From contig NZ_CP045737.1 in NCBI RefSeq assembly GCF_009649075.1, positions 1,054,001 through 1,118,000 of the forward strand: a stretch of 64,000 nt of DNA, written 5' to 3'. The notes below the pieces were generated by a model. It was not told the DNA's origin and did no database searches. It saw only the letters and a list, made by a program, of their open reading frames with translations. Position 1 is the stretch's first letter; the number at the start of each line of letters is the position of its first letter. This DNA is from Aeromicrobium yanjiei (lineage in GTDB: Bacteria > Actinomycetota > Actinomycetes > Propionibacteriales > Nocardioidaceae). Shown piece after piece: positions 1-64,000 of this stretch. Both the position numbers and the translations under genes were made by a program.

Positions 1-2
1 GG

Positions 3-2165
3 CCCGCGACGACGAAGGCCGGGCCCGGACATCGGCTGCCGACCACCCGTCCCGTTCGTCGCGCATGCCTCGTGGCGGGTTTCGACACGGATGGCGTGGT
101 GGACCCGTCGGTGGTCTCGTTGATCGCCGAGCTCAGTCGTCACGGCGACGTGTTCTACCTGTTCGACGGCTACCTGGACGCCGCCGAACTGGCGAAGGTC
201 GAGGACATCACGGTGGCCAGCTGGGCCATCCGTCACGGCGCCTACGACTTCGGCTCGTACTCGCGCCTGGCCAGCGACCTCGTCGGATGGGACCGACTGG
301 CAACGTACGACGAAGTTGTCCTGGTGAACGACAGCTGCTTCGTGGTGCGTCCTCTGGACGAGGTGTTCGCCACGATGGCTGAGCGGGAGTGTGATTGGTG
401 GGGACTTCAGGCGACCAAGGGCATCGTGGACGCGCCCAGCCTGCCCCCGAACCGAATCACCTCCCCGGTCCCGGTGGACACGGTTCGCAGCGAGCTGCTG
501 GACGGGTTCGAGGACGATCCGGTGTACAACTTCCACCTGGGGTCGTACTTCCTGGCCTTCCGGCGCCCGGTCCTCGAGAGCGCCGAGTTCCGTCGACTGA
601 TCGAGTCAGTCGTTCCTCAGCCCTCGAAGCGGTTGATCGTCCTCAAGTACGAGATCGGCCTCACTCATCTCCTGGTGGGGAGCGGATTCACCTTCGACAC
701 GTTCATGGACCGCGTATACCCGTTCCATCCGATGTTCTCCGATTGGTACTTCACGATGCTGGAGCGGGGCTTCCCGCTGCTCAAAAGGTTCCTGCTCTAT
801 CGCAATCATTACGACGTCCCGGACCTCGCCCGATGGAAGGAGCGTGTGCTGGCTGTCGTCCCCGACGCGGACGTCGATCAAATCGAGCAGACGCTGCTGC
901 GGGCGACGCCGGATGATCAGCTCCAGCGGAGCATGGCGATCAGCGTGGACGACGATGGCCAGGTCGTCGTGCCCGAGGTGGTCTCGGTCGAGGAGTACCG
1001 GCGGCGCAACCGCAAGACGGCGAAGCGCCCCGACTCGTGGGTGTTCGCAGTGGATCGCAGGACCCATCGCCTTCCCGACAACAGCCGGGCGATCTTCGAG
1101 GCGGTGAAGGACGACCCGAGCATCACGAAGATCCTGTTGACCCGCTCCCGTCGACTTGAGCTGTCCGGAGCGAACGTCATCACGGCGCCCTTGCTGAGCC
1201 CGGCCGGCCGCGAGCATCTGCTCAGCTCGGGAACGGTCCTCGTCGAGGAAGCCCCCCGCCCGACTCTCGACGCGCCGGTCCTGGCCAAGCACCAGACCAT
1301 CGTCGTGGTGCGACGGGGACTGCAGCTGGAGAAGTCAGGGCGGACACTCCAGGGGCCGAGACGCATGCCGGCAAGCAGGGGGGCCCGGACGGATCCTCCG
1401 GCACTCGCTCATCCGCTTCCGCCGTCCGTCGTGACGGGGCTGCTGGTCGCGTCCGACCTCGACCAGCTGGCAACTCTTGCCACGCACTGGCCGGCTTCCT
1501 TCGAGCACGGGTGGCGGACAGGAGTACCGGCCCACGACTTCCTGCTCGGCGAGGAAGACGCCCTGCCTGCGGATCTTCATGCCCAGCTCGAGGACGTACG
1601 CCGTCAGCTGCGCGGACGCCGGCTCCTGCTATTCGCCCCGACGCGGCGGGCGAGCGGGACGAGGCGCGCGCCTCATGACTTCTCCAAGTCGGAGATCGAG
1701 TCACTGCAGGTATGGTGCGATCGGCACGACTTCGTGCTGGGACTGCGGGAGGTGGAGAACGACCTCGAGCGTGCCTATTCGACTCAGCTTGGCGGGGTGG
1801 CTCTGGATCTCTCGCCACGCAGGTACCCGTCGGCGCATGCAGTTCTGCGCGCCGCGGGCGTCGTGCTCACGGACTACTCAGGGCTCGCTCTGGACTTCGC
1901 CGCCACAGGCAAGCCGGTCGTGAGCTTCGCCCACGACCTGGAGACGGCCGCCGACTCCCTCCTGTACGACCTGCATCACTTCTTCCCAGGCCCGGTCGCG
2001 GAGACGTTCGAGGCACTCGGCCCGGCGCTCGATCTCGTCGCAGAAGGAATCTCGGCACCGCACCACCGCCGTGTCCGGGACATGCTGATCGATCACCGGG
2101 ACGGACACAACACCGAACGTGTGCTGGAGCGGCTCATGACGCAGGTCGAAGGAGCAGGTCGATGA
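3..2165 (+). CDS. RgpF-like / CDP-glycerol glycerophosphotransferase-like protein, 5' partial, probably inactive C-terminal domain
   Basis: This is the 3' part of a two-domain glycopolymer transferase; the frame is open from base 3, so the start lies outside the window. The GTG at 72 is not the real start, because the residues before it (PVRRACLVAGFD) align with PARRACLFAGFD inside the next gene. The N-terminal half resembles rhamnan-synthesis protein F (family PF05045); the C-terminal half resembles TagF-type CDP-glycerol glycerophosphotransferases (PF04464), ending with the usual DYSG-DFAATGKPVVSFA block. Compared with its downstream paralog, the WHG motif has become RRG (bases 1311-1319) and REH has become REV (1746-1754), so both conserved histidines are lost. 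The domain is therefore likely non-catalytic, or has a changed role. The stop overlaps the next start (ATGA), suggesting translational coupling. Confidence 0.8.
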   Translation, partial: PATTKAGPGHRLPTTRPVRRACLVAGFDTDGVVDPSVVSLIAELSRHGDVFYLFDGYLDAAELAKVEDITVASWAIRHGAYDFGSYSRLASDLVGWDRLATYDEVVLVNDSCFVVRPLDEVFATMAERECDWWGLQATKGIVDAPSLPPNRITSPVPVDTVRSELLDGFEDDPVYNFHLGSYFLAFRRPVLESAEFRRLIESVVPQPSKRLIVLKYEIGLTHLLVGSGFTFDTFMDRVYPFHPMFSDWYFTMLERGFPLLKRFLLYRNHYDVPDLARWKERVLAVVPDADVDQIEQTLLRATPDDQLQRSMAISVDDDGQVVVPEVVSVEEYRRRNRKTAKRPDSWVFAVDRRTHRLPDNSRAIFEAVKDDPSITKILLTRSRRLELSGANVITAPLLSPAGREHLLSSGTVLVEEAPRPTLDAPVLAKHQTIVVVRRGLQLEKSGRTLQGPRRMPASRGARTDPPALAHPLPPSVVTGLLVASDLDQLATLATHWPASFEHGWRTGVPAHDFLLGEEDALPADLHAQLEDVRRQLRGRRLLLFAPTRRASGTRRAPHDFSKSEIESLQVWCDRHDFVLGLREVENDLERAYSTQLGGVALDLSPRRYPSAHAVLRAAGVVLTDYSGLALDFAATGKPVVSFAHDLETAADSLLYDLHHFFPGPVAETFEALGPALDLVAEGISAPHHRRVRDMLIDHRDGHNTERVLERLMTQVEGAGR

Positions 2166-4729
2166 CCACCGACGTCGAGGAGTTCTGGGCGGCCTGGACG
2201 AGACTCGTCGGCGAGTGGGCAGGCCGTGAGTCGGCGGGACCGACGACCGGGGACGTCCTGCTGCGCGCGGCGCTTCGAGATGGATTGCCGGACCTAAGTG
2301 CTCAGCCGTCCGTGGACGTCACGGCGGCCGACCTGCTGGCCTGCGAGATCGCCCTGGTTCGCATGGCCGGGGAGATCGATGACGAGGTCTACCGGCTGGC
2401 CACGCCCGGCCGGCCCCCTCGCAACCTGGACGCCGTCGCCGATTTCTGCCGTCATGGCTGGCGCAACGTTCGCAACCCCCATCCCGGCTTCGACGTCTGG
2501 TGGTACTGGAACGAGTATCTCGATCCTGCGGACGAGCGGCTCAATCCCTACCTGCACTATCTGCTGGTCGGCAGGCGTGCAGGTCTGCGTGGAGTCCCTC
2601 TGCGCACGCACCACGAGCGCCCAGCAGCGCTCCCCGCGAGCCCCCCTGCGCGCAGGGCCTGCCTCTTCGCGGGCTTCGACGTCGACGGAGTCATGGACCC
2701 GTATGTGATCGCCTACGTGCGCGAGCTGAGTCGCTTCGCTGACGTCTACTACTTGGCGGCGTGCCGGATGAACGACGGCGAGCTCGACAAGCTGGACGGC
2801 CTCGTCGCCGGGGCCTGGGCCGTGCCTCACGACCGCTACGACTTCGGGTCCTACTCGATGCTGGCCAAGGACCTGGTCGGGTGGGACGCCCTCGAGGAGT
2901 ATGACGAGGTGCTGCTGGTCAACGACAGCTGCTATCTGCTCCGACCACTCGACGACATGTTCGCCTCGATGGCGAGCCGGGAGTGCGACTGGTGGGGGGT
3001 GCAGCTCACCTCGCGATGGTTCGACGGGGCGGGAGACAGCCGCGCACCGATCCCGATCGAGCAGGTGCGCGAACAGATGCCGAGGACCGTCATGCACCCT
3101 GACGAGTACCCGCACGTCGGATCGTACTTCCTGGCGTTCCGCAAGCCCGTCGTCAGCGACCTCGGCTGGCGCAAGAGGCTCGAGAACGTCCAGCCGCAGA
3201 GGACCAAGATCCGGATCGTCTACAAGTACGAGACCGGCACCACGCAGTACCTCGTGGGGCAGGGCTATCACTTCGACACGTTCGTGGACGCGTTGCACCC
3301 TTATCACCCGATGTACAGCGCGGGAACGTTCGATCGCATCGCCGAGGGCCTGCCGCTTCTCAAGCGGCAGCTGATCTGGGAGAACCCCTACTCAGTCCCG
3401 GACATGCGTGACTGGAAGGACCGCGTGCTTGCCGCGGCGCCGACGGCGGACGTCGAGACGATGGAACGCAATCTCCTGCGGGTGGCCCCGGACGACAGGC
3501 TGCACCGTAGCTTCTCGATCGTGACCCGGGAGGACGGCACAGTCGAGCGACCGGCACCCTTGAACGACAAGCGATTCCGCGTGGCCGACAACCGGACGCC
3601 GACGTTCGACCACTGGTGGGCGTTCCCGGTGTGCGCCTACGACCACACGCTGGCCGGCAACGAGCGCGCATTGTTCGAGCAGGTGCGCAACGACCCCTCG
3701 ATCAAGAAGATCATCCTGACCAGGTCCCGACGGATCGAGCTGACAGGTGAGAACGTCGTGACGTTTCCGATCGACAGTCCGGAGGGACAGCACCACCTCT
3801 TGCGCTCGGGGCAGATCTTCGTCAAGCACGGTCCTGCGATCAACCTTCCGAACCCCGTCGACACGACGACGCACAATGTCATCAACCTCTGGCACGGCAT
3901 CCCGCTCAAGCGGTTCGGCCTGGCGTCGGCCCGCGTCAGCGACCGCCTGCGGGAGGTGATGATTCGCAATCACAGTGGTTCGCGCGCGGTGATCACATCG
4001 AGCCGTATGGACACGTTGGCCATGTCGGCGGCATTCTTCCCTGCGTCGTATCCCGACATGTGGCCCACCGGCCTGCCTCGCAACGACTTCATCCTGCGGG
4101 AGGAGGAACGGCTGCCAAATGACCTGCGGGAGGCGCTCGAGCGGCTCCGTGAGGAGCTGGCGGGACGGCGTCTCGTCCTGTTCCTTCCCACGTTCCGCGA
4201 CGGGCAGGGGGAGTCGCAGTACCACTTCGACGAGTCCGAGCTCACCTGGCTCGAGGAGTGGGCGGAGCGCCAGCATGCGGTGATCGGCGTCCGGGAGCAC
4301 ATGGCCGATCGTGCCCGAACCTACTCGTGGGCGCTGCTGCCGCTTGGAGCGATCGACCTGTCGTCACGTCGGTACCCGGACCTTGAGATCATCTACCGCG
4401 TCGCGGACGCCCTGATCAGTGACTACTCGAGCTGCCTCGTGGACTTCCTCATGACGGGCAAGCCGATCATGAGCTTCGCGTACGACTACGACCGCTACAG
4501 CTCATCCGAACGCGGTCTGTTCCATGAGCTCGACCGGGTGCTGCCGAGCCCGGTGTGCCGGACGTTCAAGGACCTCGCCACAGCCCTCGACGCTGCCTTC
4601 GAGCCGCGGTCCAGCGAGGAGCTGGAGGAGTACGACTGGAAGCGGCGGATCTTCTTCGATCATCTTGACGACGAGGCGTCGCGGCGGGTGGTGCAGAAGG
4701 TCAAGGCGCTGTATCTCCACGACGACTGA
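2162..4729 (+). CDS. RgpF-like / CDP-glycerol glycerophosphotransferase family protein (855 aa)
   Basis: Predicted membrane-associated transferase for a wall or capsular glycopolymer that moves polyol phosphate from a CDP-activated donor. Residues 1-155 end in an NPYLHYLLVGRRAG segment, like the NPL-HYL-G-EGR block found before many glycosyltransferase domains. Residues about 160-340 are RgpF-like (GFDVDGVMDP, LVNDSC, ECDWWG). Residues about 500-850 are a CDP-glycerol glycerophosphotransferase domain with an intact NLWHGIPLKR motif (His578), REH (His713) and SDYSS followed by DFLMTGKPIMSF. The start ATG overlaps the upstream stop; longer in-frame starts would run into the previous gene. It is about 40-50% similar by eye to the upstream partial gene, so this is a tandem duplication. 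The donor could be CDP-ribitol or CDP-glycerol; a CDP-ribitol synthase fusion is encoded at 31801. Confidence 0.85.
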   Translation: MTTDVEEFWAAWTRLVGEWAGRESAGPTTGDVLLRAALRDGLPDLSAQPSVDVTAADLLACEIALVRMAGEIDDEVYRLATPGRPPRNLDAVADFCRHGWRNVRNPHPGFDVWWYWNEYLDPADERLNPYLHYLLVGRRAGLRGVPLRTHHERPAALPASPPARRACLFAGFDVDGVMDPYVIAYVRELSRFADVYYLAACRMNDGELDKLDGLVAGAWAVPHDRYDFGSYSMLAKDLVGWDALEEYDEVLLVNDSCYLLRPLDDMFASMASRECDWWGVQLTSRWFDGAGDSRAPIPIEQVREQMPRTVMHPDEYPHVGSYFLAFRKPVVSDLGWRKRLENVQPQRTKIRIVYKYETGTTQYLVGQGYHFDTFVDALHPYHPMYSAGTFDRIAEGLPLLKRQLIWENPYSVPDMRDWKDRVLAAAPTADVETMERNLLRVAPDDRLHRSFSIVTREDGTVERPAPLNDKRFRVADNRTPTFDHWWAFPVCAYDHTLAGNERALFEQVRNDPSIKKIILTRSRRIELTGENVVTFPIDSPEGQHHLLRSGQIFVKHGPAINLPNPVDTTTHNVINLWHGIPLKRFGLASARVSDRLREVMIRNHSGSRAVITSSRMDTLAMSAAFFPASYPDMWPTGLPRNDFILREEERLPNDLREALERLREELAGRRLVLFLPTFRDGQGESQYHFDESELTWLEEWAERQHAVIGVREHMADRARTYSWALLPLGAIDLSSRRYPDLEIIYRVADALISDYSSCLVDFLMTGKPIMSFAYDYDRYSSSERGLFHELDRVLPSPVCRTFKDLATALDAAFEPRSSEELEEYDWKRRIFFDHLDDEASRRVVQKVKALYLHDD

Positions 4730-4905
4730 CGCCTGGCGTCGCGGGGCGTGAGCGTGTCGACGAGATGTCCATTCGCTGAACAGTGCGTGAGCCTCTCGCT
4801 TGGTGTGCTGGAGATCACGTAGCATGATCGAGTCCCAGCCCCACCGCCGAGGATGCGTGCACCATCGCCATCAAGGACCGTCTACCGCCCGAGCCACGCC
4901 GCCGC

Positions 4906-5895
4906 ATGGGGCGCATCAAGCGCGCCGTTCTCGATCAGCCCGAGCCGCGCCCTCGTCCGGCCAAGAAGAAGAAGGCGCCGAAGCCCGCACCGAAGGTCCC
5001 CGCCGGCGTCGCGGACCCCAAGCCGACCCTCACGCGCCTCGAGCTGCGCCGCCAGTCGGTCCTGGCAGGACAGGGTGAGAACCCCTCGATCCTCGAGATA
5101 GGCCCGGCGCACAACCCGATCCTGCCGCGGCGCGAGGGCTACGACACGCGCAACGTGGACTACCTCGACCGAGCCGGCCTGATCGACAAGTACAAGGACT
5201 TCTCGCAGTACTCTCCCGACGACATCGAGGACGTCGACTACGTGCTGCCCCCGGGCGCCAAGATGTCCGAGGAGATCCCCGACCGCTTCGACGTCGTCCT
5301 CGCCTCGCACGTGCTGGAGCACACGACCTCGTTGATCGACTTCCTCGACGAGTGCGCGCGGCTGACCAAGCCCGAGGGCGTCGTCGCGCTCGTGGTCCCC
5401 GATCACCGCTTCTGCTTCGACCGGTTCCGTCCACGGACGTCGCTGGGCGCGATCATCGACGCCTCACTCGACCCCAAGGGCGTGCACTCCGTCGGCACCA
5501 TGACCGAGTTCATGATGAACGCCGTGCGACACCGCAAGTCGACGTCGTGGGCGCCGGGACACCGGGGCGACTACGACTTCCTGCACGGCCTCGACGCCGC
5601 GAAGGCAAAGGCCGAGGAGGCGAAGGGCGAGACCTACATCGACGTGCACCACTGGATCTTCTCCCCGAACCACCTGCGCCTGCTGCTGAGCGATCTGCAC
5701 GACCTGGGCTACCTGGGCCTTCGCGAGTGGTCGTTCCACCCGACGGTCGGTCACGAGTTCTTCCTCAACCTCAGCCCGGCCGGCGACGGTCCGGGCATCG
5801 CCCGCGAGGAGCTCCTGATGCTGGCGGACGCCGAGCAGCGTGATCTGGACGTGCCCACGTTCGCCCAGCGCGAGCCGGCCGAGGCCCAGTCGTAG
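4906..5895 (+). CDS. class I SAM-dependent methyltransferase (329 aa)
   Basis: A methyltransferase domain spans about residues 60-190: the SAM-binding ILEIGPAHNP motif (a variant of the usual G-x-G loop), an acidic DYLDRAG strand, and DVVLASHVLEHT, the typical post-II motif of Methyltransf_11/23 proteins. The first 40 residues are basic and Pro/Lys-rich (PAKKKKAPKPAPK), probably a flexible or surface-binding tail. The stop codon directly abuts the next start, so it is co-transcribed with the glycosyltransferase. Its position after glycopolymer transferases suggests methylation of a sugar or polymer end, but the substrate cannot be read from sequence. A TAGCAT hexamer at 4820-4825 may be its promoter; the 4730-4905 gap shows nothing else. 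Confidence 0.8.
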   Translation: MGRIKRAVLDQPEPRPRPAKKKKAPKPAPKVPAGVADPKPTLTRLELRRQSVLAGQGENPSILEIGPAHNPILPRREGYDTRNVDYLDRAGLIDKYKDFSQYSPDDIEDVDYVLPPGAKMSEEIPDRFDVVLASHVLEHTTSLIDFLDECARLTKPEGVVALVVPDHRFCFDRFRPRTSLGAIIDASLDPKGVHSVGTMTEFMMNAVRHRKSTSWAPGHRGDYDFLHGLDAAKAKAEEAKGETYIDVHHWIFSPNHLRLLLSDLHDLGYLGLREWSFHPTVGHEFFLNLSPAGDGPGIAREELLMLADAEQRDLDVPTFAQREPAEAQS

Positions 5896-7077
5896 ATGGC
5901 CGACATGACGCACGGTGGTGCCGGTCCGCAGGTGAAGATCGTCGCCACGCTGATGGTGAGGGACGAGGTCGACATCATCGCGGCGATGGTGGAGCACCAC
6001 CTCGCGCAGGGGATCGACCTGATCATCGCGACGGACAACGGCTCCGTCGACGGCACCCGCGAGGTGCTGGCCGAGTACGCCGAGCGAGGCGTGGTCGAGC
6101 TGCACGACTACCTCGTCCACGACAAGAACCAGACCGGCGTGGTCTCCTCGATGGCCTCCCGCGCGTACACCGAGCACGGGGCCGACTGGGTGATCAACGT
6201 CGACGCTGACGAGTTCTTCGTCCCGGTCGACCGCTCGTCGACCGTCCGCGACGTGCTCGCCCGCGTGCCGCGCGAGCTCGGCTCGTTCTCGGTCCCGGTC
6301 ACCAACCTGACGGGCCGGCCGGCTCCTGACGGTGCCGGCATCCTGCGCCTCACGTGGCGCGACGAGCGTGAGGAGTCGACCCTCATGGAGACCGTCGCGC
6401 TCCACGCCCACCCGACGTCGGTCGTGGTGCACGTGGGCCAGGCGGACGTCGTCGTGCAGCAGGGCAATCACGGCGTCAGCATCCCCAGCACGGGCCAGCC
6501 CGATCCCTCGCTCGGCCTGGAGGTGCTGCACGTGCCGTGGCGGTCCTTCCGGCAGTACGGCAGCAAGGTCCAGAACACCGGCGAGTCGTACGAGGCGAAC
6601 CCGGGCCTGCGGCCGAGTCCCCGGCACCACGGCATGCGCGACTTCCGGTTCCTGCGGGCAGGGGTCCTCGAGGACCTCTACATCGTTCGCCACCGCCTCG
6701 CGGACGACGAGCCCGGCTTCCGCGAGGAGCGCCTGCTGGCCGACTCGCTGACCGACCTGCTCGCGTCGGGACGGGCGGTCCTGCCCGAGCGGCTCCGCCC
6801 CCTGCTGGTGCAGGACGAGCCCGGATACGACCCCGAACGGGTCGAGGCGGCCCGCTCGGTCGCAGCGATCGTCGTGCCGCTGGAGCTGGAGCACCTGACG
6901 GCCAGCGAGGCGTGGCGCGACGCGTTCCGCAAGGAGCAGTCGCGCGTCAAGCGGCTGCGGCGCCAGGTGAAGACCCTCGAGAGCGACGCGTCGGCGAAGA
7001 CTGCCGCCACGCCGCCCTCGAGTGCCCTGCGGCGGCTGAAGCGGCGTGTCGGGCGGCGGTTGACCGCCCGCGGGTGA
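5896..7077 (+). CDS. glycosyltransferase family 2-like protein (393 aa)
   Basis: GT-A fold transferase of the Glyco_tranf_2_4 type (PF13704). Near the N-terminus are the IVATLMVRDEVDII start strand, TDNGSVDGT and the metal-binding WVINVDADEFF (DxD) motif. Residues about 335-393 form a basic, probably coiled tail. The start codon follows the upstream stop with no gap, and an earlier start would lie inside the methyltransferase gene. It completes the first glycopolymer group; the sugar donor is unknown. No signal peptide or membrane segment is visible, so it is probably cytoplasmic or peripheral to the membrane. Confidence 0.83.
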   Translation: MADMTHGGAGPQVKIVATLMVRDEVDIIAAMVEHHLAQGIDLIIATDNGSVDGTREVLAEYAERGVVELHDYLVHDKNQTGVVSSMASRAYTEHGADWVINVDADEFFVPVDRSSTVRDVLARVPRELGSFSVPVTNLTGRPAPDGAGILRLTWRDEREESTLMETVALHAHPTSVVVHVGQADVVVQQGNHGVSIPSTGQPDPSLGLEVLHVPWRSFRQYGSKVQNTGESYEANPGLRPSPRHHGMRDFRFLRAGVLEDLYIVRHRLADDEPGFREERLLADSLTDLLASGRAVLPERLRPLLVQDEPGYDPERVEAARSVAAIVVPLELEHLTASEAWRDAFRKEQSRVKRLRRQVKTLESDASAKTAATPPSSALRRLKRRVGRRLTARG

Positions 7078-7123
7078 CGGACCTGCACGAGGCGCAGGTT
7101 TTCGTGCGCGTGCGTCGAGCGCC

Positions 7124-7129
7124 TACCCT
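7124..7129 (+). promoter_or_regulatory. -10 hexamer TACCCT of a leaderless promoter for the radical SAM gene
   Basis: TACCCT ends six bases before the ATG at 7136. With normal -10 to start spacing, transcription begins at the A of the ATG. The GAGGA just before the ATG could act as a ribosome site only if transcription starts further upstream. Confidence 0.55.
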
Positions 7130-7135
7130 TGAGGA

Positions 7136-9067
<1,932 letters not shown>

Positions 9068-9172
9068 GCAACGACCATGTCGTCTCGCGTCGTGCAGGCC
9101 GGCGCTGTGTAGGCTCTGCCTGCGCTGCGAATGGTCCGCTGTGCGCATCCCCGCACTCGGAGGAACAGGTTG

Positions 9173-10195
9173 ATGACGAAGGTGAACAAGGGCCGTGCCC
9201 TGCTGCTGGTGATCGCTGCGGGAGCGCTGCTCGGGCTGGTGGCGGCGGTCGCGTCGTGGCACGACGTGGCCATCGCGTCCTTCGGGCTCACGGGCGTCGT
9301 GGCCTTCGCGTGGATCGCCCTGTGGGCGCGCTCGGTCACCCGATCCGTGGCGCGTCTGCAGAAGAAGGTCAACGCGACCGCGTCCGCGACGAAGAAGCTG
9401 CCGGCTGCGGGCGACGTCACCGAGCTCGCTGACGCGGTGGCACAGGTCCGGGCCGCTGTCGACCGGATCGAGCGGACGCAGACCCACCAGCTGCCCGCGA
9501 CACAACGACTGCTGACCGAGGTGCGCGAGATCGTGGTCTCGGTGCAGCGCATCCCGAGCTCGACCGTCGAGCTCGAGCGGCTGTACGACCGGATCGTCGA
9601 CCACGACCGCCTGATGCCCGAGCTGGGCAACTGGGCCCTGTCGCCGCGGACCGTGGCCTGGGTCGCCGAGCACATCGCGACCACGCCGATCGACACGATC
9701 GTCGAGTGCGGCTCCGGCAGCTCGACGGTGTGGTGGGCCACGGCCCTCGAACGGCGTGGTGGACCGGGGCAGATCGTGTCGCTCGAGTCCAGCGCCGAGT
9801 ACGCCGAGATCACCCGCGGCCGGATCGCGGCGCTGGGCCTGTCCCACCGTGCCGAGGTCATCCACGCGCCGCTCGTGGACCTGGCACTGCCGGGCCGGGA
9901 CCCGCACCCCTGGTACGACCTGTCGGTGCTGCCGGCCGACCTCACCCGGATCGACCTGCTCTTCGTGGACGGTCCCGTGGGCGCGATCGCGCCGCAGGTG
10001 CGCTACCCGGGCTTCCCGATGCTGGCCGACCGTCTGCCCGCAGGTGCCCTGGTGATCCTCGACGACACCCCGCGTCCGGAGGAGACCGAGATCGCCGAGC
10101 GCTGGATGCGTGAGCGTCCTGCGGGTCGCCGCCTGACGATCGCGGAGCAGCTGGACCGTTCGATCGTCTTCCGGGTCGACGTCGACGCCGAGTGA
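9173..10195 (+). CDS. membrane-tethered class I methyltransferase (340 aa)
   Basis: Two hydrophobic segments (residues about 8-27 and 31-50) are followed by a helical, probably coiled-coil stretch (about 55-115) and a Methyltransf_24-like SAM domain: IVECGSGSSTVWWA for SAM binding, IVSLESS for the acidic strand, and IDLLFVDGPVG. The protein is probably anchored in the membrane with the catalytic domain in the cytoplasm. The start ATG is chosen because GGAGGA at 9159-9164 lies nine bases upstream; an earlier in-frame start at 9131 has no ribosome site. A TAGGCT hexamer at 9110-9115 is a likely -10. The gene separates the TIGR03960 and TIGR03936 genes that are usually neighbours. Substrate unknown. 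Confidence 0.78.
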   Translation: MTKVNKGRALLLVIAAGALLGLVAAVASWHDVAIASFGLTGVVAFAWIALWARSVTRSVARLQKKVNATASATKKLPAAGDVTELADAVAQVRAAVDRIERTQTHQLPATQRLLTEVREIVVSVQRIPSSTVELERLYDRIVDHDRLMPELGNWALSPRTVAWVAEHIATTPIDTIVECGSGSSTVWWATALERRGGPGQIVSLESSAEYAEITRGRIAALGLSHRAEVIHAPLVDLALPGRDPHPWYDLSVLPADLTRIDLLFVDGPVGAIAPQVRYPGFPMLADRLPAGALVILDDTPRPEETEIAERWMRERPAGRRLTIAEQLDRSIVFRVDVDAE

Positions 10196-10342
10196 GGGCC
10201 TGCGGCCGATGGAGGGCCTGAGGTAGGGAGCGCGCGTCTGAGGTAGCGGTCCGCGGGGAAGTTACGGCATTCGCCCGATGTGGCGCAGGTGCCTCAGCGA
10301 CGACTGTGGGTGATGTCGAACAACCCCGAAAGGACCGACATC

Positions 10343-10540
10343 ATGTTCACCGAATACACCGCCCAGGTCGCCGTCCAGCAGCGCGAGCGCGAGCTCACCG
10401 AACGTCTCGAGCGTCGACGCGTCGAGGCTGAGCGCGCCGTGGCCGAGCACGGTGGGGAGCGCCTCGCCTTCGTCGCCTACCTCGCACGCCAGAGTCGCGC
10501 CGCCCGGTCCGTCGGCAGCCGTCCCAAGGCCGTCGGCTGA
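10343..10540 (+). CDS. small hypothetical helical protein (65 aa)
   Basis: Not recognised. The product is almost entirely helix-forming, with a charged Arg/Glu-rich centre (about residues 12-35, QRERELTERLERRRVEAERA), and ends in a basic tail; no membrane segment. The ATG at 10343 is preferred over an in-frame GTG at 10280 because GAAAGGA lies eight bases upstream. It ends four bases before the convergent MFS gene. A 147-bp region upstream contains a short direct repeat, CTGAGGTAG, twice, but no clear promoter. It could be a nucleic-acid-associated or regulatory small protein; there is no direct evidence. Confidence 0.6.
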   Translation: MFTEYTAQVAVQQRERELTERLERRRVEAERAVAEHGGERLAFVAYLARQSRAARSVGSRPKAVG

Positions 10541-10544
10541 GCGG

Positions 10545-11759
10545 TCAGTCGCGCACCGGACGCACGAGGGTGTCCTCGAGCATCACGGGCCGCGCGACGA
10601 CCGTGCCGGCGACTGCGATGACGACCGTCAGGAGCATCAGCGCGATGATCGGCGCGTCCCAGGACCCGGTCACGTCGTGCAGGGCACCCACCCCGAACGG
10701 GCCGATCCCGGCCAGCAGATAGCCGAGTCCCTGCGTCGTCACCGAGAGAGTCGCGGTCCCGGCCGTGGTCCGCGTGCGCCGGGCGATCATGGTCAGCGTC
10801 CACGTGAACGCCCCGCCGCCCAGCCCCAGCAGGATCGCCCAGAGCCACGGCAGGGTCGACGGGGCGAGCAGCACCCCGAGCCAGCCTGCGGCCGTCAGCG
10901 TAGCGAAGCCCCACGACAGGTGGGGCCGGTCGCCGACCCGGGCGATCAGCCAGGGGAGTCCGAGCGTGAGCGGGATGCCGACCGCGCTGAGCAGGCCGAG
11001 CAGCGCACCGGCGTACCCCGAGGAGACCCCCGCGTCGCCCAGCATCTCGGGGAACCAGCCGAACTGGGCGTAGGCGGCGGCGGACTGCGCGGCGAAGACC
11101 AGCAGCATCGCCCACGCGAGGGGAGAGCGGGCCACCGCTCGCATCGGGAGCCGCTCCTCGTCGACCGGGGCTGTGTGGACGTCGCGCCGCAGCATCAACA
11201 GCCACGGCACGAGCGCGACCCCCGTCAGCACGGCCCACAGGCCGATGCCGGGCCGCCATCCGCCGAAGGCGTCGGCCAGCGGGACGGTGCCGACCGACGC
11301 GGCGGCGGCGCCACCCATGAGGGCCGCCCCGTAGAGCGAGCTCATCAGCGCGATCCGGTCGGGGAAGTGGGCCTTGACCAGCGGCGGCAGGATCACGTTG
11401 CCGACCGCCGCCCCCGCCAGGGCGACCACGCTGCACAGCAGGAACACCGTCTCGTCGTGCACGACGGACCGCAGCACCAGGCCGATCGTCAGCAGCACGA
11501 GCACCAGGGCCGCGGAGCGGTGCAGGCCCAGGCGGCGCACCGAGCCGGCCGAGCCCACCCCGAACGCGGCGAAGCAGATGACCGGCAGGGTCGTGAGGAC
11601 GCCGGCCACCGTCGCGGTCATGCCCAGGTCGTCGCGGACCTGCTCGAGCACCACCCCGACGCTGCCGACGGCGACGCGCAGGTTGACGGCCAGCAGGACG
11701 ATCGCGGCGCCCACGAGCCACCTGCCTCCGGCGGTGGGGGTGGGGGAGGGAGTCGTCAC
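10545..11759 (-). CDS. CynX/NimT-type MFS transporter (404 aa)
   Basis: Major facilitator of the CynX family (cyanate/nitroimidazole-type exporters), with about 12 membrane helices. Family signs are VNLRVAVGSVGVVLEQVRDD in the first helix, TTLPVICFAAFG, GNVILPPLVKAHFPDR, and the short cytoplasmic linker after six helices (RRDVHTAPVDEERLP). The start GTG at 11759 is chosen because a longer frame would run into the divergent gene at 11800; the protein then begins with TTPSPTPTAGGRW before helix 1. GACAAT at 11766-11771 (minus strand), six bases before the GTG, is a possible leaderless -10. The substrate is not predictable. Confidence 0.82.
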   Translation of the reverse strand: MTTPSPTPTAGGRWLVGAAIVLLAVNLRVAVGSVGVVLEQVRDDLGMTATVAGVLTTLPVICFAAFGVGSAGSVRRLGLHRSAALVLVLLTIGLVLRSVVHDETVFLLCSVVALAGAAVGNVILPPLVKAHFPDRIALMSSLYGAALMGGAAAASVGTVPLADAFGGWRPGIGLWAVLTGVALVPWLLMLRRDVHTAPVDEERLPMRAVARSPLAWAMLLVFAAQSAAAYAQFGWFPEMLGDAGVSSGYAGALLGLLSAVGIPLTLGLPWLIARVGDRPHLSWGFATLTAAGWLGVLLAPSTLPWLWAILLGLGGGAFTWTLTMIARRTRTTAGTATLSVTTQGLGYLLAGIGPFGVGALHDVTGSWDAPIIALMLLTVVIAVAGTVVARPVMLEDTLVRPVRD

Positions 11760-11765
11760 CGACCC

Positions 11766-11793
11766 ATTGTCCCCGGGGCGGCGCAGGTAACCT
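11766..11793. promoter_or_regulatory. divergent start region with two possible leaderless -10 elements
   Basis: Only 40 bases separate the divergent start codons (11759 minus, 11800 plus). On the plus strand TAACCT (11788-11793) ends six bases before the GTG. On the minus strand GACAAT (11766-11771) also ends six bases before its GTG. Both genes would make leaderless transcripts; the minus-strand hexamer lacks the usual first T and is less certain. Confidence 0.5.
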
Positions 11794-11799
11794 CGACGG

Positions 11800-12564
11800 G
11801 TGACGACCCTCGAGGGAACCCCCAATCCCGAAGCCCCCAACCCGCAGCTGCCCATCGTGCAGAAGCTGCGCATCCGCTACGCCAAGCGAGGCCGGCTGCG
11901 GTTCACCAGCCACCGGGACTTCGCCCGGGCCTTTGAGCGGGCGGTCCGCCGTGCGGGAATCCCGATCGGCTTCTCGTCCGGGTTCACCCCGCACCCCAAG
12001 ATCTCGTACGCGAACGCGTCACCGACCGGTGCGGCCAGCGAGGCGGAGTACCTCGAGATCGGGATGACCCGGCCCGTCGACGCGGAGGAGGTGCGGGAGG
12101 CGCTCGACTCGGCCCTCCCTCCCGGTCTCGACATCGTCGACGTCGTGGTGGCCCGTCCCGGAGCGCTGGCCGACCGGCTCGAAGCCAGTGCGTGGCAGAT
12201 CGCGCTGCCGGGGGTGACGCAGGAGCACGCGAGCGCGGCCGTCGCGGGATTCCTCGCCGCCGACGAGGTCCTCATCGAGCGGATGATGAAGCGCGGCCTC
12301 CGTACGCTCGACTGCCGGGCCGCCGTCCTGCACCTGTCCGCGCATTCCTCGGAGACCTTGAGCGGTCCATGTGCGATACTGGAAGTGGTCGTGCGACACG
12401 ACACACCGTCGATACGACCAGACGACGTTCTTGCCGGACTCCGTTCCAGCGGGGGCCTCGAGCTCGAGCAGACGCCCATCGCGACTCGCTTGGCCCAGGG
12501 TCCTCTCATCGCGGAGGATGGCACGGTAGGCGATCCACTTGCCTACGACCGCGACGCATCCTGA
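11800..12564 (+). CDS. TIGR03936 family radical SAM-associated protein (DUF2344, 254 aa)
   Basis: Member of the TIGR03936/DUF2344 family that accompanies TIGR03960 radical SAM proteins. Visible family features are LRIRYAKRGRLRFTSHRDFARAFERA near the N-terminus, IPIGFSSGFTPHPKISYA, and an EYLEIGM-D-E-V-ALPPGLDI segment. There are no Fe-S cysteine motifs, as expected for this partner. Transcription probably starts at the GTG (TAACCT six bases upstream). It lies 167 bases before rne, the usual actinobacterial order. Molecular function is unproven; the pairing with a radical SAM enzyme and with rne suggests RNA or ribosome modification. Confidence 0.88.
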   Translation: MTTLEGTPNPEAPNPQLPIVQKLRIRYAKRGRLRFTSHRDFARAFERAVRRAGIPIGFSSGFTPHPKISYANASPTGAASEAEYLEIGMTRPVDAEEVREALDSALPPGLDIVDVVVARPGALADRLEASAWQIALPGVTQEHASAAVAGFLAADEVLIERMMKRGLRTLDCRAAVLHLSAHSSETLSGPCAILEVVVRHDTPSIRPDDVLAGLRSSGGLELEQTPIATRLAQGPLIAEDGTVGDPLAYDRDAS

Positions 12565-12731
12565 CCGGGTGACGACCGCGGCGGCAAGTGGGGGAGTCGA
12601 TGTGACAGACCGTAGTTCGCCGTCACACCCCGGCGCGTGGCGCAGGGGTTGACCGAAGCTTCAGGTCCGCAGTGCCGGACCGCATACGTGCCCCGGGCCG
12701 ATCACGATCGGCGCAGGGCGAAGGAGAGCGC

Positions 12732-15281
12732 ATGCTCGACGACAACGAGAACCCAGCAGAATCCACCACCTCGGCGCCGACCACCCGGCGTCGCGCCGCA
12801 GGTCGTCCGGCGGGTCCGCCCGCGGCCGTGAGCTTCTCGGCCCCGGTGGCGCCGCCCAAGCAGGCGGAGCCGGCCGAGGTCGAGCCGCAGGACGACGAGG
12901 CCGAGGCCGACGAGGCTCCCGAGGAGCAGCCGGTCAGGCGCTCGTCGAGCCGGCGGGCCCCGCGCAAGGCCGCGGCCAAGGCCCCGATCACCTCCGACGA
13001 CGACGAGGCGGACGCCGACGAGCCGGCGCCTGAGCCCGTGGCCCCGGTGTCGGCCGTCGCTGCGATGTTCCAGGCCCCCGAGCCGGTCGTGGCCCCGGCC
13101 AGGGCGCAGAAGGTCGAGCCCGACGAGACCAGCGCCGTCGCCGAGAGCGATGACGAGGGTGACTCCGACGACGACGATCCGGACGCCCCGCGCCGCCGTC
13201 GCCGCAGCCGCGGGGGACGCCGCCGCCGCAAGGGCGAGTCCGACACCGACGAGACGTCCGAGGGGGACTCCGAGGAGGAGACCGAGGACGACGGCAACGG
13301 CGGCACGCGTCGCCGCCGGCGCCGGGCCCGCGCGGGCGAGGGTGCAGACGTCCAGCCCGACGACCCCGAGAACACCGTCGTGCGTGTTCGCAGCGGACGC
13401 AGCGCCGAGGACGAGATCACCGGCGTCGCCGGCTCGACCCGGCTCGAGGCCAAGAAGCAGCGCCGCCGCGAGGGCCGCGAGGCCGGACGCCGTCGTGCCC
13501 CGATCGTCTCGGAGGCCGAGTTCCTGGCCCGCCGCGAGTCGGTCAACCGCGAGATGGTCGTGCGCCAGCGCGACGACTACACGCAGATCGCCGTGATCGA
13601 GGACAAGGTCCTCGTCGAGCACTACGTGGCCCGCGAGTCCCAGACGTCGATCATCGGCAACGTCTACCTCGGCAAGGTCCAGAACGTGCTCCCGAGCATG
13701 GAGGCCGCCTTCGTCGACATCGGCGCGGGCCGCAACGCCGTGCTCTACGCCGGCGAGGTCGACTGGACCACGCTCGGCAACGGCAAGGCCCGCAAGATCG
13801 AGGACGCCCTCTCGCCCGGTCAGACGATCCTCGTCCAGGTGTCCAAGGACCCCATCGGCCAGAAGGGCGCCCGTCTGACGAGCCAGATCAGCCTGCCGGG
13901 CCGGTTCCTCGTCCTCGTGCCCGGCGGCCAGACCAGCGGCATCTCGCGCAAGCTGCCCGAGAACGAGCGCGCCCGCCTCAAGGCGCTGCTCAAGGAGGTC
14001 CTCCCGGACAACACCGGCGTCATCGTGCGCACGGCTGCCGAGGGAGCGACCGAGGAGCAGCTGACCCGCGACGTCACCGCCCTGAGCGCCCGTTGGGAGG
14101 TCATCGAGGCCAAGGTCGCCGCCGGAAAGGCGCCCGAGCTGCTCTACTCCGAGCCCGACCTGATGATCAAGGTCGTCCGCGACCTGTTCAACGAGGACTT
14201 CCACCAGCTCGTCGTCGAGGGTGACGACGCCTGGGACATGATCAAGGGCTACATCGACCACGTGGCACCCGATCTCGCCGAGCGTGTCACGCGCTGGGAG
14301 GGCGAGACCGATGCCTTCACGGCGTACCGCCTCGACGAGCAGATCCACAAGGCCCTCGACCGCAAGGTGTTCCTGCCGTCGGGCGGCTCGCTGGTGATCG
14401 ACCGCACCGAGGCCATGACCGTCGTCGACGTCAACACCGGCAAGTACACCGGCTCGGGGGGCAACCTCGAGGAGACCGTCACCAAGAACAACCTGGAGGC
14501 GGCCGAGGAGGTCGTGCGCCAGCTCCGGCTGCGCGACATCGGCGGCATCATCGTCGTCGACTTCATCGACATGGTCCTGGAGAGCAACCGCGATCTCGTG
14601 CTCCGCCGTCTCGTGGAGTGCCTCGGTCGTGACCGCACGCGCCACCAGGTGGCCGAGGTGACCTCGCTCGGACTGGTCCAGATGACGCGCAAGCGCATCG
14701 GCACCGGCCTGCTCGAGTCGTTCAGCCACGAGTGCGAGCACTGCCACGGCCGGGGCGTCATGATCCAGGACGCGCCCGTCGAGCCCCGCAAGGACGAGCA
14801 GCGCCGGGGCAGCCGTGGCGGTCGAGGCGGCGGACGCAACAGCGGCGGCAACCAGAACAGCGGCAACCAGAACAGCGGCGGCAACCGGGGCAAGGAGACC
14901 GCCCCGCAGAACGGCGGCCGCCGCGACGACCAGCAGGAATCGACCTCCGAGCAGCCCTCGGCGGCCGAGACACCCGTCACGTTCGAGTCGGTCCCGCCTG
15001 TCGCAGCCCGTCCGCTCGACGTCCCGGCCCCGGCCGGGCCGCCGCCCCCGCCCCCGCCGCCGCCCGCGGTGGAGGCGCCCCGTGCTGATGCCGGTGCCGC
15101 AGCCTCGATGGACGCTCCGGCGCCCGTCGAGCAGGCTGCCCCGGTGAAGAGGACGACCCGCAAGCGCGGGTCTGCCTCGAAGCCTGCCGGGCCCCCGGCA
15201 GCGCCTCAATCGTCGCCCGCACCCGCGGACGGCGACCCCGGAGAGGGCCCCGTTTTGACCAGCGAGGGTCTGGCTCCGTAA
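12732..15281 (+). CDS. rne: ribonuclease E/G (849 aa)
   Basis: Endoribonuclease of the RNase E/G family, acting in mRNA turnover and rRNA processing. Residues 1-260 are disordered: acidic and Arg-rich blocks and an Ala/Pro-rich start. The catalytic part follows: S1 domain from about residue 296 ([21 protein letters not shown]), the metal-binding [15 protein letters not shown] and IIVVDFIDM motifs, and the zinc-link cysteines C668-x-x-C671. The C-terminus is Gly/Asn/Gln-rich, then polyproline. This layout, with the catalytic core between two disordered arms, is typical of actinobacterial RNase E. The ATG at 12732 follows AAGGAG by five bases. The 167-base upstream gap may be a 5' leader, but no structure there is convincing. 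Confidence 0.95.
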
Positions 15282-15284
15282 ACT
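15255..15284 (+). promoter_or_regulatory. rplU-rpmA promoter overlapping the rne stop codon
   Basis: TTGACC (15255-15260) and TAAACT (15279-15284) are separated by 18 bases, a good vegetative promoter. The -10 includes the TAA stop of rne. Transcription would start near 15291, leaving an 85-base leader before rplU. Confidence 0.65.
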
Positions 15285-15375
15285 AGTCCTTCGGTGCGCT
15301 CAGCGTGCCGTTCGAGCGCGTATCCCGCTTCCTTGCGGGCGCGCCCCCAGAGCTGAAATGAGTGAGGATTCCGTG

Positions 15376-15681
15376 GTGTACGCAATCGTGCGCAGTGGCG
15401 GCAAGCAGCAGAAGGTTGCTGTGGGCGACGTCATCCAGATCGACAAGGTCCTGCAGGCCGACGGCGAGAGCTTCTCTCTGCCCGCCGTGCTCTTCGTCGA
15501 TGGCGACAAGGTGACGGCTGACGCCGACGCGCTGGCCAAGATCACCGTGACCGCCGAGGTCGTCGGTGACGCGAAGGGCCCCAAGATCGTCATCCAGAAG
15601 TACAAGAACAAGACCGGCTACAAGAAGCGTCAGGGTCACCGTCAGAAGTACACCCAGGTGAAGATCACCGGGATCAAGTAG
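15376..15681 (+). CDS. rplU: 50S ribosomal protein L21 (101 aa)
   Basis: L21 of the large subunit, binding 23S rRNA. The product begins [19 protein letters not shown], the canonical L21 start, and ends with [18 protein letters not shown]. The GTG at 15376 is preferred: it gives the normal N-terminus and has GAGGA eight bases upstream. An ATG at 15358 would add six residues (SEDSVV...) absent from most homologs and has no ribosome site. It is co-transcribed with rpmA, 12 bases downstream, from the promoter at the end of rne. Confidence 0.93.
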
Positions 15682-15693
15682 AGGACTGGACAG

Positions 15694-15972
15694 ATGGCAC
15701 ACAAAAAGGGCGCAGCCTCCACCAAGAACGGCCGCGATTCCAATGCCCAGCGACTGGGTGTGAAGCGCTTCGGCGGTCAGCTCGTCAACGCCGGCGAGAT
15801 CATCGTCCGCCAGCGTGGCACGCACTTCCACCCCGGCACCAACGTCGGCCGTGGCGGTGACGACACCCTCTTCGCCCTCTCGGCAGGAGCCGTGGAGTTC
15901 GGCCGTCGCCGTGGGCGCAAGGTCGTCAACATCGTCCCGGCCGATCTCGTCGCGGCCAGCCCGACTGAGTAG
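15694..15972 (+). CDS. rpmA: 50S ribosomal protein L27 (92 aa)
   Basis: L27 sits near the peptidyl-transferase centre. It begins [23 protein letters not shown] and contains the conserved [22 protein letters not shown] block. There is no N-terminal extension needing cleavage, unlike Firmicutes L27. It follows rplU closely and is followed by a strong hairpin at 16007, so the rplU-rpmA transcript probably ends there. Confidence 0.97.
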
Positions 15973-16006
15973 TACGCGAACACCAGATCTGCGCTCGTCG
16001 CAGACA

Positions 16007-16052
16007 ACGAAGGGGCCGTCCGCAGACGCGGACTGGTCCCTTCGTCCCATTT
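16007..16052 (+). terminator. intrinsic-type hairpin after rpmA
   Basis: Two nested inverted repeats, ACGAAGGG/CCCTTCGT outside and GTCCGC/GCGGAC inside, form one long stem, followed by CCCATTT. It lies between rpmA and obgE. Confidence 0.7.
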
Positions 16053-16093
16053 AACGCCCCGTCATGCGGGGCCAGTACGGAAAAGAGCGGCCT

Positions 16094-17650
16094 GTGGCTG
16101 TCCCCAGCTTCGTCGACAAGGTGACGCTCCACGTCGCTGGCGGGTCCGGTGGCGACGGTGTCGCCTCGGTCCATCGTGAGAAGTTCAAGCCCCTCGGTGG
16201 TCCCGACGGTGGCAACGGCGGCAACGGTGGTGACGTCATCCTGCAGGTCGGGGCAGACGTCACGACCCTGATCGACTACCACCACGAGCCGCACCGCCGG
16301 GGCACCAACGGCGCCCCCGGTGCCGGCAGCAACCGCAGCGGCAGCAACGGCGAGGACCTCGTCCTGCGCGTGCCCGACGGCACCGTCGTCAAGGACGCCT
16401 CGGGAGAGGTGCTGGCGGACCTCATCGGTCCCGGCACCGAGCTCGTCATCGCAGCGGGCGGCCGCGGCGGCCTGGGCAACGCGGCCCTGGCCTCGTCCAA
16501 GCGCAAGGCACCCGGCTTCGCGCTGAAGGGCGAGCCGGGCGATGAGCTCACGATCACGCTCGAGCTCAAGGTCGTCGCCGACGTCGGCCTCATCGGCTTC
16601 CCGAGCGCGGGCAAGTCCAGCCTCATCGCGGCGCTGTCACGGGCCCGGCCCAAGATCGCCGACTACCCGTTCACGACCCTCGTGCCCAACCTCGGCGTCG
16701 TCACCGCCGGCTCCACGACGTTCACCGTCGCCGACGTCCCGGGCCTCATCGAGGGCGCGAGCGAGGGCCGAGGGCTGGGGCACGACTTCCTGCGCCACGT
16801 CGAGCGCTGCGCGGCCCTGGTGCACGTGATCGACTGCGCGACCGTGGACCCCGGACGTGACCCGCTGAGCGATCTCGACGTCATCGAGGCCGAGCTCAAG
16901 GCGTACGCCGAGGCGACCGGCAGCGATCTGCTGGACCGGCCCCGACTCGTGGCGCTCAACAAGACGGACGTGCCCGACGCCAAGGAGATCGCCGGCTTCG
17001 TGCGGGACGAGCTCGAGGCCCGTGGGCTGGACGTCTACGACGTCTCGGCAGCGAGCCACGCAGGTCTGCGCGAGCTCTCGTTCGCGATGGCCGAGATCGT
17101 CGCCTCCCGCCGGGCCGAGACGCCAGTCGCCGAGGTCACCCGGATCGTGCTGCGGCCCAAGGCCGAGGCCGGCGTGGGCCGCGAGTTCACGATCGACCAG
17201 GTCAACGGCCAGTGGATCGTCCGCGGTGAGAAGCCCAAGCGCTGGGTGCGACAGACCGACTTCGCGAATGACGAGGCCGTCGGCTTCCTGGCCGATCGGC
17301 TCAACCGGCTGGGCGTCGAGGACGAGCTGCTCAAGCGCGGTGCGCGGGCCGGTGACGACGTCGTCATCGGCGACGAGGACAACGCCGTGGTGTTCGACTT
17401 CGACCCGCAGATCCCGGCCGGCGCCGAGGTGCTCGGTCGCCGTGGCGAGGACCTGCGCATCGACCAGTCCGACCGCCGCACCAACGTCCAGCGCCGCGAG
17501 GAGCTCGCGGCACGACGGGCGCACGAGGCGGAGATCCGTGAGGCTCGAGAGAGCGGACGTCCCGAGAGCTCGGCTGCGACGCCGGACTGGACGTTCCCCG
17601 AGGACGACCCGGCGCTGGACGGAGACGACTCGGACGAGGACCGGCGCTAG
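16094..17650 (+). CDS. obgE: GTPase ObgE (518 aa)
   Basis: Obg-family GTPase involved in late 50S assembly and stress responses. Order: glycine-rich Obg fold (residues about 3-155, [18 protein letters not shown]), G domain with the P-loop GFPSAGKS at 168-175, DVPGL and NKTD, then an OCT domain near residues 350-430 and an acidic tail. The OCT domain and long tail are typical of actinobacterial Obg. The GTG at 16094 gives the usual start ([15 protein letters not shown]); an earlier ATG at 16064 adds unconserved residues. Its stop overlaps the proB start by one base. Confidence 0.95.
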
Positions 17651-18735
17651 TGCGCATCGTCGTCAAGGTGGGCTCGTCCTCGCTGAGCTCGGCGAGCGGC
17701 GGTCTTGACGGCGTGCGCGTCGACGCCCTGGTCGACGCGCTGGCGGCCGCACGAGCGCGCGGGGACGAGATCGTCCTGGTCAGCTCCGGCGCGATCGCGG
17801 CCGGACTGGCCCCGCTCGGACTGCGTCGGCGGCCGCGCGATCTCGCAACCCAGCAGGCGGCCGCGAGCGTGGGGCAGGGTGCGCTGATCGCCCGCTACGC
17901 CGAGCGCTTCGCGAGTCACGGTCTGATCGTCGGGCAGGTGCTGCTGACGGCCGACGACGTCACGCGCCGCAGCCACTACCGCAACGCGTTCCAGACGTTC
18001 GCCCGGCTGCTCGAGCTGGGTGTGGTCCCGGTGGTCAACGAGAACGACACCGTGGCCACGAGCGAGATCCGTTTCGGCGACAACGACCGCCTCGCGGCGC
18101 TGGTGTCCCACCTCGTCCACGCCGACCAGCTGGTGCTGCTGTCGGACGTCGACGGTCTCTACGACGGTGACCCGTCGCGCGAGGACACCCACCTGATCTC
18201 GGACGTCCACGGTGAGGCGGATCTCGAGGCACTCGACATCGTGCGGCCGAGCGCGTCGTCGATCGGCACGGGCGGCATGGTCACCAAGGTCGAGGCGGCG
18301 CGCATCGCGACGGGCGCCGGCATCCCGGTGCTCCTGACGTCCGCGGCGCAGGCCGACCAGGCGCTGTCGGGGGCGTCGGTGGGCACCCGGTTCCACGCGA
18401 CCGGTCGTCGGCGTCCGACCCGGCTCCTGTGGCTGGCCCACGCGAGCAACACCGAGGGCAGCGTGCATCTCGACGCGGGGGCCGTCCGGGCGCTGACGCT
18501 GCGCAAGGCCTCGTTGCTCCCCGCGGGGATCACGGGCGTCGAGGGCCCGTTCACGGCCGGCGACCCGATCGACCTCGTCGGTCCTGACGGCGTCGTCATC
18601 GCCCGCGGCATCGTCAACTACGACTCCGACGAGCTGCCCCAGCTCATGGGGAGGTCGACGCACGAGCTGGCCGCAACCCTCGGCGCGAGCTATGAGCGCG
18701 AGGTCGTCCACCGCGACGACCTCATGCTGGTCTGA
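17650..18735 (+). CDS. proB: glutamate 5-kinase (361 aa)
   Basis: First enzyme of proline synthesis: ATP plus glutamate to gamma-glutamyl phosphate. The amino-acid kinase domain carries VVKVGSSSL at the start, [16 protein letters not shown] and SDVDGLY; a C-terminal PUA domain (about residues 270-355, [11 protein letters not shown]...[10 protein letters not shown]) follows, the long form of the enzyme. The GTG start overlaps the obgE stop, so the two are probably one transcript. proA follows 25 bases downstream but may have its own leaderless promoter. Confidence 0.96.
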
Positions 18736-18747
18736 CGGGGCCCCGAC

Positions 18748-18753
18748 TAGGAT
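18748..18753 (+). promoter_or_regulatory. -10 hexamer TAGGAT upstream of proA
   Basis: TAGGAT ends seven bases before the proA ATG, so proA could also be expressed as a leaderless mRNA in addition to readthrough from obgE-proB. No ribosome site is visible between the hexamer and ATG other than CGGCGGC. Confidence 0.5.
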
Positions 18754-18760
18754 CGGCGGC

Positions 18761-20008
18761 ATGAAGCAGCAGGTGCACGACGCCGCCCGACGCGCGCGGA
18801 TCGCAGCCGGGACCCTCGCGGTCACGAACCGAGCGACCAAGGACGCCGCCCTCCACGCGATGGCTGACGCCCTCGTGGCCGGCACCGAGACGATCCTGAC
18901 GGCCAACTCCGCCGACGTCGAGGCCGCCCGCGCGGCGGGCACGCCCGACAACGTCCTGGACCGACTGCGTCTTGACGAGGACCGTGTCGCCGCCTTCGCC
19001 GACGGGGTCCGCTCGATCGCCGTGCTGCCCGATCCGGTGGGTGAGGTCGTGCGCGGCTCGACGTTGCCCAACGGGCTGCGCGTGCGTCAGGTCCGGGTGC
19101 CGATGGGCGTCATCGGCATGATCTACGAGGGGCGCCCCAACGTCACCGCAGACGCGGCCGCGATCTGCCTCAAGGCCGGCAGCGCCGTGCTCCTGCGCGG
19201 CTCGTCCTCGGCGGCGCGGTCCAATGCCGCGATCATCGCGATCATGCGGGACGCGCTGACCGCCACGGGACTGCCCGCGGACGCGATCCAGCAGATCAGC
19301 GCCGACGACCGCTCGTCCGCGACGCACCTCATGCAGGCGCGGGGGCTCGTCGACCTGGTGATCCCGCGCGGGGGAGCAGGCCTCATCCAGGCCGTCGTCG
19401 AGCAGTCCACCGTGCCGGTCATCGAGACCGGCGTGGGCAACTGCCACGTCTACGTCGACGCGGCGGCCGATCTCGACATGGCGCTCGACATCGTGCTCAA
19501 CGCCAAGACCCACCGCACGAGCGTCTGCAACGCGGCGGAGTCGCTGTTGGTGCACCAGGACGTGGCCGACGTCTTCGTGCCCCGTGTCGTGGCCGCCCTC
19601 CACGACGCCGGCGTCACGATCCACGGCGACGAGAGCTTCTGTGCGGTCGACGAGCGGGTCCTGACTGCGACCGCCGAGGACTACGCCCAGGAGTACCTCT
19701 CGCTCGACATCTCCGCGAAGGTCGTGGCCTCGATCGACGAGGCCCTCGACCACATCCGGGAGTTCTCCTCGGGGCACACCGAGGCCATCGTCACGGGCTC
19801 CCTCGCGGCGTCCACACGCTTCACGACGGGGGTGGACTCGGCCGCGATCATGATCAACGCCTCGACGCGATTCACCGATGGCGGCGAGCTGGGATTCGGT
19901 GCCGAGATCGGCATCTCGACCCAGAAGCTGCACGCCCGCGGACCCATGGGCCTGACCGAGATGACCACCACGACGTTCATCGTCACGGGCGACGGTCACG
20001 TTCGGTAG
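18761..20008 (+). CDS. proA: glutamate-5-semialdehyde dehydrogenase / gamma-glutamyl phosphate reductase (415 aa)
   Basis: Second enzyme of proline synthesis, reducing gamma-glutamyl phosphate with NADPH. It contains [40 protein letters not shown] and the catalytic Cys256 in [12 protein letters not shown]. The length is normal. The ATG at 18761 is chosen over an in-frame start at 18692 inside proB. It lies just downstream of proB, as in many actinobacteria. Confidence 0.96.
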
Positions 20009-20030
20009 AGCACTGGGATAGATTGTCCTC

Positions 20031-20180
20031 ATGCATTCGTTCATCGCCGCTGCCGAAGAGACCGAGCACCTGCGCGACATCGGCATCGAGCCGTGGGCCG
20101 TGGGCGTCATCGCCTTTGCCATCCTCATGGTCCTGCTGTTCGCCCTGCTGTCCTTCGGCAAGGGCCGCGAGCACTCCTGA
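20031..20180 (+). CDS. small single-pass membrane protein upstream of nadD (49 aa)
   Basis: A short gene with one clear membrane helix (about residues 22-42, [20 protein letters not shown]), an acidic N-terminal part ([10 protein letters not shown]) and a short charged C-terminus (FGKGREHS). TAGATT at 20019-20024 ends six bases before the ATG, indicating a leaderless transcript. nadD starts five bases after its stop, so the two are probably co-transcribed. Small membrane proteins are commonly found before nadD in actinobacteria; function unknown. Confidence 0.75.
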
Positions 20181-20185
20181 CCCCC

Positions 20186-20824
20186 GTGAGCACCGGACGC
20201 CGACGCGTCGGCGTCATGGGCGGCACCTTCGACCCCATCCACCACGGGCACCTCGTGGCGGCGAGCGAGGTGCAGTCCTGGTTCGACCTCGACGAGGTGG
20301 TGTTCGTCCCGACGGGACAGCCGTGGCAGAAGGTCGACCGCGACGTCTCGCCGGCCGAGGACCGCTACCTCATGACCGTCATCGCGACCGCGGCCAATCC
20401 CCGGTTCACGGTCAGCCGCGTCGACATCGACCGGCAGGGACCGACCTACACGATCGACACCCTGCGCGACCTGTCGGAGCTGCACCCGGACGCGGACCTG
20501 TACTTCATCACGGGCGCCGACGCCATGGCAGCGCTGCTGACCTGGCGCGATCACGACGAGCTGTTCGAGCTCGCCCAGTTCGTCGGCTGCACCCGTCCGG
20601 GGCACGAGATGGACGACACGACCCTCGAGGGCCTGCCCCGCGAGCACATCACCCTCGTCGAGATCCCCGCGCTGGCGATCTCCTCGACGGACTGCCGCCA
20701 ACGTGTCGAGCACGGCGAGCCGGTCTGGTACCTCGTGCCGGACGGCGTCGTGCAGTACATCGGCAAGCACGACCTCTACCGTGACATCCACCGACCGAAG
20801 GCACCGACTCATGACCGCCACTGA
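20186..20824 (+). CDS. nadD: nicotinate-mononucleotide adenylyltransferase (212 aa)
   Basis: Joins NaMN and ATP to nicotinate adenine dinucleotide in NAD synthesis. The nucleotidyltransferase motif [12 protein letters not shown] starts at residue 12, and the C-terminal motif is ISSTDCR (usually ISST-I-R). The GTG at 20186 is preferred because it begins directly after the small membrane gene; longer frames run through that gene. Its 3' end overlaps rsfS by 14 bases, indicating coupled translation. Confidence 0.95.
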
Positions 20825-21164
20825 CCGCGCCGTCGAGCTGACCCGAGCAGCGGCAGCGGCCGCCGAGGACAAGCTCGCCCAGGACGTCATCGCGTTCGAC
20901 GTCTCCGAGCAGCTCGCACTGACCGACGTCTTCCTGCTGTGCTCCGGCTCCAGCCCGCGCCAGGTCAAGGCGATCCAGGACGCGGTCGAGGAGAAGATGA
21001 TCGAGCTGGGCGTCAAGGCCGTGCGCCGCGAGGGCGAGCGCGAGGGCCGATGGGTCCTGCTCGACTTCCAGGACATCGTCGTGCACGTCCAGCACCAGGA
21101 GGAGCGCGTGTTCTACGCGCTCGAGCGCCTCTGGAGCGACTGCCCGGTCGTCACGCTGGCATGA
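20811..21164 (+). CDS. rsfS: ribosome silencing factor RsfS (117 aa)
   Basis: Member of the RsfS/YbeB/Iojap family, which binds L14 and blocks subunit joining during starvation. Diagnostic stretches are [40 protein letters not shown], and [16 protein letters not shown]. The length is typical. Start overlaps nadD; stop overlaps the next start (ATGA). The nadD-rsfS order is widely conserved. Confidence 0.95.
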
Positions 21165-21805
21165 CCCGCCAGGTCGTGCTGTGGCGCCACGGGCGCACCG
21201 AGTGGAACGTCGCCGGGCGCGTCCAGGGGCAGAGCGACATCCCCCTCGACGAGGTCGGTCACGCGCAGGCGCAGGAGGCTGCGAGCCGCCTGGCCACCCT
21301 CAGGCCGCACCGCATCCTCAGCTCGGACCTGCAGCGGGCCCGCGACACCGCGGCGTACCTCGGTGCGTTCACCGGTCTGGAGGTCGAGCTGGACCAGCGC
21401 TTCCGCGAGCTCAACTTCGGTGCCCGCGAAGGGCTGACGTGGCGCGAGGCGTGGGACCGGATGCCCGAGGGCATGCAGGCGTGGGTCGACGGCGACGAGA
21501 CGCAGATCCCCGGGAGCGAGACCCACCTGCAGGCGGGGGAGCGCTTCGCCGAGGGCCTGGAGTCGGCTCTCGCGTCGCTGCCCGCGGACAGCATCCTCGT
21601 CGTCGTCGCCCACGGTGCGGTGCTCCGCACGGGCATCTGCAGCTTCCTGGGCATCCCTCGCGCGCACTGGGGCACGTTCGGCGCGCTCAACAACTGCGCG
21701 TGGTCGGTCATCGAGGAGACACCGTGGCGTCCCGACACGAGCTGGCGGCTCACGGAGTGGAACGCCGGAACCCTTCCGGTTCCAGTGATGTCCGACGAGG
21801 AGTGA
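21161..21805 (+). CDS. histidine phosphatase family protein, phosphoglycerate mutase-like (214 aa)
   Basis: Begins VVLWRHGRTEWN, with the phospho-accepting histidine in the RHG motif (residues 9-11), then SSDLQRARDTA, the acid residue region FRELNFGAREGLT, and a second histidine in VVVAHGAVLRT. This is a cofactor-dependent phosphatase branch rather than a true glycolytic mutase, judging by length and by context after rsfS. The start overlaps the rsfS stop. Substrate unknown; in some actinobacteria enzymes at this position act on phosphosugars. Confidence 0.9.
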   Translation: MTRQVVLWRHGRTEWNVAGRVQGQSDIPLDEVGHAQAQEAASRLATLRPHRILSSDLQRARDTAAYLGAFTGLEVELDQRFRELNFGAREGLTWREAWDRMPEGMQAWVDGDETQIPGSETHLQAGERFAEGLESALASLPADSILVVVAHGAVLRTGICSFLGIPRAHWGTFGALNNCAWSVIEETPWRPDTSWRLTEWNAGTLPVPVMSDEE

Positions 21806-21812
21806 CCCCGGA

Positions 21813-21842
21813 TTGGGTCTTTCGGAGCGGACCGGCTAATAT
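21813..21842 (+). promoter_or_regulatory. tRNA-Ala promoter
   Basis: TTGGGT (21813-21818), 18-base spacer, TAATAT (21837-21842). The start site would be near 21849, about 20 bases before the mature tRNA. Confidence 0.6.
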
Positions 21843-21869
21843 TGGCGAGGCCCCTGAGGGGGACACCGC

Positions 21870-21942
21870 GGGGCATTGGCGCAGTTGGTAGCGCGCTTCC
21901 ATGGCATGGAAGAGGTCAGGAGTTCGAATCTCCTATGCTCCA
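21870..21942 (+). tRNA. tRNA-Ala (GGC)
   Basis: A full 73-base cloverleaf: acceptor GGGGCAT/ATGCTCC (one G-U pair), D arm with AGTTGGTAGC, anticodon stem CTTCC/GGAAG with the loop ATGGCAT (anticodon GGC), variable AGGTC, T arm AGGAG-TTCGAAT-CTCCT and discriminator A. The 3' CCA is not encoded. Confidence 0.96.
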
Positions 21943-21956
21943 CCGCACAGCACGTT

Positions 21957-21987
21957 GAACGCCCTTCCCGGACCGGGAGGGGCGTTC
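21957..21987 (+). terminator. hairpin after tRNA-Ala
   Basis: A 14-bp stem (one G-U pair) with a GAC triloop, 15 bases after the tRNA. There is no T run, as is common for high-GC actinobacterial terminators. Confidence 0.7.
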
Positions 21988-22069
21988 GTCGTTCGTGGTC
22001 CCCGACCGGGTCCCGGGACCCACTGCTGACGGGCCCGGGGGACGCCGGCGAGTTGGTACGGTGGCGGGC

Positions 22070-22813
22070 GTGTCCCGGGTGACGATGCGATCGGCGTTCA
22101 TCTCGGTGGCAGTGACGATCGCGGGCCTGCACCTGGTCGCCGTCACCCTGGCCGCCCTGCCGCCCAACCGCTACAGCGACGCGACAGCGTCCCGCACCGG
22201 CTACCTCGAGCCCTACTTCGCGCAGAACTGGCGGCTGTTCGCTCCCGCTCCCGTCGCGCAGGACCGCGAGGTCCTGTTCCAGGGCTCGTACGTCGGCGAC
22301 GACGGCACGGCGCGGCGTACCGCATGGGTCAGCTGGACCGGTGTCGAGCTGGACCTGATCCGGCACCGGCTGGTGGGTGGCCGCGCGGGATACGTCACCA
22401 ACAAGCTCTACGGGCCGCTCAGCCAGCGTTATCGCGGCCTGGGGCTGGCCCAGCGGGCGATCGCCGACGGCACGGACGAGACGGCCCCACCGTCGTGGAG
22501 CGAGCTGAGGGCGGACCTGTCGGCCGGGGGAGCAGATCCCGTCCGCGTCCGGACCTACGTCCTGTACGAGGAGGCGGCGGCGCGACTGGGGACCGAGGTG
22601 CTGGAGGCCCGGACGGGTCATGAGCTCACCGCCGTTCGCTATCGGCTGCGCGCGCACTCCGTGGTGCCCTACGCGCAGCGCACGGGCTCGGAGGTCGAGC
22701 GGCAGGCCGCCCGGCCGTCACCGACCCAGCGGGAGAGCGGCTGGCGCGTCCCGACGACCGGCGGCGCCCGCGAGCGCGACGCCGTCGCGGCGTTCGACCG
22801 GAGGCACCGATGA
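22070..22813 (+). CDS. DUF5819 family protein, first copy (247 aa)
   Basis: Matches the actinobacterial DUF5819 pattern: one N-terminal membrane segment (residues about 9-30), then an extracytoplasmic domain opening with GYLEPYFAQNWRLFAPAP. Function unknown. The GTG at 22070 is supported by TACGGT (22057-22062) seven bases upstream, a leaderless arrangement; an ATG at 22085 is an alternative. The stop overlaps the ATG of the following HTTM gene, so the two proteins are likely partners. A second, diverged DUF5819-HTTM pair lies at 25344-27186. Confidence 0.8.
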   Translation: MSRVTMRSAFISVAVTIAGLHLVAVTLAALPPNRYSDATASRTGYLEPYFAQNWRLFAPAPVAQDREVLFQGSYVGDDGTARRTAWVSWTGVELDLIRHRLVGGRAGYVTNKLYGPLSQRYRGLGLAQRAIADGTDETAPPSWSELRADLSAGGADPVRVRTYVLYEEAAARLGTEVLEARTGHELTAVRYRLRAHSVVPYAQRTGSEVERQAARPSPTQRESGWRVPTTGGARERDAVAAFDRRHR

Positions 22814-23751
22814 TCGAGCGCGCGGTGGGCTGGCTCAGTCAGGAGAAGCACTCGACGTACGGCCTGGCCGTCACCCGGATGATCCTGGGGCTCGTTGTGG
22901 CGAGCCAGCTCGTCGTCAACTGGGACGACCGGCACTACACGTGGGGCGACGGGGCGGAGTGGACCGCGCCGGTCCGCGACGCGACGTCCTGGCCGTCCTT
23001 TCTCGGCCTGTTCGGCCGACTGGACGGGAGGGCCTTCGACGCGCTCTACCTCCTGACGATCGTCTTCGGGGTGCTCCTGATGGTCGGCTACCGCACCCGC
23101 GCCACCGCGATCGTGACGCTGTTCCTGTGGATGTCCCTCTACGTCGCGAACCCGTTCGTGGGCTCGGGCGGAGACGCCGTGCTGCGCATGGTCCTGCTCT
23201 ACCTGTGCTTCACCGACGCAGGACTGCGCTGGTCGGTCGATGCCCGCCAGCGTGCCGAACGAGGGGAGATCCGGCCGTACGTACCGACGTGGGCCTCGGC
23301 CACGCTGCACAACCTGGCGACGATCCTGATCATCCACCAGGTCGTCATGGTCTACGTCGGATCGGCCTTCTGGAAGCTGCAGAGCGAGCGCTGGATGGAC
23401 GGGACGGCGGTCTACTACCCGCTGCAGACCGACGCGTACTCACCGTGGCACGACTGGCTGCAGCCCTTGTACGCCAACGGGCTCGTGATCGGCGGCGCGA
23501 CGTACCTCGCGATCGTCGTGCAGCTGTTCTTCCCGGTGCTGCTGATCCATCGGCCCACCCGACTGATCGCGCTCGTGCTGATCACCGGGATGCACCTGGG
23601 CATCGGCCTGTTCATGGGGATCTTGTACTTCTCGCTCGTCATGATCGCGGTCGACATGATCCTGGTGAGCGACTCGTCGTGGCTCCGCATCGCCGCTGCG
23701 GTACGCGCTCGCGGCAGGCGGCCGGTCCCGCAGCCTCCGTCCCGGGTGTGA
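22810..23751 (+). CDS. HTTM domain membrane protein, first copy (313 aa)
   Basis: Polytopic membrane protein with an HTTM (horizontally transferred transmembrane) domain, the domain shared with vitamin K-dependent gamma-carboxylase. It starts with LAVTRMILGLVVASQLVVNW and contains NPFVGSGGDAVLRMVLLYLC, the conserved N-P-G-GD-R region, then GSAFWKL and HLGIGLFMGI. Translation is coupled to the DUF5819 gene by an ATGA overlap. Whether bacterial HTTM proteins of this kind are carboxylases is not known. The gene is followed by a promoter and the LPDAG-anchored protein gene. Confidence 0.82.
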   Translation: MIERAVGWLSQEKHSTYGLAVTRMILGLVVASQLVVNWDDRHYTWGDGAEWTAPVRDATSWPSFLGLFGRLDGRAFDALYLLTIVFGVLLMVGYRTRATAIVTLFLWMSLYVANPFVGSGGDAVLRMVLLYLCFTDAGLRWSVDARQRAERGEIRPYVPTWASATLHNLATILIIHQVVMVYVGSAFWKLQSERWMDGTAVYYPLQTDAYSPWHDWLQPLYANGLVIGGATYLAIVVQLFFPVLLIHRPTRLIALVLITGMHLGIGLFMGILYFSLVMIAVDMILVSDSSWLRIAAAVRARGRRPVPQPPSRV

Positions 23752-23781
23752 CGCAGGCCCTGTAACCGGGAGTGACATTTC

Positions 23782-23810
23782 TTGTCTCCGGCTCTCGGAG
23801 ATCCTGTAAA
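23782..23810 (+). promoter_or_regulatory. promoter of the LPDAG protein, with internal palindrome
   Basis: TTGTCT (23782-23787) and TGTAAA (23805-23810) are 17 bases apart. Between them lies CTCCG-gctct-CGGAG (23786-23800), a 5-bp inverted repeat in the spacer that could be an operator. The transcript would carry a leader of about 98 bases, with AAGGGGA as the ribosome site (23900-23906). Confidence 0.45.
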
Positions 23811-23914
23811 TGTGGTTTAAGGTTGCGGAGCACGCACTCCCATGCTCCGCACCCGCCTCGACCGCGCTCCACGACGTGCGGCGGGCAAAAAAAGAAGTCA
23901 AGGGGAACTCCCAC

Positions 23915-25246
23915 ATGAAGAAAACGCTTGCCAAGAACTCCCTGGCAGCCGGGCTGGCGACACTCATCGTCACGGCCGGTCTGTCGTTCTCCGCCAACGG
24001 CGCGCCGGCTCCGGTCGCGTCGGCCGATGCCAGCGCGGTGAGGGGCACCGGCCTCTTCGAGGCTCTCGACGGTGGCACCTGTGAGGCCGTCCAGCCCACC
24101 GGCGCCACGACCGGTCGGTGCGGCGAAGGTCTTGACACCAACAGCATCGACGCGTTCTCGCAGAACGCGTCGGCAGGGGTCGACAAGGACCTCGACGGTG
24201 TCTCGGAGGCCAGCGCCAGCGTCGCGCCGATCGAGGCCCTCGACCTGCAGACGACCCTGGATCTCACGGACCTCGTGGAGGACCTCGGCGAGGTCGAGAC
24301 CGGGACGGTCCTGGATCCGATCCTGACCGGGCTGGTCGGCGACGGCAGCATCATCGGCGAGCTGCTCCGCACGCTGCTCCTCCCGGTCACCGAGGCCGTC
24401 GACACCGTGCTCGGCCAGGCGCTGGGGACGATCGACACCTCACTGCCGGTCACCCTCCGCGTGGGCGCGGTCAACGCCTCGGCCGAGGCCGAGCCGGGCC
24501 GGGCGACCGGTGAGAGCTCCGTTGCCGGTCTCGAGCTCGTCGTCACGCTCGGCACCGAGGAGATCGTCGTGCCGGTCACGCTCGGCACCGGCGTCAACGC
24601 CGATCTGCTGGTCGGTGCGCCGCAGGACCTGGTCGACGGGATCATCGCCGGGCTGAGCGACACGCTGACCAGGAGCCTCGGTGGGGCCCTCGGCGCCCTC
24701 AGCCCGCAGCTCGAGGCGCTCAACGCGCAGCTCGTCGGGCCGCTGCTCGACGCACTGGAGCCGACCCTGCTGGCGGGCCTGTCCGATGCGCTGAAGCCGC
24801 TCGTGAGCGGCACGGTCAACAAGCAGGTCGCGGCCTCGCCCGGCGAGCTCGAGGTCACGGCGCTGAGCCTGACGCTCCTCGGCGGCAACACGCTCGACCT
24901 GGCACGGGTCCACGTCGGGCCCAACCGGGTCGGCGAGGCAGCCGACGATGCGGACGCGGCAGCCGATGCCGACTCCGATGCCGACTCTGATGCCGACTCC
25001 GACTCCGACGCGGACTCGGCGGGCGACGCTGATGCCGATGCTGCGAGCGACGCGGATGCGGACGCTGACGCCGATGCCGATGCGGTGGCCGACGCCGACG
25101 CGCAGTCCGACGCCGACGTGACGCAGGCACTGCCGGACGCAGGTGCTCCCCGCAACCTGCTGCCGTTCATGTTCCTGGGCCTGGCCCTCGTGCTGTTCGG
25201 CGGAGCCGTCCTGCTGAACGAGAAGCGCCGCCGCCTGGTGGCGTGA
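23915..25246 (+). CDS. secreted Asp/Ala/Ser-repeat protein with LPDAG C-terminal anchor (choice-of-anchor G-like, 443 aa)
   Basis: A signal peptide (residues 1-29, MKKTLAKNSLAAGLA...) is followed by a mature domain rich in Leu, Val, Thr and Gly (about 30-340, including repeated LDALEPTLL/LSDALKPL segments) and a low-complexity Asp-Ala-Ser stretch (about 344-403, DADSDADSDADSDSD type). The end is a sorting-like signal: LPDAG at 406-410, a hydrophobic helix and KRRR. The pattern resembles the choice-of-anchor G family of actinobacterial surface proteins. LPDAG differs from LPxTG at position 4, so sortase processing is inferred. No sortase is in the window. The ATG follows AAGGGGA by eight bases. 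Its placement between two DUF5819-HTTM pairs suggests a shared role. Confidence 0.75.
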   Translation: MKKTLAKNSLAAGLATLIVTAGLSFSANGAPAPVASADASAVRGTGLFEALDGGTCEAVQPTGATTGRCGEGLDTNSIDAFSQNASAGVDKDLDGVSEASASVAPIEALDLQTTLDLTDLVEDLGEVETGTVLDPILTGLVGDGSIIGELLRTLLLPVTEAVDTVLGQALGTIDTSLPVTLRVGAVNASAEAEPGRATGESSVAGLELVVTLGTEEIVVPVTLGTGVNADLLVGAPQDLVDGIIAGLSDTLTRSLGGALGALSPQLEALNAQLVGPLLDALEPTLLAGLSDALKPLVSGTVNKQVAASPGELEVTALSLTLLGGNTLDLARVHVGPNRVGEAADDADAAADADSDADSDADSDSDADSAGDADADAASDADADADADADAVADADAQSDADVTQALPDAGAPRNLLPFMFLGLALVLFGGAVLLNEKRRRLVA

Positions 25247-25264
25247 TCGACTGAGCATGACCAG

Positions 25265-25299
25265 CGCTGCCGGTGACCCTCTCCAGGGCACCGGCAGCG
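25265..25299 (+). terminator. strong hairpin after the LPDAG gene
   Basis: Perfect 11-bp stem CGCTGCCGGTG/CACCGGCAGCG continued by CCCT/AGGG around a CTCC loop, 18 bases after the stop. It is a likely terminator and argues against the in-frame ATG at 25257 being the start of the next gene. Confidence 0.75.
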
Positions 25300-25343
25300 G
25301 TGCGTCCGGACGCACCGACCGACGAGGACAGGACGAGCTCGAG

Positions 25344-26099
25344 ATGCAGACCACCGGAGCGGCGTCATCCGGTCACCGGCCGTGGCAACGAGCGCTCGTG
25401 GTCGTCCTGGCGCTGGTCGCGGTGGTGCACGCGGCGGTGCTGGCCCTGTGGGTGTCCCCGTCCGGTCCGGTCCGTGACGCGGTCGGCGACCGAGCACTGG
25501 CGGCCTGGGTCAATCCCTACTTCGCCCAGCAGTGGAGCGCGCTGGTGCCCAACGCCCAGTTCGCGGACGAGTCGTTCATGGTCCGTGCGCAGGTCAGGGA
25601 CGGTGCCGGCGGCGCGATCACGATGAGCGACTGGATGGACGTGACGGCGGTCGAGACGGACGCGCTGCGGCACGACATCGATCCCGCACGCGTCCACGTG
25701 GCGGCCCGCCGGATCGCGACCAACCTCAACGGCGCGATGTTCGGCCTCAACCCGCGCCAGCGCGAGCTCGTCGCCGCGTCGTACACGAAGGAGCCGATCG
25801 AGCGGCTCGGCGACCGGCTGTACTCGGCGGGCACGGACCGCCAGGCGGCCGTCCGGAGCTACGTCACGTACGACACCATGGCGACGCGCTTCGCCTCGAT
25901 GTACGCCCGCGCACGGCTCGACGGGACGATCCTCAAGGTGCAGTACCGCGTCGGACGCCGCACGGTGCCCGCGGGCGCGGATCGCCCGGCAGATGCTCTG
26001 CACGACCGCGACTTCCGCTGGTTCGCGTTCGGCTTCCGACGGGGGTTCACCGCCTCCTACGAGGCGCAGACCGCATTCGAGCGCCATGCGGGGGCGTGA
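25344..26099 (+). CDS. DUF5819 family protein, second copy (251 aa)
   Basis: A membrane segment at about residues 18-38 (ALVVVLALVAVVHAAVLAL) is followed by the DUF5819-type NPYFAQQWSALVPNAQFADE start of the outer domain. It shares the PYFAQ-W core with the copy at 22070 but is otherwise diverged, so the duplication is old. The ATG at 25344 is chosen because an upstream ATG at 25257 overlaps the terminator hairpin and would add a poorly conserved tail. The stop falls inside the start of the HTTM gene (14-base overlap). Function unknown. Confidence 0.72.
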   Translation: MQTTGAASSGHRPWQRALVVVLALVAVVHAAVLALWVSPSGPVRDAVGDRALAAWVNPYFAQQWSALVPNAQFADESFMVRAQVRDGAGGAITMSDWMDVTAVETDALRHDIDPARVHVAARRIATNLNGAMFGLNPRQRELVAASYTKEPIERLGDRLYSAGTDRQAAVRSYVTYDTMATRFASMYARARLDGTILKVQYRVGRRTVPAGADRPADALHDRDFRWFAFGFRRGFTASYEAQTAFERHAGA

Positions 26100-27186
26100 G
26101 CCGGTGCCGTCGCGGGGACGGCGCGTGGTGCAGGCGCCCGGGCGGGCGGTCGACGCGGCGGCGGACTGGCTGCTGGCCGAGCCGCGTACGCCGTACGGCG
26201 CCGCGGTGTGCCGGATCGGGGTCGCGCTCTCGGTGCTCGGCCTGCTCGCAGCCAATGCGTCGACCCGGGAGGCCTGGGCGGGTCCGGGCGCGGTCTGGGC
26301 CGAGCCTGCACGCGCGCTGAGCCAGTTCCCCGAGACGCAGCTGCTCGACGGAGTCAGCGGGGACGTGCTGACCCTGTTCTACGTCCTCACCATGGCGGCG
26401 GCCGCCGCGATGGTGCTCGGCTGGCACGCCAGGGCCGCCAACGCGGTGACGCTCGTCGGGTTCATCGCTGTGGTCTCGCAGAACCCGGTGGTCGGCGACG
26501 AGGGAGACAATCTCGTGCGGATCGCCCTGATGTGGCTCCTGCTCATGCAGACGGCAGAGCGCTGGTCCCTCGACGCGTGGCGCCGTGGGCGCAGGAGCGA
26601 CCAGGTCGAGGAGGAGCGGGAGGCGGTCCTGCCGCCCTGGCTCGCGTCGGGCCTGCACCACGTGGGACTGATCGGTCTCACGACCCAGATCGTGCTGCTG
26701 TGCCTGGCCGGTGGCCTGGACAAGATCTCGCAGGACGTCTGGCAGCGGGGCACGGCGATGTACTCCACGATGCAGCTGCCCGAGCTGCGTCCCCACCCGG
26801 GTCTGTCGGACGCGATCTCCACGAACCCGATCGCCCTGGGCGCCCTGACCTACGCCGTGCTGCTCACCCAGCTGTTGTTCGGGCCGTTCCTCCTCCACAC
26901 CGTGACGCGCAGGATCGTCGTCGCGGCGACGGTCCTGGTCAATCTCGTGCTCGCGGTGCTGCTGGCCGTGCCGTGGAGCGCGCTCGCGATCGTCTCGCTC
27001 GCAGCGGTGTTCGTGTCCACCGAGTCGTACGAGCGGGTGGACGAGTGGCTCCGGGCCCGTCTGGCGCCTGTGGGGGACTGGCTGGCCCTGCGCTGGTACG
27101 CCGTCGAGGACGCCGGGACCGCGGTGCTGGAGCGCACCTGGTGGCCGGTGGCGGACTGGGTCAGAGCCGCCGTGCGGCGTCGCTGA
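26086..27186 (+). CDS. HTTM domain membrane protein, second copy (366 aa)
   Basis: Polytopic HTTM protein paralogous to the one at 22810. It aligns through NPVVGDEGDNLVRIALMWLLL, and through GLDKISQDVWQRGTAMY, which corresponds to GSAFWKLQSERWMDGTAVY in the first copy. It carries an extra C-terminal tail rich in Trp and Arg. The start ATG overlaps the DUF5819 stop; a GTG at 26104 is an alternative. Genes and order repeat the first pair exactly, which supports a conserved two-subunit unit. No enzyme activity can be assigned. Confidence 0.8.
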   Translation: MRGREPVPSRGRRVVQAPGRAVDAAADWLLAEPRTPYGAAVCRIGVALSVLGLLAANASTREAWAGPGAVWAEPARALSQFPETQLLDGVSGDVLTLFYVLTMAAAAAMVLGWHARAANAVTLVGFIAVVSQNPVVGDEGDNLVRIALMWLLLMQTAERWSLDAWRRGRRSDQVEEEREAVLPPWLASGLHHVGLIGLTTQIVLLCLAGGLDKISQDVWQRGTAMYSTMQLPELRPHPGLSDAISTNPIALGALTYAVLLTQLLFGPFLLHTVTRRIVVAATVLVNLVLAVLLAVPWSALAIVSLAAVFVSTESYERVDEWLRARLAPVGDWLALRWYAVEDAGTAVLERTWWPVADWVRAAVRRR

Positions 27187-27206
27187 GCTCGGCTAGGCTC
27201 CCGACC

Positions 27207-27578
27207 GTGAAGGCACTCCTGAACCTCCTGCTCGGCCTCGTGGGGGCCGGGATCGTCGCCGCGATCGTGCTGTTCTTCGTGACCCGTGCGGACGAGGAGG
27301 AGGACGCCGCGCCTCCCGCCGAGAACGCGGTCGTCCGGATGTCCACCCAGGGGGTCGTCGCCAACATCGAGCGAAAGCTCGAGGCCACGTCCGGGCGGCC
27401 GCTCGAGGTCAGGTGTCCGAAGAAGGTCGATGAGTCGATCGGCACGACGTTCCGCTGCAGCGTGCGTGCCGAGGGCGGACGGGACCGCATCGCGATCGCG
27501 AGCGTCGAGATCAGGGGAGCGGGTGGACAGTTCGGCTGGACCTCCCGTCCGGTGGAGGCCGCGGCCCCGGCTCCGTAG
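27207..27578 (+). CDS. DUF4333-like membrane-anchored protein (123 aa)
   Basis: An N-terminal membrane helix (about residues 2-26) is followed by an acidic linker and a small extracytoplasmic domain with VRCPKKVDESIGTTFRC, the Cys-P...G-xx-F-xC pattern of DUF4333, whose two cysteines may form a disulfide. Function unknown. TAGGCT at 27194-27199, seven bases before the GTG, marks a leaderless start. It ends three bases before the convergent MFS gene with no hairpin between. Confidence 0.72.
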   Translation: MKALLNLLLGLVGAGIVAAIVLFFVTRADEEEDAAPPAENAVVRMSTQGVVANIERKLEATSGRPLEVRCPKKVDESIGTTFRCSVRAEGGRDRIAIASVEIRGAGGQFGWTSRPVEAAAPAP

Positions 27579-27581
27579 CGA

Positions 27582-28808
27582 TCAGACGGCGCCGGCGGCC
27601 ACGCGTCGTCCCGAGAGCACCAGCAGGACCACCGGGATCGTCAGGACCGCGGCCGCGACGTTGAGCGTGCCGAAGCCGCTCACCGCCACCACGAGCCCGG
27701 CCAGCAGTCCGCCGAAGGCGCCGGCAAGATTCATCGTCAGGTCGGACAGTCCTTGGACGACAGGACGGGTCGAGACCTCGAGGGAGTTGGTCAGCTTGGC
27801 CGCTCCGGCGATGACCGACGCGGACCAGCCGATGCCGAGCAGCGTGAGGCCGATCGTGATCTGCACCTGCGAGCTGCCCGACGTGCCCGCGACGCACGCC
27901 GCCACGACGAGGATCGACTGGCCGAGCAGGATCGTGCGGTCGGCTCCCCAGGTGTCGCTCAGCCAGCCCATCAGGGGCGACAGCGCGAACATGCCGGCGA
28001 TGTGCAGGCTGATGGTCAGGCCGATGACCTCGAGGGCGGCCCCGTGATCCTCCATGTGCACCGGGGTCAGGGCCATGACCGCGACCATCACGGCGTGCGA
28101 CGAGGCGATGGCCCACATCGCGGTGAGCGTGCGGCCACGCGCGTACGGCAGGGCGGCGCGGAGTCCGCGGGGTGCCGGTGCAGCATCGGCTGAGCGCACG
28201 AGGGGATCGGGGCGCAGCAGCACGAACGTCAGCAGGCCGGCGATGCCGAAGCCGACGGCCGAGAAGATCATGGGTCCGGCGAGATCGGGCACGCCGACGA
28301 GATCGGCGAACGAGGCGCCGGGGCCGGTCAGGTTGGGCCCGATGACCGCGCCGAGGGTGGTCGACCAGACCACGATCGACAGCGAGCGGCCGATCTGCTC
28401 GGGCTGGGCCCGGTCGGTCGCGGCGAACCGCGACTGGAGATTGGCCGCGGTGCTGCCGCCGAACAGACCGAGCCCGGCGAGTGCCAGCGGGAGGGACTCC
28501 AGCGAGGCGGCCGCGACCGTGATCGCGGCGCCGAGCGCGCCGGCGACCCAGCCGAGCGTGAGGGCGGGTCGCCGCCCGGCCCGGGCGGCGAGCGAGGACA
28601 ACGGGATCGTGAACGCTGCCGCGCCGAGCGTCAGCATGACGACGGCCATGCCCGCCCAGCCGGACGAGCCGGAGATGTCCTTCAGCAGCAGGCTGCCGAC
28701 GGCGAGCCCGGCACCGTTGCCGACGCCGCCCACCACCTGCACCAGCACGAGCACCAGCACCACCCGCCGCTGCACGGAGGCTGTCGGAACGGGCCCAGAA
28801 GAACTCAC
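27582..28808 (-). CDS. MFS transporter (408 aa)
   Basis: About 12 helices, with the MFS loop 2-3 motif as SLAARAGRRPALTLGWVAG and a second-half counterpart GWLSDTWGADRTILLG. General drug/metabolite-exporter-like, with no specific substrate signature. TAGATT (minus strand, 28815-28820) ends six bases before the GTG, so a leaderless mRNA is likely. Confidence 0.8.
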   Translation of the reverse strand: MSSSGPVPTASVQRRVVLVLVLVQVVGGVGNGAGLAVGSLLLKDISGSSGWAGMAVVMLTLGAAAFTIPLSSLAARAGRRPALTLGWVAGALGAAITVAAASLESLPLALAGLGLFGGSTAANLQSRFAATDRAQPEQIGRSLSIVVWSTTLGAVIGPNLTGPGASFADLVGVPDLAGPMIFSAVGFGIAGLLTFVLLRPDPLVRSADAAPAPRGLRAALPYARGRTLTAMWAIASSHAVMVAVMALTPVHMEDHGAALEVIGLTISLHIAGMFALSPLMGWLSDTWGADRTILLGQSILVVAACVAGTSGSSQVQITIGLTLLGIGWSASVIAGAAKLTNSLEVSTRPVVQGLSDLTMNLAGAFGGLLAGLVVAVSGFGTLNVAAAVLTIPVVLLVLSGRRVAAGAV

Positions 28809-28871
28809 CGAAGGAATCTATCGAAGAGCGACGACACGCACGAGACCACAGGCCGAGCGAGCGCCAGCTGG

Positions 28872-28970
28872 GGGCACCTCCCGCTTGCGGGGGAGTGAAG
28901 GCAAGCGCCCGGGCGAAGCCCGGCAGAGCGGCGAGGAACGAGCCGCGGGCGCGGCGAAGCCGCGCAGCGC
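28872..28970 (-). repeat. cluster of four GC-rich hairpins after the M13 peptidase gene
   Basis: In 99 bases there are four stems: CCCG-CTTG-CGGG near 28880-28891, a 6-bp stem with GAA triloop at 28909-28923, GCGGC/GCCGC at 28928-28946, and a 7-bp GCGCGGC-GAA-GCCGCGC at 28949-28965. It lies directly downstream (minus strand) of the peptidase stop, so it could terminate transcription or protect the 3' end. The CTGGGGGCACCTCCCGC edge looks like a dispersed intergenic repeat. Confidence 0.55.
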
Positions 28971-30914
28971 TTACCAGATGCGCACGCGCTCCTGCTCGTC
29001 CAGCCAGAGCGCGTCGTCGGCGCCGACGTCGAATGCCGCGTAGAACGCGTCGATGTTGCGGACGGTCTGGTTGCAGCGGAACTCCGGCGGCGAGTGCGGG
29101 TCGACGGTGAGTCGGCGCACGGTCTCGGCCGGACGCACCTTGGCCTGCCAGGCCTGCGCCCAGGAGATGAAGAAGCGCTGGTCGGGGGTCAGCCCGTCGA
29201 TGGGCTCGTCGGTCGGCTCGGTGAGGCGGAACGCCTGGTGGGCGATGCCGAGCCCGCCGAGGTCGCCGATGTTCTCGCCGATCGTGAGGGAGCCGTTGAC
29301 CGTACGTCCCTCGGCGCCGACGGGGGACAGGACGTCGTACTGGGCGATGAGCGCGGAGGTGAGCTTCTCGAACGAGGCCCGGTCCTCGTCGGTCCACCAG
29401 TTGCGCAGGGCGCCGGTGCCGTCGTACTGCGAGCCCTGGTCGTCGAAGCCGTGGCCGATCTCGTGGCCGATGACCGCGCCGATCGCGCCGTAGTTGACCG
29501 CGTCGTCGGCGTCCGCGTGGAAGAACGGCGGCTGCAGGATCGCGGCCGGGAAGACGATCTCGTTCATCGTGGGGTTGTAGTACGCGTTGACGGTCTGCGG
29601 CGTCATGTACCACTCGTCGCGGTCGATCGGCGAGCCGATCTTGGCGAGCTCGCGGTCGGTGGCGACCGCGATGGCGCGCCGGACGTTGCCCAGGAGGTCG
29701 TCGGGGGAGGTCTCCAGGGCCGAGTAGTCCTTGAACTGGTCGGGGTGGCCGATCTTGGGGTTGAACGAGTCGAGCTTGTCGTACGCCCGCTCCTTGGTCT
29801 CCTCACTCATCCAGGTCAGCCGGGAGATGCTCTGCCGGTACGCCGCGAGGAGGTTGTCGATCAGCTCGCTCATCCGCTCCTTGGACGCGGGCGGGAACTC
29901 GGTGCGGACGTAGATCTTGCCGACCGCCTCACCCATCGCGCCCTCGACGAAGCCGACGCCGCGCTTCCAGCGGGGGCGCAGCTCGTCGGTGCCGCTGAGC
30001 GTACGACCGTAGAACTCGAAGTTGGCGTCGACGAACGCGGACGACAGGTACGGCGAGGCGCTGTGGACGACCTGCCAGCGCAGCCAGTCCTTCCACGCGT
30101 CGAGCTCGGCCTCGACCAGGAGCGTCTCGAGGCCCTGGAGGTAGGACGGCTGCGAGACGACGACCTCGGCGAGCACGGGCGCCGGCACCTGCGCGCCCGC
30201 GGACCAGCTGGTCCAGTCGAAGCTCGGCGCGAGCTCCTGCAGGCCGTCACCGGTGAGGTGGTTGTAGGTCTTCTGCGCGTCGCGGCACGCGACCCGGTCC
30301 CAGTGGAACGAGGCCAGCCGGGTCTCCAGGTCCATGATCCGCGCGGCGCGGCCGGCGGCGTCGTCGAGACCCGCGAGCCCCAGCATCGTGGTCAGGTGCG
30401 CGACGTACGCCTCGCGGATCCCTGCGGACTCCTCCTCGCGGTAGTACGACTCGTCGGGCAGGCCGATGCCGCCCTGACCGAGGTGGGTGATGTAGCGGTC
30501 GGGGTTGCCGCGGTCGGGTGCGATGTACATCCCGAGGACGCTGCCGACACCCTGACGGTCCAGCAGACCGAGCACCCGCACGAACGAGGCGATGTCGGCG
30601 ATCGCGTCGACCTGGGCCAGCTCGGCCACGAGGGGCTCGGCGCCGAGGGCCTCGACCCGCTCCTCGTCCATGAAGCTCGCGTAGAGATCGCCGATCTTGC
30701 GCTGCTCGTCGTCCTGCGGGTCCTTGCTCGCGGTCTCGATGATCTCGCGGACCTTGGCCTCGGCCTCGTCCACGAGCGCCACGAACGAGCCGGCGGTCGC
30801 GCGGTCGGGCTTGATCTCCGCGGTCGCGAGCCACCGCCCGTTGACGTGACGGAACAGGTCGTCCTGAACGCGGACGGAGGAGTCGAGCTGTGTCGTGTCG
30901 ATACCGGGGTTCAC
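28971..30914 (-). CDS. M13 family zinc metallopeptidase (647 aa)
   Basis: Neprilysin/PepO-like endopeptidase. The zinc motif is HEIGH at residues 484-488 in IGAVIGHEIGHGFDDQG; the third ligand lies in ENIGDLGG, and NAYYNPTMNEIVFPA is the family substrate-binding region. There is no signal peptide, as in other actinobacterial M13 enzymes, so it may be cytoplasmic or released by another route. GTG start at 30914; TAGCCT six bases upstream on the minus strand gives a leaderless transcript. The gene shares its 17-base upstream region with the divergent siderophore-interacting protein gene. Confidence 0.92.
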   Translation of the reverse strand: MNPGIDTTQLDSSVRVQDDLFRHVNGRWLATAEIKPDRATAGSFVALVDEAEAKVREIIETASKDPQDDEQRKIGDLYASFMDEERVEALGAEPLVAELAQVDAIADIASFVRVLGLLDRQGVGSVLGMYIAPDRGNPDRYITHLGQGGIGLPDESYYREEESAGIREAYVAHLTTMLGLAGLDDAAGRAARIMDLETRLASFHWDRVACRDAQKTYNHLTGDGLQELAPSFDWTSWSAGAQVPAPVLAEVVVSQPSYLQGLETLLVEAELDAWKDWLRWQVVHSASPYLSSAFVDANFEFYGRTLSGTDELRPRWKRGVGFVEGAMGEAVGKIYVRTEFPPASKERMSELIDNLLAAYRQSISRLTWMSEETKERAYDKLDSFNPKIGHPDQFKDYSALETSPDDLLGNVRRAIAVATDRELAKIGSPIDRDEWYMTPQTVNAYYNPTMNEIVFPAAILQPPFFHADADDAVNYGAIGAVIGHEIGHGFDDQGSQYDGTGALRNWWTDEDRASFEKLTSALIAQYDVLSPVGAEGRTVNGSLTIGENIGDLGGLGIAHQAFRLTEPTDEPIDGLTPDQRFFISWAQAWQAKVRPAETVRRLTVDPHSPPEFRCNQTVRNIDAFYAAFDVGADDALWLDEQERVRIW

Positions 30915-30919
30915 GCCGA

Positions 30920-30926
30920 TAGGCTA
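30920..30926. promoter_or_regulatory. shared bidirectional -10 element TAGGCTA
   Basis: The plus strand reads TAGGCT (30920-30925), six bases, GTG at 30932. The minus strand reads TAGCCT (30921-30926), six bases, GTG at 30914. The two hexamers overlap by five bases and the arrangement is symmetric about 30923. Both genes would be leaderless. Confidence 0.65.
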
Positions 30927-30931
30927 CACAC

Positions 30932-31774
30932 GTGAGCAGAACTTCTCCTGTCCCGCTGACCGTGGTCCGCACCGAGAAAGTGGCTCCTTCGATGGTGCGG
31001 GTCGTGCTCGGGGGACAGGGTTTCGCAGAGTTCCTCGCCCGCCACGACGCGATGCCCGAGCCGTACACCGACGAGTACGTCAAGCTCGTCTTCCTCACCC
31101 CCGGCCACGACTACCCCCAGCCGCTGGACCTGGACCTGGTGAAGGCGACCATGCCGCCGGAGGCCTGGCCCGTCCTGCGCACGTACACCGTGCGCTGGCT
31201 CGACCGCGAGCAGCAGCAGCTCGCGATCGACTTCGTGGTGCACGGCGACCAGGGTGTCGCTGGGCCCTGGGCGGCCCGCGCCCAGCCCGGGGACGTGATC
31301 CACGTGCGCGGCCCCAACGGTGGCTACACCCCCGACGTCACCGCGGACTGGCTGCTGCTCGTCGGCGACGAGGCGGCCCTTCCGGCCATCTCGGCCTCCC
31401 TCATGAGCCTGCCCCCGGGCGTGCGCGGCATCGCCCTCATCGAGGTGCAGACCGAGGCGGACGAGATCCCGCTGCGCACCGATGCCGACGTGGACGTCCG
31501 ATGGCTCCACCGCGGTGCCGCGGCACCCGGCACGACCACGCTGCTGGACGACGCCGTGCGGGGGCTCGAGTGGCCGGCCGGCCGGGTCCAGGCCTTCGTC
31601 CACGGCGAGTCGGCGCTGCTCAAGAGCGTGCGACCGCACATCCTGCACGAGCGCGGGGTCGACCGCGCCGACGTGTCGGTGTCGGCCTACTGGCGTCGCG
31701 GCAGCACCGAGGAGGGCTTTCGGGTCTGGAAGTCCCAGCAGACCGAGGCGGTCATGCGACCGGGGGCGTCCTAG
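30932..31774 (+). CDS. siderophore-interacting FAD protein (280 aa)
   Basis: Ferric-siderophore reductase-like protein. The FAD-binding domain has LRTYTVRW (R-x-Y-[TS] motif) and GPNGGY; the C-terminal SIP domain has GDEAALPAISASL and the closing YWRRGSTEEGFRVWK. It would release iron from imported ferric siderophores in the cytoplasm using NAD(P)H. No siderophore gene is nearby. It shares its promoter core with the M13 peptidase gene. Confidence 0.9.
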   Translation: MSRTSPVPLTVVRTEKVAPSMVRVVLGGQGFAEFLARHDAMPEPYTDEYVKLVFLTPGHDYPQPLDLDLVKATMPPEAWPVLRTYTVRWLDREQQQLAIDFVVHGDQGVAGPWAARAQPGDVIHVRGPNGGYTPDVTADWLLLVGDEAALPAISASLMSLPPGVRGIALIEVQTEADEIPLRTDADVDVRWLHRGAAAPGTTTLLDDAVRGLEWPAGRVQAFVHGESALLKSVRPHILHERGVDRADVSVSAYWRRGSTEEGFRVWKSQQTEAVMRPGAS

Positions 31775-31800
31775 CGCCTCGCGGACGGTAACCTCATCGC

Positions 31801-33222
31801 GTGACCCAACTGCGCAACGTGGCCGTCATCCTCGCCGGCGGGACCGGCACGAGGGTGGGCCTGTCGATCCCCAAGCAGCTCATCAAGATCGCCGGCAAGA
31901 CGATCATCGAGCACACCATCGCGGCCTTCGAGGCCTCGCCCCTGATCGACGAGATCGTCATCCTCATGACCCCGGGCCACCTCGACCCGGTCCGGGCGAT
32001 CGTGCAGAACGGCGGCTACGACAAGGTCAGCCAGATCGTGGAGGGCGGGCAGACGCGCAACGAGTCGACCAGCCGCGCGCTGGAGGCCCTCGGCAGCGAG
32101 GAGTGCAACGTCCTGTTCCACGACGCCGTGCGCCCCCTCGTCTCGCAGACCATCATCGGCGACGTCGTCGCGGCCCTCGCGACCCACGAGGCCGTCGACA
32201 CCGCGATCCCGTCGGCCGACACGATCGTGCAGGTCCACGACACCGCCGCGGGCGGGACCGAGACGATCGAGGACGTCCTGCAGCGGCACCTGCTGCGTCG
32301 CGGCCAGACCCCCCAGGCGTTCAGGCTGTCCGTGATCCGCGAGGCGTACGCGCTGGCGTGGAAGGACCCGGACTTCACCGCGACCGACGACTGCACCGTC
32401 GTGCTCCGCTATCTGCCCCACGTCCCGATCGCCGTCGTGATGGGTCACGAGCGCAACATGAAGGTCACCGAGCCCATCGACGTCTACATCGCCGACAAGC
32501 TCTTCCAGCTGCAGTCCGCCGACACCCCGGACGCGCTCACCGACGAGCAGTACCGGGCAGCGCTCGCAGGCAAGACCATGGTCGTGTTCGGCGGGTCGTA
32601 CGGCATCGGCGGCGACATCGCCGAGCTCGCCCGCGGGTTCGGCGCGAACGTCCACACGTTCTCGCGCTCCTCGACCAACACGCACGTCGACCGACGCGAG
32701 GACATCGCGGCGGCGGCGGCCGCGGTGCTCGAGCAGACCGACACGATCGACTTCGTCGTCAACACCGCAGGTGTGCTGGTGATCGAGGACCTCGCCGACA
32801 CGTCCGAGGAGACGATCTTCGCTGCCACCGAGATCAACTACCTCGCCCCGATCTTCATCGCGCAGGAGTTCTACCCGCACCTGGCCCAGGCCGCGGGCTC
32901 GCTGCTGCTGTTCACGTCGTCGTCCTACACCCGGGGCCGGGGCGGCTACTCGCTCTACTCCTCGGCCAAGGCGGCGGTGGTCAACCTGACGCAGGCCCTG
33001 GCTGACGAGTGGGCGGGCGAGGTGCGCGTCAACTGCGTCAACCCCGAGCGCACCGGCACGCCCATGCGCACCAAGGCGTTCGGCGAGGAGCCCGAGGGCA
33101 CGTTGCTCAGCTCGATGGACGTCGCCCGCCAGTCGCTGGACGTCCTGCTGTCGCAGCAGACCGGTCACATCATCGACATCCGCCGCGAGGACGGTCCGGC
33201 CGCCATCGGCGGCGGCCGCTAG
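31801..33222 (+). CDS. bifunctional ribitol-5-phosphate cytidylyltransferase / SDR reductase (CDP-ribitol synthase, Bcs1/TarI-TarJ type, 473 aa)
   Basis: Fusion of an IspD/TarI-like cytidylyltransferase (residues 1-240: AVILAGGTGTRVGLSIPKQL, then DAVRPL and ATDDCTVV) with a short-chain reductase (from about 258: GGSYGIGG at about 264, NTAGV, and the YSSAK catalytic pair). Fusions with this layout (Haemophilus Bcs1/Acs1) reduce ribulose-5-phosphate and charge ribitol-5-phosphate with CTP, giving CDP-ribitol. It is too long and has the wrong neighbours for a plain IspD of isoprenoid synthesis. TAACCT (31789-31794), six bases before the GTG, indicates a leaderless mRNA. It probably supplies the CDP-polyol transferases elsewhere in the window. 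Confidence 0.87.
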   Translation: MTQLRNVAVILAGGTGTRVGLSIPKQLIKIAGKTIIEHTIAAFEASPLIDEIVILMTPGHLDPVRAIVQNGGYDKVSQIVEGGQTRNESTSRALEALGSEECNVLFHDAVRPLVSQTIIGDVVAALATHEAVDTAIPSADTIVQVHDTAAGGTETIEDVLQRHLLRRGQTPQAFRLSVIREAYALAWKDPDFTATDDCTVVLRYLPHVPIAVVMGHERNMKVTEPIDVYIADKLFQLQSADTPDALTDEQYRAALAGKTMVVFGGSYGIGGDIAELARGFGANVHTFSRSSTNTHVDRREDIAAAAAAVLEQTDTIDFVVNTAGVLVIEDLADTSEETIFAATEINYLAPIFIAQEFYPHLAQAAGSLLLFTSSSYTRGRGGYSLYSSAKAAVVNLTQALADEWAGEVRVNCVNPERTGTPMRTKAFGEEPEGTLLSSMDVARQSLDVLLSQQTGHIIDIRREDGPAAIGGGR

Positions 33223-33245
33223 CCGCACGCAGCCGGCCGACGCAG

Positions 33246-33284
33246 CAGGTCCCCGCCCCGACGAGGAGTCGGGGCGAGGACCTG
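33246..33284. terminator. bidirectional hairpin between convergent genes
   Basis: A long inverted repeat with arms CAGGTCC...GCCCCGAC and GTCGGGGC...GGACCTG around GAGGA. It sits between the CDP-ribitol synthase gene and the convergent gene ending at 33298. Confidence 0.75.
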
Positions 33285-33297
33285 TGGGGCCGAGCGA

Positions 33298-34407
33298 CTA
33301 GATGCAGTTGCTGACGTAGTACTGCGACACCTTCTGGGCGGCGTCGGTGAACTCGCGGATCTTGCCGCTGAGATCGGACGGATCGACCTTCGACGGGTCC
33401 TTGAACGTGTCGAAGTAGTCGGACATCACGGCCACGTCGCCCTTGACCTCGGCAGGCGCCTCATCCTCCAGGTCGTCGTACGCGTCGGCGAGGCGTCCGA
33501 ACGACTCGGTCAGCTTGCCGATGTCGGAGCCCCCGCCCATCGAGTCGAGGGTCTCGTCCTGGAGCTCCTTGTACTGGGTGCAGAAGGCCGGGCTGGCGCC
33601 GGAGGCGCCGGGGTCGACGCTGGGCGCGGCGGTCGTCGGCGCGGTGGTCGTCGGCGCGGGCTCGGTGGTCTCGAGTGGGGCCTTGGTGTACGACGAGCTC
33701 GCCTCGTCCTTGTCGTCGCCGTCGTCGTCACCGCCGAAGACCTGGATCGCGCCGAATGCGGCGGCGCCGATCAGCACGATGACCGCGGCGATCATCCCGG
33801 CCAGCAGCCAGAAGTTCTTCTTGCTGCCGTCCTCACCGTTGCCTCCGGGCTCGGAGCCGGTGGGGGCGGCGCCGCCCGGGGGGACCGATCCGTAGGAGGG
33901 ATCGGCCGGGGCCGCGTACGCCGCAGGCGCGGACGGCTGCACCGGCTGGAACGTCTGCGTGGGCTGCACCGGCTCGTAGGACTGCGTGGGCTCGACCGGC
34001 TGGTAGGACTGGGTCGGCTCGACCGGCTGGTAGGACTGCTCCGCCGGCTGCGACGGGACGACCGGCTCCGCGACCGGCGACACGGGGGCCTGGGCGACGG
34101 GCTCCTCGACGGCCGGCTGCTGGGCAGCGGGCTGCTCGGCCGTGGGCTGCTCCGCCGACGGCTGGACCTGCTGGGGGATGACCTCGGTGGGGGCCGGCGA
34201 CGCGGCCGACGAGCTGGAGCGCATGGCAAGGACTGCGCTGACCGTGGGATCGCCCTGCTGGCCGAGCCACTCCAGGAGGCCCGGATAGGCCGCGGGGTGC
34301 ACCGCGATCGCCGGCCAGAGCGCACGATCTGCCTGTGCGAGCTCAGCGAGTCGCGCAGCCGACGTCGACGGGTCCTGCGCCTCGCGGACCAGGTCTTCAG
34401 ATGCCAT
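33298..34407 (-). CDS. variant leucine-rich-repeat / proline-rich single-pass membrane protein (369 aa)
   Basis: Residues 1-55 resemble the actinobacterial variant Leu-rich-repeat module (ARLAELAQADRALWPAIAVHP...LLEWL). A long Pro/Gln/Glu linker (about 70-195) contains a nine-residue repeat, SYQPVEPTQ, four times at 125-160 with small changes. A membrane helix spans about 199-223, then an Asp-rich and Thr/Pro-rich stalk and a C-terminal outer domain with two cysteines (FCTQYKELQDETL, VSNCI). Similar proteins in the phylum place the N-terminal module in the cytoplasm. AAGGAA ten bases upstream supports the ATG. Function unknown. Confidence 0.7.
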   Translation of the reverse strand: MASEDLVREAQDPSTSAARLAELAQADRALWPAIAVHPAAYPGLLEWLGQQGDPTVSAVLAMRSSSSAASPAPTEVIPQQVQPSAEQPTAEQPAAQQPAVEEPVAQAPVSPVAEPVVPSQPAEQSYQPVEPTQSYQPVEPTQSYEPVQPTQTFQPVQPSAPAAYAAPADPSYGSVPPGGAAPTGSEPGGNGEDGSKKNFWLLAGMIAAVIVLIGAAAFGAIQVFGGDDDGDDKDEASSSYTKAPLETTEPAPTTTAPTTAAPSVDPGASGASPAFCTQYKELQDETLDSMGGGSDIGKLTESFGRLADAYDDLEDEAPAEVKGDVAVMSDYFDTFKDPSKVDPSDLSGKIREFTDAAQKVSQYYVSNCI

Positions 34408-34461
34408 GGAGTGGGTTCCTTCCCCGAACGGTGCCCCGTCGTCCGACGAGCTGGGGGAAGA

Positions 34462-35433
34462 TTATCGGTCCTGCTGGGGCGACTGCACGTCAGGCTGTCT
34501 CGACGGCGCGTCGCCACCGCTGCGGCGCGACTCCCACACTGCGCACCCGATCATCACGAGACCTGCCAGGGCCCACCCCGCGAGGATGTCGATCACGTAG
34601 TGCTCGGCGTAGTAGACGAGTGCGATGCCCATCAGCACGGGGTACACCAGGAGGATCCAGCGCCACGCGCTTCGCAGCCGCGCGATGCCGTACAGCGCGA
34701 TCAGCATGGCCAGCCCACCGTGCAACGAGGGCATCGCGGCGACCGGGTTGCCGACCTTCGCGAGCACGACGTGGAAGCCACCGAGCCCCAGGTCGTCCCA
34801 GCCGCGCCCGGTGAGCCGCGGCAGCCGCTCGGCGATGTAGCCCTCCTTGGCGGCCAGCCACGGCGGCGCCATCGGGTAGAGGACGTAGATGACCAGGGCG
34901 GCGAAGTTGATCACGACGTAGCGCCGCATCCACGGCACCCACATCGCCCGGTCCCGCAGCCACAGGACCACGGCGAGGGTCAGCCCCGCGACGAAGTGGG
35001 TGAAGTAGACGGTCGTGAGCACCTCGTCGTACCACCGCGGCGGCGTGCTGCTGGTGCACGGGGAAGCGCACAGGGCGTCCTGGAGGTGCTGGGTGGGCAG
35101 CGTCCCGCCGCCCAGCCACTCATCGAAGCGGATCGGCATCGTCCAGTGGACGGGCATCGAGATGACCTCGTCGGACAGGCCACGGCTGTAGAGATAGAGC
35201 ACGAGAAGCGCGAACGCGGGCCACCAGTCGCGGGGGAACGCGAGGTGATGTCGCCAGGGAGCGCGGACGTTGTACGCGATGGTCGCCAGCCAGAGCCACA
35301 CGAACAGCTGGAACGGATCGGTCGGCACGCCGATCAGCACGACGCCCAGGGCGAACAGCACGGCGTACACCAGGAGGGCCGGCCCCCGCCAGGTCCACGG
35401 CGTGGTCCGGGGCGCGGCGATCTCGGTCGTCAC
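34462..35433 (-). CDS. PAP2-superfamily membrane phosphatase (323 aa)
   Basis: Polytopic protein with the PAP2 (inositol phosphorylceramide synthase-like, PF14378) core: GNPVAAMPSLHGGLAML and YYAEHYVIDILAG supply the catalytic histidines and aspartate. It may dephosphorylate a polyprenyl phosphate or transfer a phospho group in polymer synthesis. The GTG start overlaps the upstream stop as GTGA, making it the last gene of the glf operon. A long N-terminal membrane part precedes the catalytic half. Confidence 0.8.
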   Translation of the reverse strand: MTTEIAAPRTTPWTWRGPALLVYAVLFALGVVLIGVPTDPFQLFVWLWLATIAYNVRAPWRHHLAFPRDWWPAFALLVLYLYSRGLSDEVISMPVHWTMPIRFDEWLGGGTLPTQHLQDALCASPCTSSTPPRWYDEVLTTVYFTHFVAGLTLAVVLWLRDRAMWVPWMRRYVVINFAALVIYVLYPMAPPWLAAKEGYIAERLPRLTGRGWDDLGLGGFHVVLAKVGNPVAAMPSLHGGLAMLIALYGIARLRSAWRWILLVYPVLMGIALVYYAEHYVIDILAGWALAGLVMIGCAVWESRRSGGDAPSRQPDVQSPQQDR

Positions 35434-36902
35434 GGGCACTCCTTCGGGACGGGCGCCAGCGAGCGCTCCTCGCCGCGAGCCAGCCAGACGGTGCGGCCGC
35501 AGACCTTGGCGACCTTGCGGTAGCCGTCGTCGAGCTCGTTCTCGAGCCGGTCCGCGCCCGTGATGCCCCAGGAGTCGACGCCTGTCCACTCGACGAACCA
35601 CGTGGGCCGATCGGGCCCCGTGAGCACGCCTGACAGGGTCGTCAGGTCCGGGTCGAGGGTGCGCACAGGCAGGCTCCAGAGGTACGGGTACGGGCTGGAC
35701 ATCCCCGCGGCGCCGAGGACATTGGGCTGCCCGTAGACGACGACAGCGGTGTCGGAGGGGTCGCCCGATTCTCTCAACCACGTCCCGACGGTCTCGGCCG
35801 TGGCCCCCACCTGGGGCGGCGCGACGATCGTGTACGTCAGGTTGGCCGCGAGGACTGCGACCGTGAACACCCCGAGAGCCGTGCGGAGGCGCCGGCTCAC
35901 CTGGTCGGCCAGCAGGCCGGCCGCGAGGGCCGAGGCGGGCACGAGCTGGAACAGGTAGTGGCCCCAGTAGCTGCCGCCGAGCACTGCCGTGCCGGAGGCG
36001 AACGCGATCACGGCGAACGTCGCCAGGACGACCGGCTCGCGCCGGCGTGCCGCGCACCACGCCGCGAGGACTGCGATGAAGCCCAGTCCGCTGCCCGCCC
36101 AGGTGGCGAGGAGCACGATCAGGCGCTGGCCGGTCGCCGCGGTGGCGGAGGTGCGGATGACCTCTCCGGCCTCCGCGCGGAACGTCACGAGCGCGTCGAA
36201 CAGCTCGGCCGGGCTGGTGCCACGGGCCGCGGCCGCAGCGACACCCGTCGCCAGGGCGACGACGAAGCCGACCGTTCCCGCGGCCACGACCACAGCGGCC
36301 CGCCGGCGGGCGGCGGGCTGCTGCCACGCGACGGCCACGGCGAGCACGGCCGCGAAGACCAGGCCGTCCACGATGGACTGCTTGATCAGGCACGAGCACG
36401 CCGCGAGCACGCCCGCCCCGAGCGCCGGGAGCCAGGGCCGCCGCGCGTGGGGCAGGAGGGCCTGGATCGTGAGGGCGAATCCCCAGGCGACGAATCCGGC
36501 GCACAGCATCTCTCCGTTGGTCCGGGTCACGCCGAACCAGTGGGCGGTGCTGAACAGGGAGGCAGCGGCCGCCGCCCACCGCGCACCCTGCGGTCCGCGC
36601 ACGAGGTACGCCGCGCGGGCCACGCCCAGCACCATGACCACGCACGCCAGGAGCCCGATGAGCCGCAGGTTCGTCAGGGTGCCCGCGAGGTCCATGATCC
36701 AGAGCAGCAACGGCGGACGGTCGACCCAGTACGGGCCGTAGAGGGAGTCGCCGTCGCCCCACGCGTTGCCGACCATGAGGAAGCCGGCCTCGTCACGTCC
36801 CGCGGGCGTGCCGAGGAAGCAGAGCCGGATCGCGATCATCGCGCCGATCGTCAGGCTCAGGAACACCGGCAGGCGCGCGGCCGAGCGTGCGAGGTCCAAC
36901 AT
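35430..36902 (-). CDS. GT-C glycosyltransferase, PMT/ArnT-like (GT39-type, 490 aa)
   Basis: A polytopic protein of about 11 helices. The first outer loop holds RDEAGFLMVGNAW, the D-E pair typical of PMT_2/ArnT transferases that use polyprenyl-phosphate sugars, then GPYWVDRPPLLLW. The C-terminal outer domain contains LRESGDPSDTAVVVYGQPN. The ATG at 36902 lies five bases after the upstream stop; the longer frame runs into the preceding gene. It presumably adds a sugar outside the membrane to the same polymer made by the neighbouring genes. Confidence 0.75.
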   Translation of the reverse strand: MLDLARSAARLPVFLSLTIGAMIAIRLCFLGTPAGRDEAGFLMVGNAWGDGDSLYGPYWVDRPPLLLWIMDLAGTLTNLRLIGLLACVVMVLGVARAAYLVRGPQGARWAAAAASLFSTAHWFGVTRTNGEMLCAGFVAWGFALTIQALLPHARRPWLPALGAGVLAACSCLIKQSIVDGLVFAAVLAVAVAWQQPAARRRAAVVVAAGTVGFVVALATGVAAAAARGTSPAELFDALVTFRAEAGEVIRTSATAATGQRLIVLLATWAGSGLGFIAVLAAWCAARRREPVVLATFAVIAFASGTAVLGGSYWGHYLFQLVPASALAAGLLADQVSRRLRTALGVFTVAVLAANLTYTIVAPPQVGATAETVGTWLRESGDPSDTAVVVYGQPNVLGAAGMSSPYPYLWSLPVRTLDPDLTTLSGVLTGPDRPTWFVEWTGVDSWGITGADRLENELDDGYRKVAKVCGRTVWLARGEERSLAPVPKECP

Positions 36903-36907
36903 CTCGC

Positions 36908-40260
<3,353 letters not shown>

Positions 40261-40266
40261 CCGGCA

Positions 40267-40272
40267 ACACTA
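40267..40272 (-). promoter_or_regulatory. -10 hexamer TAGTGT of the glf operon
   Basis: On the minus strand TAGTGT ends six bases before the GTG at 40260, giving a leaderless transcript for the five-gene GT2-glf-GPT-GT39-PAP2 unit. Confidence 0.5.
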
Positions 40273-40312
40273 TCGCGAGCTGCCCGGGGGTCCGCGCTCC
40301 CGCTCGGCGCGC

Positions 40313-42133
40313 TCAGAGCTCGGCGGAGTCCGTCACGGGCATCTCGCTCGTCGGCGTGCCGTCGCGGTACGCGCCTCGCTCGGTCTCCGAGCGGACGATC
40401 ATCGCGTCGATCGCGGCCTTGAACGACTCGAGGGTGCGGTGCTCGTGGGGGCCGAGCAGGTACGTCGCGAGGCGCTCGCGATCGGGAGCGAGCACGTCGG
40501 GAGCGGCGCGGGTGACGACGTCGATGAACTCACCGATGCCCCGTCCGTCGCGGCCGATCGTGGTGCCCGCACCGGTCGAGGGGTACTCCGCGCGGAACGT
40601 CGCGTCGTCGAGATCGGTGTGGTTGAAGACCGCGTACGGCTTCTCGCTCGCGAGGAAGTCGCTGACGACGCTGGAGATGTCGGTGACCATCGCGGTCGCC
40701 CGGTTGAACCACTCGTTGATCGAGCCGCCCTTGACCACGCGGTGGTCGATGCCGGTCGCGGCCGCGGCGTCGTCGAGCAGGGCCGCGATGCGGGCGAGGA
40801 CCGCGCGGTACTTCGCATCGCGCTGGCCGGTGAAGGGATGGGCCTTGAACACGACCCGGATCGGCGGCTCCGCGGCGAGCAGCGCCTCGACGACCCGGAC
40901 GCCGACCGCAGAGACCGAGGAGTACTCCTGCTCGTGGTTGACGCCCTCCCAGGTCGGTGCGTAGAGGACGGTCGGGACCGCTTCGTCGCCGAGGCGCGGC
41001 TCCCGCGTGATCGCGTGCACCTGCGGGCGTCCGACGAACCGGTACTGGTCCTCGTGGATGCCGAGTCCGGAGCGCCGGTAGCGGTCGGCGCCGGCCTCGC
41101 CCGCGACCCACAGCTCGTCGTACGCCCGGGAGAACGGGTTGTTCGAGGCGCTCTTGTCGCTGTCGCCGTGGCCGATGAACGCGCTCATGAGGGTCGGCAG
41201 ACGCAGGAGGTGGATGTTGTTGCCCGTGTTGGACGGGTAGAGCGCGATGCGCGAGGAGGAGAAGTCGAGCATCAGGAGCTCACCGGCGTCCCGCAGCCCC
41301 AGCACCGGGATCGAGGTCGCGGCGATCTTGGCGAAGAGCGGCTGGTCGCGCACGACGATGAACACCCGCCGGTCGAGCGCCTCGAGGCTCTCCAGCCACG
41401 TGTTGATCTGGTACGCCGCGGTCTCGGGGCCGCTGAGGTGCACCACGACCTCGGGACGGTAGTCGTCGAGGAAGTCCTGGATCTGGCGCAGTGGGCCGGT
41501 GAACCCGGTCGCGCGCTTGGCCTGGCGCATCCGCCACGACGCGCGGACGTCCGGCCAGGTGAACCAGAACAGGGCCGCGGTGCCGACGGCTCCGAGCGCC
41601 AGCACGAGCCACCACGGTGCCTCGAGGGGGGCCGGCGCGAGCACCAGCAGCTGGGCGACCACGACCACGAGCAGGTGCTGCGGGGGAGCCTCGTGGATGC
41701 GAGGGGAGCCGGGGATGTTGCGCGTCGTCATGGGCTTCAGCGGGCCGACCCGGCGGTACTCCTCGTGCAGCGCCCGGCCGCACAGGGCGACCGCCAGCGC
41801 GATGCTGACCGCGAGCAGTGCGTGCCAGGCCCCCGGGTCGTCGAGGTGGCTGCGTCCGGCGACCAGGCAGACGATCGCGCGCAGCGCGAACCGCATGGGG
41901 ACGCCCAGGGCGCCCTGGCGCAGCAGCTGGGCCGCGCTCGCCCGGGGACGTTCGAGGAGCAGCTCGCCGAGCACCGAGACTGCGAGCAGGACGAGGGCCA
42001 CGGTGTCGAGCCCGACGGCGGCGCTGACCACCGCGAGGAACAGGCCGCCGACCGTGGTCGCCAGGCCCGGCAGCTCCTGATTGTGGCCCAGTCGGGAGAA
42101 CACGGCCTGAGCAGCACGAACGGGCGAGACCAT
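40313..42133 (-). CDS. membrane-anchored CDP-glycerol glycerophosphotransferase family protein (606 aa)
   Basis: The N-terminal 200 residues contain about four to six hydrophobic helices in pairs (GLATTVGGLFLAVVSAAVGL...; LLVVVVAQLLVLAP), an addition not found in the short phosphotransferase at 36908. The C-terminal 400 residues are a CDP-glycerol glycerophosphotransferase domain with SAFIGHGDSDKS, FKAHPFTG and VTDISSVVSDFLASEKPY. It should act at the cytoplasmic membrane face on polyol-phosphate polymer. It is probably transcribed separately from the glf operon: TAATTT (minus strand 42141-42146) ends seven bases before its ATG. Confidence 0.86.
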   Translation of the reverse strand: MVSPVRAAQAVFSRLGHNQELPGLATTVGGLFLAVVSAAVGLDTVALVLLAVSVLGELLLERPRASAAQLLRQGALGVPMRFALRAIVCLVAGRSHLDDPGAWHALLAVSIALAVALCGRALHEEYRRVGPLKPMTTRNIPGSPRIHEAPPQHLLVVVVAQLLVLAPAPLEAPWWLVLALGAVGTAALFWFTWPDVRASWRMRQAKRATGFTGPLRQIQDFLDDYRPEVVVHLSGPETAAYQINTWLESLEALDRRVFIVVRDQPLFAKIAATSIPVLGLRDAGELLMLDFSSSRIALYPSNTGNNIHLLRLPTLMSAFIGHGDSDKSASNNPFSRAYDELWVAGEAGADRYRRSGLGIHEDQYRFVGRPQVHAITREPRLGDEAVPTVLYAPTWEGVNHEQEYSSVSAVGVRVVEALLAAEPPIRVVFKAHPFTGQRDAKYRAVLARIAALLDDAAAATGIDHRVVKGGSINEWFNRATAMVTDISSVVSDFLASEKPYAVFNHTDLDDATFRAEYPSTGAGTTIGRDGRGIGEFIDVVTRAAPDVLAPDRERLATYLLGPHEHRTLESFKAAIDAMIVRSETERGAYRDGTPTSEMPVTDSAEL

Positions 42134-42140
42134 GACGAGG

Positions 42141-42180
42141 AAATTATCACGCGTGCGCTGGCTCCCTCCTGGGGTAACGT
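42141..42180. promoter_or_regulatory. divergent leaderless promoters for the CDP-glycerol transferase and trkH genes
   Basis: Minus strand: TAATTT (42141-42146), seven bases, ATG at 42133. Plus strand: TAACGT (42175-42180), six bases, GTG at 42187. The start codons are 53 bases apart, too close for two independent promoters with full upstream regions. Confidence 0.5.
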
Positions 42181-42186
42181 CGTGCC

Positions 42187-43542
42187 GTGCCCCGCCCTCT
42201 GAGGCTGCGGATTCCTGCCTCGATCGCGCATCCGGTCCGCCTGCTGCCCCTGACCTTCTTTGCCCTGATCCTCGTGGGGACGCTCCTGCTGCTCATGCCC
42301 TTCGCCCGGTCCGGGACGGAGTCGCCGGGGTTCATGCCGGCGTTCTTCACCTCGACGTCCGCGGTGACGGTGACGGGCCTGGCCACCGTCGACACCTCGA
42401 CGTACTGGTCCCCGGCGGGGCAGGGCATCATCCTCGGGCTCGTGGAGATCGGCGGACTCGGCATCGTCGCGCTCGCGACCGTGCTGGGGCTGTTCATCGG
42501 CGGTCGCCTCGGGCTGCGGACCCGACTCGTGGCGCAGGCCGACATGCACGTCGTCAACATCGGCGAGGTCAAGCCGCTGTTCCGTCGCGTCGCGGTCACG
42601 ATGCTGTTCTTCCAGACCGTCACCGCCGTGGTGCTGACAGCGCGCTACCGCGCGTCGTACTTCGACGATCTGCCCACGGCGCTCTGGCACGGCGTGTTCG
42701 ACGCGATCATGGCGTTCAACAACGCAGGCTTCTCGCTCAACCGCGACAGCCTGGTGGGCTACGCGGGCGACGGTCTCATCATCATCCCCATCGCGTTCGC
42801 GGTGTTCGTCGGCGCGATCGGTTTCCCGGTGCTCGCCGAGCTGTTCACGGGCTGGCGCACCCCGTCACGATGGACGATCCACACCCGGCTCACGATCTGG
42901 GGCTCGATCGGCCTGCTCGTCGTGGGTGCGCTGGCCTTCCTCGCGCTGGAGTGGACCAATCCGGCCACGCTGGGCGGGGAGGGGGTCTGGCACAAGCTCG
43001 TGACCGGCATCGAGGGCGGCATCATGCCGCGCTCCGGCGGGCTCAACAGCTTCGACTGGGGTGCGGTGCGCCCCGAGACGCTCAACATGGGCACGATCTT
43101 GATGTTCATCGGCGGCGGCAGCGCCAGCACCGCGGGCGGCATCAAGATCACGACCTTCCTGCTCCTCGCGTACGTCATCTGGGCCGAGCTGCGTGGCGAC
43201 CCCGAGATCACGGTCGGCGCCCGGTCGATCGGGCCGCGCGTCGCGCGTACCGCCATCACGATCGCGCTGCTCGCGGTGATGCTGGTCGTCACGACGACGT
43301 TCATCGTGATGGTGATGACCGACTTCGCATTCGACCAGGTCCTGTTCGAGTGCACGTCCGCCTTCGCGACGGTGGGTCTGAGCACCGGGATCACTCCAGA
43401 TCTGCCGACCGACGCACAATGCGTCATCATCGTGCTCATGTTCGTCGGCCGTGTCGGTACGATCGCGGCGGCGGGCGCACTCGTGCTACGTCGCAGGATG
43501 CCGCGGTACCACCTTCCCGAGGAGCAACCGATCATTGGCTAA
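42187..43542 (+). CDS. trkH: TrkH/KtrB-family potassium uptake membrane subunit (451 aa)
   Basis: K+ channel-like subunit with four repeated pore regions. Selectivity-filter segments are visible as AVTVTGLATV, FNNAGFSLN, GGSASTAGG and FATVGLSTG. It begins after a short basic tail with LLPLTFFALILVGTLLLLMPF. It pairs with the RCK protein encoded next, with overlapping reading frames. Length is in the KtrB range rather than the longer TrkH of proteobacteria. Confidence 0.93.
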   Translation: MPRPLRLRIPASIAHPVRLLPLTFFALILVGTLLLLMPFARSGTESPGFMPAFFTSTSAVTVTGLATVDTSTYWSPAGQGIILGLVEIGGLGIVALATVLGLFIGGRLGLRTRLVAQADMHVVNIGEVKPLFRRVAVTMLFFQTVTAVVLTARYRASYFDDLPTALWHGVFDAIMAFNNAGFSLNRDSLVGYAGDGLIIIPIAFAVFVGAIGFPVLAELFTGWRTPSRWTIHTRLTIWGSIGLLVVGALAFLALEWTNPATLGGEGVWHKLVTGIEGGIMPRSGGLNSFDWGAVRPETLNMGTILMFIGGGSASTAGGIKITTFLLLAYVIWAELRGDPEITVGARSIGPRVARTAITIALLAVMLVVTTTFIVMVMTDFAFDQVLFECTSAFATVGLSTGITPDLPTDAQCVIIVLMFVGRVGTIAAAGALVLRRRMPRYHLPEEQPIIG

Positions 43543-44209
43543 GGACCGCTCGACCTCACCCACCAGGCCGGTCATCGTGCTGGGCCTGGGCCGCTTCGGC
43601 ACGGCCGTCGCCCGCTCGCTGGTGCAGCTGGGCCACGACGTGCTGGCCGTCGACGAACGCGCCGACATCGTCCAGAAGTACGCCAGCGACTTCACGCACG
43701 TCGTCGCCGCCGACACGACCGACACCGAGGCGCTGCGCCAGATCGGCGCCGAGCAGTTCCAGGTCGCGGTGGTCGGCATCGGCACCGACATCGAGGCAAG
43801 CGTGCTGACCGTGCTGGGCCTGCTCGACCTCGGGGTCAAGGAGGTGTGGGCCAAGGCGATCAGCGGCAAGCACGCCGCGATCCTCGAGCGCGTCGGCGCG
43901 ACCCACGTGATCCGGCCCGAGTCCCAGATGGGCAAGCGCGTCGCGCACATGGTCACCGGCACGATGACCGACTTCATCGAGTTCGAGGGCAACTTCGCGA
44001 TCGCGCGCACCCGCGCACCGTCCCGGGCGAGCGGCAAGACCCTGCAGGAGGCGGGGCTGCGACGCGACTTCGGCGTGACGATCGTGGCGATCAAGTCCCT
44101 CGGCTCGGACTTCATCTACGCCCAGGCGACGACCGTCGTGAGCGAGGGGGACGAAGTCATCGTCTCCGGCCCCACCACCAAGGTCGAGGCCTTCTGCGCC
44201 CAGCCCTGA
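43535..44209 (+). CDS. trkA: TrkA/KtrA-type RCK regulatory subunit (224 aa)
   Basis: Cytoplasmic nucleotide-binding gate of the potassium channel. It has one RCK_N Rossmann domain (VLGLGRFGTAVARSLVQLGHDVLAVD) and one RCK_C domain (about residues 140-222). The start is a TTG with GAGGAG (43519-43524) upstream; the frame overlaps trkH by eight bases, so translation is coupled. Other in-frame starts lie within the Rossmann fold. Confidence 0.92.
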   Translation: MAKDRSTSPTRPVIVLGLGRFGTAVARSLVQLGHDVLAVDERADIVQKYASDFTHVVAADTTDTEALRQIGAEQFQVAVVGIGTDIEASVLTVLGLLDLGVKEVWAKAISGKHAAILERVGATHVIRPESQMGKRVAHMVTGTMTDFIEFEGNFAIARTRAPSRASGKTLQEAGLRRDFGVTIVAIKSLGSDFIYAQATTVVSEGDEVIVSGPTTKVEAFCAQP

Positions 44210-44215
44210 CCGCGC

Positions 44216-44343
44216 CCCCGGCGGGACGCACGATGAGGGTTTGCGGCACCCCTGGCTGCCCGAAACCCTCATCCTCGGTCCCCGGCGGGACGCACGATGA
44301 GGGTTTGCGGCACCCCTGGCTGCCCGAAACCCTCATCGTCGGT
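44216..44343. repeat. two tandem 64-bp repeats, each with a large hairpin
   Basis: Units 44216-44279 and 44280-44343 are almost identical (one visible difference, CTCATCCT versus CTCATCGT). Each contains the inverted repeat GATGAGGGTTT/AAACCCTCAT, plus an inner GGCA/TGCC, giving a stem of about 14 base pairs with a small internal mismatch. They lie between the convergent trkA and emfourin genes. They may serve as terminators in either direction or be copies of a dispersed repeat. Confidence 0.8.
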
Positions 44344-44366
44344 CCTGCGCAGTCTCGGGGACGGGA

Positions 44367-44645
44367 CTACGGCGCGGTCGAGCGCTTGACCTCCTCGGCC
44401 AGCTGGCGCCACGGACCGTCGAGCTCGCGCTCGGTGACGACGGCCTCCATGTCGGCGACGCGGAAGTCGTAGACGAATCCGTCGGGCGCGGGATCGTTCG
44501 GCGTGTGGTCCCACGGGCAGGCCTCGACGATCGGGCGCCAGTGCTCGGCCTCCTGCGGGGCGGCGACCTCGACCGTCCACTCGCGTCGGAGCCCGGCGAG
44601 CCCGCCGGTACGCACGACGGTGATGACGAACGGCAGCTCGTCCAT
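44367..44645 (-). CDS. emfourin-like protealysin inhibitor (92 aa)
   Basis: Small protein with VRTGGLAGLRREWTVEV, the characteristic region of emfourin (M4in) inhibitors, followed by a WRPIVEACPW segment. It is the second gene of a bicistron with an M4 metalloprotease, the arrangement known for protealysin and emfourin. The ATG is preceded by AGGAGGTG at a good distance. It likely blocks the protease in the cytoplasm before release, or controls it after maturation. Confidence 0.88.
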   Translation of the reverse strand: MDELPFVITVVRTGGLAGLRREWTVEVAAPQEAEHWRPIVEACPWDHTPNDPAPDGFVYDFRVADMEAVVTERELDGPWRQLAEEVKRSTAP

Positions 44646-44663
44646 CGCGGCACCTCCTGGCTG

Positions 44664-45716
44664 TCAGCCCCTCTGGACAGTGTCCCCGATCTGCACGCCG
44701 ACGGTCGACCAGGCCCGCACCACGGCGTCGCTCTCGAGCGAGCCCTCGCCGTAGCGGGCCGCTGCGGCGGCAACCGTCGCAGCAGCGAAGTCGGCGAACG
44801 TCGCGGTGGGGCTCAGGTCGCCGCAGATCGTGTCGTACCAGATCTGTCCGGCCCGGTCCCAGGCCCGGCCGCCCAGCTCGATGGCGGCGAGGTAGAACGC
44901 ATGGTTGGGGATGCCGGAGTTGAGGTGCACCCCGCCGTTGTCCTCGGTCGTGTCGATGTAGTCGGCCATCGTGGCCGGTTGGGGATCCTTGCCGAGCACG
45001 TCGTCGTCGTACGCGGTGCCCGGCGCCCTCATCGAGCGCAGGGCACTGCCCTGGACCTGGTCGGTGAACAGGCCCTCGCCGATCAGCCAGCTCGCCTCGG
45101 CTGCGTCCTGCCCGCGCGCATGCTGCTCCACGAGCGCGCCGAAGACGTCCGAGACGGACTCGTTGAGGGCACCGGACTGCCCCGCGTAGACGAGCTCGGC
45201 GGTGTACTGGGTGACCCCGTGGGCGAGCTCGTGCCCGATCACCGACAGCGAGGCGGTGAACCGCCCGAACACCTGGCCGTCCCCGTCGCCGAAGACCATC
45301 TGCTGCCCGTCCCAGAACGCGTTGTCGTAGTCGCGGCCGTAGTGGACCGTCGCCAGCAGGGGCAGTCCGGCGCCGTCGATCGACGCGCGTCCGAACGCCT
45401 CGGCGAACAGGGCGTACGTCGCGCCGAGGCCGTCGTACGCCTCGTCGGCCGCGGGATCGCCGATGGGCCCGTCGCCCTCGCGCCTGACTGCGTCGCCGGG
45501 GAGCGTCTCGCTGCCGCGGGCGTCGGCGATCGTGCGCTCGGGGCCGGTCGGGCGGACGGGCGGCGGTGGGACCGTGGGCAGGGCGGCACCCCCGGGTCGG
45601 GGCCGCAGATCGTTCGCGAGAGCGCGTCGGGCCGCCTCCGCAGCGTCCCGGAGGTCCTCGCGGTCGAGGCGGGACAGGTGCTGCAGGAGATAGGGCGGGA
45701 CGATTCCGTGACGCAT
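44664..45716 (-). CDS. M4 family protealysin-like metallopeptidase (350 aa)
   Basis: Thermolysin-family zinc protease. The zinc site is HELAH at residues 162-166 (SVIGHELAHGVTQYT), with the glutamate ligand in ALNESVSDVFG and the NSGIPNHAFYLAA stretch. The N-terminal PPYLLQHL is the short protealysin-type propeptide sign, and there is no signal peptide, as in other protealysins. The ATG at 45716 is used: TACCGT (minus strand, 45723-45728), six bases upstream, fits a leaderless start, and a longer frame would extend into the divergent region. It is followed by the inhibitor gene 18 bases downstream. Confidence 0.92.
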   Translation of the reverse strand: MRHGIVPPYLLQHLSRLDREDLRDAAEAARRALANDLRPRPGGAALPTVPPPPVRPTGPERTIADARGSETLPGDAVRREGDGPIGDPAADEAYDGLGATYALFAEAFGRASIDGAGLPLLATVHYGRDYDNAFWDGQQMVFGDGDGQVFGRFTASLSVIGHELAHGVTQYTAELVYAGQSGALNESVSDVFGALVEQHARGQDAAEASWLIGEGLFTDQVQGSALRSMRAPGTAYDDDVLGKDPQPATMADYIDTTEDNGGVHLNSGIPNHAFYLAAIELGGRAWDRAGQIWYDTICGDLSPTATFADFAAATVAAAAARYGEGSLESDAVVRAWSTVGVQIGDTVQRG

Positions 45717-45853
45717 GCCTTCACGGTAGGCGTGGCCGCCGACACATGCGAAGGCTCGAGGGGTCCTGCTGTGTGCACGACGAAGGGCCCGAGAGTAACG
45801 TCCCGTGGGGAGTCGACCGGGGGGTCGTGCTCGATCGGACAAGGGAGGCCTGC

Positions 45854-47551
45854 ATGCTTCGCGCCGCAGAAGGAACGTTCCGGCTCGATGCCGACTTCTT
45901 CGACTACACGATCATCGCCCTCTACTTCGTCGTGGTGATCGGCATCGGCGTCCTCGCCCGGCGCCAGGTGTCGTCCAGCCTCGACTTCTTCTTGTCCGGG
46001 CGCTCCCTGCCCGCGTGGGTCACGGGTCTCGCGTTCATCTCGGCCAACCTCGGTGCGGTCGAGATCATGGGCATGTCGGCCAACGGCGCCCAGTTCGGCG
46101 TCGCCACGTTCCACTACTTCTGGATCGGCGCGGTCCCGGCCATGCTGTTCCTCGGCATCGTGATGATGCCCTTCTACTACGGCTCGGGCGTGCGCAGCGT
46201 CCCCGAGTTCATGCGGCGGCGGTTCGGCACGGGGGCGCACCTCGTCAACGCCCTGAGCTTCTCGATCGCCCAGCTCCTGATCGCCGGCATCAACCTGTAC
46301 CTGCTCGCGACGATCGTCAACCGCCTGCTGGGCTGGCCGCTGTGGGTCTCGCTCATCGTCGCGGCGATCGTGGTGCTCAGCTACATCACGCTCGGCGGGC
46401 TGTCGGCGGCGATCTACAACGAGGTGCTGCAGTTCTTCGTGATCGTCGCGGCGCTGACCCCCTTGACGTTCATCGCGCTGCACAAGGTCGGCGGCTGGGA
46501 GGGCATCAAGGAGAAGGTGCAGCCCAACGGTGAGCAGCTGTCGTCGTGGCCCGGGACGGACCTCACCGGCATCGCCGATCCGTTCTGGTCGACCGTCGGC
46601 ATCGTGTTCGGCCTCGGCTTCGTGCTGTCGTTCGGCTACTGGACGACCAACTTCGTCGAGGTGCAGCGGGCCATGGCCTCGGACTCGCTGTCGTCGGCCC
46701 GCCGCGCGCCGATCATCGGCGCGTTCCCGAAGATGTTCATCCCGTTCATCGTGATCATCCCGGGCATGGCCGCGGCGATCATCATCCCCGAGATCGCGAA
46801 TCTCAAGTCCGGCGAGGGCGACACCGGTGGGGCGAAGTACAACGACGCGATCCTGCTCCTGATGCGCGATCTGCTCCCCAACGGCATGCTCGGGGTCGCG
46901 ATCGCAGGTCTGCTGGCCTCCTTCATGGCCGGCATGGCGGCGAACATCTCGGCCTTCAACACGGTCTTCTCCTACGACCTGTGGCAGCAGTACGTGAAGA
47001 AGGACGAGAACGACAGCTACTACACCGGGGTCGGACGCATCGCGACCGTCGCCGCGACGGTCATCGCGATCGGGACGGCGTACTTCGCGTCCAACTACGA
47101 CAACCTGATGAACTATCTGCAGACGCTGTTCGGCTTCTTCAACGCGCCGCTGTTCGCGACGTTCATCCTCGGCATGTTCTGGAAGCGCATGACGGCGACG
47201 GCCGGCTGGACCGGCCTGGTCGCGGGCACGGCCGCTGCGGTGACGGTCGCGTTCCTCAGTCAGGACGCGTTCGGTGGCGCCAGCACCGGCACCCTGGACC
47301 TCCGGGGACAGGGCGCGAGCTTCGCGGCCGCGGGTGCGGCGTTCGTCGTCGACATCATCGTCAGCATCATCGTCACCCTCATGACGAAGCCGCGGGTGGA
47401 GTCCGAGCTCAAGGGGCTGGTGTACTCCCTGACGCCCAAGGAGTCGCTGGTCGACCCCAACAGCGCGGCGCTCCCGTGGTACCAGTCGCCGACCCGGCTC
47501 GCGACGATCGGGCTCGTGCTGGTCATCATCCTCAACCTGCTGTTCCGATAG
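45854..47551 (+). CDS. sodium:solute symporter (SSS family, 565 aa)
   Basis: About 13-14 membrane helices. Family features: FISANLGAVEIMGMSANGA, GFVLSFGYWTTNFVEVQRAM, GVAIAGLLASFMAGMAANISAFN, and FFNAPLFATFILGMFWKR. It belongs to the SGLT-like branch, probably sugar-type, but the substrate is not clear. AAGGGAGG lies five bases before the ATG. The next gene, nine bases downstream, encodes a small membrane protein likely to be its partner. TAACGT at 45796-45801 may be the -10. Confidence 0.9.
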   Translation: MLRAAEGTFRLDADFFDYTIIALYFVVVIGIGVLARRQVSSSLDFFLSGRSLPAWVTGLAFISANLGAVEIMGMSANGAQFGVATFHYFWIGAVPAMLFLGIVMMPFYYGSGVRSVPEFMRRRFGTGAHLVNALSFSIAQLLIAGINLYLLATIVNRLLGWPLWVSLIVAAIVVLSYITLGGLSAAIYNEVLQFFVIVAALTPLTFIALHKVGGWEGIKEKVQPNGEQLSSWPGTDLTGIADPFWSTVGIVFGLGFVLSFGYWTTNFVEVQRAMASDSLSSARRAPIIGAFPKMFIPFIVIIPGMAAAIIIPEIANLKSGEGDTGGAKYNDAILLLMRDLLPNGMLGVAIAGLLASFMAGMAANISAFNTVFSYDLWQQYVKKDENDSYYTGVGRIATVAATVIAIGTAYFASNYDNLMNYLQTLFGFFNAPLFATFILGMFWKRMTATAGWTGLVAGTAAAVTVAFLSQDAFGGASTGTLDLRGQGASFAAAGAAFVVDIIVSIIVTLMTKPRVESELKGLVYSLTPKESLVDPNSAALPWYQSPTRLATIGLVLVIILNLLFR

Positions 47552-47560
47552 GAGATCACC

Positions 47561-47827
47561 ATGAGTGACAGTGACAGCACGACCAAGAAGAAGGCCGGCC
47601 TCTTCGACATCCGGTTCGTGATCGCGGGTCTGCTCGGCGCCTACGGCGTGATCCTGGTGCTGCTCGGCATCTTCAACGCGACCGACGAGGAGCTTGCGCG
47701 GGGCGACGGGCTCAACATCAACCTGTGGGGCGGGCTCGGCATGCTGGTCGTCGCGATCGCCTTCGCGGTCTGGGCGCGCTTGCGCCCCGTCGTCGTCCCC
47801 GAGGATCCCGCCACCGACGGTCGCTGA
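47561..47827 (+). CDS. small two-helix membrane protein next to the symporter (88 aa)
   Basis: Two predicted helices (about residues 18-40 and 55-72) joined by a short outer loop containing ATDEELARGDGLNINLWGGLG, with a basic Lys-rich N-terminus. Such small proteins are often encoded just after SSS transporters in actinobacteria and probably assist them; the exact role is unknown. AGGAGAT lies about six bases before the ATG. The stop codon falls at the start of the 21-bp repeat array. Confidence 0.8.
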   Translation: MSDSDSTTKKKAGLFDIRFVIAGLLGAYGVILVLLGIFNATDEELARGDGLNINLWGGLGMLVVAIAFAVWARLRPVVVPEDPATDGR

Positions 47828-47956
47828 CGAGTCGCGCACGGTCGCTGACGAGTCGCGCACGGTCACTGAGGAGTCGCGCACGGATCCCGGACGTGACTCC
47901 TCGCCTGCCATACGTGACTCGTCGCCGTCCGTGCGTGACTCGTCGGCGGATGGGGG
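47819..47956. repeat. 21-bp-period inverted repeat array upstream of leuS
   Basis: Three direct units of 21 bp (start 47819, 47840, 47861) contain GACGAGTC, GACGAGTC and GAGGAGTC. Then three opposite-facing units (start 47893, 47914, 47935) contain GACTCCTC, GACTCGTC and GACTCGTC, again with a 21-bp period. The two halves are near-perfect reverse complements over a 16-17 base core. The period equals two turns of B-DNA, so equal cores lie on the same face. The array could be an operator or fold as a long hairpin. Confidence 0.85.
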
Positions 47957-48007
47957 GAGCGGGGGAGAGGCGCGGTGGGACGCAGGCGCACCGGTAACAT
48001 CTCGTCA

Positions 48008-50827
<2,820 letters not shown>

Positions 50828-50852
50828 CCAGGATCACCGCTAGGCTTCGGCC

Positions 50853-51692
50853 ATGATCGCGATCGTCACGGACTCCACGTCGTCGCTGTCGGGGTCCGAC
50901 GCAGAACGCGAGCGCATCACGGTCGTGCCCCTGCAGGTCATCATCGGGGCCGAGGTCCACACCGAGGGCGAGGACGTGACGTCGGAGATGATTGCCGACG
51001 CGCTGGCCTCGTTCGTGCCGGTCAGCACATCGCGTCCCACCCCTGACGAGTTCCTCGCGGTCTACGAGCGGCTCGCCTCGGAGGGCGCCGAAGCGATCGT
51101 CTCGGTGCACCTGAGCGCGCGGATGTCGGGCACGCTCGACTCCGCGGTGCTGGCCGCGAAGCAGGCGTCGGTGCCCGTGACCTGTGTCGACTCGACGCAG
51201 GTCGGCATCGCCACCGGATTCGCGGCCGGGCGTGCCGCCCAGGCGCGGGACGCCGGCGAGGACGTCGTGGGGGTCGCGGACGCCGCGCGCCGGGCGGGCG
51301 AGACGTCCACGGCACTGCTCTACGTCGACACGCTGGAGTACCTGCGCCGCGGCGGACGAGTGGGCGCTGCGGCCGCGCTGATCGGCTCGGCGCTCGCGGT
51401 CAAGCCGATCCTCACGATCAGCGACGGCCTGGTCGTCCCGCTGGAGCGGGTCCGCACCCAGGCCAAGGCGCTCGCGCGTCTGGAGGCGCTCGCGGTCGAG
51501 TCGGCCCACGCGTGCGCCGACGGCTTCGACATCGGGGTCCAGCACCTGGCCGCGCTGTCCACGGCCACCGCGGTCGCCGAACGCCTGGCGTCCACCCTTG
51601 AGCGTGAGTCGATCCCGGTCGACGAGGTCGGCGCCGTGATCGGTGCCCACGTGGGGCCCGGCATGATCGCGGTGACGATCACGCCGCGCTGA
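50853..51692 (+). CDS. DegV family protein (279 aa)
   Basis: Fatty-acid-binding DegV fold: MIAIVTDSTSSLS at the start, SRPTPDEFL, HLSARMSGT, and YVDTLEYLRRGGRVG, the conserved lipid-pocket segment. In Firmicutes such proteins (FakB) present fatty acids to a kinase. The 24-base gap from leuS contains TAGGCT, six bases before the ATG, so the mRNA is leaderless. Next to comEA/comEC this is a common actinobacterial order. Confidence 0.9.
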   Translation: MIAIVTDSTSSLSGSDAERERITVVPLQVIIGAEVHTEGEDVTSEMIADALASFVPVSTSRPTPDEFLAVYERLASEGAEAIVSVHLSARMSGTLDSAVLAAKQASVPVTCVDSTQVGIATGFAAGRAAQARDAGEDVVGVADAARRAGETSTALLYVDTLEYLRRGGRVGAAAALIGSALAVKPILTISDGLVVPLERVRTQAKALARLEALAVESAHACADGFDIGVQHLAALSTATAVAERLASTLERESIPVDEVGAVIGAHVGPGMIAVTITPR

Positions 51693-51805
51693 GCGTTCGG
51701 GGCCGTAACGCACGTTCTCCACCGTCGTCGGGCGCCGCGCGCGTCGTCCACAGGGGCGTGATCGCGCCGATGACGTACGCGCCCGGTCGTGCCTACGGTC
51801 GTGAA

Positions 51806-52582
51806 ATGAAGCCGAGCCACCGAGAGGCCCCCGACGAGACCAGGGCGGAGATCGCCCGGCGTCGCCTCGCCCAGCTGGCAGCGTCGTTCGACGCCGAGCT
51901 GCCGCCGCCCGAGGAGGAGCCGGCGCGCGTCCGGCCGCGGGTGGAGGTGCCGCACGTGCGCGCGCTGGCTGCCGTGGCCGTCGCCGCCTCGGTGCTGCTG
52001 GCGTGGTGGCTGCTGTCAGGACGTCCGGAGTCGAGCGGGCCGGTGGCGCCGCTCGCGTTCTCGTCCTCCGCGTCGCCCGGCCCGCCCGGCAGCGCGGGGA
52101 CGGCGAGCCCGAGCGGCGCGCAGGGCTCCGCGACCTCGGCGCCGGCCGCCGAGGTCGTGGTCGACGTCGCAGGCAAGGTGCGTCGTCCCGGCATCGTGAC
52201 CGTGCCCCGAGGATCGCGCGTCTACCAGGCGATCGAGGCCGCAGGCGGCGTCCGGGGAGAGGTCGACACCACCTCCCTCAACCTCGCTCGCGAGCTCACC
52301 GACGGCGAGCAGATCCTGGTCGGGCTCGAGCCTGTCGATCTCGGCGCCGCCGGCGTGGCTCCCGGCACCGGGGGAACGGGCGCCACCGGGGCGAAGGTCA
52401 ACCTCAACACCGCGACCGCCGAGCAGCTCGACACCCTGCCCGGCGTCGGCCCGGTCACCGCGCAGGCGATCCTCGGGTGGCGCGAGGAGAACGGCCGGTT
52501 CTCGTCGGTCGACGACCTCCTCGACGTCAAGGGCATCGGGGAGGCGACCTTGGCCGAGCTGCGCGACCTCGTCGTCGTGTGA
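51806..52582 (+). CDS. comEA: competence protein ComEA-like helix-hairpin-helix protein (258 aa)
   Basis: DNA-binding protein anchored by one membrane helix (about residues 54-72). Order: acidic N-terminal tail, TM, low-complexity Ser/Gly/Pro linker, SLBB domain (VDVAGKVRRPGIVTVPRGSRVYQAI), then two C-terminal helix-hairpin-helix units from about residue 198 (NLNTATAEQLDTLPGVGP and SVDDLLDVKGIGEATL). The ATG at 51806 is preceded at six bases by TACGGT, so it is leaderless. Its stop overlaps the comEC start (GTGTGA), coupling their translation. Confidence 0.93.
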   Translation: MKPSHREAPDETRAEIARRRLAQLAASFDAELPPPEEEPARVRPRVEVPHVRALAAVAVAASVLLAWWLLSGRPESSGPVAPLAFSSSASPGPPGSAGTASPSGAQGSATSAPAAEVVVDVAGKVRRPGIVTVPRGSRVYQAIEAAGGVRGEVDTTSLNLARELTDGEQILVGLEPVDLGAAGVAPGTGGTGATGAKVNLNTATAEQLDTLPGVGPVTAQAILGWREENGRFSSVDDLLDVKGIGEATLAELRDLVVV

Positions 52583-54792
52583 CCCACGACCTGCGGATGC
52601 TCCCGGCCGCGGTGGTGGCCTGGGGTGCCGCCGCCTGGCTCGTCACGGCCGGGTCGGTCGCCGCGCTCGCGCTGGTGGCCGCAGGGATCGCGCTCGCGAT
52701 GGTCGCGGCCCGGTTCGCACCCGTGCGTGCCGTCGCGCTCGTCGGCGTCTGCCTGGCCGCGGTCGCGGCCTCCTGCGCCTGGCGACTGGCCGTGGTCGAG
52801 CACTCACCGCTGACGGACCTGGCCCGCGAGCACCGTCTCGCGACCATGGACGTCGAGGTCGTCCGGGACGCCCGGCCCTTCAGCCACCAGGGACGCGATG
52901 CGGTCGTGGTCGAGGTGCGGGTGCGCCGGGTCGTGACCGCCGCGCAGGCCGTCCGGGTGCGCGACCGGGCCACGGCCTTCGTCGACGGCAGTCCGAGCGA
53001 TCTCGTGGTCGGCAGGCGGCTGGTCGTCGTCGGCCGGCTGAGCCCGTCGGAGGCGTCCGAGGAGGCGGCCGTGATCGACGTGCTGCGGCGCGGTCCGGCC
53101 GACCGGGCGGCGTGGTGGTGGGAGGCGTCGGAGCGGGTCCGCGAGGGCGTACGCCGTGCGGTCTCGCACCTCTCGGACGAGCCCCGGGCCCTGGTGCCTG
53201 CCCTGGTCGACGGCGACGACACCCACATCACGGTCGAGATCGAGGAGGACTTCCGCCGCAGTGGGCTCACCCACCTCATGGCCGTATCGGGCACCAACCT
53301 GACGATCGTGCTCGCGGTCGTCATGCTGCTGGCGCGTTCCGCCGGTCTGCGGCGGCGGGGTCTGTGGGTGGCCGGCGCCTTGTCGATCGTCGCGTTCGTG
53401 CTGCTCGCGCGCCCCGACCCGAGCGTCGTGCGGGCAGCGGCCATGGGCGCGGTCGGGGTCGCGGCCCTGGGCTTCGGCTCCCGGGGCGGCGTGCGCGCGC
53501 TGTGCTGGGCGGTGATCGGCCTGTTGTTCCTCGACCCGTGGCTCTCACGCACGCCCGGATTCGTCCTGTCCGCGGTCGCGACGGGCGGGATCCTGCTGCT
53601 GGCCCCGTTGCTCACCCGTCGTCTGGAGCGGTGGATGCCGCGGTGGTGTGCCCTGGCGATCGCGGTGCCCGTCGCCGCGCAGCTCGCGTGCACCCCCGCG
53701 ATCGCTGCGCTCTCGGGCGAGGTCTCGCTCGTCGCGGTCTTCGCCAACCTGCTCGCGGGTCCTGCGGTGGCCCCGGCCACCGTGGCTGGCCTGGTCGGTG
53801 GCCTGCTGGCCGTGGCCTGGGCTCCGCTGGGCCAGGCTTGCGGGTGGCTTGCCGGTCTCTGCGCGAGCTGGATCCTGACGGTCGGGCACCGCGCCGCGGC
53901 GATGGAGGCGGCGTCGCTGGAGTGGCACGGCCCGTGGCAGGTGCTGCTCCTGGTGGTGCCGGTCGCGACGTGGCTGGTCGTGCGGCTGTCGTCGCGTCCG
54001 GCGGTCTTCGTCGGCCTCGCGCTCGGGCTGGTGATCGGCATCTGGCGGCCGCCGCAGACGGGGTGGCCGCCCGCGGGGTGGGTCATGGTGAGCTGCGACG
54101 TCGGCCAGGGCGACGCGACGGTGCTGCCGGTCGCCGCGGGGGAGGCGGTCGTCGTCGACACCGGTGGGGAGGACGCGCCGGTCGACCGCTGCCTGACCTC
54201 GCTGGGCGTCCGGACGATCCGCCTGCTGGTGCTGACCCACGGCCACGCCGATCACGTCGACGGGTGGCGCGGTGCGGTCGCGGGGCGCCGGGTCGACCAG
54301 GTGGTCGTCGGGCCGTCGGGCGGGCCGCAGGTCCCGGGGGCCGCTCGCCGCGTCGCCGGTGCAGGCGAGTCGTTCGTGCTCGGCGAGACCGGCGCGGAGG
54401 TGCTGTGGCCACCTGCGCACGCGGCCGAGGGGGACGACCCCAACGCGGTCAGCCTCGTGCTGCGGGCCACGGTCCGTGGCGTGCACCTCCTGCTCGGCGG
54501 TGACGTGGGGGAGGAGGCCCAACGACGGTTGCTGCGGTCGGGCGTCGGCGTCACGGCCGACGTCCTCAAGGTGCCGCACCACGGCAGCGCCGACCAGGAC
54601 GACCGGTTCCTGACCGAGGTGGGAGCGTCCGTGGCCACGATCAGCGCGGGGGCGGACAACGACTACGGCCACCCCGCCGTCTCGCTGCTGACGCGGCTTC
54701 GGCAGCGGGACGTGCGGTGGTGGCGCACCGACGTCGACGGCGACATCGCGGTCGTGGTCCGTGACGGACGACTCGTCGTGGTGACACGCTGA
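52579..54792 (+). CDS. comEC: ComEC/Rec2 DNA-uptake channel protein (737 aa)
   Basis: Polytopic protein forming the DNA translocation channel. The N-terminal soluble domain, the competence helices (SGLTHLMAVSGTNLTIVLAVV), and a C-terminal metallo-beta-lactamase-like domain with H-x-H-x-D-H at 554-559 (LTHGHADHVDG) and a second LKVPHHGSAD motif are all present. Such a complete ComEC implies DNA uptake or processing capacity, though no other competence genes are in the window. The GTG start overlaps comEA. Confidence 0.94.
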   Translation: MTHDLRMLPAAVVAWGAAAWLVTAGSVAALALVAAGIALAMVAARFAPVRAVALVGVCLAAVAASCAWRLAVVEHSPLTDLAREHRLATMDVEVVRDARPFSHQGRDAVVVEVRVRRVVTAAQAVRVRDRATAFVDGSPSDLVVGRRLVVVGRLSPSEASEEAAVIDVLRRGPADRAAWWWEASERVREGVRRAVSHLSDEPRALVPALVDGDDTHITVEIEEDFRRSGLTHLMAVSGTNLTIVLAVVMLLARSAGLRRRGLWVAGALSIVAFVLLARPDPSVVRAAAMGAVGVAALGFGSRGGVRALCWAVIGLLFLDPWLSRTPGFVLSAVATGGILLLAPLLTRRLERWMPRWCALAIAVPVAAQLACTPAIAALSGEVSLVAVFANLLAGPAVAPATVAGLVGGLLAVAWAPLGQACGWLAGLCASWILTVGHRAAAMEAASLEWHGPWQVLLLVVPVATWLVVRLSSRPAVFVGLALGLVIGIWRPPQTGWPPAGWVMVSCDVGQGDATVLPVAAGEAVVVDTGGEDAPVDRCLTSLGVRTIRLLVLTHGHADHVDGWRGAVAGRRVDQVVVGPSGGPQVPGAARRVAGAGESFVLGETGAEVLWPPAHAAEGDDPNAVSLVLRATVRGVHLLLGGDVGEEAQRRLLRSGVGVTADVLKVPHHGSADQDDRFLTEVGASVATISAGADNDYGHPAVSLLTRLRQRDVRWWRTDVDGDIAVVVRDGRLVVVTR

Positions 54793-54834
54793 GGGCGGGC
54801 GGACCTGTCGGTGGCGGGCACTACCGTTCTAGAG

Positions 54835-56004
54835 GTGAAGATCCTGCACACCTCCGACTGGCACCTGGGCCGCACGCTGCACGGCACCGACATGCACGAG
54901 CACCAGCGCGCCTTCGTCGACCACCTCGTCGAGCTCGTGCAGGAGCACGAGGTGGCGGCCGTGCTGATCAGCGGCGACGTGTACGACCGGGCGATCCCTG
55001 CGGTCGAGACCGTGCGGGTGCTCGAGGACGCCCTCGGCCGGCTGAGCCGGCTGACCACCGTGATCATCACCCCGGGCAACCACGACTCGGCGGTCCGGCT
55101 CGGCTTCGGTGCGGAACTCATGCGCGACAGCGTCCGCATCCTCGCCTCGGTGCCCGATCTCGACCGTCCGGTCGTCCTCGACGACGGCGCGGTGCAGGTC
55201 GCGGTCTACGGGCTGCCCTACCTCGACCCCGAGACCGCCCGCGCGGTGCTCCTCGACGAGGCGGGCGAGCGCCCTGCCCGCAGCCACGAGGGAGTGATCA
55301 GTGCCGCGATGCGGCGGGTCACCGACGACCTGGCCACGCGCGGAGCGGTCCGCTCGATCGTCATGGCCCACGCGTTCGTCGTGGGCGGCGAGCCGTCCGA
55401 CAGCGAGCGCGACCTGTCCGTCGGCGGCGTCCAGTCGGTGCCCTCGGGAGTGTTCGGCGGGGTCGACTACGTCGCCCTCGGCCATCTGCACGGCCCCCAG
55501 GTCGTTCCGGTGCCGGGCTCGGCGACGGTCGCCCGCTACTCCGGGTCCCCGCTGGCCTACTCGTTCTCCGAGCGCTCGCACCGCAAGTCCACCGTGCTGC
55601 TCGAGCTCGCGCCGGACGGCCCGCCTTCGGTCACGCTGCTCGACGCTCCGGTCCCGCGCCGGCTCACCGAGATCCGCGGCGAGCTGAGCCACGTCCTGTC
55701 CTCGCAGACCGACGCCCACCTCGACGACTGGGTCAAGATCACCGTCACCGACCCCACCTATCCGCCCGACATGCACGCGCTGGTGCGCGCCCGGTTCCCG
55801 CACGTCCTGCACCTGACGCACGAGCCGATCGCCGGCGAGCGGTCCGGTGCCGCCCCCGTGGTGACCGAGGCGATGCAGCCGACCCGGGTGGCGGCCGACT
55901 TCGTCGAGTTCGTGACCTCCTCGCCCGCCTCCGAGGTCGAGCTCGAGGTCATCCAGCAGGCCTATGACGCCGTGCGCGCCGCCGCCGTCAAGGCGGACCG
56001 ATGA
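54835..56004 (+). CDS. sbcD: exonuclease SbcD (389 aa)
   Basis: Mre11-type nuclease subunit. Metal-binding motifs: HTSDWHLGRTLHG, GDVYDR, TPGNHDSAVRLGF and AHAFVVGG, then GHLHGPQ. With SbcC it cuts DNA hairpins and processes ends. The GTG at 54835 is used; TACCGT ends seven bases upstream, so a leaderless transcript is likely. Its stop overlaps the sbcC start (ATGA). Confidence 0.95.
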   Translation: MKILHTSDWHLGRTLHGTDMHEHQRAFVDHLVELVQEHEVAAVLISGDVYDRAIPAVETVRVLEDALGRLSRLTTVIITPGNHDSAVRLGFGAELMRDSVRILASVPDLDRPVVLDDGAVQVAVYGLPYLDPETARAVLLDEAGERPARSHEGVISAAMRRVTDDLATRGAVRSIVMAHAFVVGGEPSDSERDLSVGGVQSVPSGVFGGVDYVALGHLHGPQVVPVPGSATVARYSGSPLAYSFSERSHRKSTVLLELAPDGPPSVTLLDAPVPRRLTEIRGELSHVLSSQTDAHLDDWVKITVTDPTYPPDMHALVRARFPHVLHLTHEPIAGERSGAAPVVTEAMQPTRVAADFVEFVTSSPASEVELEVIQQAYDAVRAAAVKADR

Positions 56005-58982
56005 AGCTCTACTCACTCACCCTCCAGGCGATCGGTCCGTTCGCGGGGCCCCACACGATCGATCTCGCGGCCCTGGGCCGCTCAGGACTGTTCCTCCTGG
56101 AGGGACCGACCGGTGCCGGCAAGTCCACGATCATCGACGCGATCGTGTTCGCCCTCTACGGGGGCCTGGCCGGTGAGACCGCGAGCAAGGAGCGGCTGCA
56201 CTCGCACCACGCCGTCCCCGGCGTCGAGCCCTACGTCGACCTGGTGTTCGAGGTCGAGTCCGGCATCCATCGCGTGCGCCGCACCGCATCGCACCGCCGG
56301 CCCAAGCGCCGCGGCGACGGCTTCACGCAGGAGAACGAGAAGGTCGTCCTCACACGTCTGACCGACGTCGACGCACCTGACGCAGGCGTGACGATCTCGA
56401 CCAGCACCCAGGAGGTCGGTCACGAGATCGCCGAGCTCGTCGGACTGCGCAAGGACCAGTTCCTCCAGACCGTCGTGCTGCCCCAGGGCGAGTTCGCCAA
56501 GTTCCTGCGCTCCTCCGGCGAGGACCGCAAGAAGCTGCTCGAGACGATCTTCCGCACCGACGTCTACGAGCTCATCACCCGTGCGCTGACCGAGATGCGT
56601 CGCGACGCCAAGGCGCGCACCGAGGACGCCCGGCAGGCCGTCGACACCGCGGTCGCCGTGCTCGCGGGCGCGGCCGGCGACGACCCCGCGGCGTTCGCCG
56701 ACGACGGCATCGTCGATCTCGAGCGGGTCGATGCCGCAATCGCCGAGCTCGAGCAGGTCGCCGAGGTGGCCGCTGCCGCTGCCGCAGGGACCGCCGCGGC
56801 CCGGGTGGCCGCCGACGCCCGGGTCCGCGCCGCCGAGACACTGGCCGACTGCCTGGCACGACGCAGCGATCTCCTCGCGCGCCGACAGGCGCTGCACGAC
56901 GAGGCCGAGAGCGTCGCCGAGACGGCGGCAGCGCTCGAGGCGGGTCGCCGCGCAGCCGTGGTCGCCACGGCCGTCGCAGCCGCTCGCCGGGCCGCCACCG
57001 ACGCCGACGAGGCAGCAGCGGCGCACGCCGCCGCGTCCGCCGAGCTGGCGCCCCCGCACGAGCTCACCGAGGAGGAGTGCGCCGAGCTCGCCGACCGCCT
57101 GGGCGAGCGGCTGACCCATCTTCGCCAGTTCATCGACCTCGAAGCAGGCTTCCCGGCGCGCGACGCCGAGATCGAGCGACTCGACGGGCAGATCGCCGAC
57201 GCCGATCTCCGGCTCGCCGAGATCGAGGCGAGACTCAGGGCACGGCCAGCCCGCTACGGGCTCCTGCAGCAGGCCCGCGACGAGCAGGTCGTGCTGGCCG
57301 ACAGGCTGGCGGCGGCCACGACGAGCCACCACGAGGCCGTCCGCGAGCTCGACGCCGCCAAGAACGCCGAGGCCCGGCTCGACGAGGTGGCCACCGCGCA
57401 CTCCCTGCGCGATGAACGCATCGGCGCCGCGCGAGCGGCCGTCGACCTCCACCGCGATCTGCGCCAGCGACGGCTGCAGGGCATGGCCGGCGAGCTCGCC
57501 GTCTCCCTGGTCGAGGGCGAGCCGTGTGCGGTGTGCGGCGGCGTCGAGCACCCCCGGCCCGCCGAGCAGGCCCACGACCACCCCGACGACGACTCGATCG
57601 CCGCAGCCGAGGCCGCAGCCGAGGTCGCCGAGCAGCTCGCGCGTCAGGCTGCCTCGGTCGTCGACCGGCTCGAGGCCGAGCTGGCCGCGGCCCAGGAGGC
57701 GGCAGGCGGGCTGACCGCTGCGGCAGCCGAGGCCGCCCTGACCGTGGCGGAGCAGGCGTTGCGCGACGCCGAGGGTGCAGTCCGCCAGATCGCCGTGATC
57801 GACGCCGAGGTCAAGCAGCTCGACGCCGCCGAGCTGGTCGACGAGAAGCAGCGGGCCGAGACCGACAAGGCACGCGGTCAGCTCGCCGACCGCAGGGTCA
57901 CGATGGCCGAGTCGTTGGCTGCCGACCGCAAGCGGGTCGCGGCTGCCCTCGACGACGATGCGCCGTCGCTCGCGGTGGCGGCCCAGCGCGCCACACGCGA
58001 GCGCGCCCTCGTGCAGCGCTACGCCAGCACGGCCCGCGAGCGCCGCCGCGCCGACGAGCAGCTCACCGGCGCCCGCGCCATGCTGCGGCGCCAGCTCGAC
58101 GAGCAGCAGTTCCCCGACGAGGCGGCAGCGATGGCCGCCGTCGTGCCCCCCGCCCGGCTGCGCGAGCACGAGCAGGTGGTCACGGCCCACGACAAGCAGC
58201 TCGCGATCGTCACCCACGGTCTGCAGGAGCCCGACGTCGCAGCGCTCACCGGCGACGAGGACCCTGATCTCGACGGCGCCCGTCAGGCCTGCGCCGAGGC
58301 TGCCTCGGCAGATCAGGTCGCGGCCGACGAGGCCAGCACCGCGAGACACCGGGCCGCGCAGGTCCGCCACCTGCGGGCCGGTCTCACCGCTGCGCTCGAG
58401 CAGCTCGACGTGGCAGCGGCAGACGCCGAGGCGGTCATCCGCATGGCCGACGTCGCCGACGGCACCTCCCGGGCCAATCTCAAGCACCTGACCCTCGGCA
58501 CCTACGTGCTGATGCGTCGGTTCGAGGACGTCGTCGTCGCGGCCAATGCGCGCCTCGGCCCGATGTCCGACGGCCGCTATCAGCTGCGCGCGACCGACGA
58601 GAAGGAGCGGGGCGCTCGTGGACGCCGCACCGGCCTCGCGCTCGCGGTCGTCGACACCGAGACAGGTCAGGAGCGTGAGCCGCGCACCCTGTCGGGTGGC
58701 GAGACGTTCTACGCCTCGCTGTGCCTGGCGCTCGGGCTCGCCGACGTCGTCACGGGGGAGGCAGGCGGCGTCGAGATCGGGACGCTGTTCGTCGACGAGG
58801 GCTTCGGCTCGCTCGACCCCGAGACGCTCGAAGACGTCATGTCCGAGCTCACCGCCCTCGCGCGCGGCGGACGCGTCGTGGGCATCGTCAGCCACGTCGA
58901 GGACCTCAAGCTGCGCGTCGCCGATCGCATCGAGGTGCGCCGCCGGGACGACGGCTCGTCCACGTTGACCGTCCGCGCGTGA
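56001..58982 (+). CDS. sbcC: SbcC ATPase (993 aa)
   Basis: Rad50-like ABC ATPase. Walker A GPTGAGKS at residues 35-42, long Ala/Glu/Arg coiled coils (about 170-800) with a zinc hook CAVC at 509-512 (GEPCAVCGGVEHPRP) at the tip, then the ABC signature LSGGETFYASLCLALGLA and a Walker B-like LFVDEGFGSLD. It works with SbcD on DNA ends and hairpins. Coupled to sbcD by ATGA. Confidence 0.95.
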   Translation: MKLYSLTLQAIGPFAGPHTIDLAALGRSGLFLLEGPTGAGKSTIIDAIVFALYGGLAGETASKERLHSHHAVPGVEPYVDLVFEVESGIHRVRRTASHRRPKRRGDGFTQENEKVVLTRLTDVDAPDAGVTISTSTQEVGHEIAELVGLRKDQFLQTVVLPQGEFAKFLRSSGEDRKKLLETIFRTDVYELITRALTEMRRDAKARTEDARQAVDTAVAVLAGAAGDDPAAFADDGIVDLERVDAAIAELEQVAEVAAAAAAGTAAARVAADARVRAAETLADCLARRSDLLARRQALHDEAESVAETAAALEAGRRAAVVATAVAAARRAATDADEAAAAHAAASAELAPPHELTEEECAELADRLGERLTHLRQFIDLEAGFPARDAEIERLDGQIADADLRLAEIEARLRARPARYGLLQQARDEQVVLADRLAAATTSHHEAVRELDAAKNAEARLDEVATAHSLRDERIGAARAAVDLHRDLRQRRLQGMAGELAVSLVEGEPCAVCGGVEHPRPAEQAHDHPDDDSIAAAEAAAEVAEQLARQAASVVDRLEAELAAAQEAAGGLTAAAAEAALTVAEQALRDAEGAVRQIAVIDAEVKQLDAAELVDEKQRAETDKARGQLADRRVTMAESLAADRKRVAAALDDDAPSLAVAAQRATRERALVQRYASTARERRRADEQLTGARAMLRRQLDEQQFPDEAAAMAAVVPPARLREHEQVVTAHDKQLAIVTHGLQEPDVAALTGDEDPDLDGARQACAEAASADQVAADEASTARHRAAQVRHLRAGLTAALEQLDVAAADAEAVIRMADVADGTSRANLKHLTLGTYVLMRRFEDVVVAANARLGPMSDGRYQLRATDEKERGARGRRTGLALAVVDTETGQEREPRTLSGGETFYASLCLALGLADVVTGEAGGVEIGTLFVDEGFGSLDPETLEDVMSELTALARGGRVVGIVSHVEDLKLRVADRIEVRRRDDGSSTLTVRA

Positions 58983-59031
58983 TGCCGCAGTGCCCGCACG
59001 CGATGTCGTGACCCGCGACTAGGCTGAGCCC

Positions 59032-60003
59032 GTGGCCTCGGCATTCGGCAAGATCCTGCTCATCACCGGCAATGCCGAGTTCCTCGCCGACCGCACGCGC
59101 GCCAAGGCCGTCAAGGTCGTCACGGCCGAGCAGCCCGAGGTCGAGGTGGCCACGTCGACCGCGTCGGGCCTGCAGCCCGGCGAGCTGGCCGGACTGACCA
59201 GTCCGTCGCTGTTCAGCGACGCCAGCGCGTTGGTGCTGACCGAGCTGCAGGACCTCCCCGAGGTCGCCCAGAAGGAGCTGCTGGCCTATGTCGCAGAGCC
59301 CTCTCCCGACGTCGCCGTGATCCTCGTGCACAGCGGGGGCCAGAAGGGCAAGGGGCTGCTCGACAAGCTCCGCAAGTCGCCGGCCGTCACCGAGGTCAAG
59401 CTCGAGCAGCCCAAGTACGAGCGTGACTTCGCCTCGTGGGTCTACACCGAGGTGCGCGATCTCGGCGCCCGCATCGACCAGGAGGCCGCGACCCTGCTGG
59501 TCGCCTCGATCGGCCAGGACCTGCGAGCTCTGGCCGGTGCGGCCGATCAGCTCGTGGCCAATCTCGAGAAGGGAGCCGAGATCTCGGCGTCCCTCGTCCG
59601 CCAGTACTTCGGCGGCCGCGCCGACGTGCGCGGCTACGAGATCGCCGACGCGACGATCAACGGACAGATCAGCATCGCGCTGGAGCAGGCACGGTGGGCC
59701 GAGTCGGCCAAGGTCGCGCCCGTCCTGATCACCAGCGCCCTCGCCACCGGGCTGCGATCGCTCGCCAAGCTCGCCGGAGCGCCCGAGGGCATGCGGGACA
59801 ACGACCTGGCGGCCCACATCGGGGCCCCGCCGTTCAAGATCCGGACGATGCGCTCGCAGCTGCGCAGCTGGGACCAGGCAGGTCTCGCGGCGGCGATCTC
59901 GGCGGTCGCGCAGGCCGATCTCGACGTCAAGGGCGGCGCGGCCGACCCCGCGTTCGCGGTCGAGCGCATGGTCCTGCAGGTCGCGGCGCAGCGCAGGCGT
60001 TAG
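59032..60003 (+). CDS. holA: DNA polymerase III delta subunit (323 aa)
   Basis: Clamp-loader subunit. Signs: LLITGNAEFLADRTRAKAV at the start, SLFSDASALVLTEL, and the C-terminal domain with YFGGRADVRGYEIADA and PPFKIRTMRSQLR. Length is normal. The GTG has TAGGCT six bases upstream. In most actinobacteria holA follows comEC, with rpsT divergent nearby, as here. Confidence 0.93.
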   Translation: MASAFGKILLITGNAEFLADRTRAKAVKVVTAEQPEVEVATSTASGLQPGELAGLTSPSLFSDASALVLTELQDLPEVAQKELLAYVAEPSPDVAVILVHSGGQKGKGLLDKLRKSPAVTEVKLEQPKYERDFASWVYTEVRDLGARIDQEAATLLVASIGQDLRALAGAADQLVANLEKGAEISASLVRQYFGGRADVRGYEIADATINGQISIALEQARWAESAKVAPVLITSALATGLRSLAKLAGAPEGMRDNDLAAHIGAPPFKIRTMRSQLRSWDQAGLAAAISAVAQADLDVKGGAADPAFAVERMVLQVAAQRRR

Positions 60004-60005
60004 CG

Positions 60006-61142
60006 ATGGCGGTCGCGACGGAGCCCCGGGTGCTGGCCCCGTCGCGGGTCGAGGCGGTCGACGTCGCCCGCGGGGTGGCGCTGATCGGCATGATGCTTGC
60101 GCATCTCGGACCGGTCTGGTCCGGGACGGACCCGCCGCTCGGCCAGATGATCGCCGGGGGCCGGGCCGCGCCGTTGTTCGCACTGCTGGCAGGCGTCTCG
60201 TTGACGCTGGTGCAGCGCCGCGATCCCGACGGGGTCGGATCGGTGCGGGCCACGGTCGTCCGGGGCATCTTGCTGGTCGCGCTCGGGCTCTCGCTCGGAG
60301 CCGTCGAGGACATGCCGGTGCTGATCATCCTGGCGTTCTACGGCCTGCTGATCGTGGCGGCGCTGCCCTTTCGGCGCCTGCCGACACCGTGGCTCGCGGC
60401 GGTGGCCGTGTCCTGGACGCTGCTCTCGGGGTTCCTCGTCGTGGGGGCCGAGGTGCTGCACGCCCCGGTCGATGCGGGCCAGGCCGAGGCCTCCGACCTG
60501 CAGCACCCGCTGTCGCTGCTGCGGGAGCTGACGGTCTTCGGCGCCTATCCCGCGCTGGCCTGGTTCTCGTACGTCCTGGTGGGCCTGCTGGTCGGGCGCC
60601 TCGACCTGCGCCGTGCCGCGGTCGCGTGGCGACTGGTTGTCGTCGGGGCGGCGCTGACGGCAGCGACCTTGGCCGCCGGCTGGTTCCTCGTGCGGGCAGG
60701 TGCCCTCGACGACCCGCTCGGCCTCGGCTGGCGCTCGCTGTTCGCCGGCCGCCACCGTCAAGCGGAGTGGAACGACCTGCTCCAGGTCGGTGAGCACACC
60801 TCGACACCACTCAACCTCCTCAGCGCGACCGGATCGGCGCTGCTGGTCATCGGCCTGTGCGCCCTTGCAGTCCGCGTGCCGTGGGCACGGGTCGTGCTGA
60901 CGCCGCTGCGCGCAGCAGGCATGATGACGCTGAGTCTCTACACCGTGCACGTGCTGTGGTTCTGGCGTCTCGCCTCGACCCGTGACGACACCCTCGGCCC
61001 GCGCGAGGGCGGCTACGACGACTGGCTGCTGCAGGTCGTGGTGCTGTGCCTGGCCGCGGTCGCGTGGCAGCGCTGGATCGGCAGGGGACCGCTCGAGTGG
61101 CTCATCCGCGTGGCGTCCGTCCGAGGCACCACGCGGCAATGA
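60006..61142 (+). CDS. DUF418/HGSNAT-like membrane protein (378 aa)
   Basis: Polytopic protein with about ten helices. The N-terminus VEAVDVARGVALIGMMLAHLGPVW resembles the heparan-alpha-glucosaminide N-acetyltransferase catalytic (DUF1624) and DUF418 families. Later segments are LFALLAGVSLTLVQRRD and SLYTVHVLWFWRL, consistent with an acyltransferase-like fold that acts on surface sugars. It begins two bases after the holA stop, so it is co-transcribed. The exact substrate is not predictable. Confidence 0.72.
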   Translation: MAVATEPRVLAPSRVEAVDVARGVALIGMMLAHLGPVWSGTDPPLGQMIAGGRAAPLFALLAGVSLTLVQRRDPDGVGSVRATVVRGILLVALGLSLGAVEDMPVLIILAFYGLLIVAALPFRRLPTPWLAAVAVSWTLLSGFLVVGAEVLHAPVDAGQAEASDLQHPLSLLRELTVFGAYPALAWFSYVLVGLLVGRLDLRRAAVAWRLVVVGAALTAATLAAGWFLVRAGALDDPLGLGWRSLFAGRHRQAEWNDLLQVGEHTSTPLNLLSATGSALLVIGLCALAVRVPWARVVLTPLRAAGMMTLSLYTVHVLWFWRLASTRDDTLGPREGGYDDWLLQVVVLCLAAVAWQRWIGRGPLEWLIRVASVRGTTRQ

Positions 61143-61145
61143 AAA

Positions 61146-61170
61146 ACGTCCCGGACGAGGTCCGGGACGT
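61146..61170. terminator. bidirectional hairpin between the DUF418-like gene and rpsT
   Basis: Perfect 11-bp stem ACGTCCCGGAC-GAG-GTCCGGGACGT, three bases after the upstream stop, preceded by a run of A on the plus strand (T run on the minus strand). It can end rpsT transcription and the plus-strand unit alike. Confidence 0.85.
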
Positions 61171-61204
61171 CATTCGAGACCGTGAGACGGTCAGCAGGCT
61201 CAGG

Positions 61205-61465
61205 TCAGAGCGATGCGGCCTTCTTGGCGATGGCCGACTTGCGGTTGGCTGCCTGGTTCTTGTGGATGACCTTCTTGGAGGCAGCCTTGTCGAGCTTGCG
61301 AGTGGCCTCGCCGGCGAGCTTCTTGGCATCGTCGGTGTTGCCGGCCGTGATGGCCTCCTCGAAGCGGCGCACGGCCGTCTTCAGCGCGGAGCGCACGGAC
61401 TTGTTGCGCTCGCGAGCCAGCTCGTTCTGCCGGTTGCGCTTGATCTGCGACTTGATATTCGCCAC
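61205..61465 (-). CDS. rpsT: 30S ribosomal protein S20 (86 aa)
   Basis: S20, a helical 16S rRNA-binding protein: it starts [21 protein letters not shown] and ends [23 protein letters not shown]. The start is a GTG at 61465 with only weak ribosome-site complementarity (AGG). Longer frames to the right run through the promoter. It is divergent from lepA with a shared 180-bp region, and its transcript has about 68 bases of leader. Confidence 0.95.
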
Positions 61466-61539
61466 GGGGCAAACCTGTTTCTCTCGAATGGAACTCGGTG
61501 ATGAAAAGTAGTGGACGTACCGGGGGCACGCGACCGCCA

Positions 61540-61569
61540 ACTCTACCAGCCGTCCGCCCGCAGCCTCAA
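61540..61569 (-). promoter_or_regulatory. rpsT promoter
   Basis: On the minus strand TTGAGG (61564-61569), 18-base spacer, TAGAGT (61540-61545). The start site would be near 61533, leaving about 68 bases of leader. Confidence 0.6.
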
Positions 61570-61645
61570 ATCGGTGGCCGCCACCGGGCTGCGGCCGAAG
61601 CCGGTGGTACGCGCAGGGCCGAGGTGATGGGAGAATGGGCACATC

Positions 61646-63502
<1,857 letters not shown>

Positions 63503-63600
63503 CCCCACCCAGATCTGCGGGGTCCTGCACCGAATCGACCATGCAGAGCGTGCAGGAGTCCGCACATCTCGCCGGGTTGGCCGTGGATAGGGTGACGGCC

Positions 63601-64000
63601 ATGAGTGGTGTCGTCTCGTCGGTCAACGTGGGTCCGGCGGTGGACGTGCCGTGGGGCAAGTACAAGTGGAGCGCGATCGACAAGCGTCCGGTGGACCACC
63701 CGGTCATGCTGCGAGCGTCCGGCGTCGAGGGCGACGAGATCGGCGACCTGGTCAACCACGGCGGCGCCGTGCAGGCGGTCTACGCGTACGCGGCCGAGGA
63801 TCTGCAGGCGTGGTCCGACGAGCTGGGCCGCGAGCTCGTCCCTGGTCAGTTCGGCGAGAACCTCACCACCACCGGGATCGACCTGACGAACGCCCGCGCG
63901 GGCGAACGCTGGCGGGTCGGGGGAGCGCTGCTGGAGATCTCCGGCGTACGCATCCCGTGCTCGGTCTTCCAGGGATTCCTCGACGAGCGCCACTGGGTCA
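63601..64000 (+). CDS. MOSC domain protein, YiiM-like (3' partial)
   Basis: The start of a MOSC-family protein: [63 protein letters not shown] and [10 protein letters not shown], with the conserved MOSC cysteine. The family moves sulfur in molybdenum-cofactor-related or hydroxylaminopurine detoxification reactions. TAGGGT (63588-63593) ends seven bases before the ATG, so it is leaderless. It runs off the window end; the rest is unseen. Confidence 0.9.

Follow-up and report, generated by a model that had tools for sequence, protein, structure and literature searches.

The DUF5819–HTTM gene pairs of the actinobacterium Aeromicrobium yanjiei, together with the surface protein encoded between them, probably constitute a maturation or handling module that resembles the SdpA–SdpB machinery and acts on the constant ends of its surface-protein cargo or on its anchoring. 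The locus lies in a 64,000-nucleotide stretch of the genome (contig NZ_CP045737.1, positions 1,054,001 to 1,118,000), which is called the window here and to which all coordinates refer. The original prediction for this DNA, made from the letters alone, described the pairs and the protein between them; the SdpB homology, the swapping of ectodomains, and the carboxylase lysine are added here.

Organization of the Locus

All features of the locus are on the forward strand, behind a tRNA-Ala (GGC) gene in the upstream flank (21870..21944, ARAGORN). Pair a consists of a DUF5819 gene encoding 247 aa (22070..22813; PF19136, E 9e-25) and an HTTM/SdpB-like gene encoding 313 aa (22810..23751; PF05090, E 8e-15). 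Pair b has the same order, with a DUF5819 protein of 251 aa (25344..26099; PF19136, E 2e-26) followed by an HTTM/SdpB-like protein of 366 aa (26086..27186; PF05090, E 3e-15). The scores of copies a and b exceed the curated Pfam cutoffs for both DUF5819 (88.6 and 94.3 bits versus 27.1) and HTTM (55.6 and 56.9 bits versus 27.7). Pfam and sequence features therefore agree with the prediction of two pairs (22070–23751 and 25344–27186) around one anchored protein, and each HTTM gene does overlap the DUF5819 gene before it, by 4 bp in pair a and 14 bp in pair b. No further DUF5819 or HTTM gene was found in the genome beyond the two of each.

The protein between the pairs (23915..25246, 443 aa) begins with a signal peptide and ends in an LPDAG motif, a hydrophobic segment, and the basic tail RRR (25130..25246). 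It scores 11.5 bits with the Pfam Gram_pos_anchor profile, below the cutoff of 20, and has the features of a sortase-anchored protein, namely a signal peptide, an LPxTG-like motif, a hydrophobic segment, a basic tail, and a sortase in the genome, which has two sortase genes. Ahead of the sorting signal is a tract at residues 341–405 (24935..25129) that contains 25 Asp, 26 Ala, and 7 Ser; at 65 residues it is slightly longer than the 60 first given for it. The ectodomain has no match to the choice-of-anchor G family (NF033766), family profile searches gave no SdpC match for the protein, and a fold search of its structural model (pLDDT 70) against the PDB returned no match at E ≤ 0.001.

Pair b adjoins a gene for a DUF4333-like membrane protein (27207..27578, 123 aa; PF14230, E 4e-5), which at 24.2 bits falls below the family cutoff of 27. 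This gene stands directly behind pair b only in the closest relatives of the window. Sigma-70 and terminator scans of the locus found nothing above chance, and PADLOC matched no defense family there.

Distribution and Cargo Association Within Aeromicrobium

DUF5819 is confined to Aeromicrobium in a set of 59 genomes drawn from the genus and its order. In most genomes that have the block, its neighbors are rsfS and a phosphoglycerate-mutase-like gene at one end and MFS and M13 peptidase genes at the other. In trees spanning the genus, all HTTM proteins of pair a group in a single clade and all those of pair b in another (support 100/99 and 100/100), which places the duplication before the origin of the sampled species. 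The two copies are only 26% identical for DUF5819 and 28% for HTTM, and the view that the duplication is old and both products were kept is well founded.

Association with a surface protein was scored as an ORF with a sortase signal that ends just upstream of DUF5819 or starts just downstream of HTTM. The loci retrieved contain 65 DUF5819 genes from Aeromicrobium, and 62 of these adjoin such an ORF, as the original prediction would have it; it lies upstream of DUF5819 in 38 cases and downstream of HTTM in 24, the latter being a copies that precede the cargo. The background was formed by the 751 other genes in all loci used, with no hit in the upstream test and 26 in the looser downstream test. 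Orthologs are included in these counts, which are thus not phylogenetically independent; the independent evidence lies in how many different cargos occur. Of the three exceptions, two fall at contig ends, and the one real case (L036) is a pair that adjoins a 112-aa secreted protein.

The cargos of the genus fall into several types: the middle surface protein in a short or a choice-of-anchor G form, an LPDTG protein with TETDG repeats, an LPxTG protein marked by NYGVFA, and a 1053-aa choice-of-anchor G protein. In the genus tree, lone pairs with the same class of cargo group together. Pair and surface protein are also absent together. Nine genomes that lack DUF5819 also have no anchored ORF in the region of the same M13 gene, and at two of these loci (L192 and L194), where both flanks are in view, the whole block is missing.

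Exchange of the Cargo Ectodomain

A match to the surface protein is present in 26 of 49 genomes of the genus. Mean pairwise identity among the orthologs is 32% in the ectodomain, 56% in the signal peptide, and 70% in the sorting end, where conservation is highest. The contrast is sharpest against the nearest relative of the window (L083, genome G029), where blastn aligns positions 20003–24007 at 85.5% identity and 24941–29000 at 79%. Between the break points 24007 and 24941 the two loci encode unrelated ectodomains; the exchangeable segment in the window (24008..24940) is replaced in the relative by a 1332-bp segment coding for a choice-of-anchor G domain (NF033766, E 2.6e-27). Ectodomain type changes at least 5 times on the tree of HTTM copy a, every change being forced by well supported branches, and also 5 times on the tree of DUF5819 copy a, where 3 changes are forced in this way. 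About five swaps of the ectodomain have occurred, each leaving the signal peptide in front and the linker and sorting signal behind it constant. The trees and the break points together indicate that the pairs stayed constant while the exposed domain was exchanged. Homologous recombination at the ends could by itself also produce this pattern of conserved ends around an exchanged middle.

The choice-of-anchor G domain is found in about half of the cargos at the locus and in one lone-pair cargo, while the ectodomain in the window lacks it. The family also occurs without a nearby pair, as at L162 and L163 (genomes G436 and G099).

The tract next to the sorting signal varies as well. It is 22–37% acidic in most orthologs and only 7–8% acidic in those of genomes G002, G004, and G019, where it is built of Asn/Ala/Pro (NAPANA) or Gln/Ala (AQAQAQ). 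All three genomes keep both pairs. Because the composition of the tract changes while the pairs persist, Asp is not a general requirement of the pairs, and targeting of an acidic tract was rejected as a general rule. The emphasis that had been placed on an acidic protein does not survive this comparison.

DUF5819–HTTM Pairs Outside the Genus

Matches to DUF5819 occur in 34 of 398 genomes from the phylum, mostly in one genus (g11 in family f6) taken to be Streptomyces. The gene order cargo–DUF5819–HTTM recurs outside Aeromicrobium with unrelated cargos. One genome of family f11 (G257) has a choice-of-anchor G gene directly before DUF5819–HTTM, and a second (G284) appears to have the same arrangement, interrupted by the end of a contig. 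On a Curtobacterium plasmid, the gene before the pair encodes an LAFTG protein that is a relative of the Aeromicrobium NYGVFA cargo. The main Streptomyces copy occupies a conserved place with no surface-protein neighbor, and of 8 second copies, 6 come after a gene for a secreted Ice_binding protein; no sortase signal adjoins the Streptomyces copies that were examined. The expectation that the pairs usually lie beside an anchored protein consequently holds for Aeromicrobium, for G257, probably for G284, and for the Curtobacterium plasmid, and fails for Streptomyces. The Streptomyces main copies suggest that some pairs act alone or in trans.

These main copies also favor the idea that the genes are neighbors without interaction, the pairs serving the envelope in general and the surface gene occupying a site permissive for the swapping of surface cassettes. 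The swapping of the ectodomain next to unchanged pairs would fit this idea too. Against it stand the recurrence of this gene order around unrelated cargos, both at different loci and beyond the family, the clustering of lone pairs by cargo class, the joint absence of pair and cargo, and the empty upstream test in the background genes. Taken together, these make a lack of interaction unlikely. Gene adjacency is by itself no proof of action on a neighbor.

Relationship of HTTM to SdpB and Gamma-Carboxylase

The HTTM proteins of the pairs are homologous to SdpB. Profile comparison with hhalign gives a probability of 99.5 (E 2e-23), and both groups have the same Lys, Trp, and GGD/E motifs. The homology is nonetheless distant: the HTTMs in the window score 67.5 (a) and 28.7 (b) bits with the SdpB profile TIGR04033, below its cutoff of 178.4, and a tree separates SdpB from the pair HTTMs.

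The HTTM profile also matches human gamma-carboxylase (GGCX) chains (E 7e-20), with homology along the length of the HTTM domain as represented in structures such as 9bum and 9l20. The original prediction had proposed a comparison with the carboxylase catalytic residues, and the outcome is divided. Lys218, which starts the carboxylase reaction (PMC9146348), has an aligned Lys in 38 of 39 pair HTTMs, both copies in the window included (Lys189 in copy a), and this Lys is present in SdpB as well. His160, listed as essential in the same enzyme (PMC9146348), is not kept: its position is Gly in 36 of the 39 pair HTTMs and Ser or Ala in 3. The pair HTTMs also differ from GGCX in having no fused lumenal domain. 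Gamma-carboxylase acts on Glu, and there is no sign of a Glu-rich substrate here.

A carboxylase-like role would have HTTM use menaquinol, oxygen, and CO2 to carboxylate the Asp of the tract, or Glu, in the surface protein, yielding a calcium-binding tract. The aligned catalytic Lys, the homology to the carboxylase, and the many Asp residues of the tract in the window speak for it. This role is hard to reconcile with the three orthologs whose tracts have lost their acidity beside intact pairs, with other cargos that carry GTDNS or GVDQT repeats, and with the Gly in place of the essential His. The closest studied bacterial relative, SdpB, is moreover known for the processing of SdpC and not for carboxylation. 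Carboxylation of an Asp tract is accordingly improbable as the role of these proteins in general.

The papers found in a literature search on HTTM concern GGCX or linaridins. In linaridin systems, HTTM proteins (e.g., CrdG of corynaridin) take part in the maturation of exported peptides (PMC9927463). The likeness to the pairs described here is one of role, drawn from the published description. The linaridin substrate is a small RiPP, and the partner is an alpha/beta hydrolase instead of DUF5819.

Comparison with the SdpABC System

The SdpABC/YitPOM systems of Bacillus subtilis, which mature a cannibalism toxin, offer the closest parallel. SdpA and SdpB are both required for the processing of SdpC (PMC6818787). 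As in the Aeromicrobium locus, the gene for a small membrane-anchored partner directly precedes that for the HTTM protein, and a secreted cargo adjoins. In actinobacterial plasmids the order SdpC–SdpA–SdpB is the same as cargo–DUF5819–HTTM. The systems differ in that the SdpC pro-toxin has about 200 aa whereas the cargo here is a large wall-anchored protein, and in that two pairs flank a single cargo.

The partner proteins are also different. DUF5819 has a short N terminus, one transmembrane helix, and an extracytoplasmic domain, as judged from its predicted topology, and it is weakly similar to SdpA. Common to both is a transmembrane helix followed by QxWxxF. The hhalign match covers 57 columns (P 0.0035, probability 9%) with a score of 27.0, where 100 column shuffles reached at most 18.9; homology of DUF5819 to SdpA is only suggestive. 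A fold search with the AlphaFold model of copy b (pLDDT 86) found no PDB match at E ≤ 0.001, a PDB sequence search with DUF5819 gave nothing credible, and no description of DUF5819 was found in the literature searched.

A bacteriocin role, in which the middle protein is a pro-toxin of an sdp-like competition operon and the pairs release its C-terminal hydrophobic segment as SDP is released from SdpC, could draw on the SdpB homology, the matching gene order, and the variable middle ahead of a defined hydrophobic segment, but it is very improbable given that this segment belongs to a canonical sorting signal whose conservation contrasts with the differing C-terminal domains of SdpC homologs (PMC6818787), that no SdpI-type immunity gene was noticed at the locus, and that the cargos are large anchored adhesin-like proteins.

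A Proposed Mechanism

In the favored reading of the locus as an SdpAB-like module, the cargo would be exported by Sec and anchored by sortase. Each DUF5819–HTTM pair would form a membrane complex like that of SdpA and SdpB and serve the cargo at the external side of the membrane, with its action timed around export, before or during anchoring. HTTM would be the membrane enzyme core and may keep a quinol-type chemistry through its conserved Lys. DUF5819 would be the membrane-tethered partner on the outside, perhaps for substrate recognition. The ectodomain and the tract vary, whereas the signal peptide, the sorting signal, and the two pairs are retained; the most likely site of action is therefore at the constant ends or in anchoring, and not in the ectodomain or at acidic residues. 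That the pairs physically act on the cargo, and where and by what chemistry, we infer from these comparisons, as we do the modification or export of the surface protein that the original prediction assigned to them.

A bolder and more speculative proposal is that DUF5819–HTTM pairs serve actinobacteria in general as an enzyme system that draws on the menaquinol pool through a carboxylase-type Lys to modify or process large wall-anchored proteins at a conserved end, leaving the ectodomain freely exchangeable.

Implications

These findings suggest that SdpAB-like machinery also serves large wall-anchored proteins. Because the DUF5819–HTTM modules link HTTM and DUF5819 to surface proteins that are large and easy to tag, mass spectrometry can look for the reaction on a wall protein, with no need to work on a toxic peptide. 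Ectodomains that change within a constant frame also amount to a natural experiment that bears on which part of the cargo is recognized.

Partners of DUF5819–HTTM pairs at other loci

In the genus taken as Streptomyces, an Ice_binding (PF11999) gene lies directly 5' of DUF5819–HTTM in six of the eight second copies, i.e., pairs besides the main copy (loci L140, L142, and L143; genomes G252, G336, G456, G404, G092, and G352). This genus also has a third DUF5819 type (L147–L149), which is preceded by an 87-aa protein in L147 and L148 and adjoined by HTTM only in L149. The Aeromicrobium NYGVFA cargo, an LPxTG protein, precedes DUF5819–HTTM, and in L034 and L087 alike this set is followed by two small genes (10260–11584 and 9479–10737, respectively). 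The first is lipoprotein-like, and one of the two weakly matches the lipo-invert C-terminal anchor domain. A single pair at L036 (8218–10213; G028 C135) adjoins a 112-aa secreted protein that belongs to no known family and may itself be a small cargo. On a plasmid whose record gives the species, perhaps incorrectly, as Bacillus subtilis (CP123774.1 29937–37825; L169 and L183), an actinobacterial-looking pair is accompanied by isoprenoid genes and an LPXTG protein.

Conserved sorting segment and exchanged ectodomain of the surface protein

The sorting segment of the window's surface protein (25130–25246; alignment pattern NLLPF..LG..L...G....NE.RR) is conserved to a degree unusually high for a sortase signal, and is a possible recognition element. 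The window (24008–24940) and its nearest relative, L083 (8850–10181), differ by an exchange of the ectodomain with sharp break points, one just past the signal peptide and the other where the Asp tract begins. Exchange at this locus, for which phage, predation or competition are candidate causes, resembles that of surface-diversity loci, and the genus Aeromicrobium shows about five ectodomain changes of this type.
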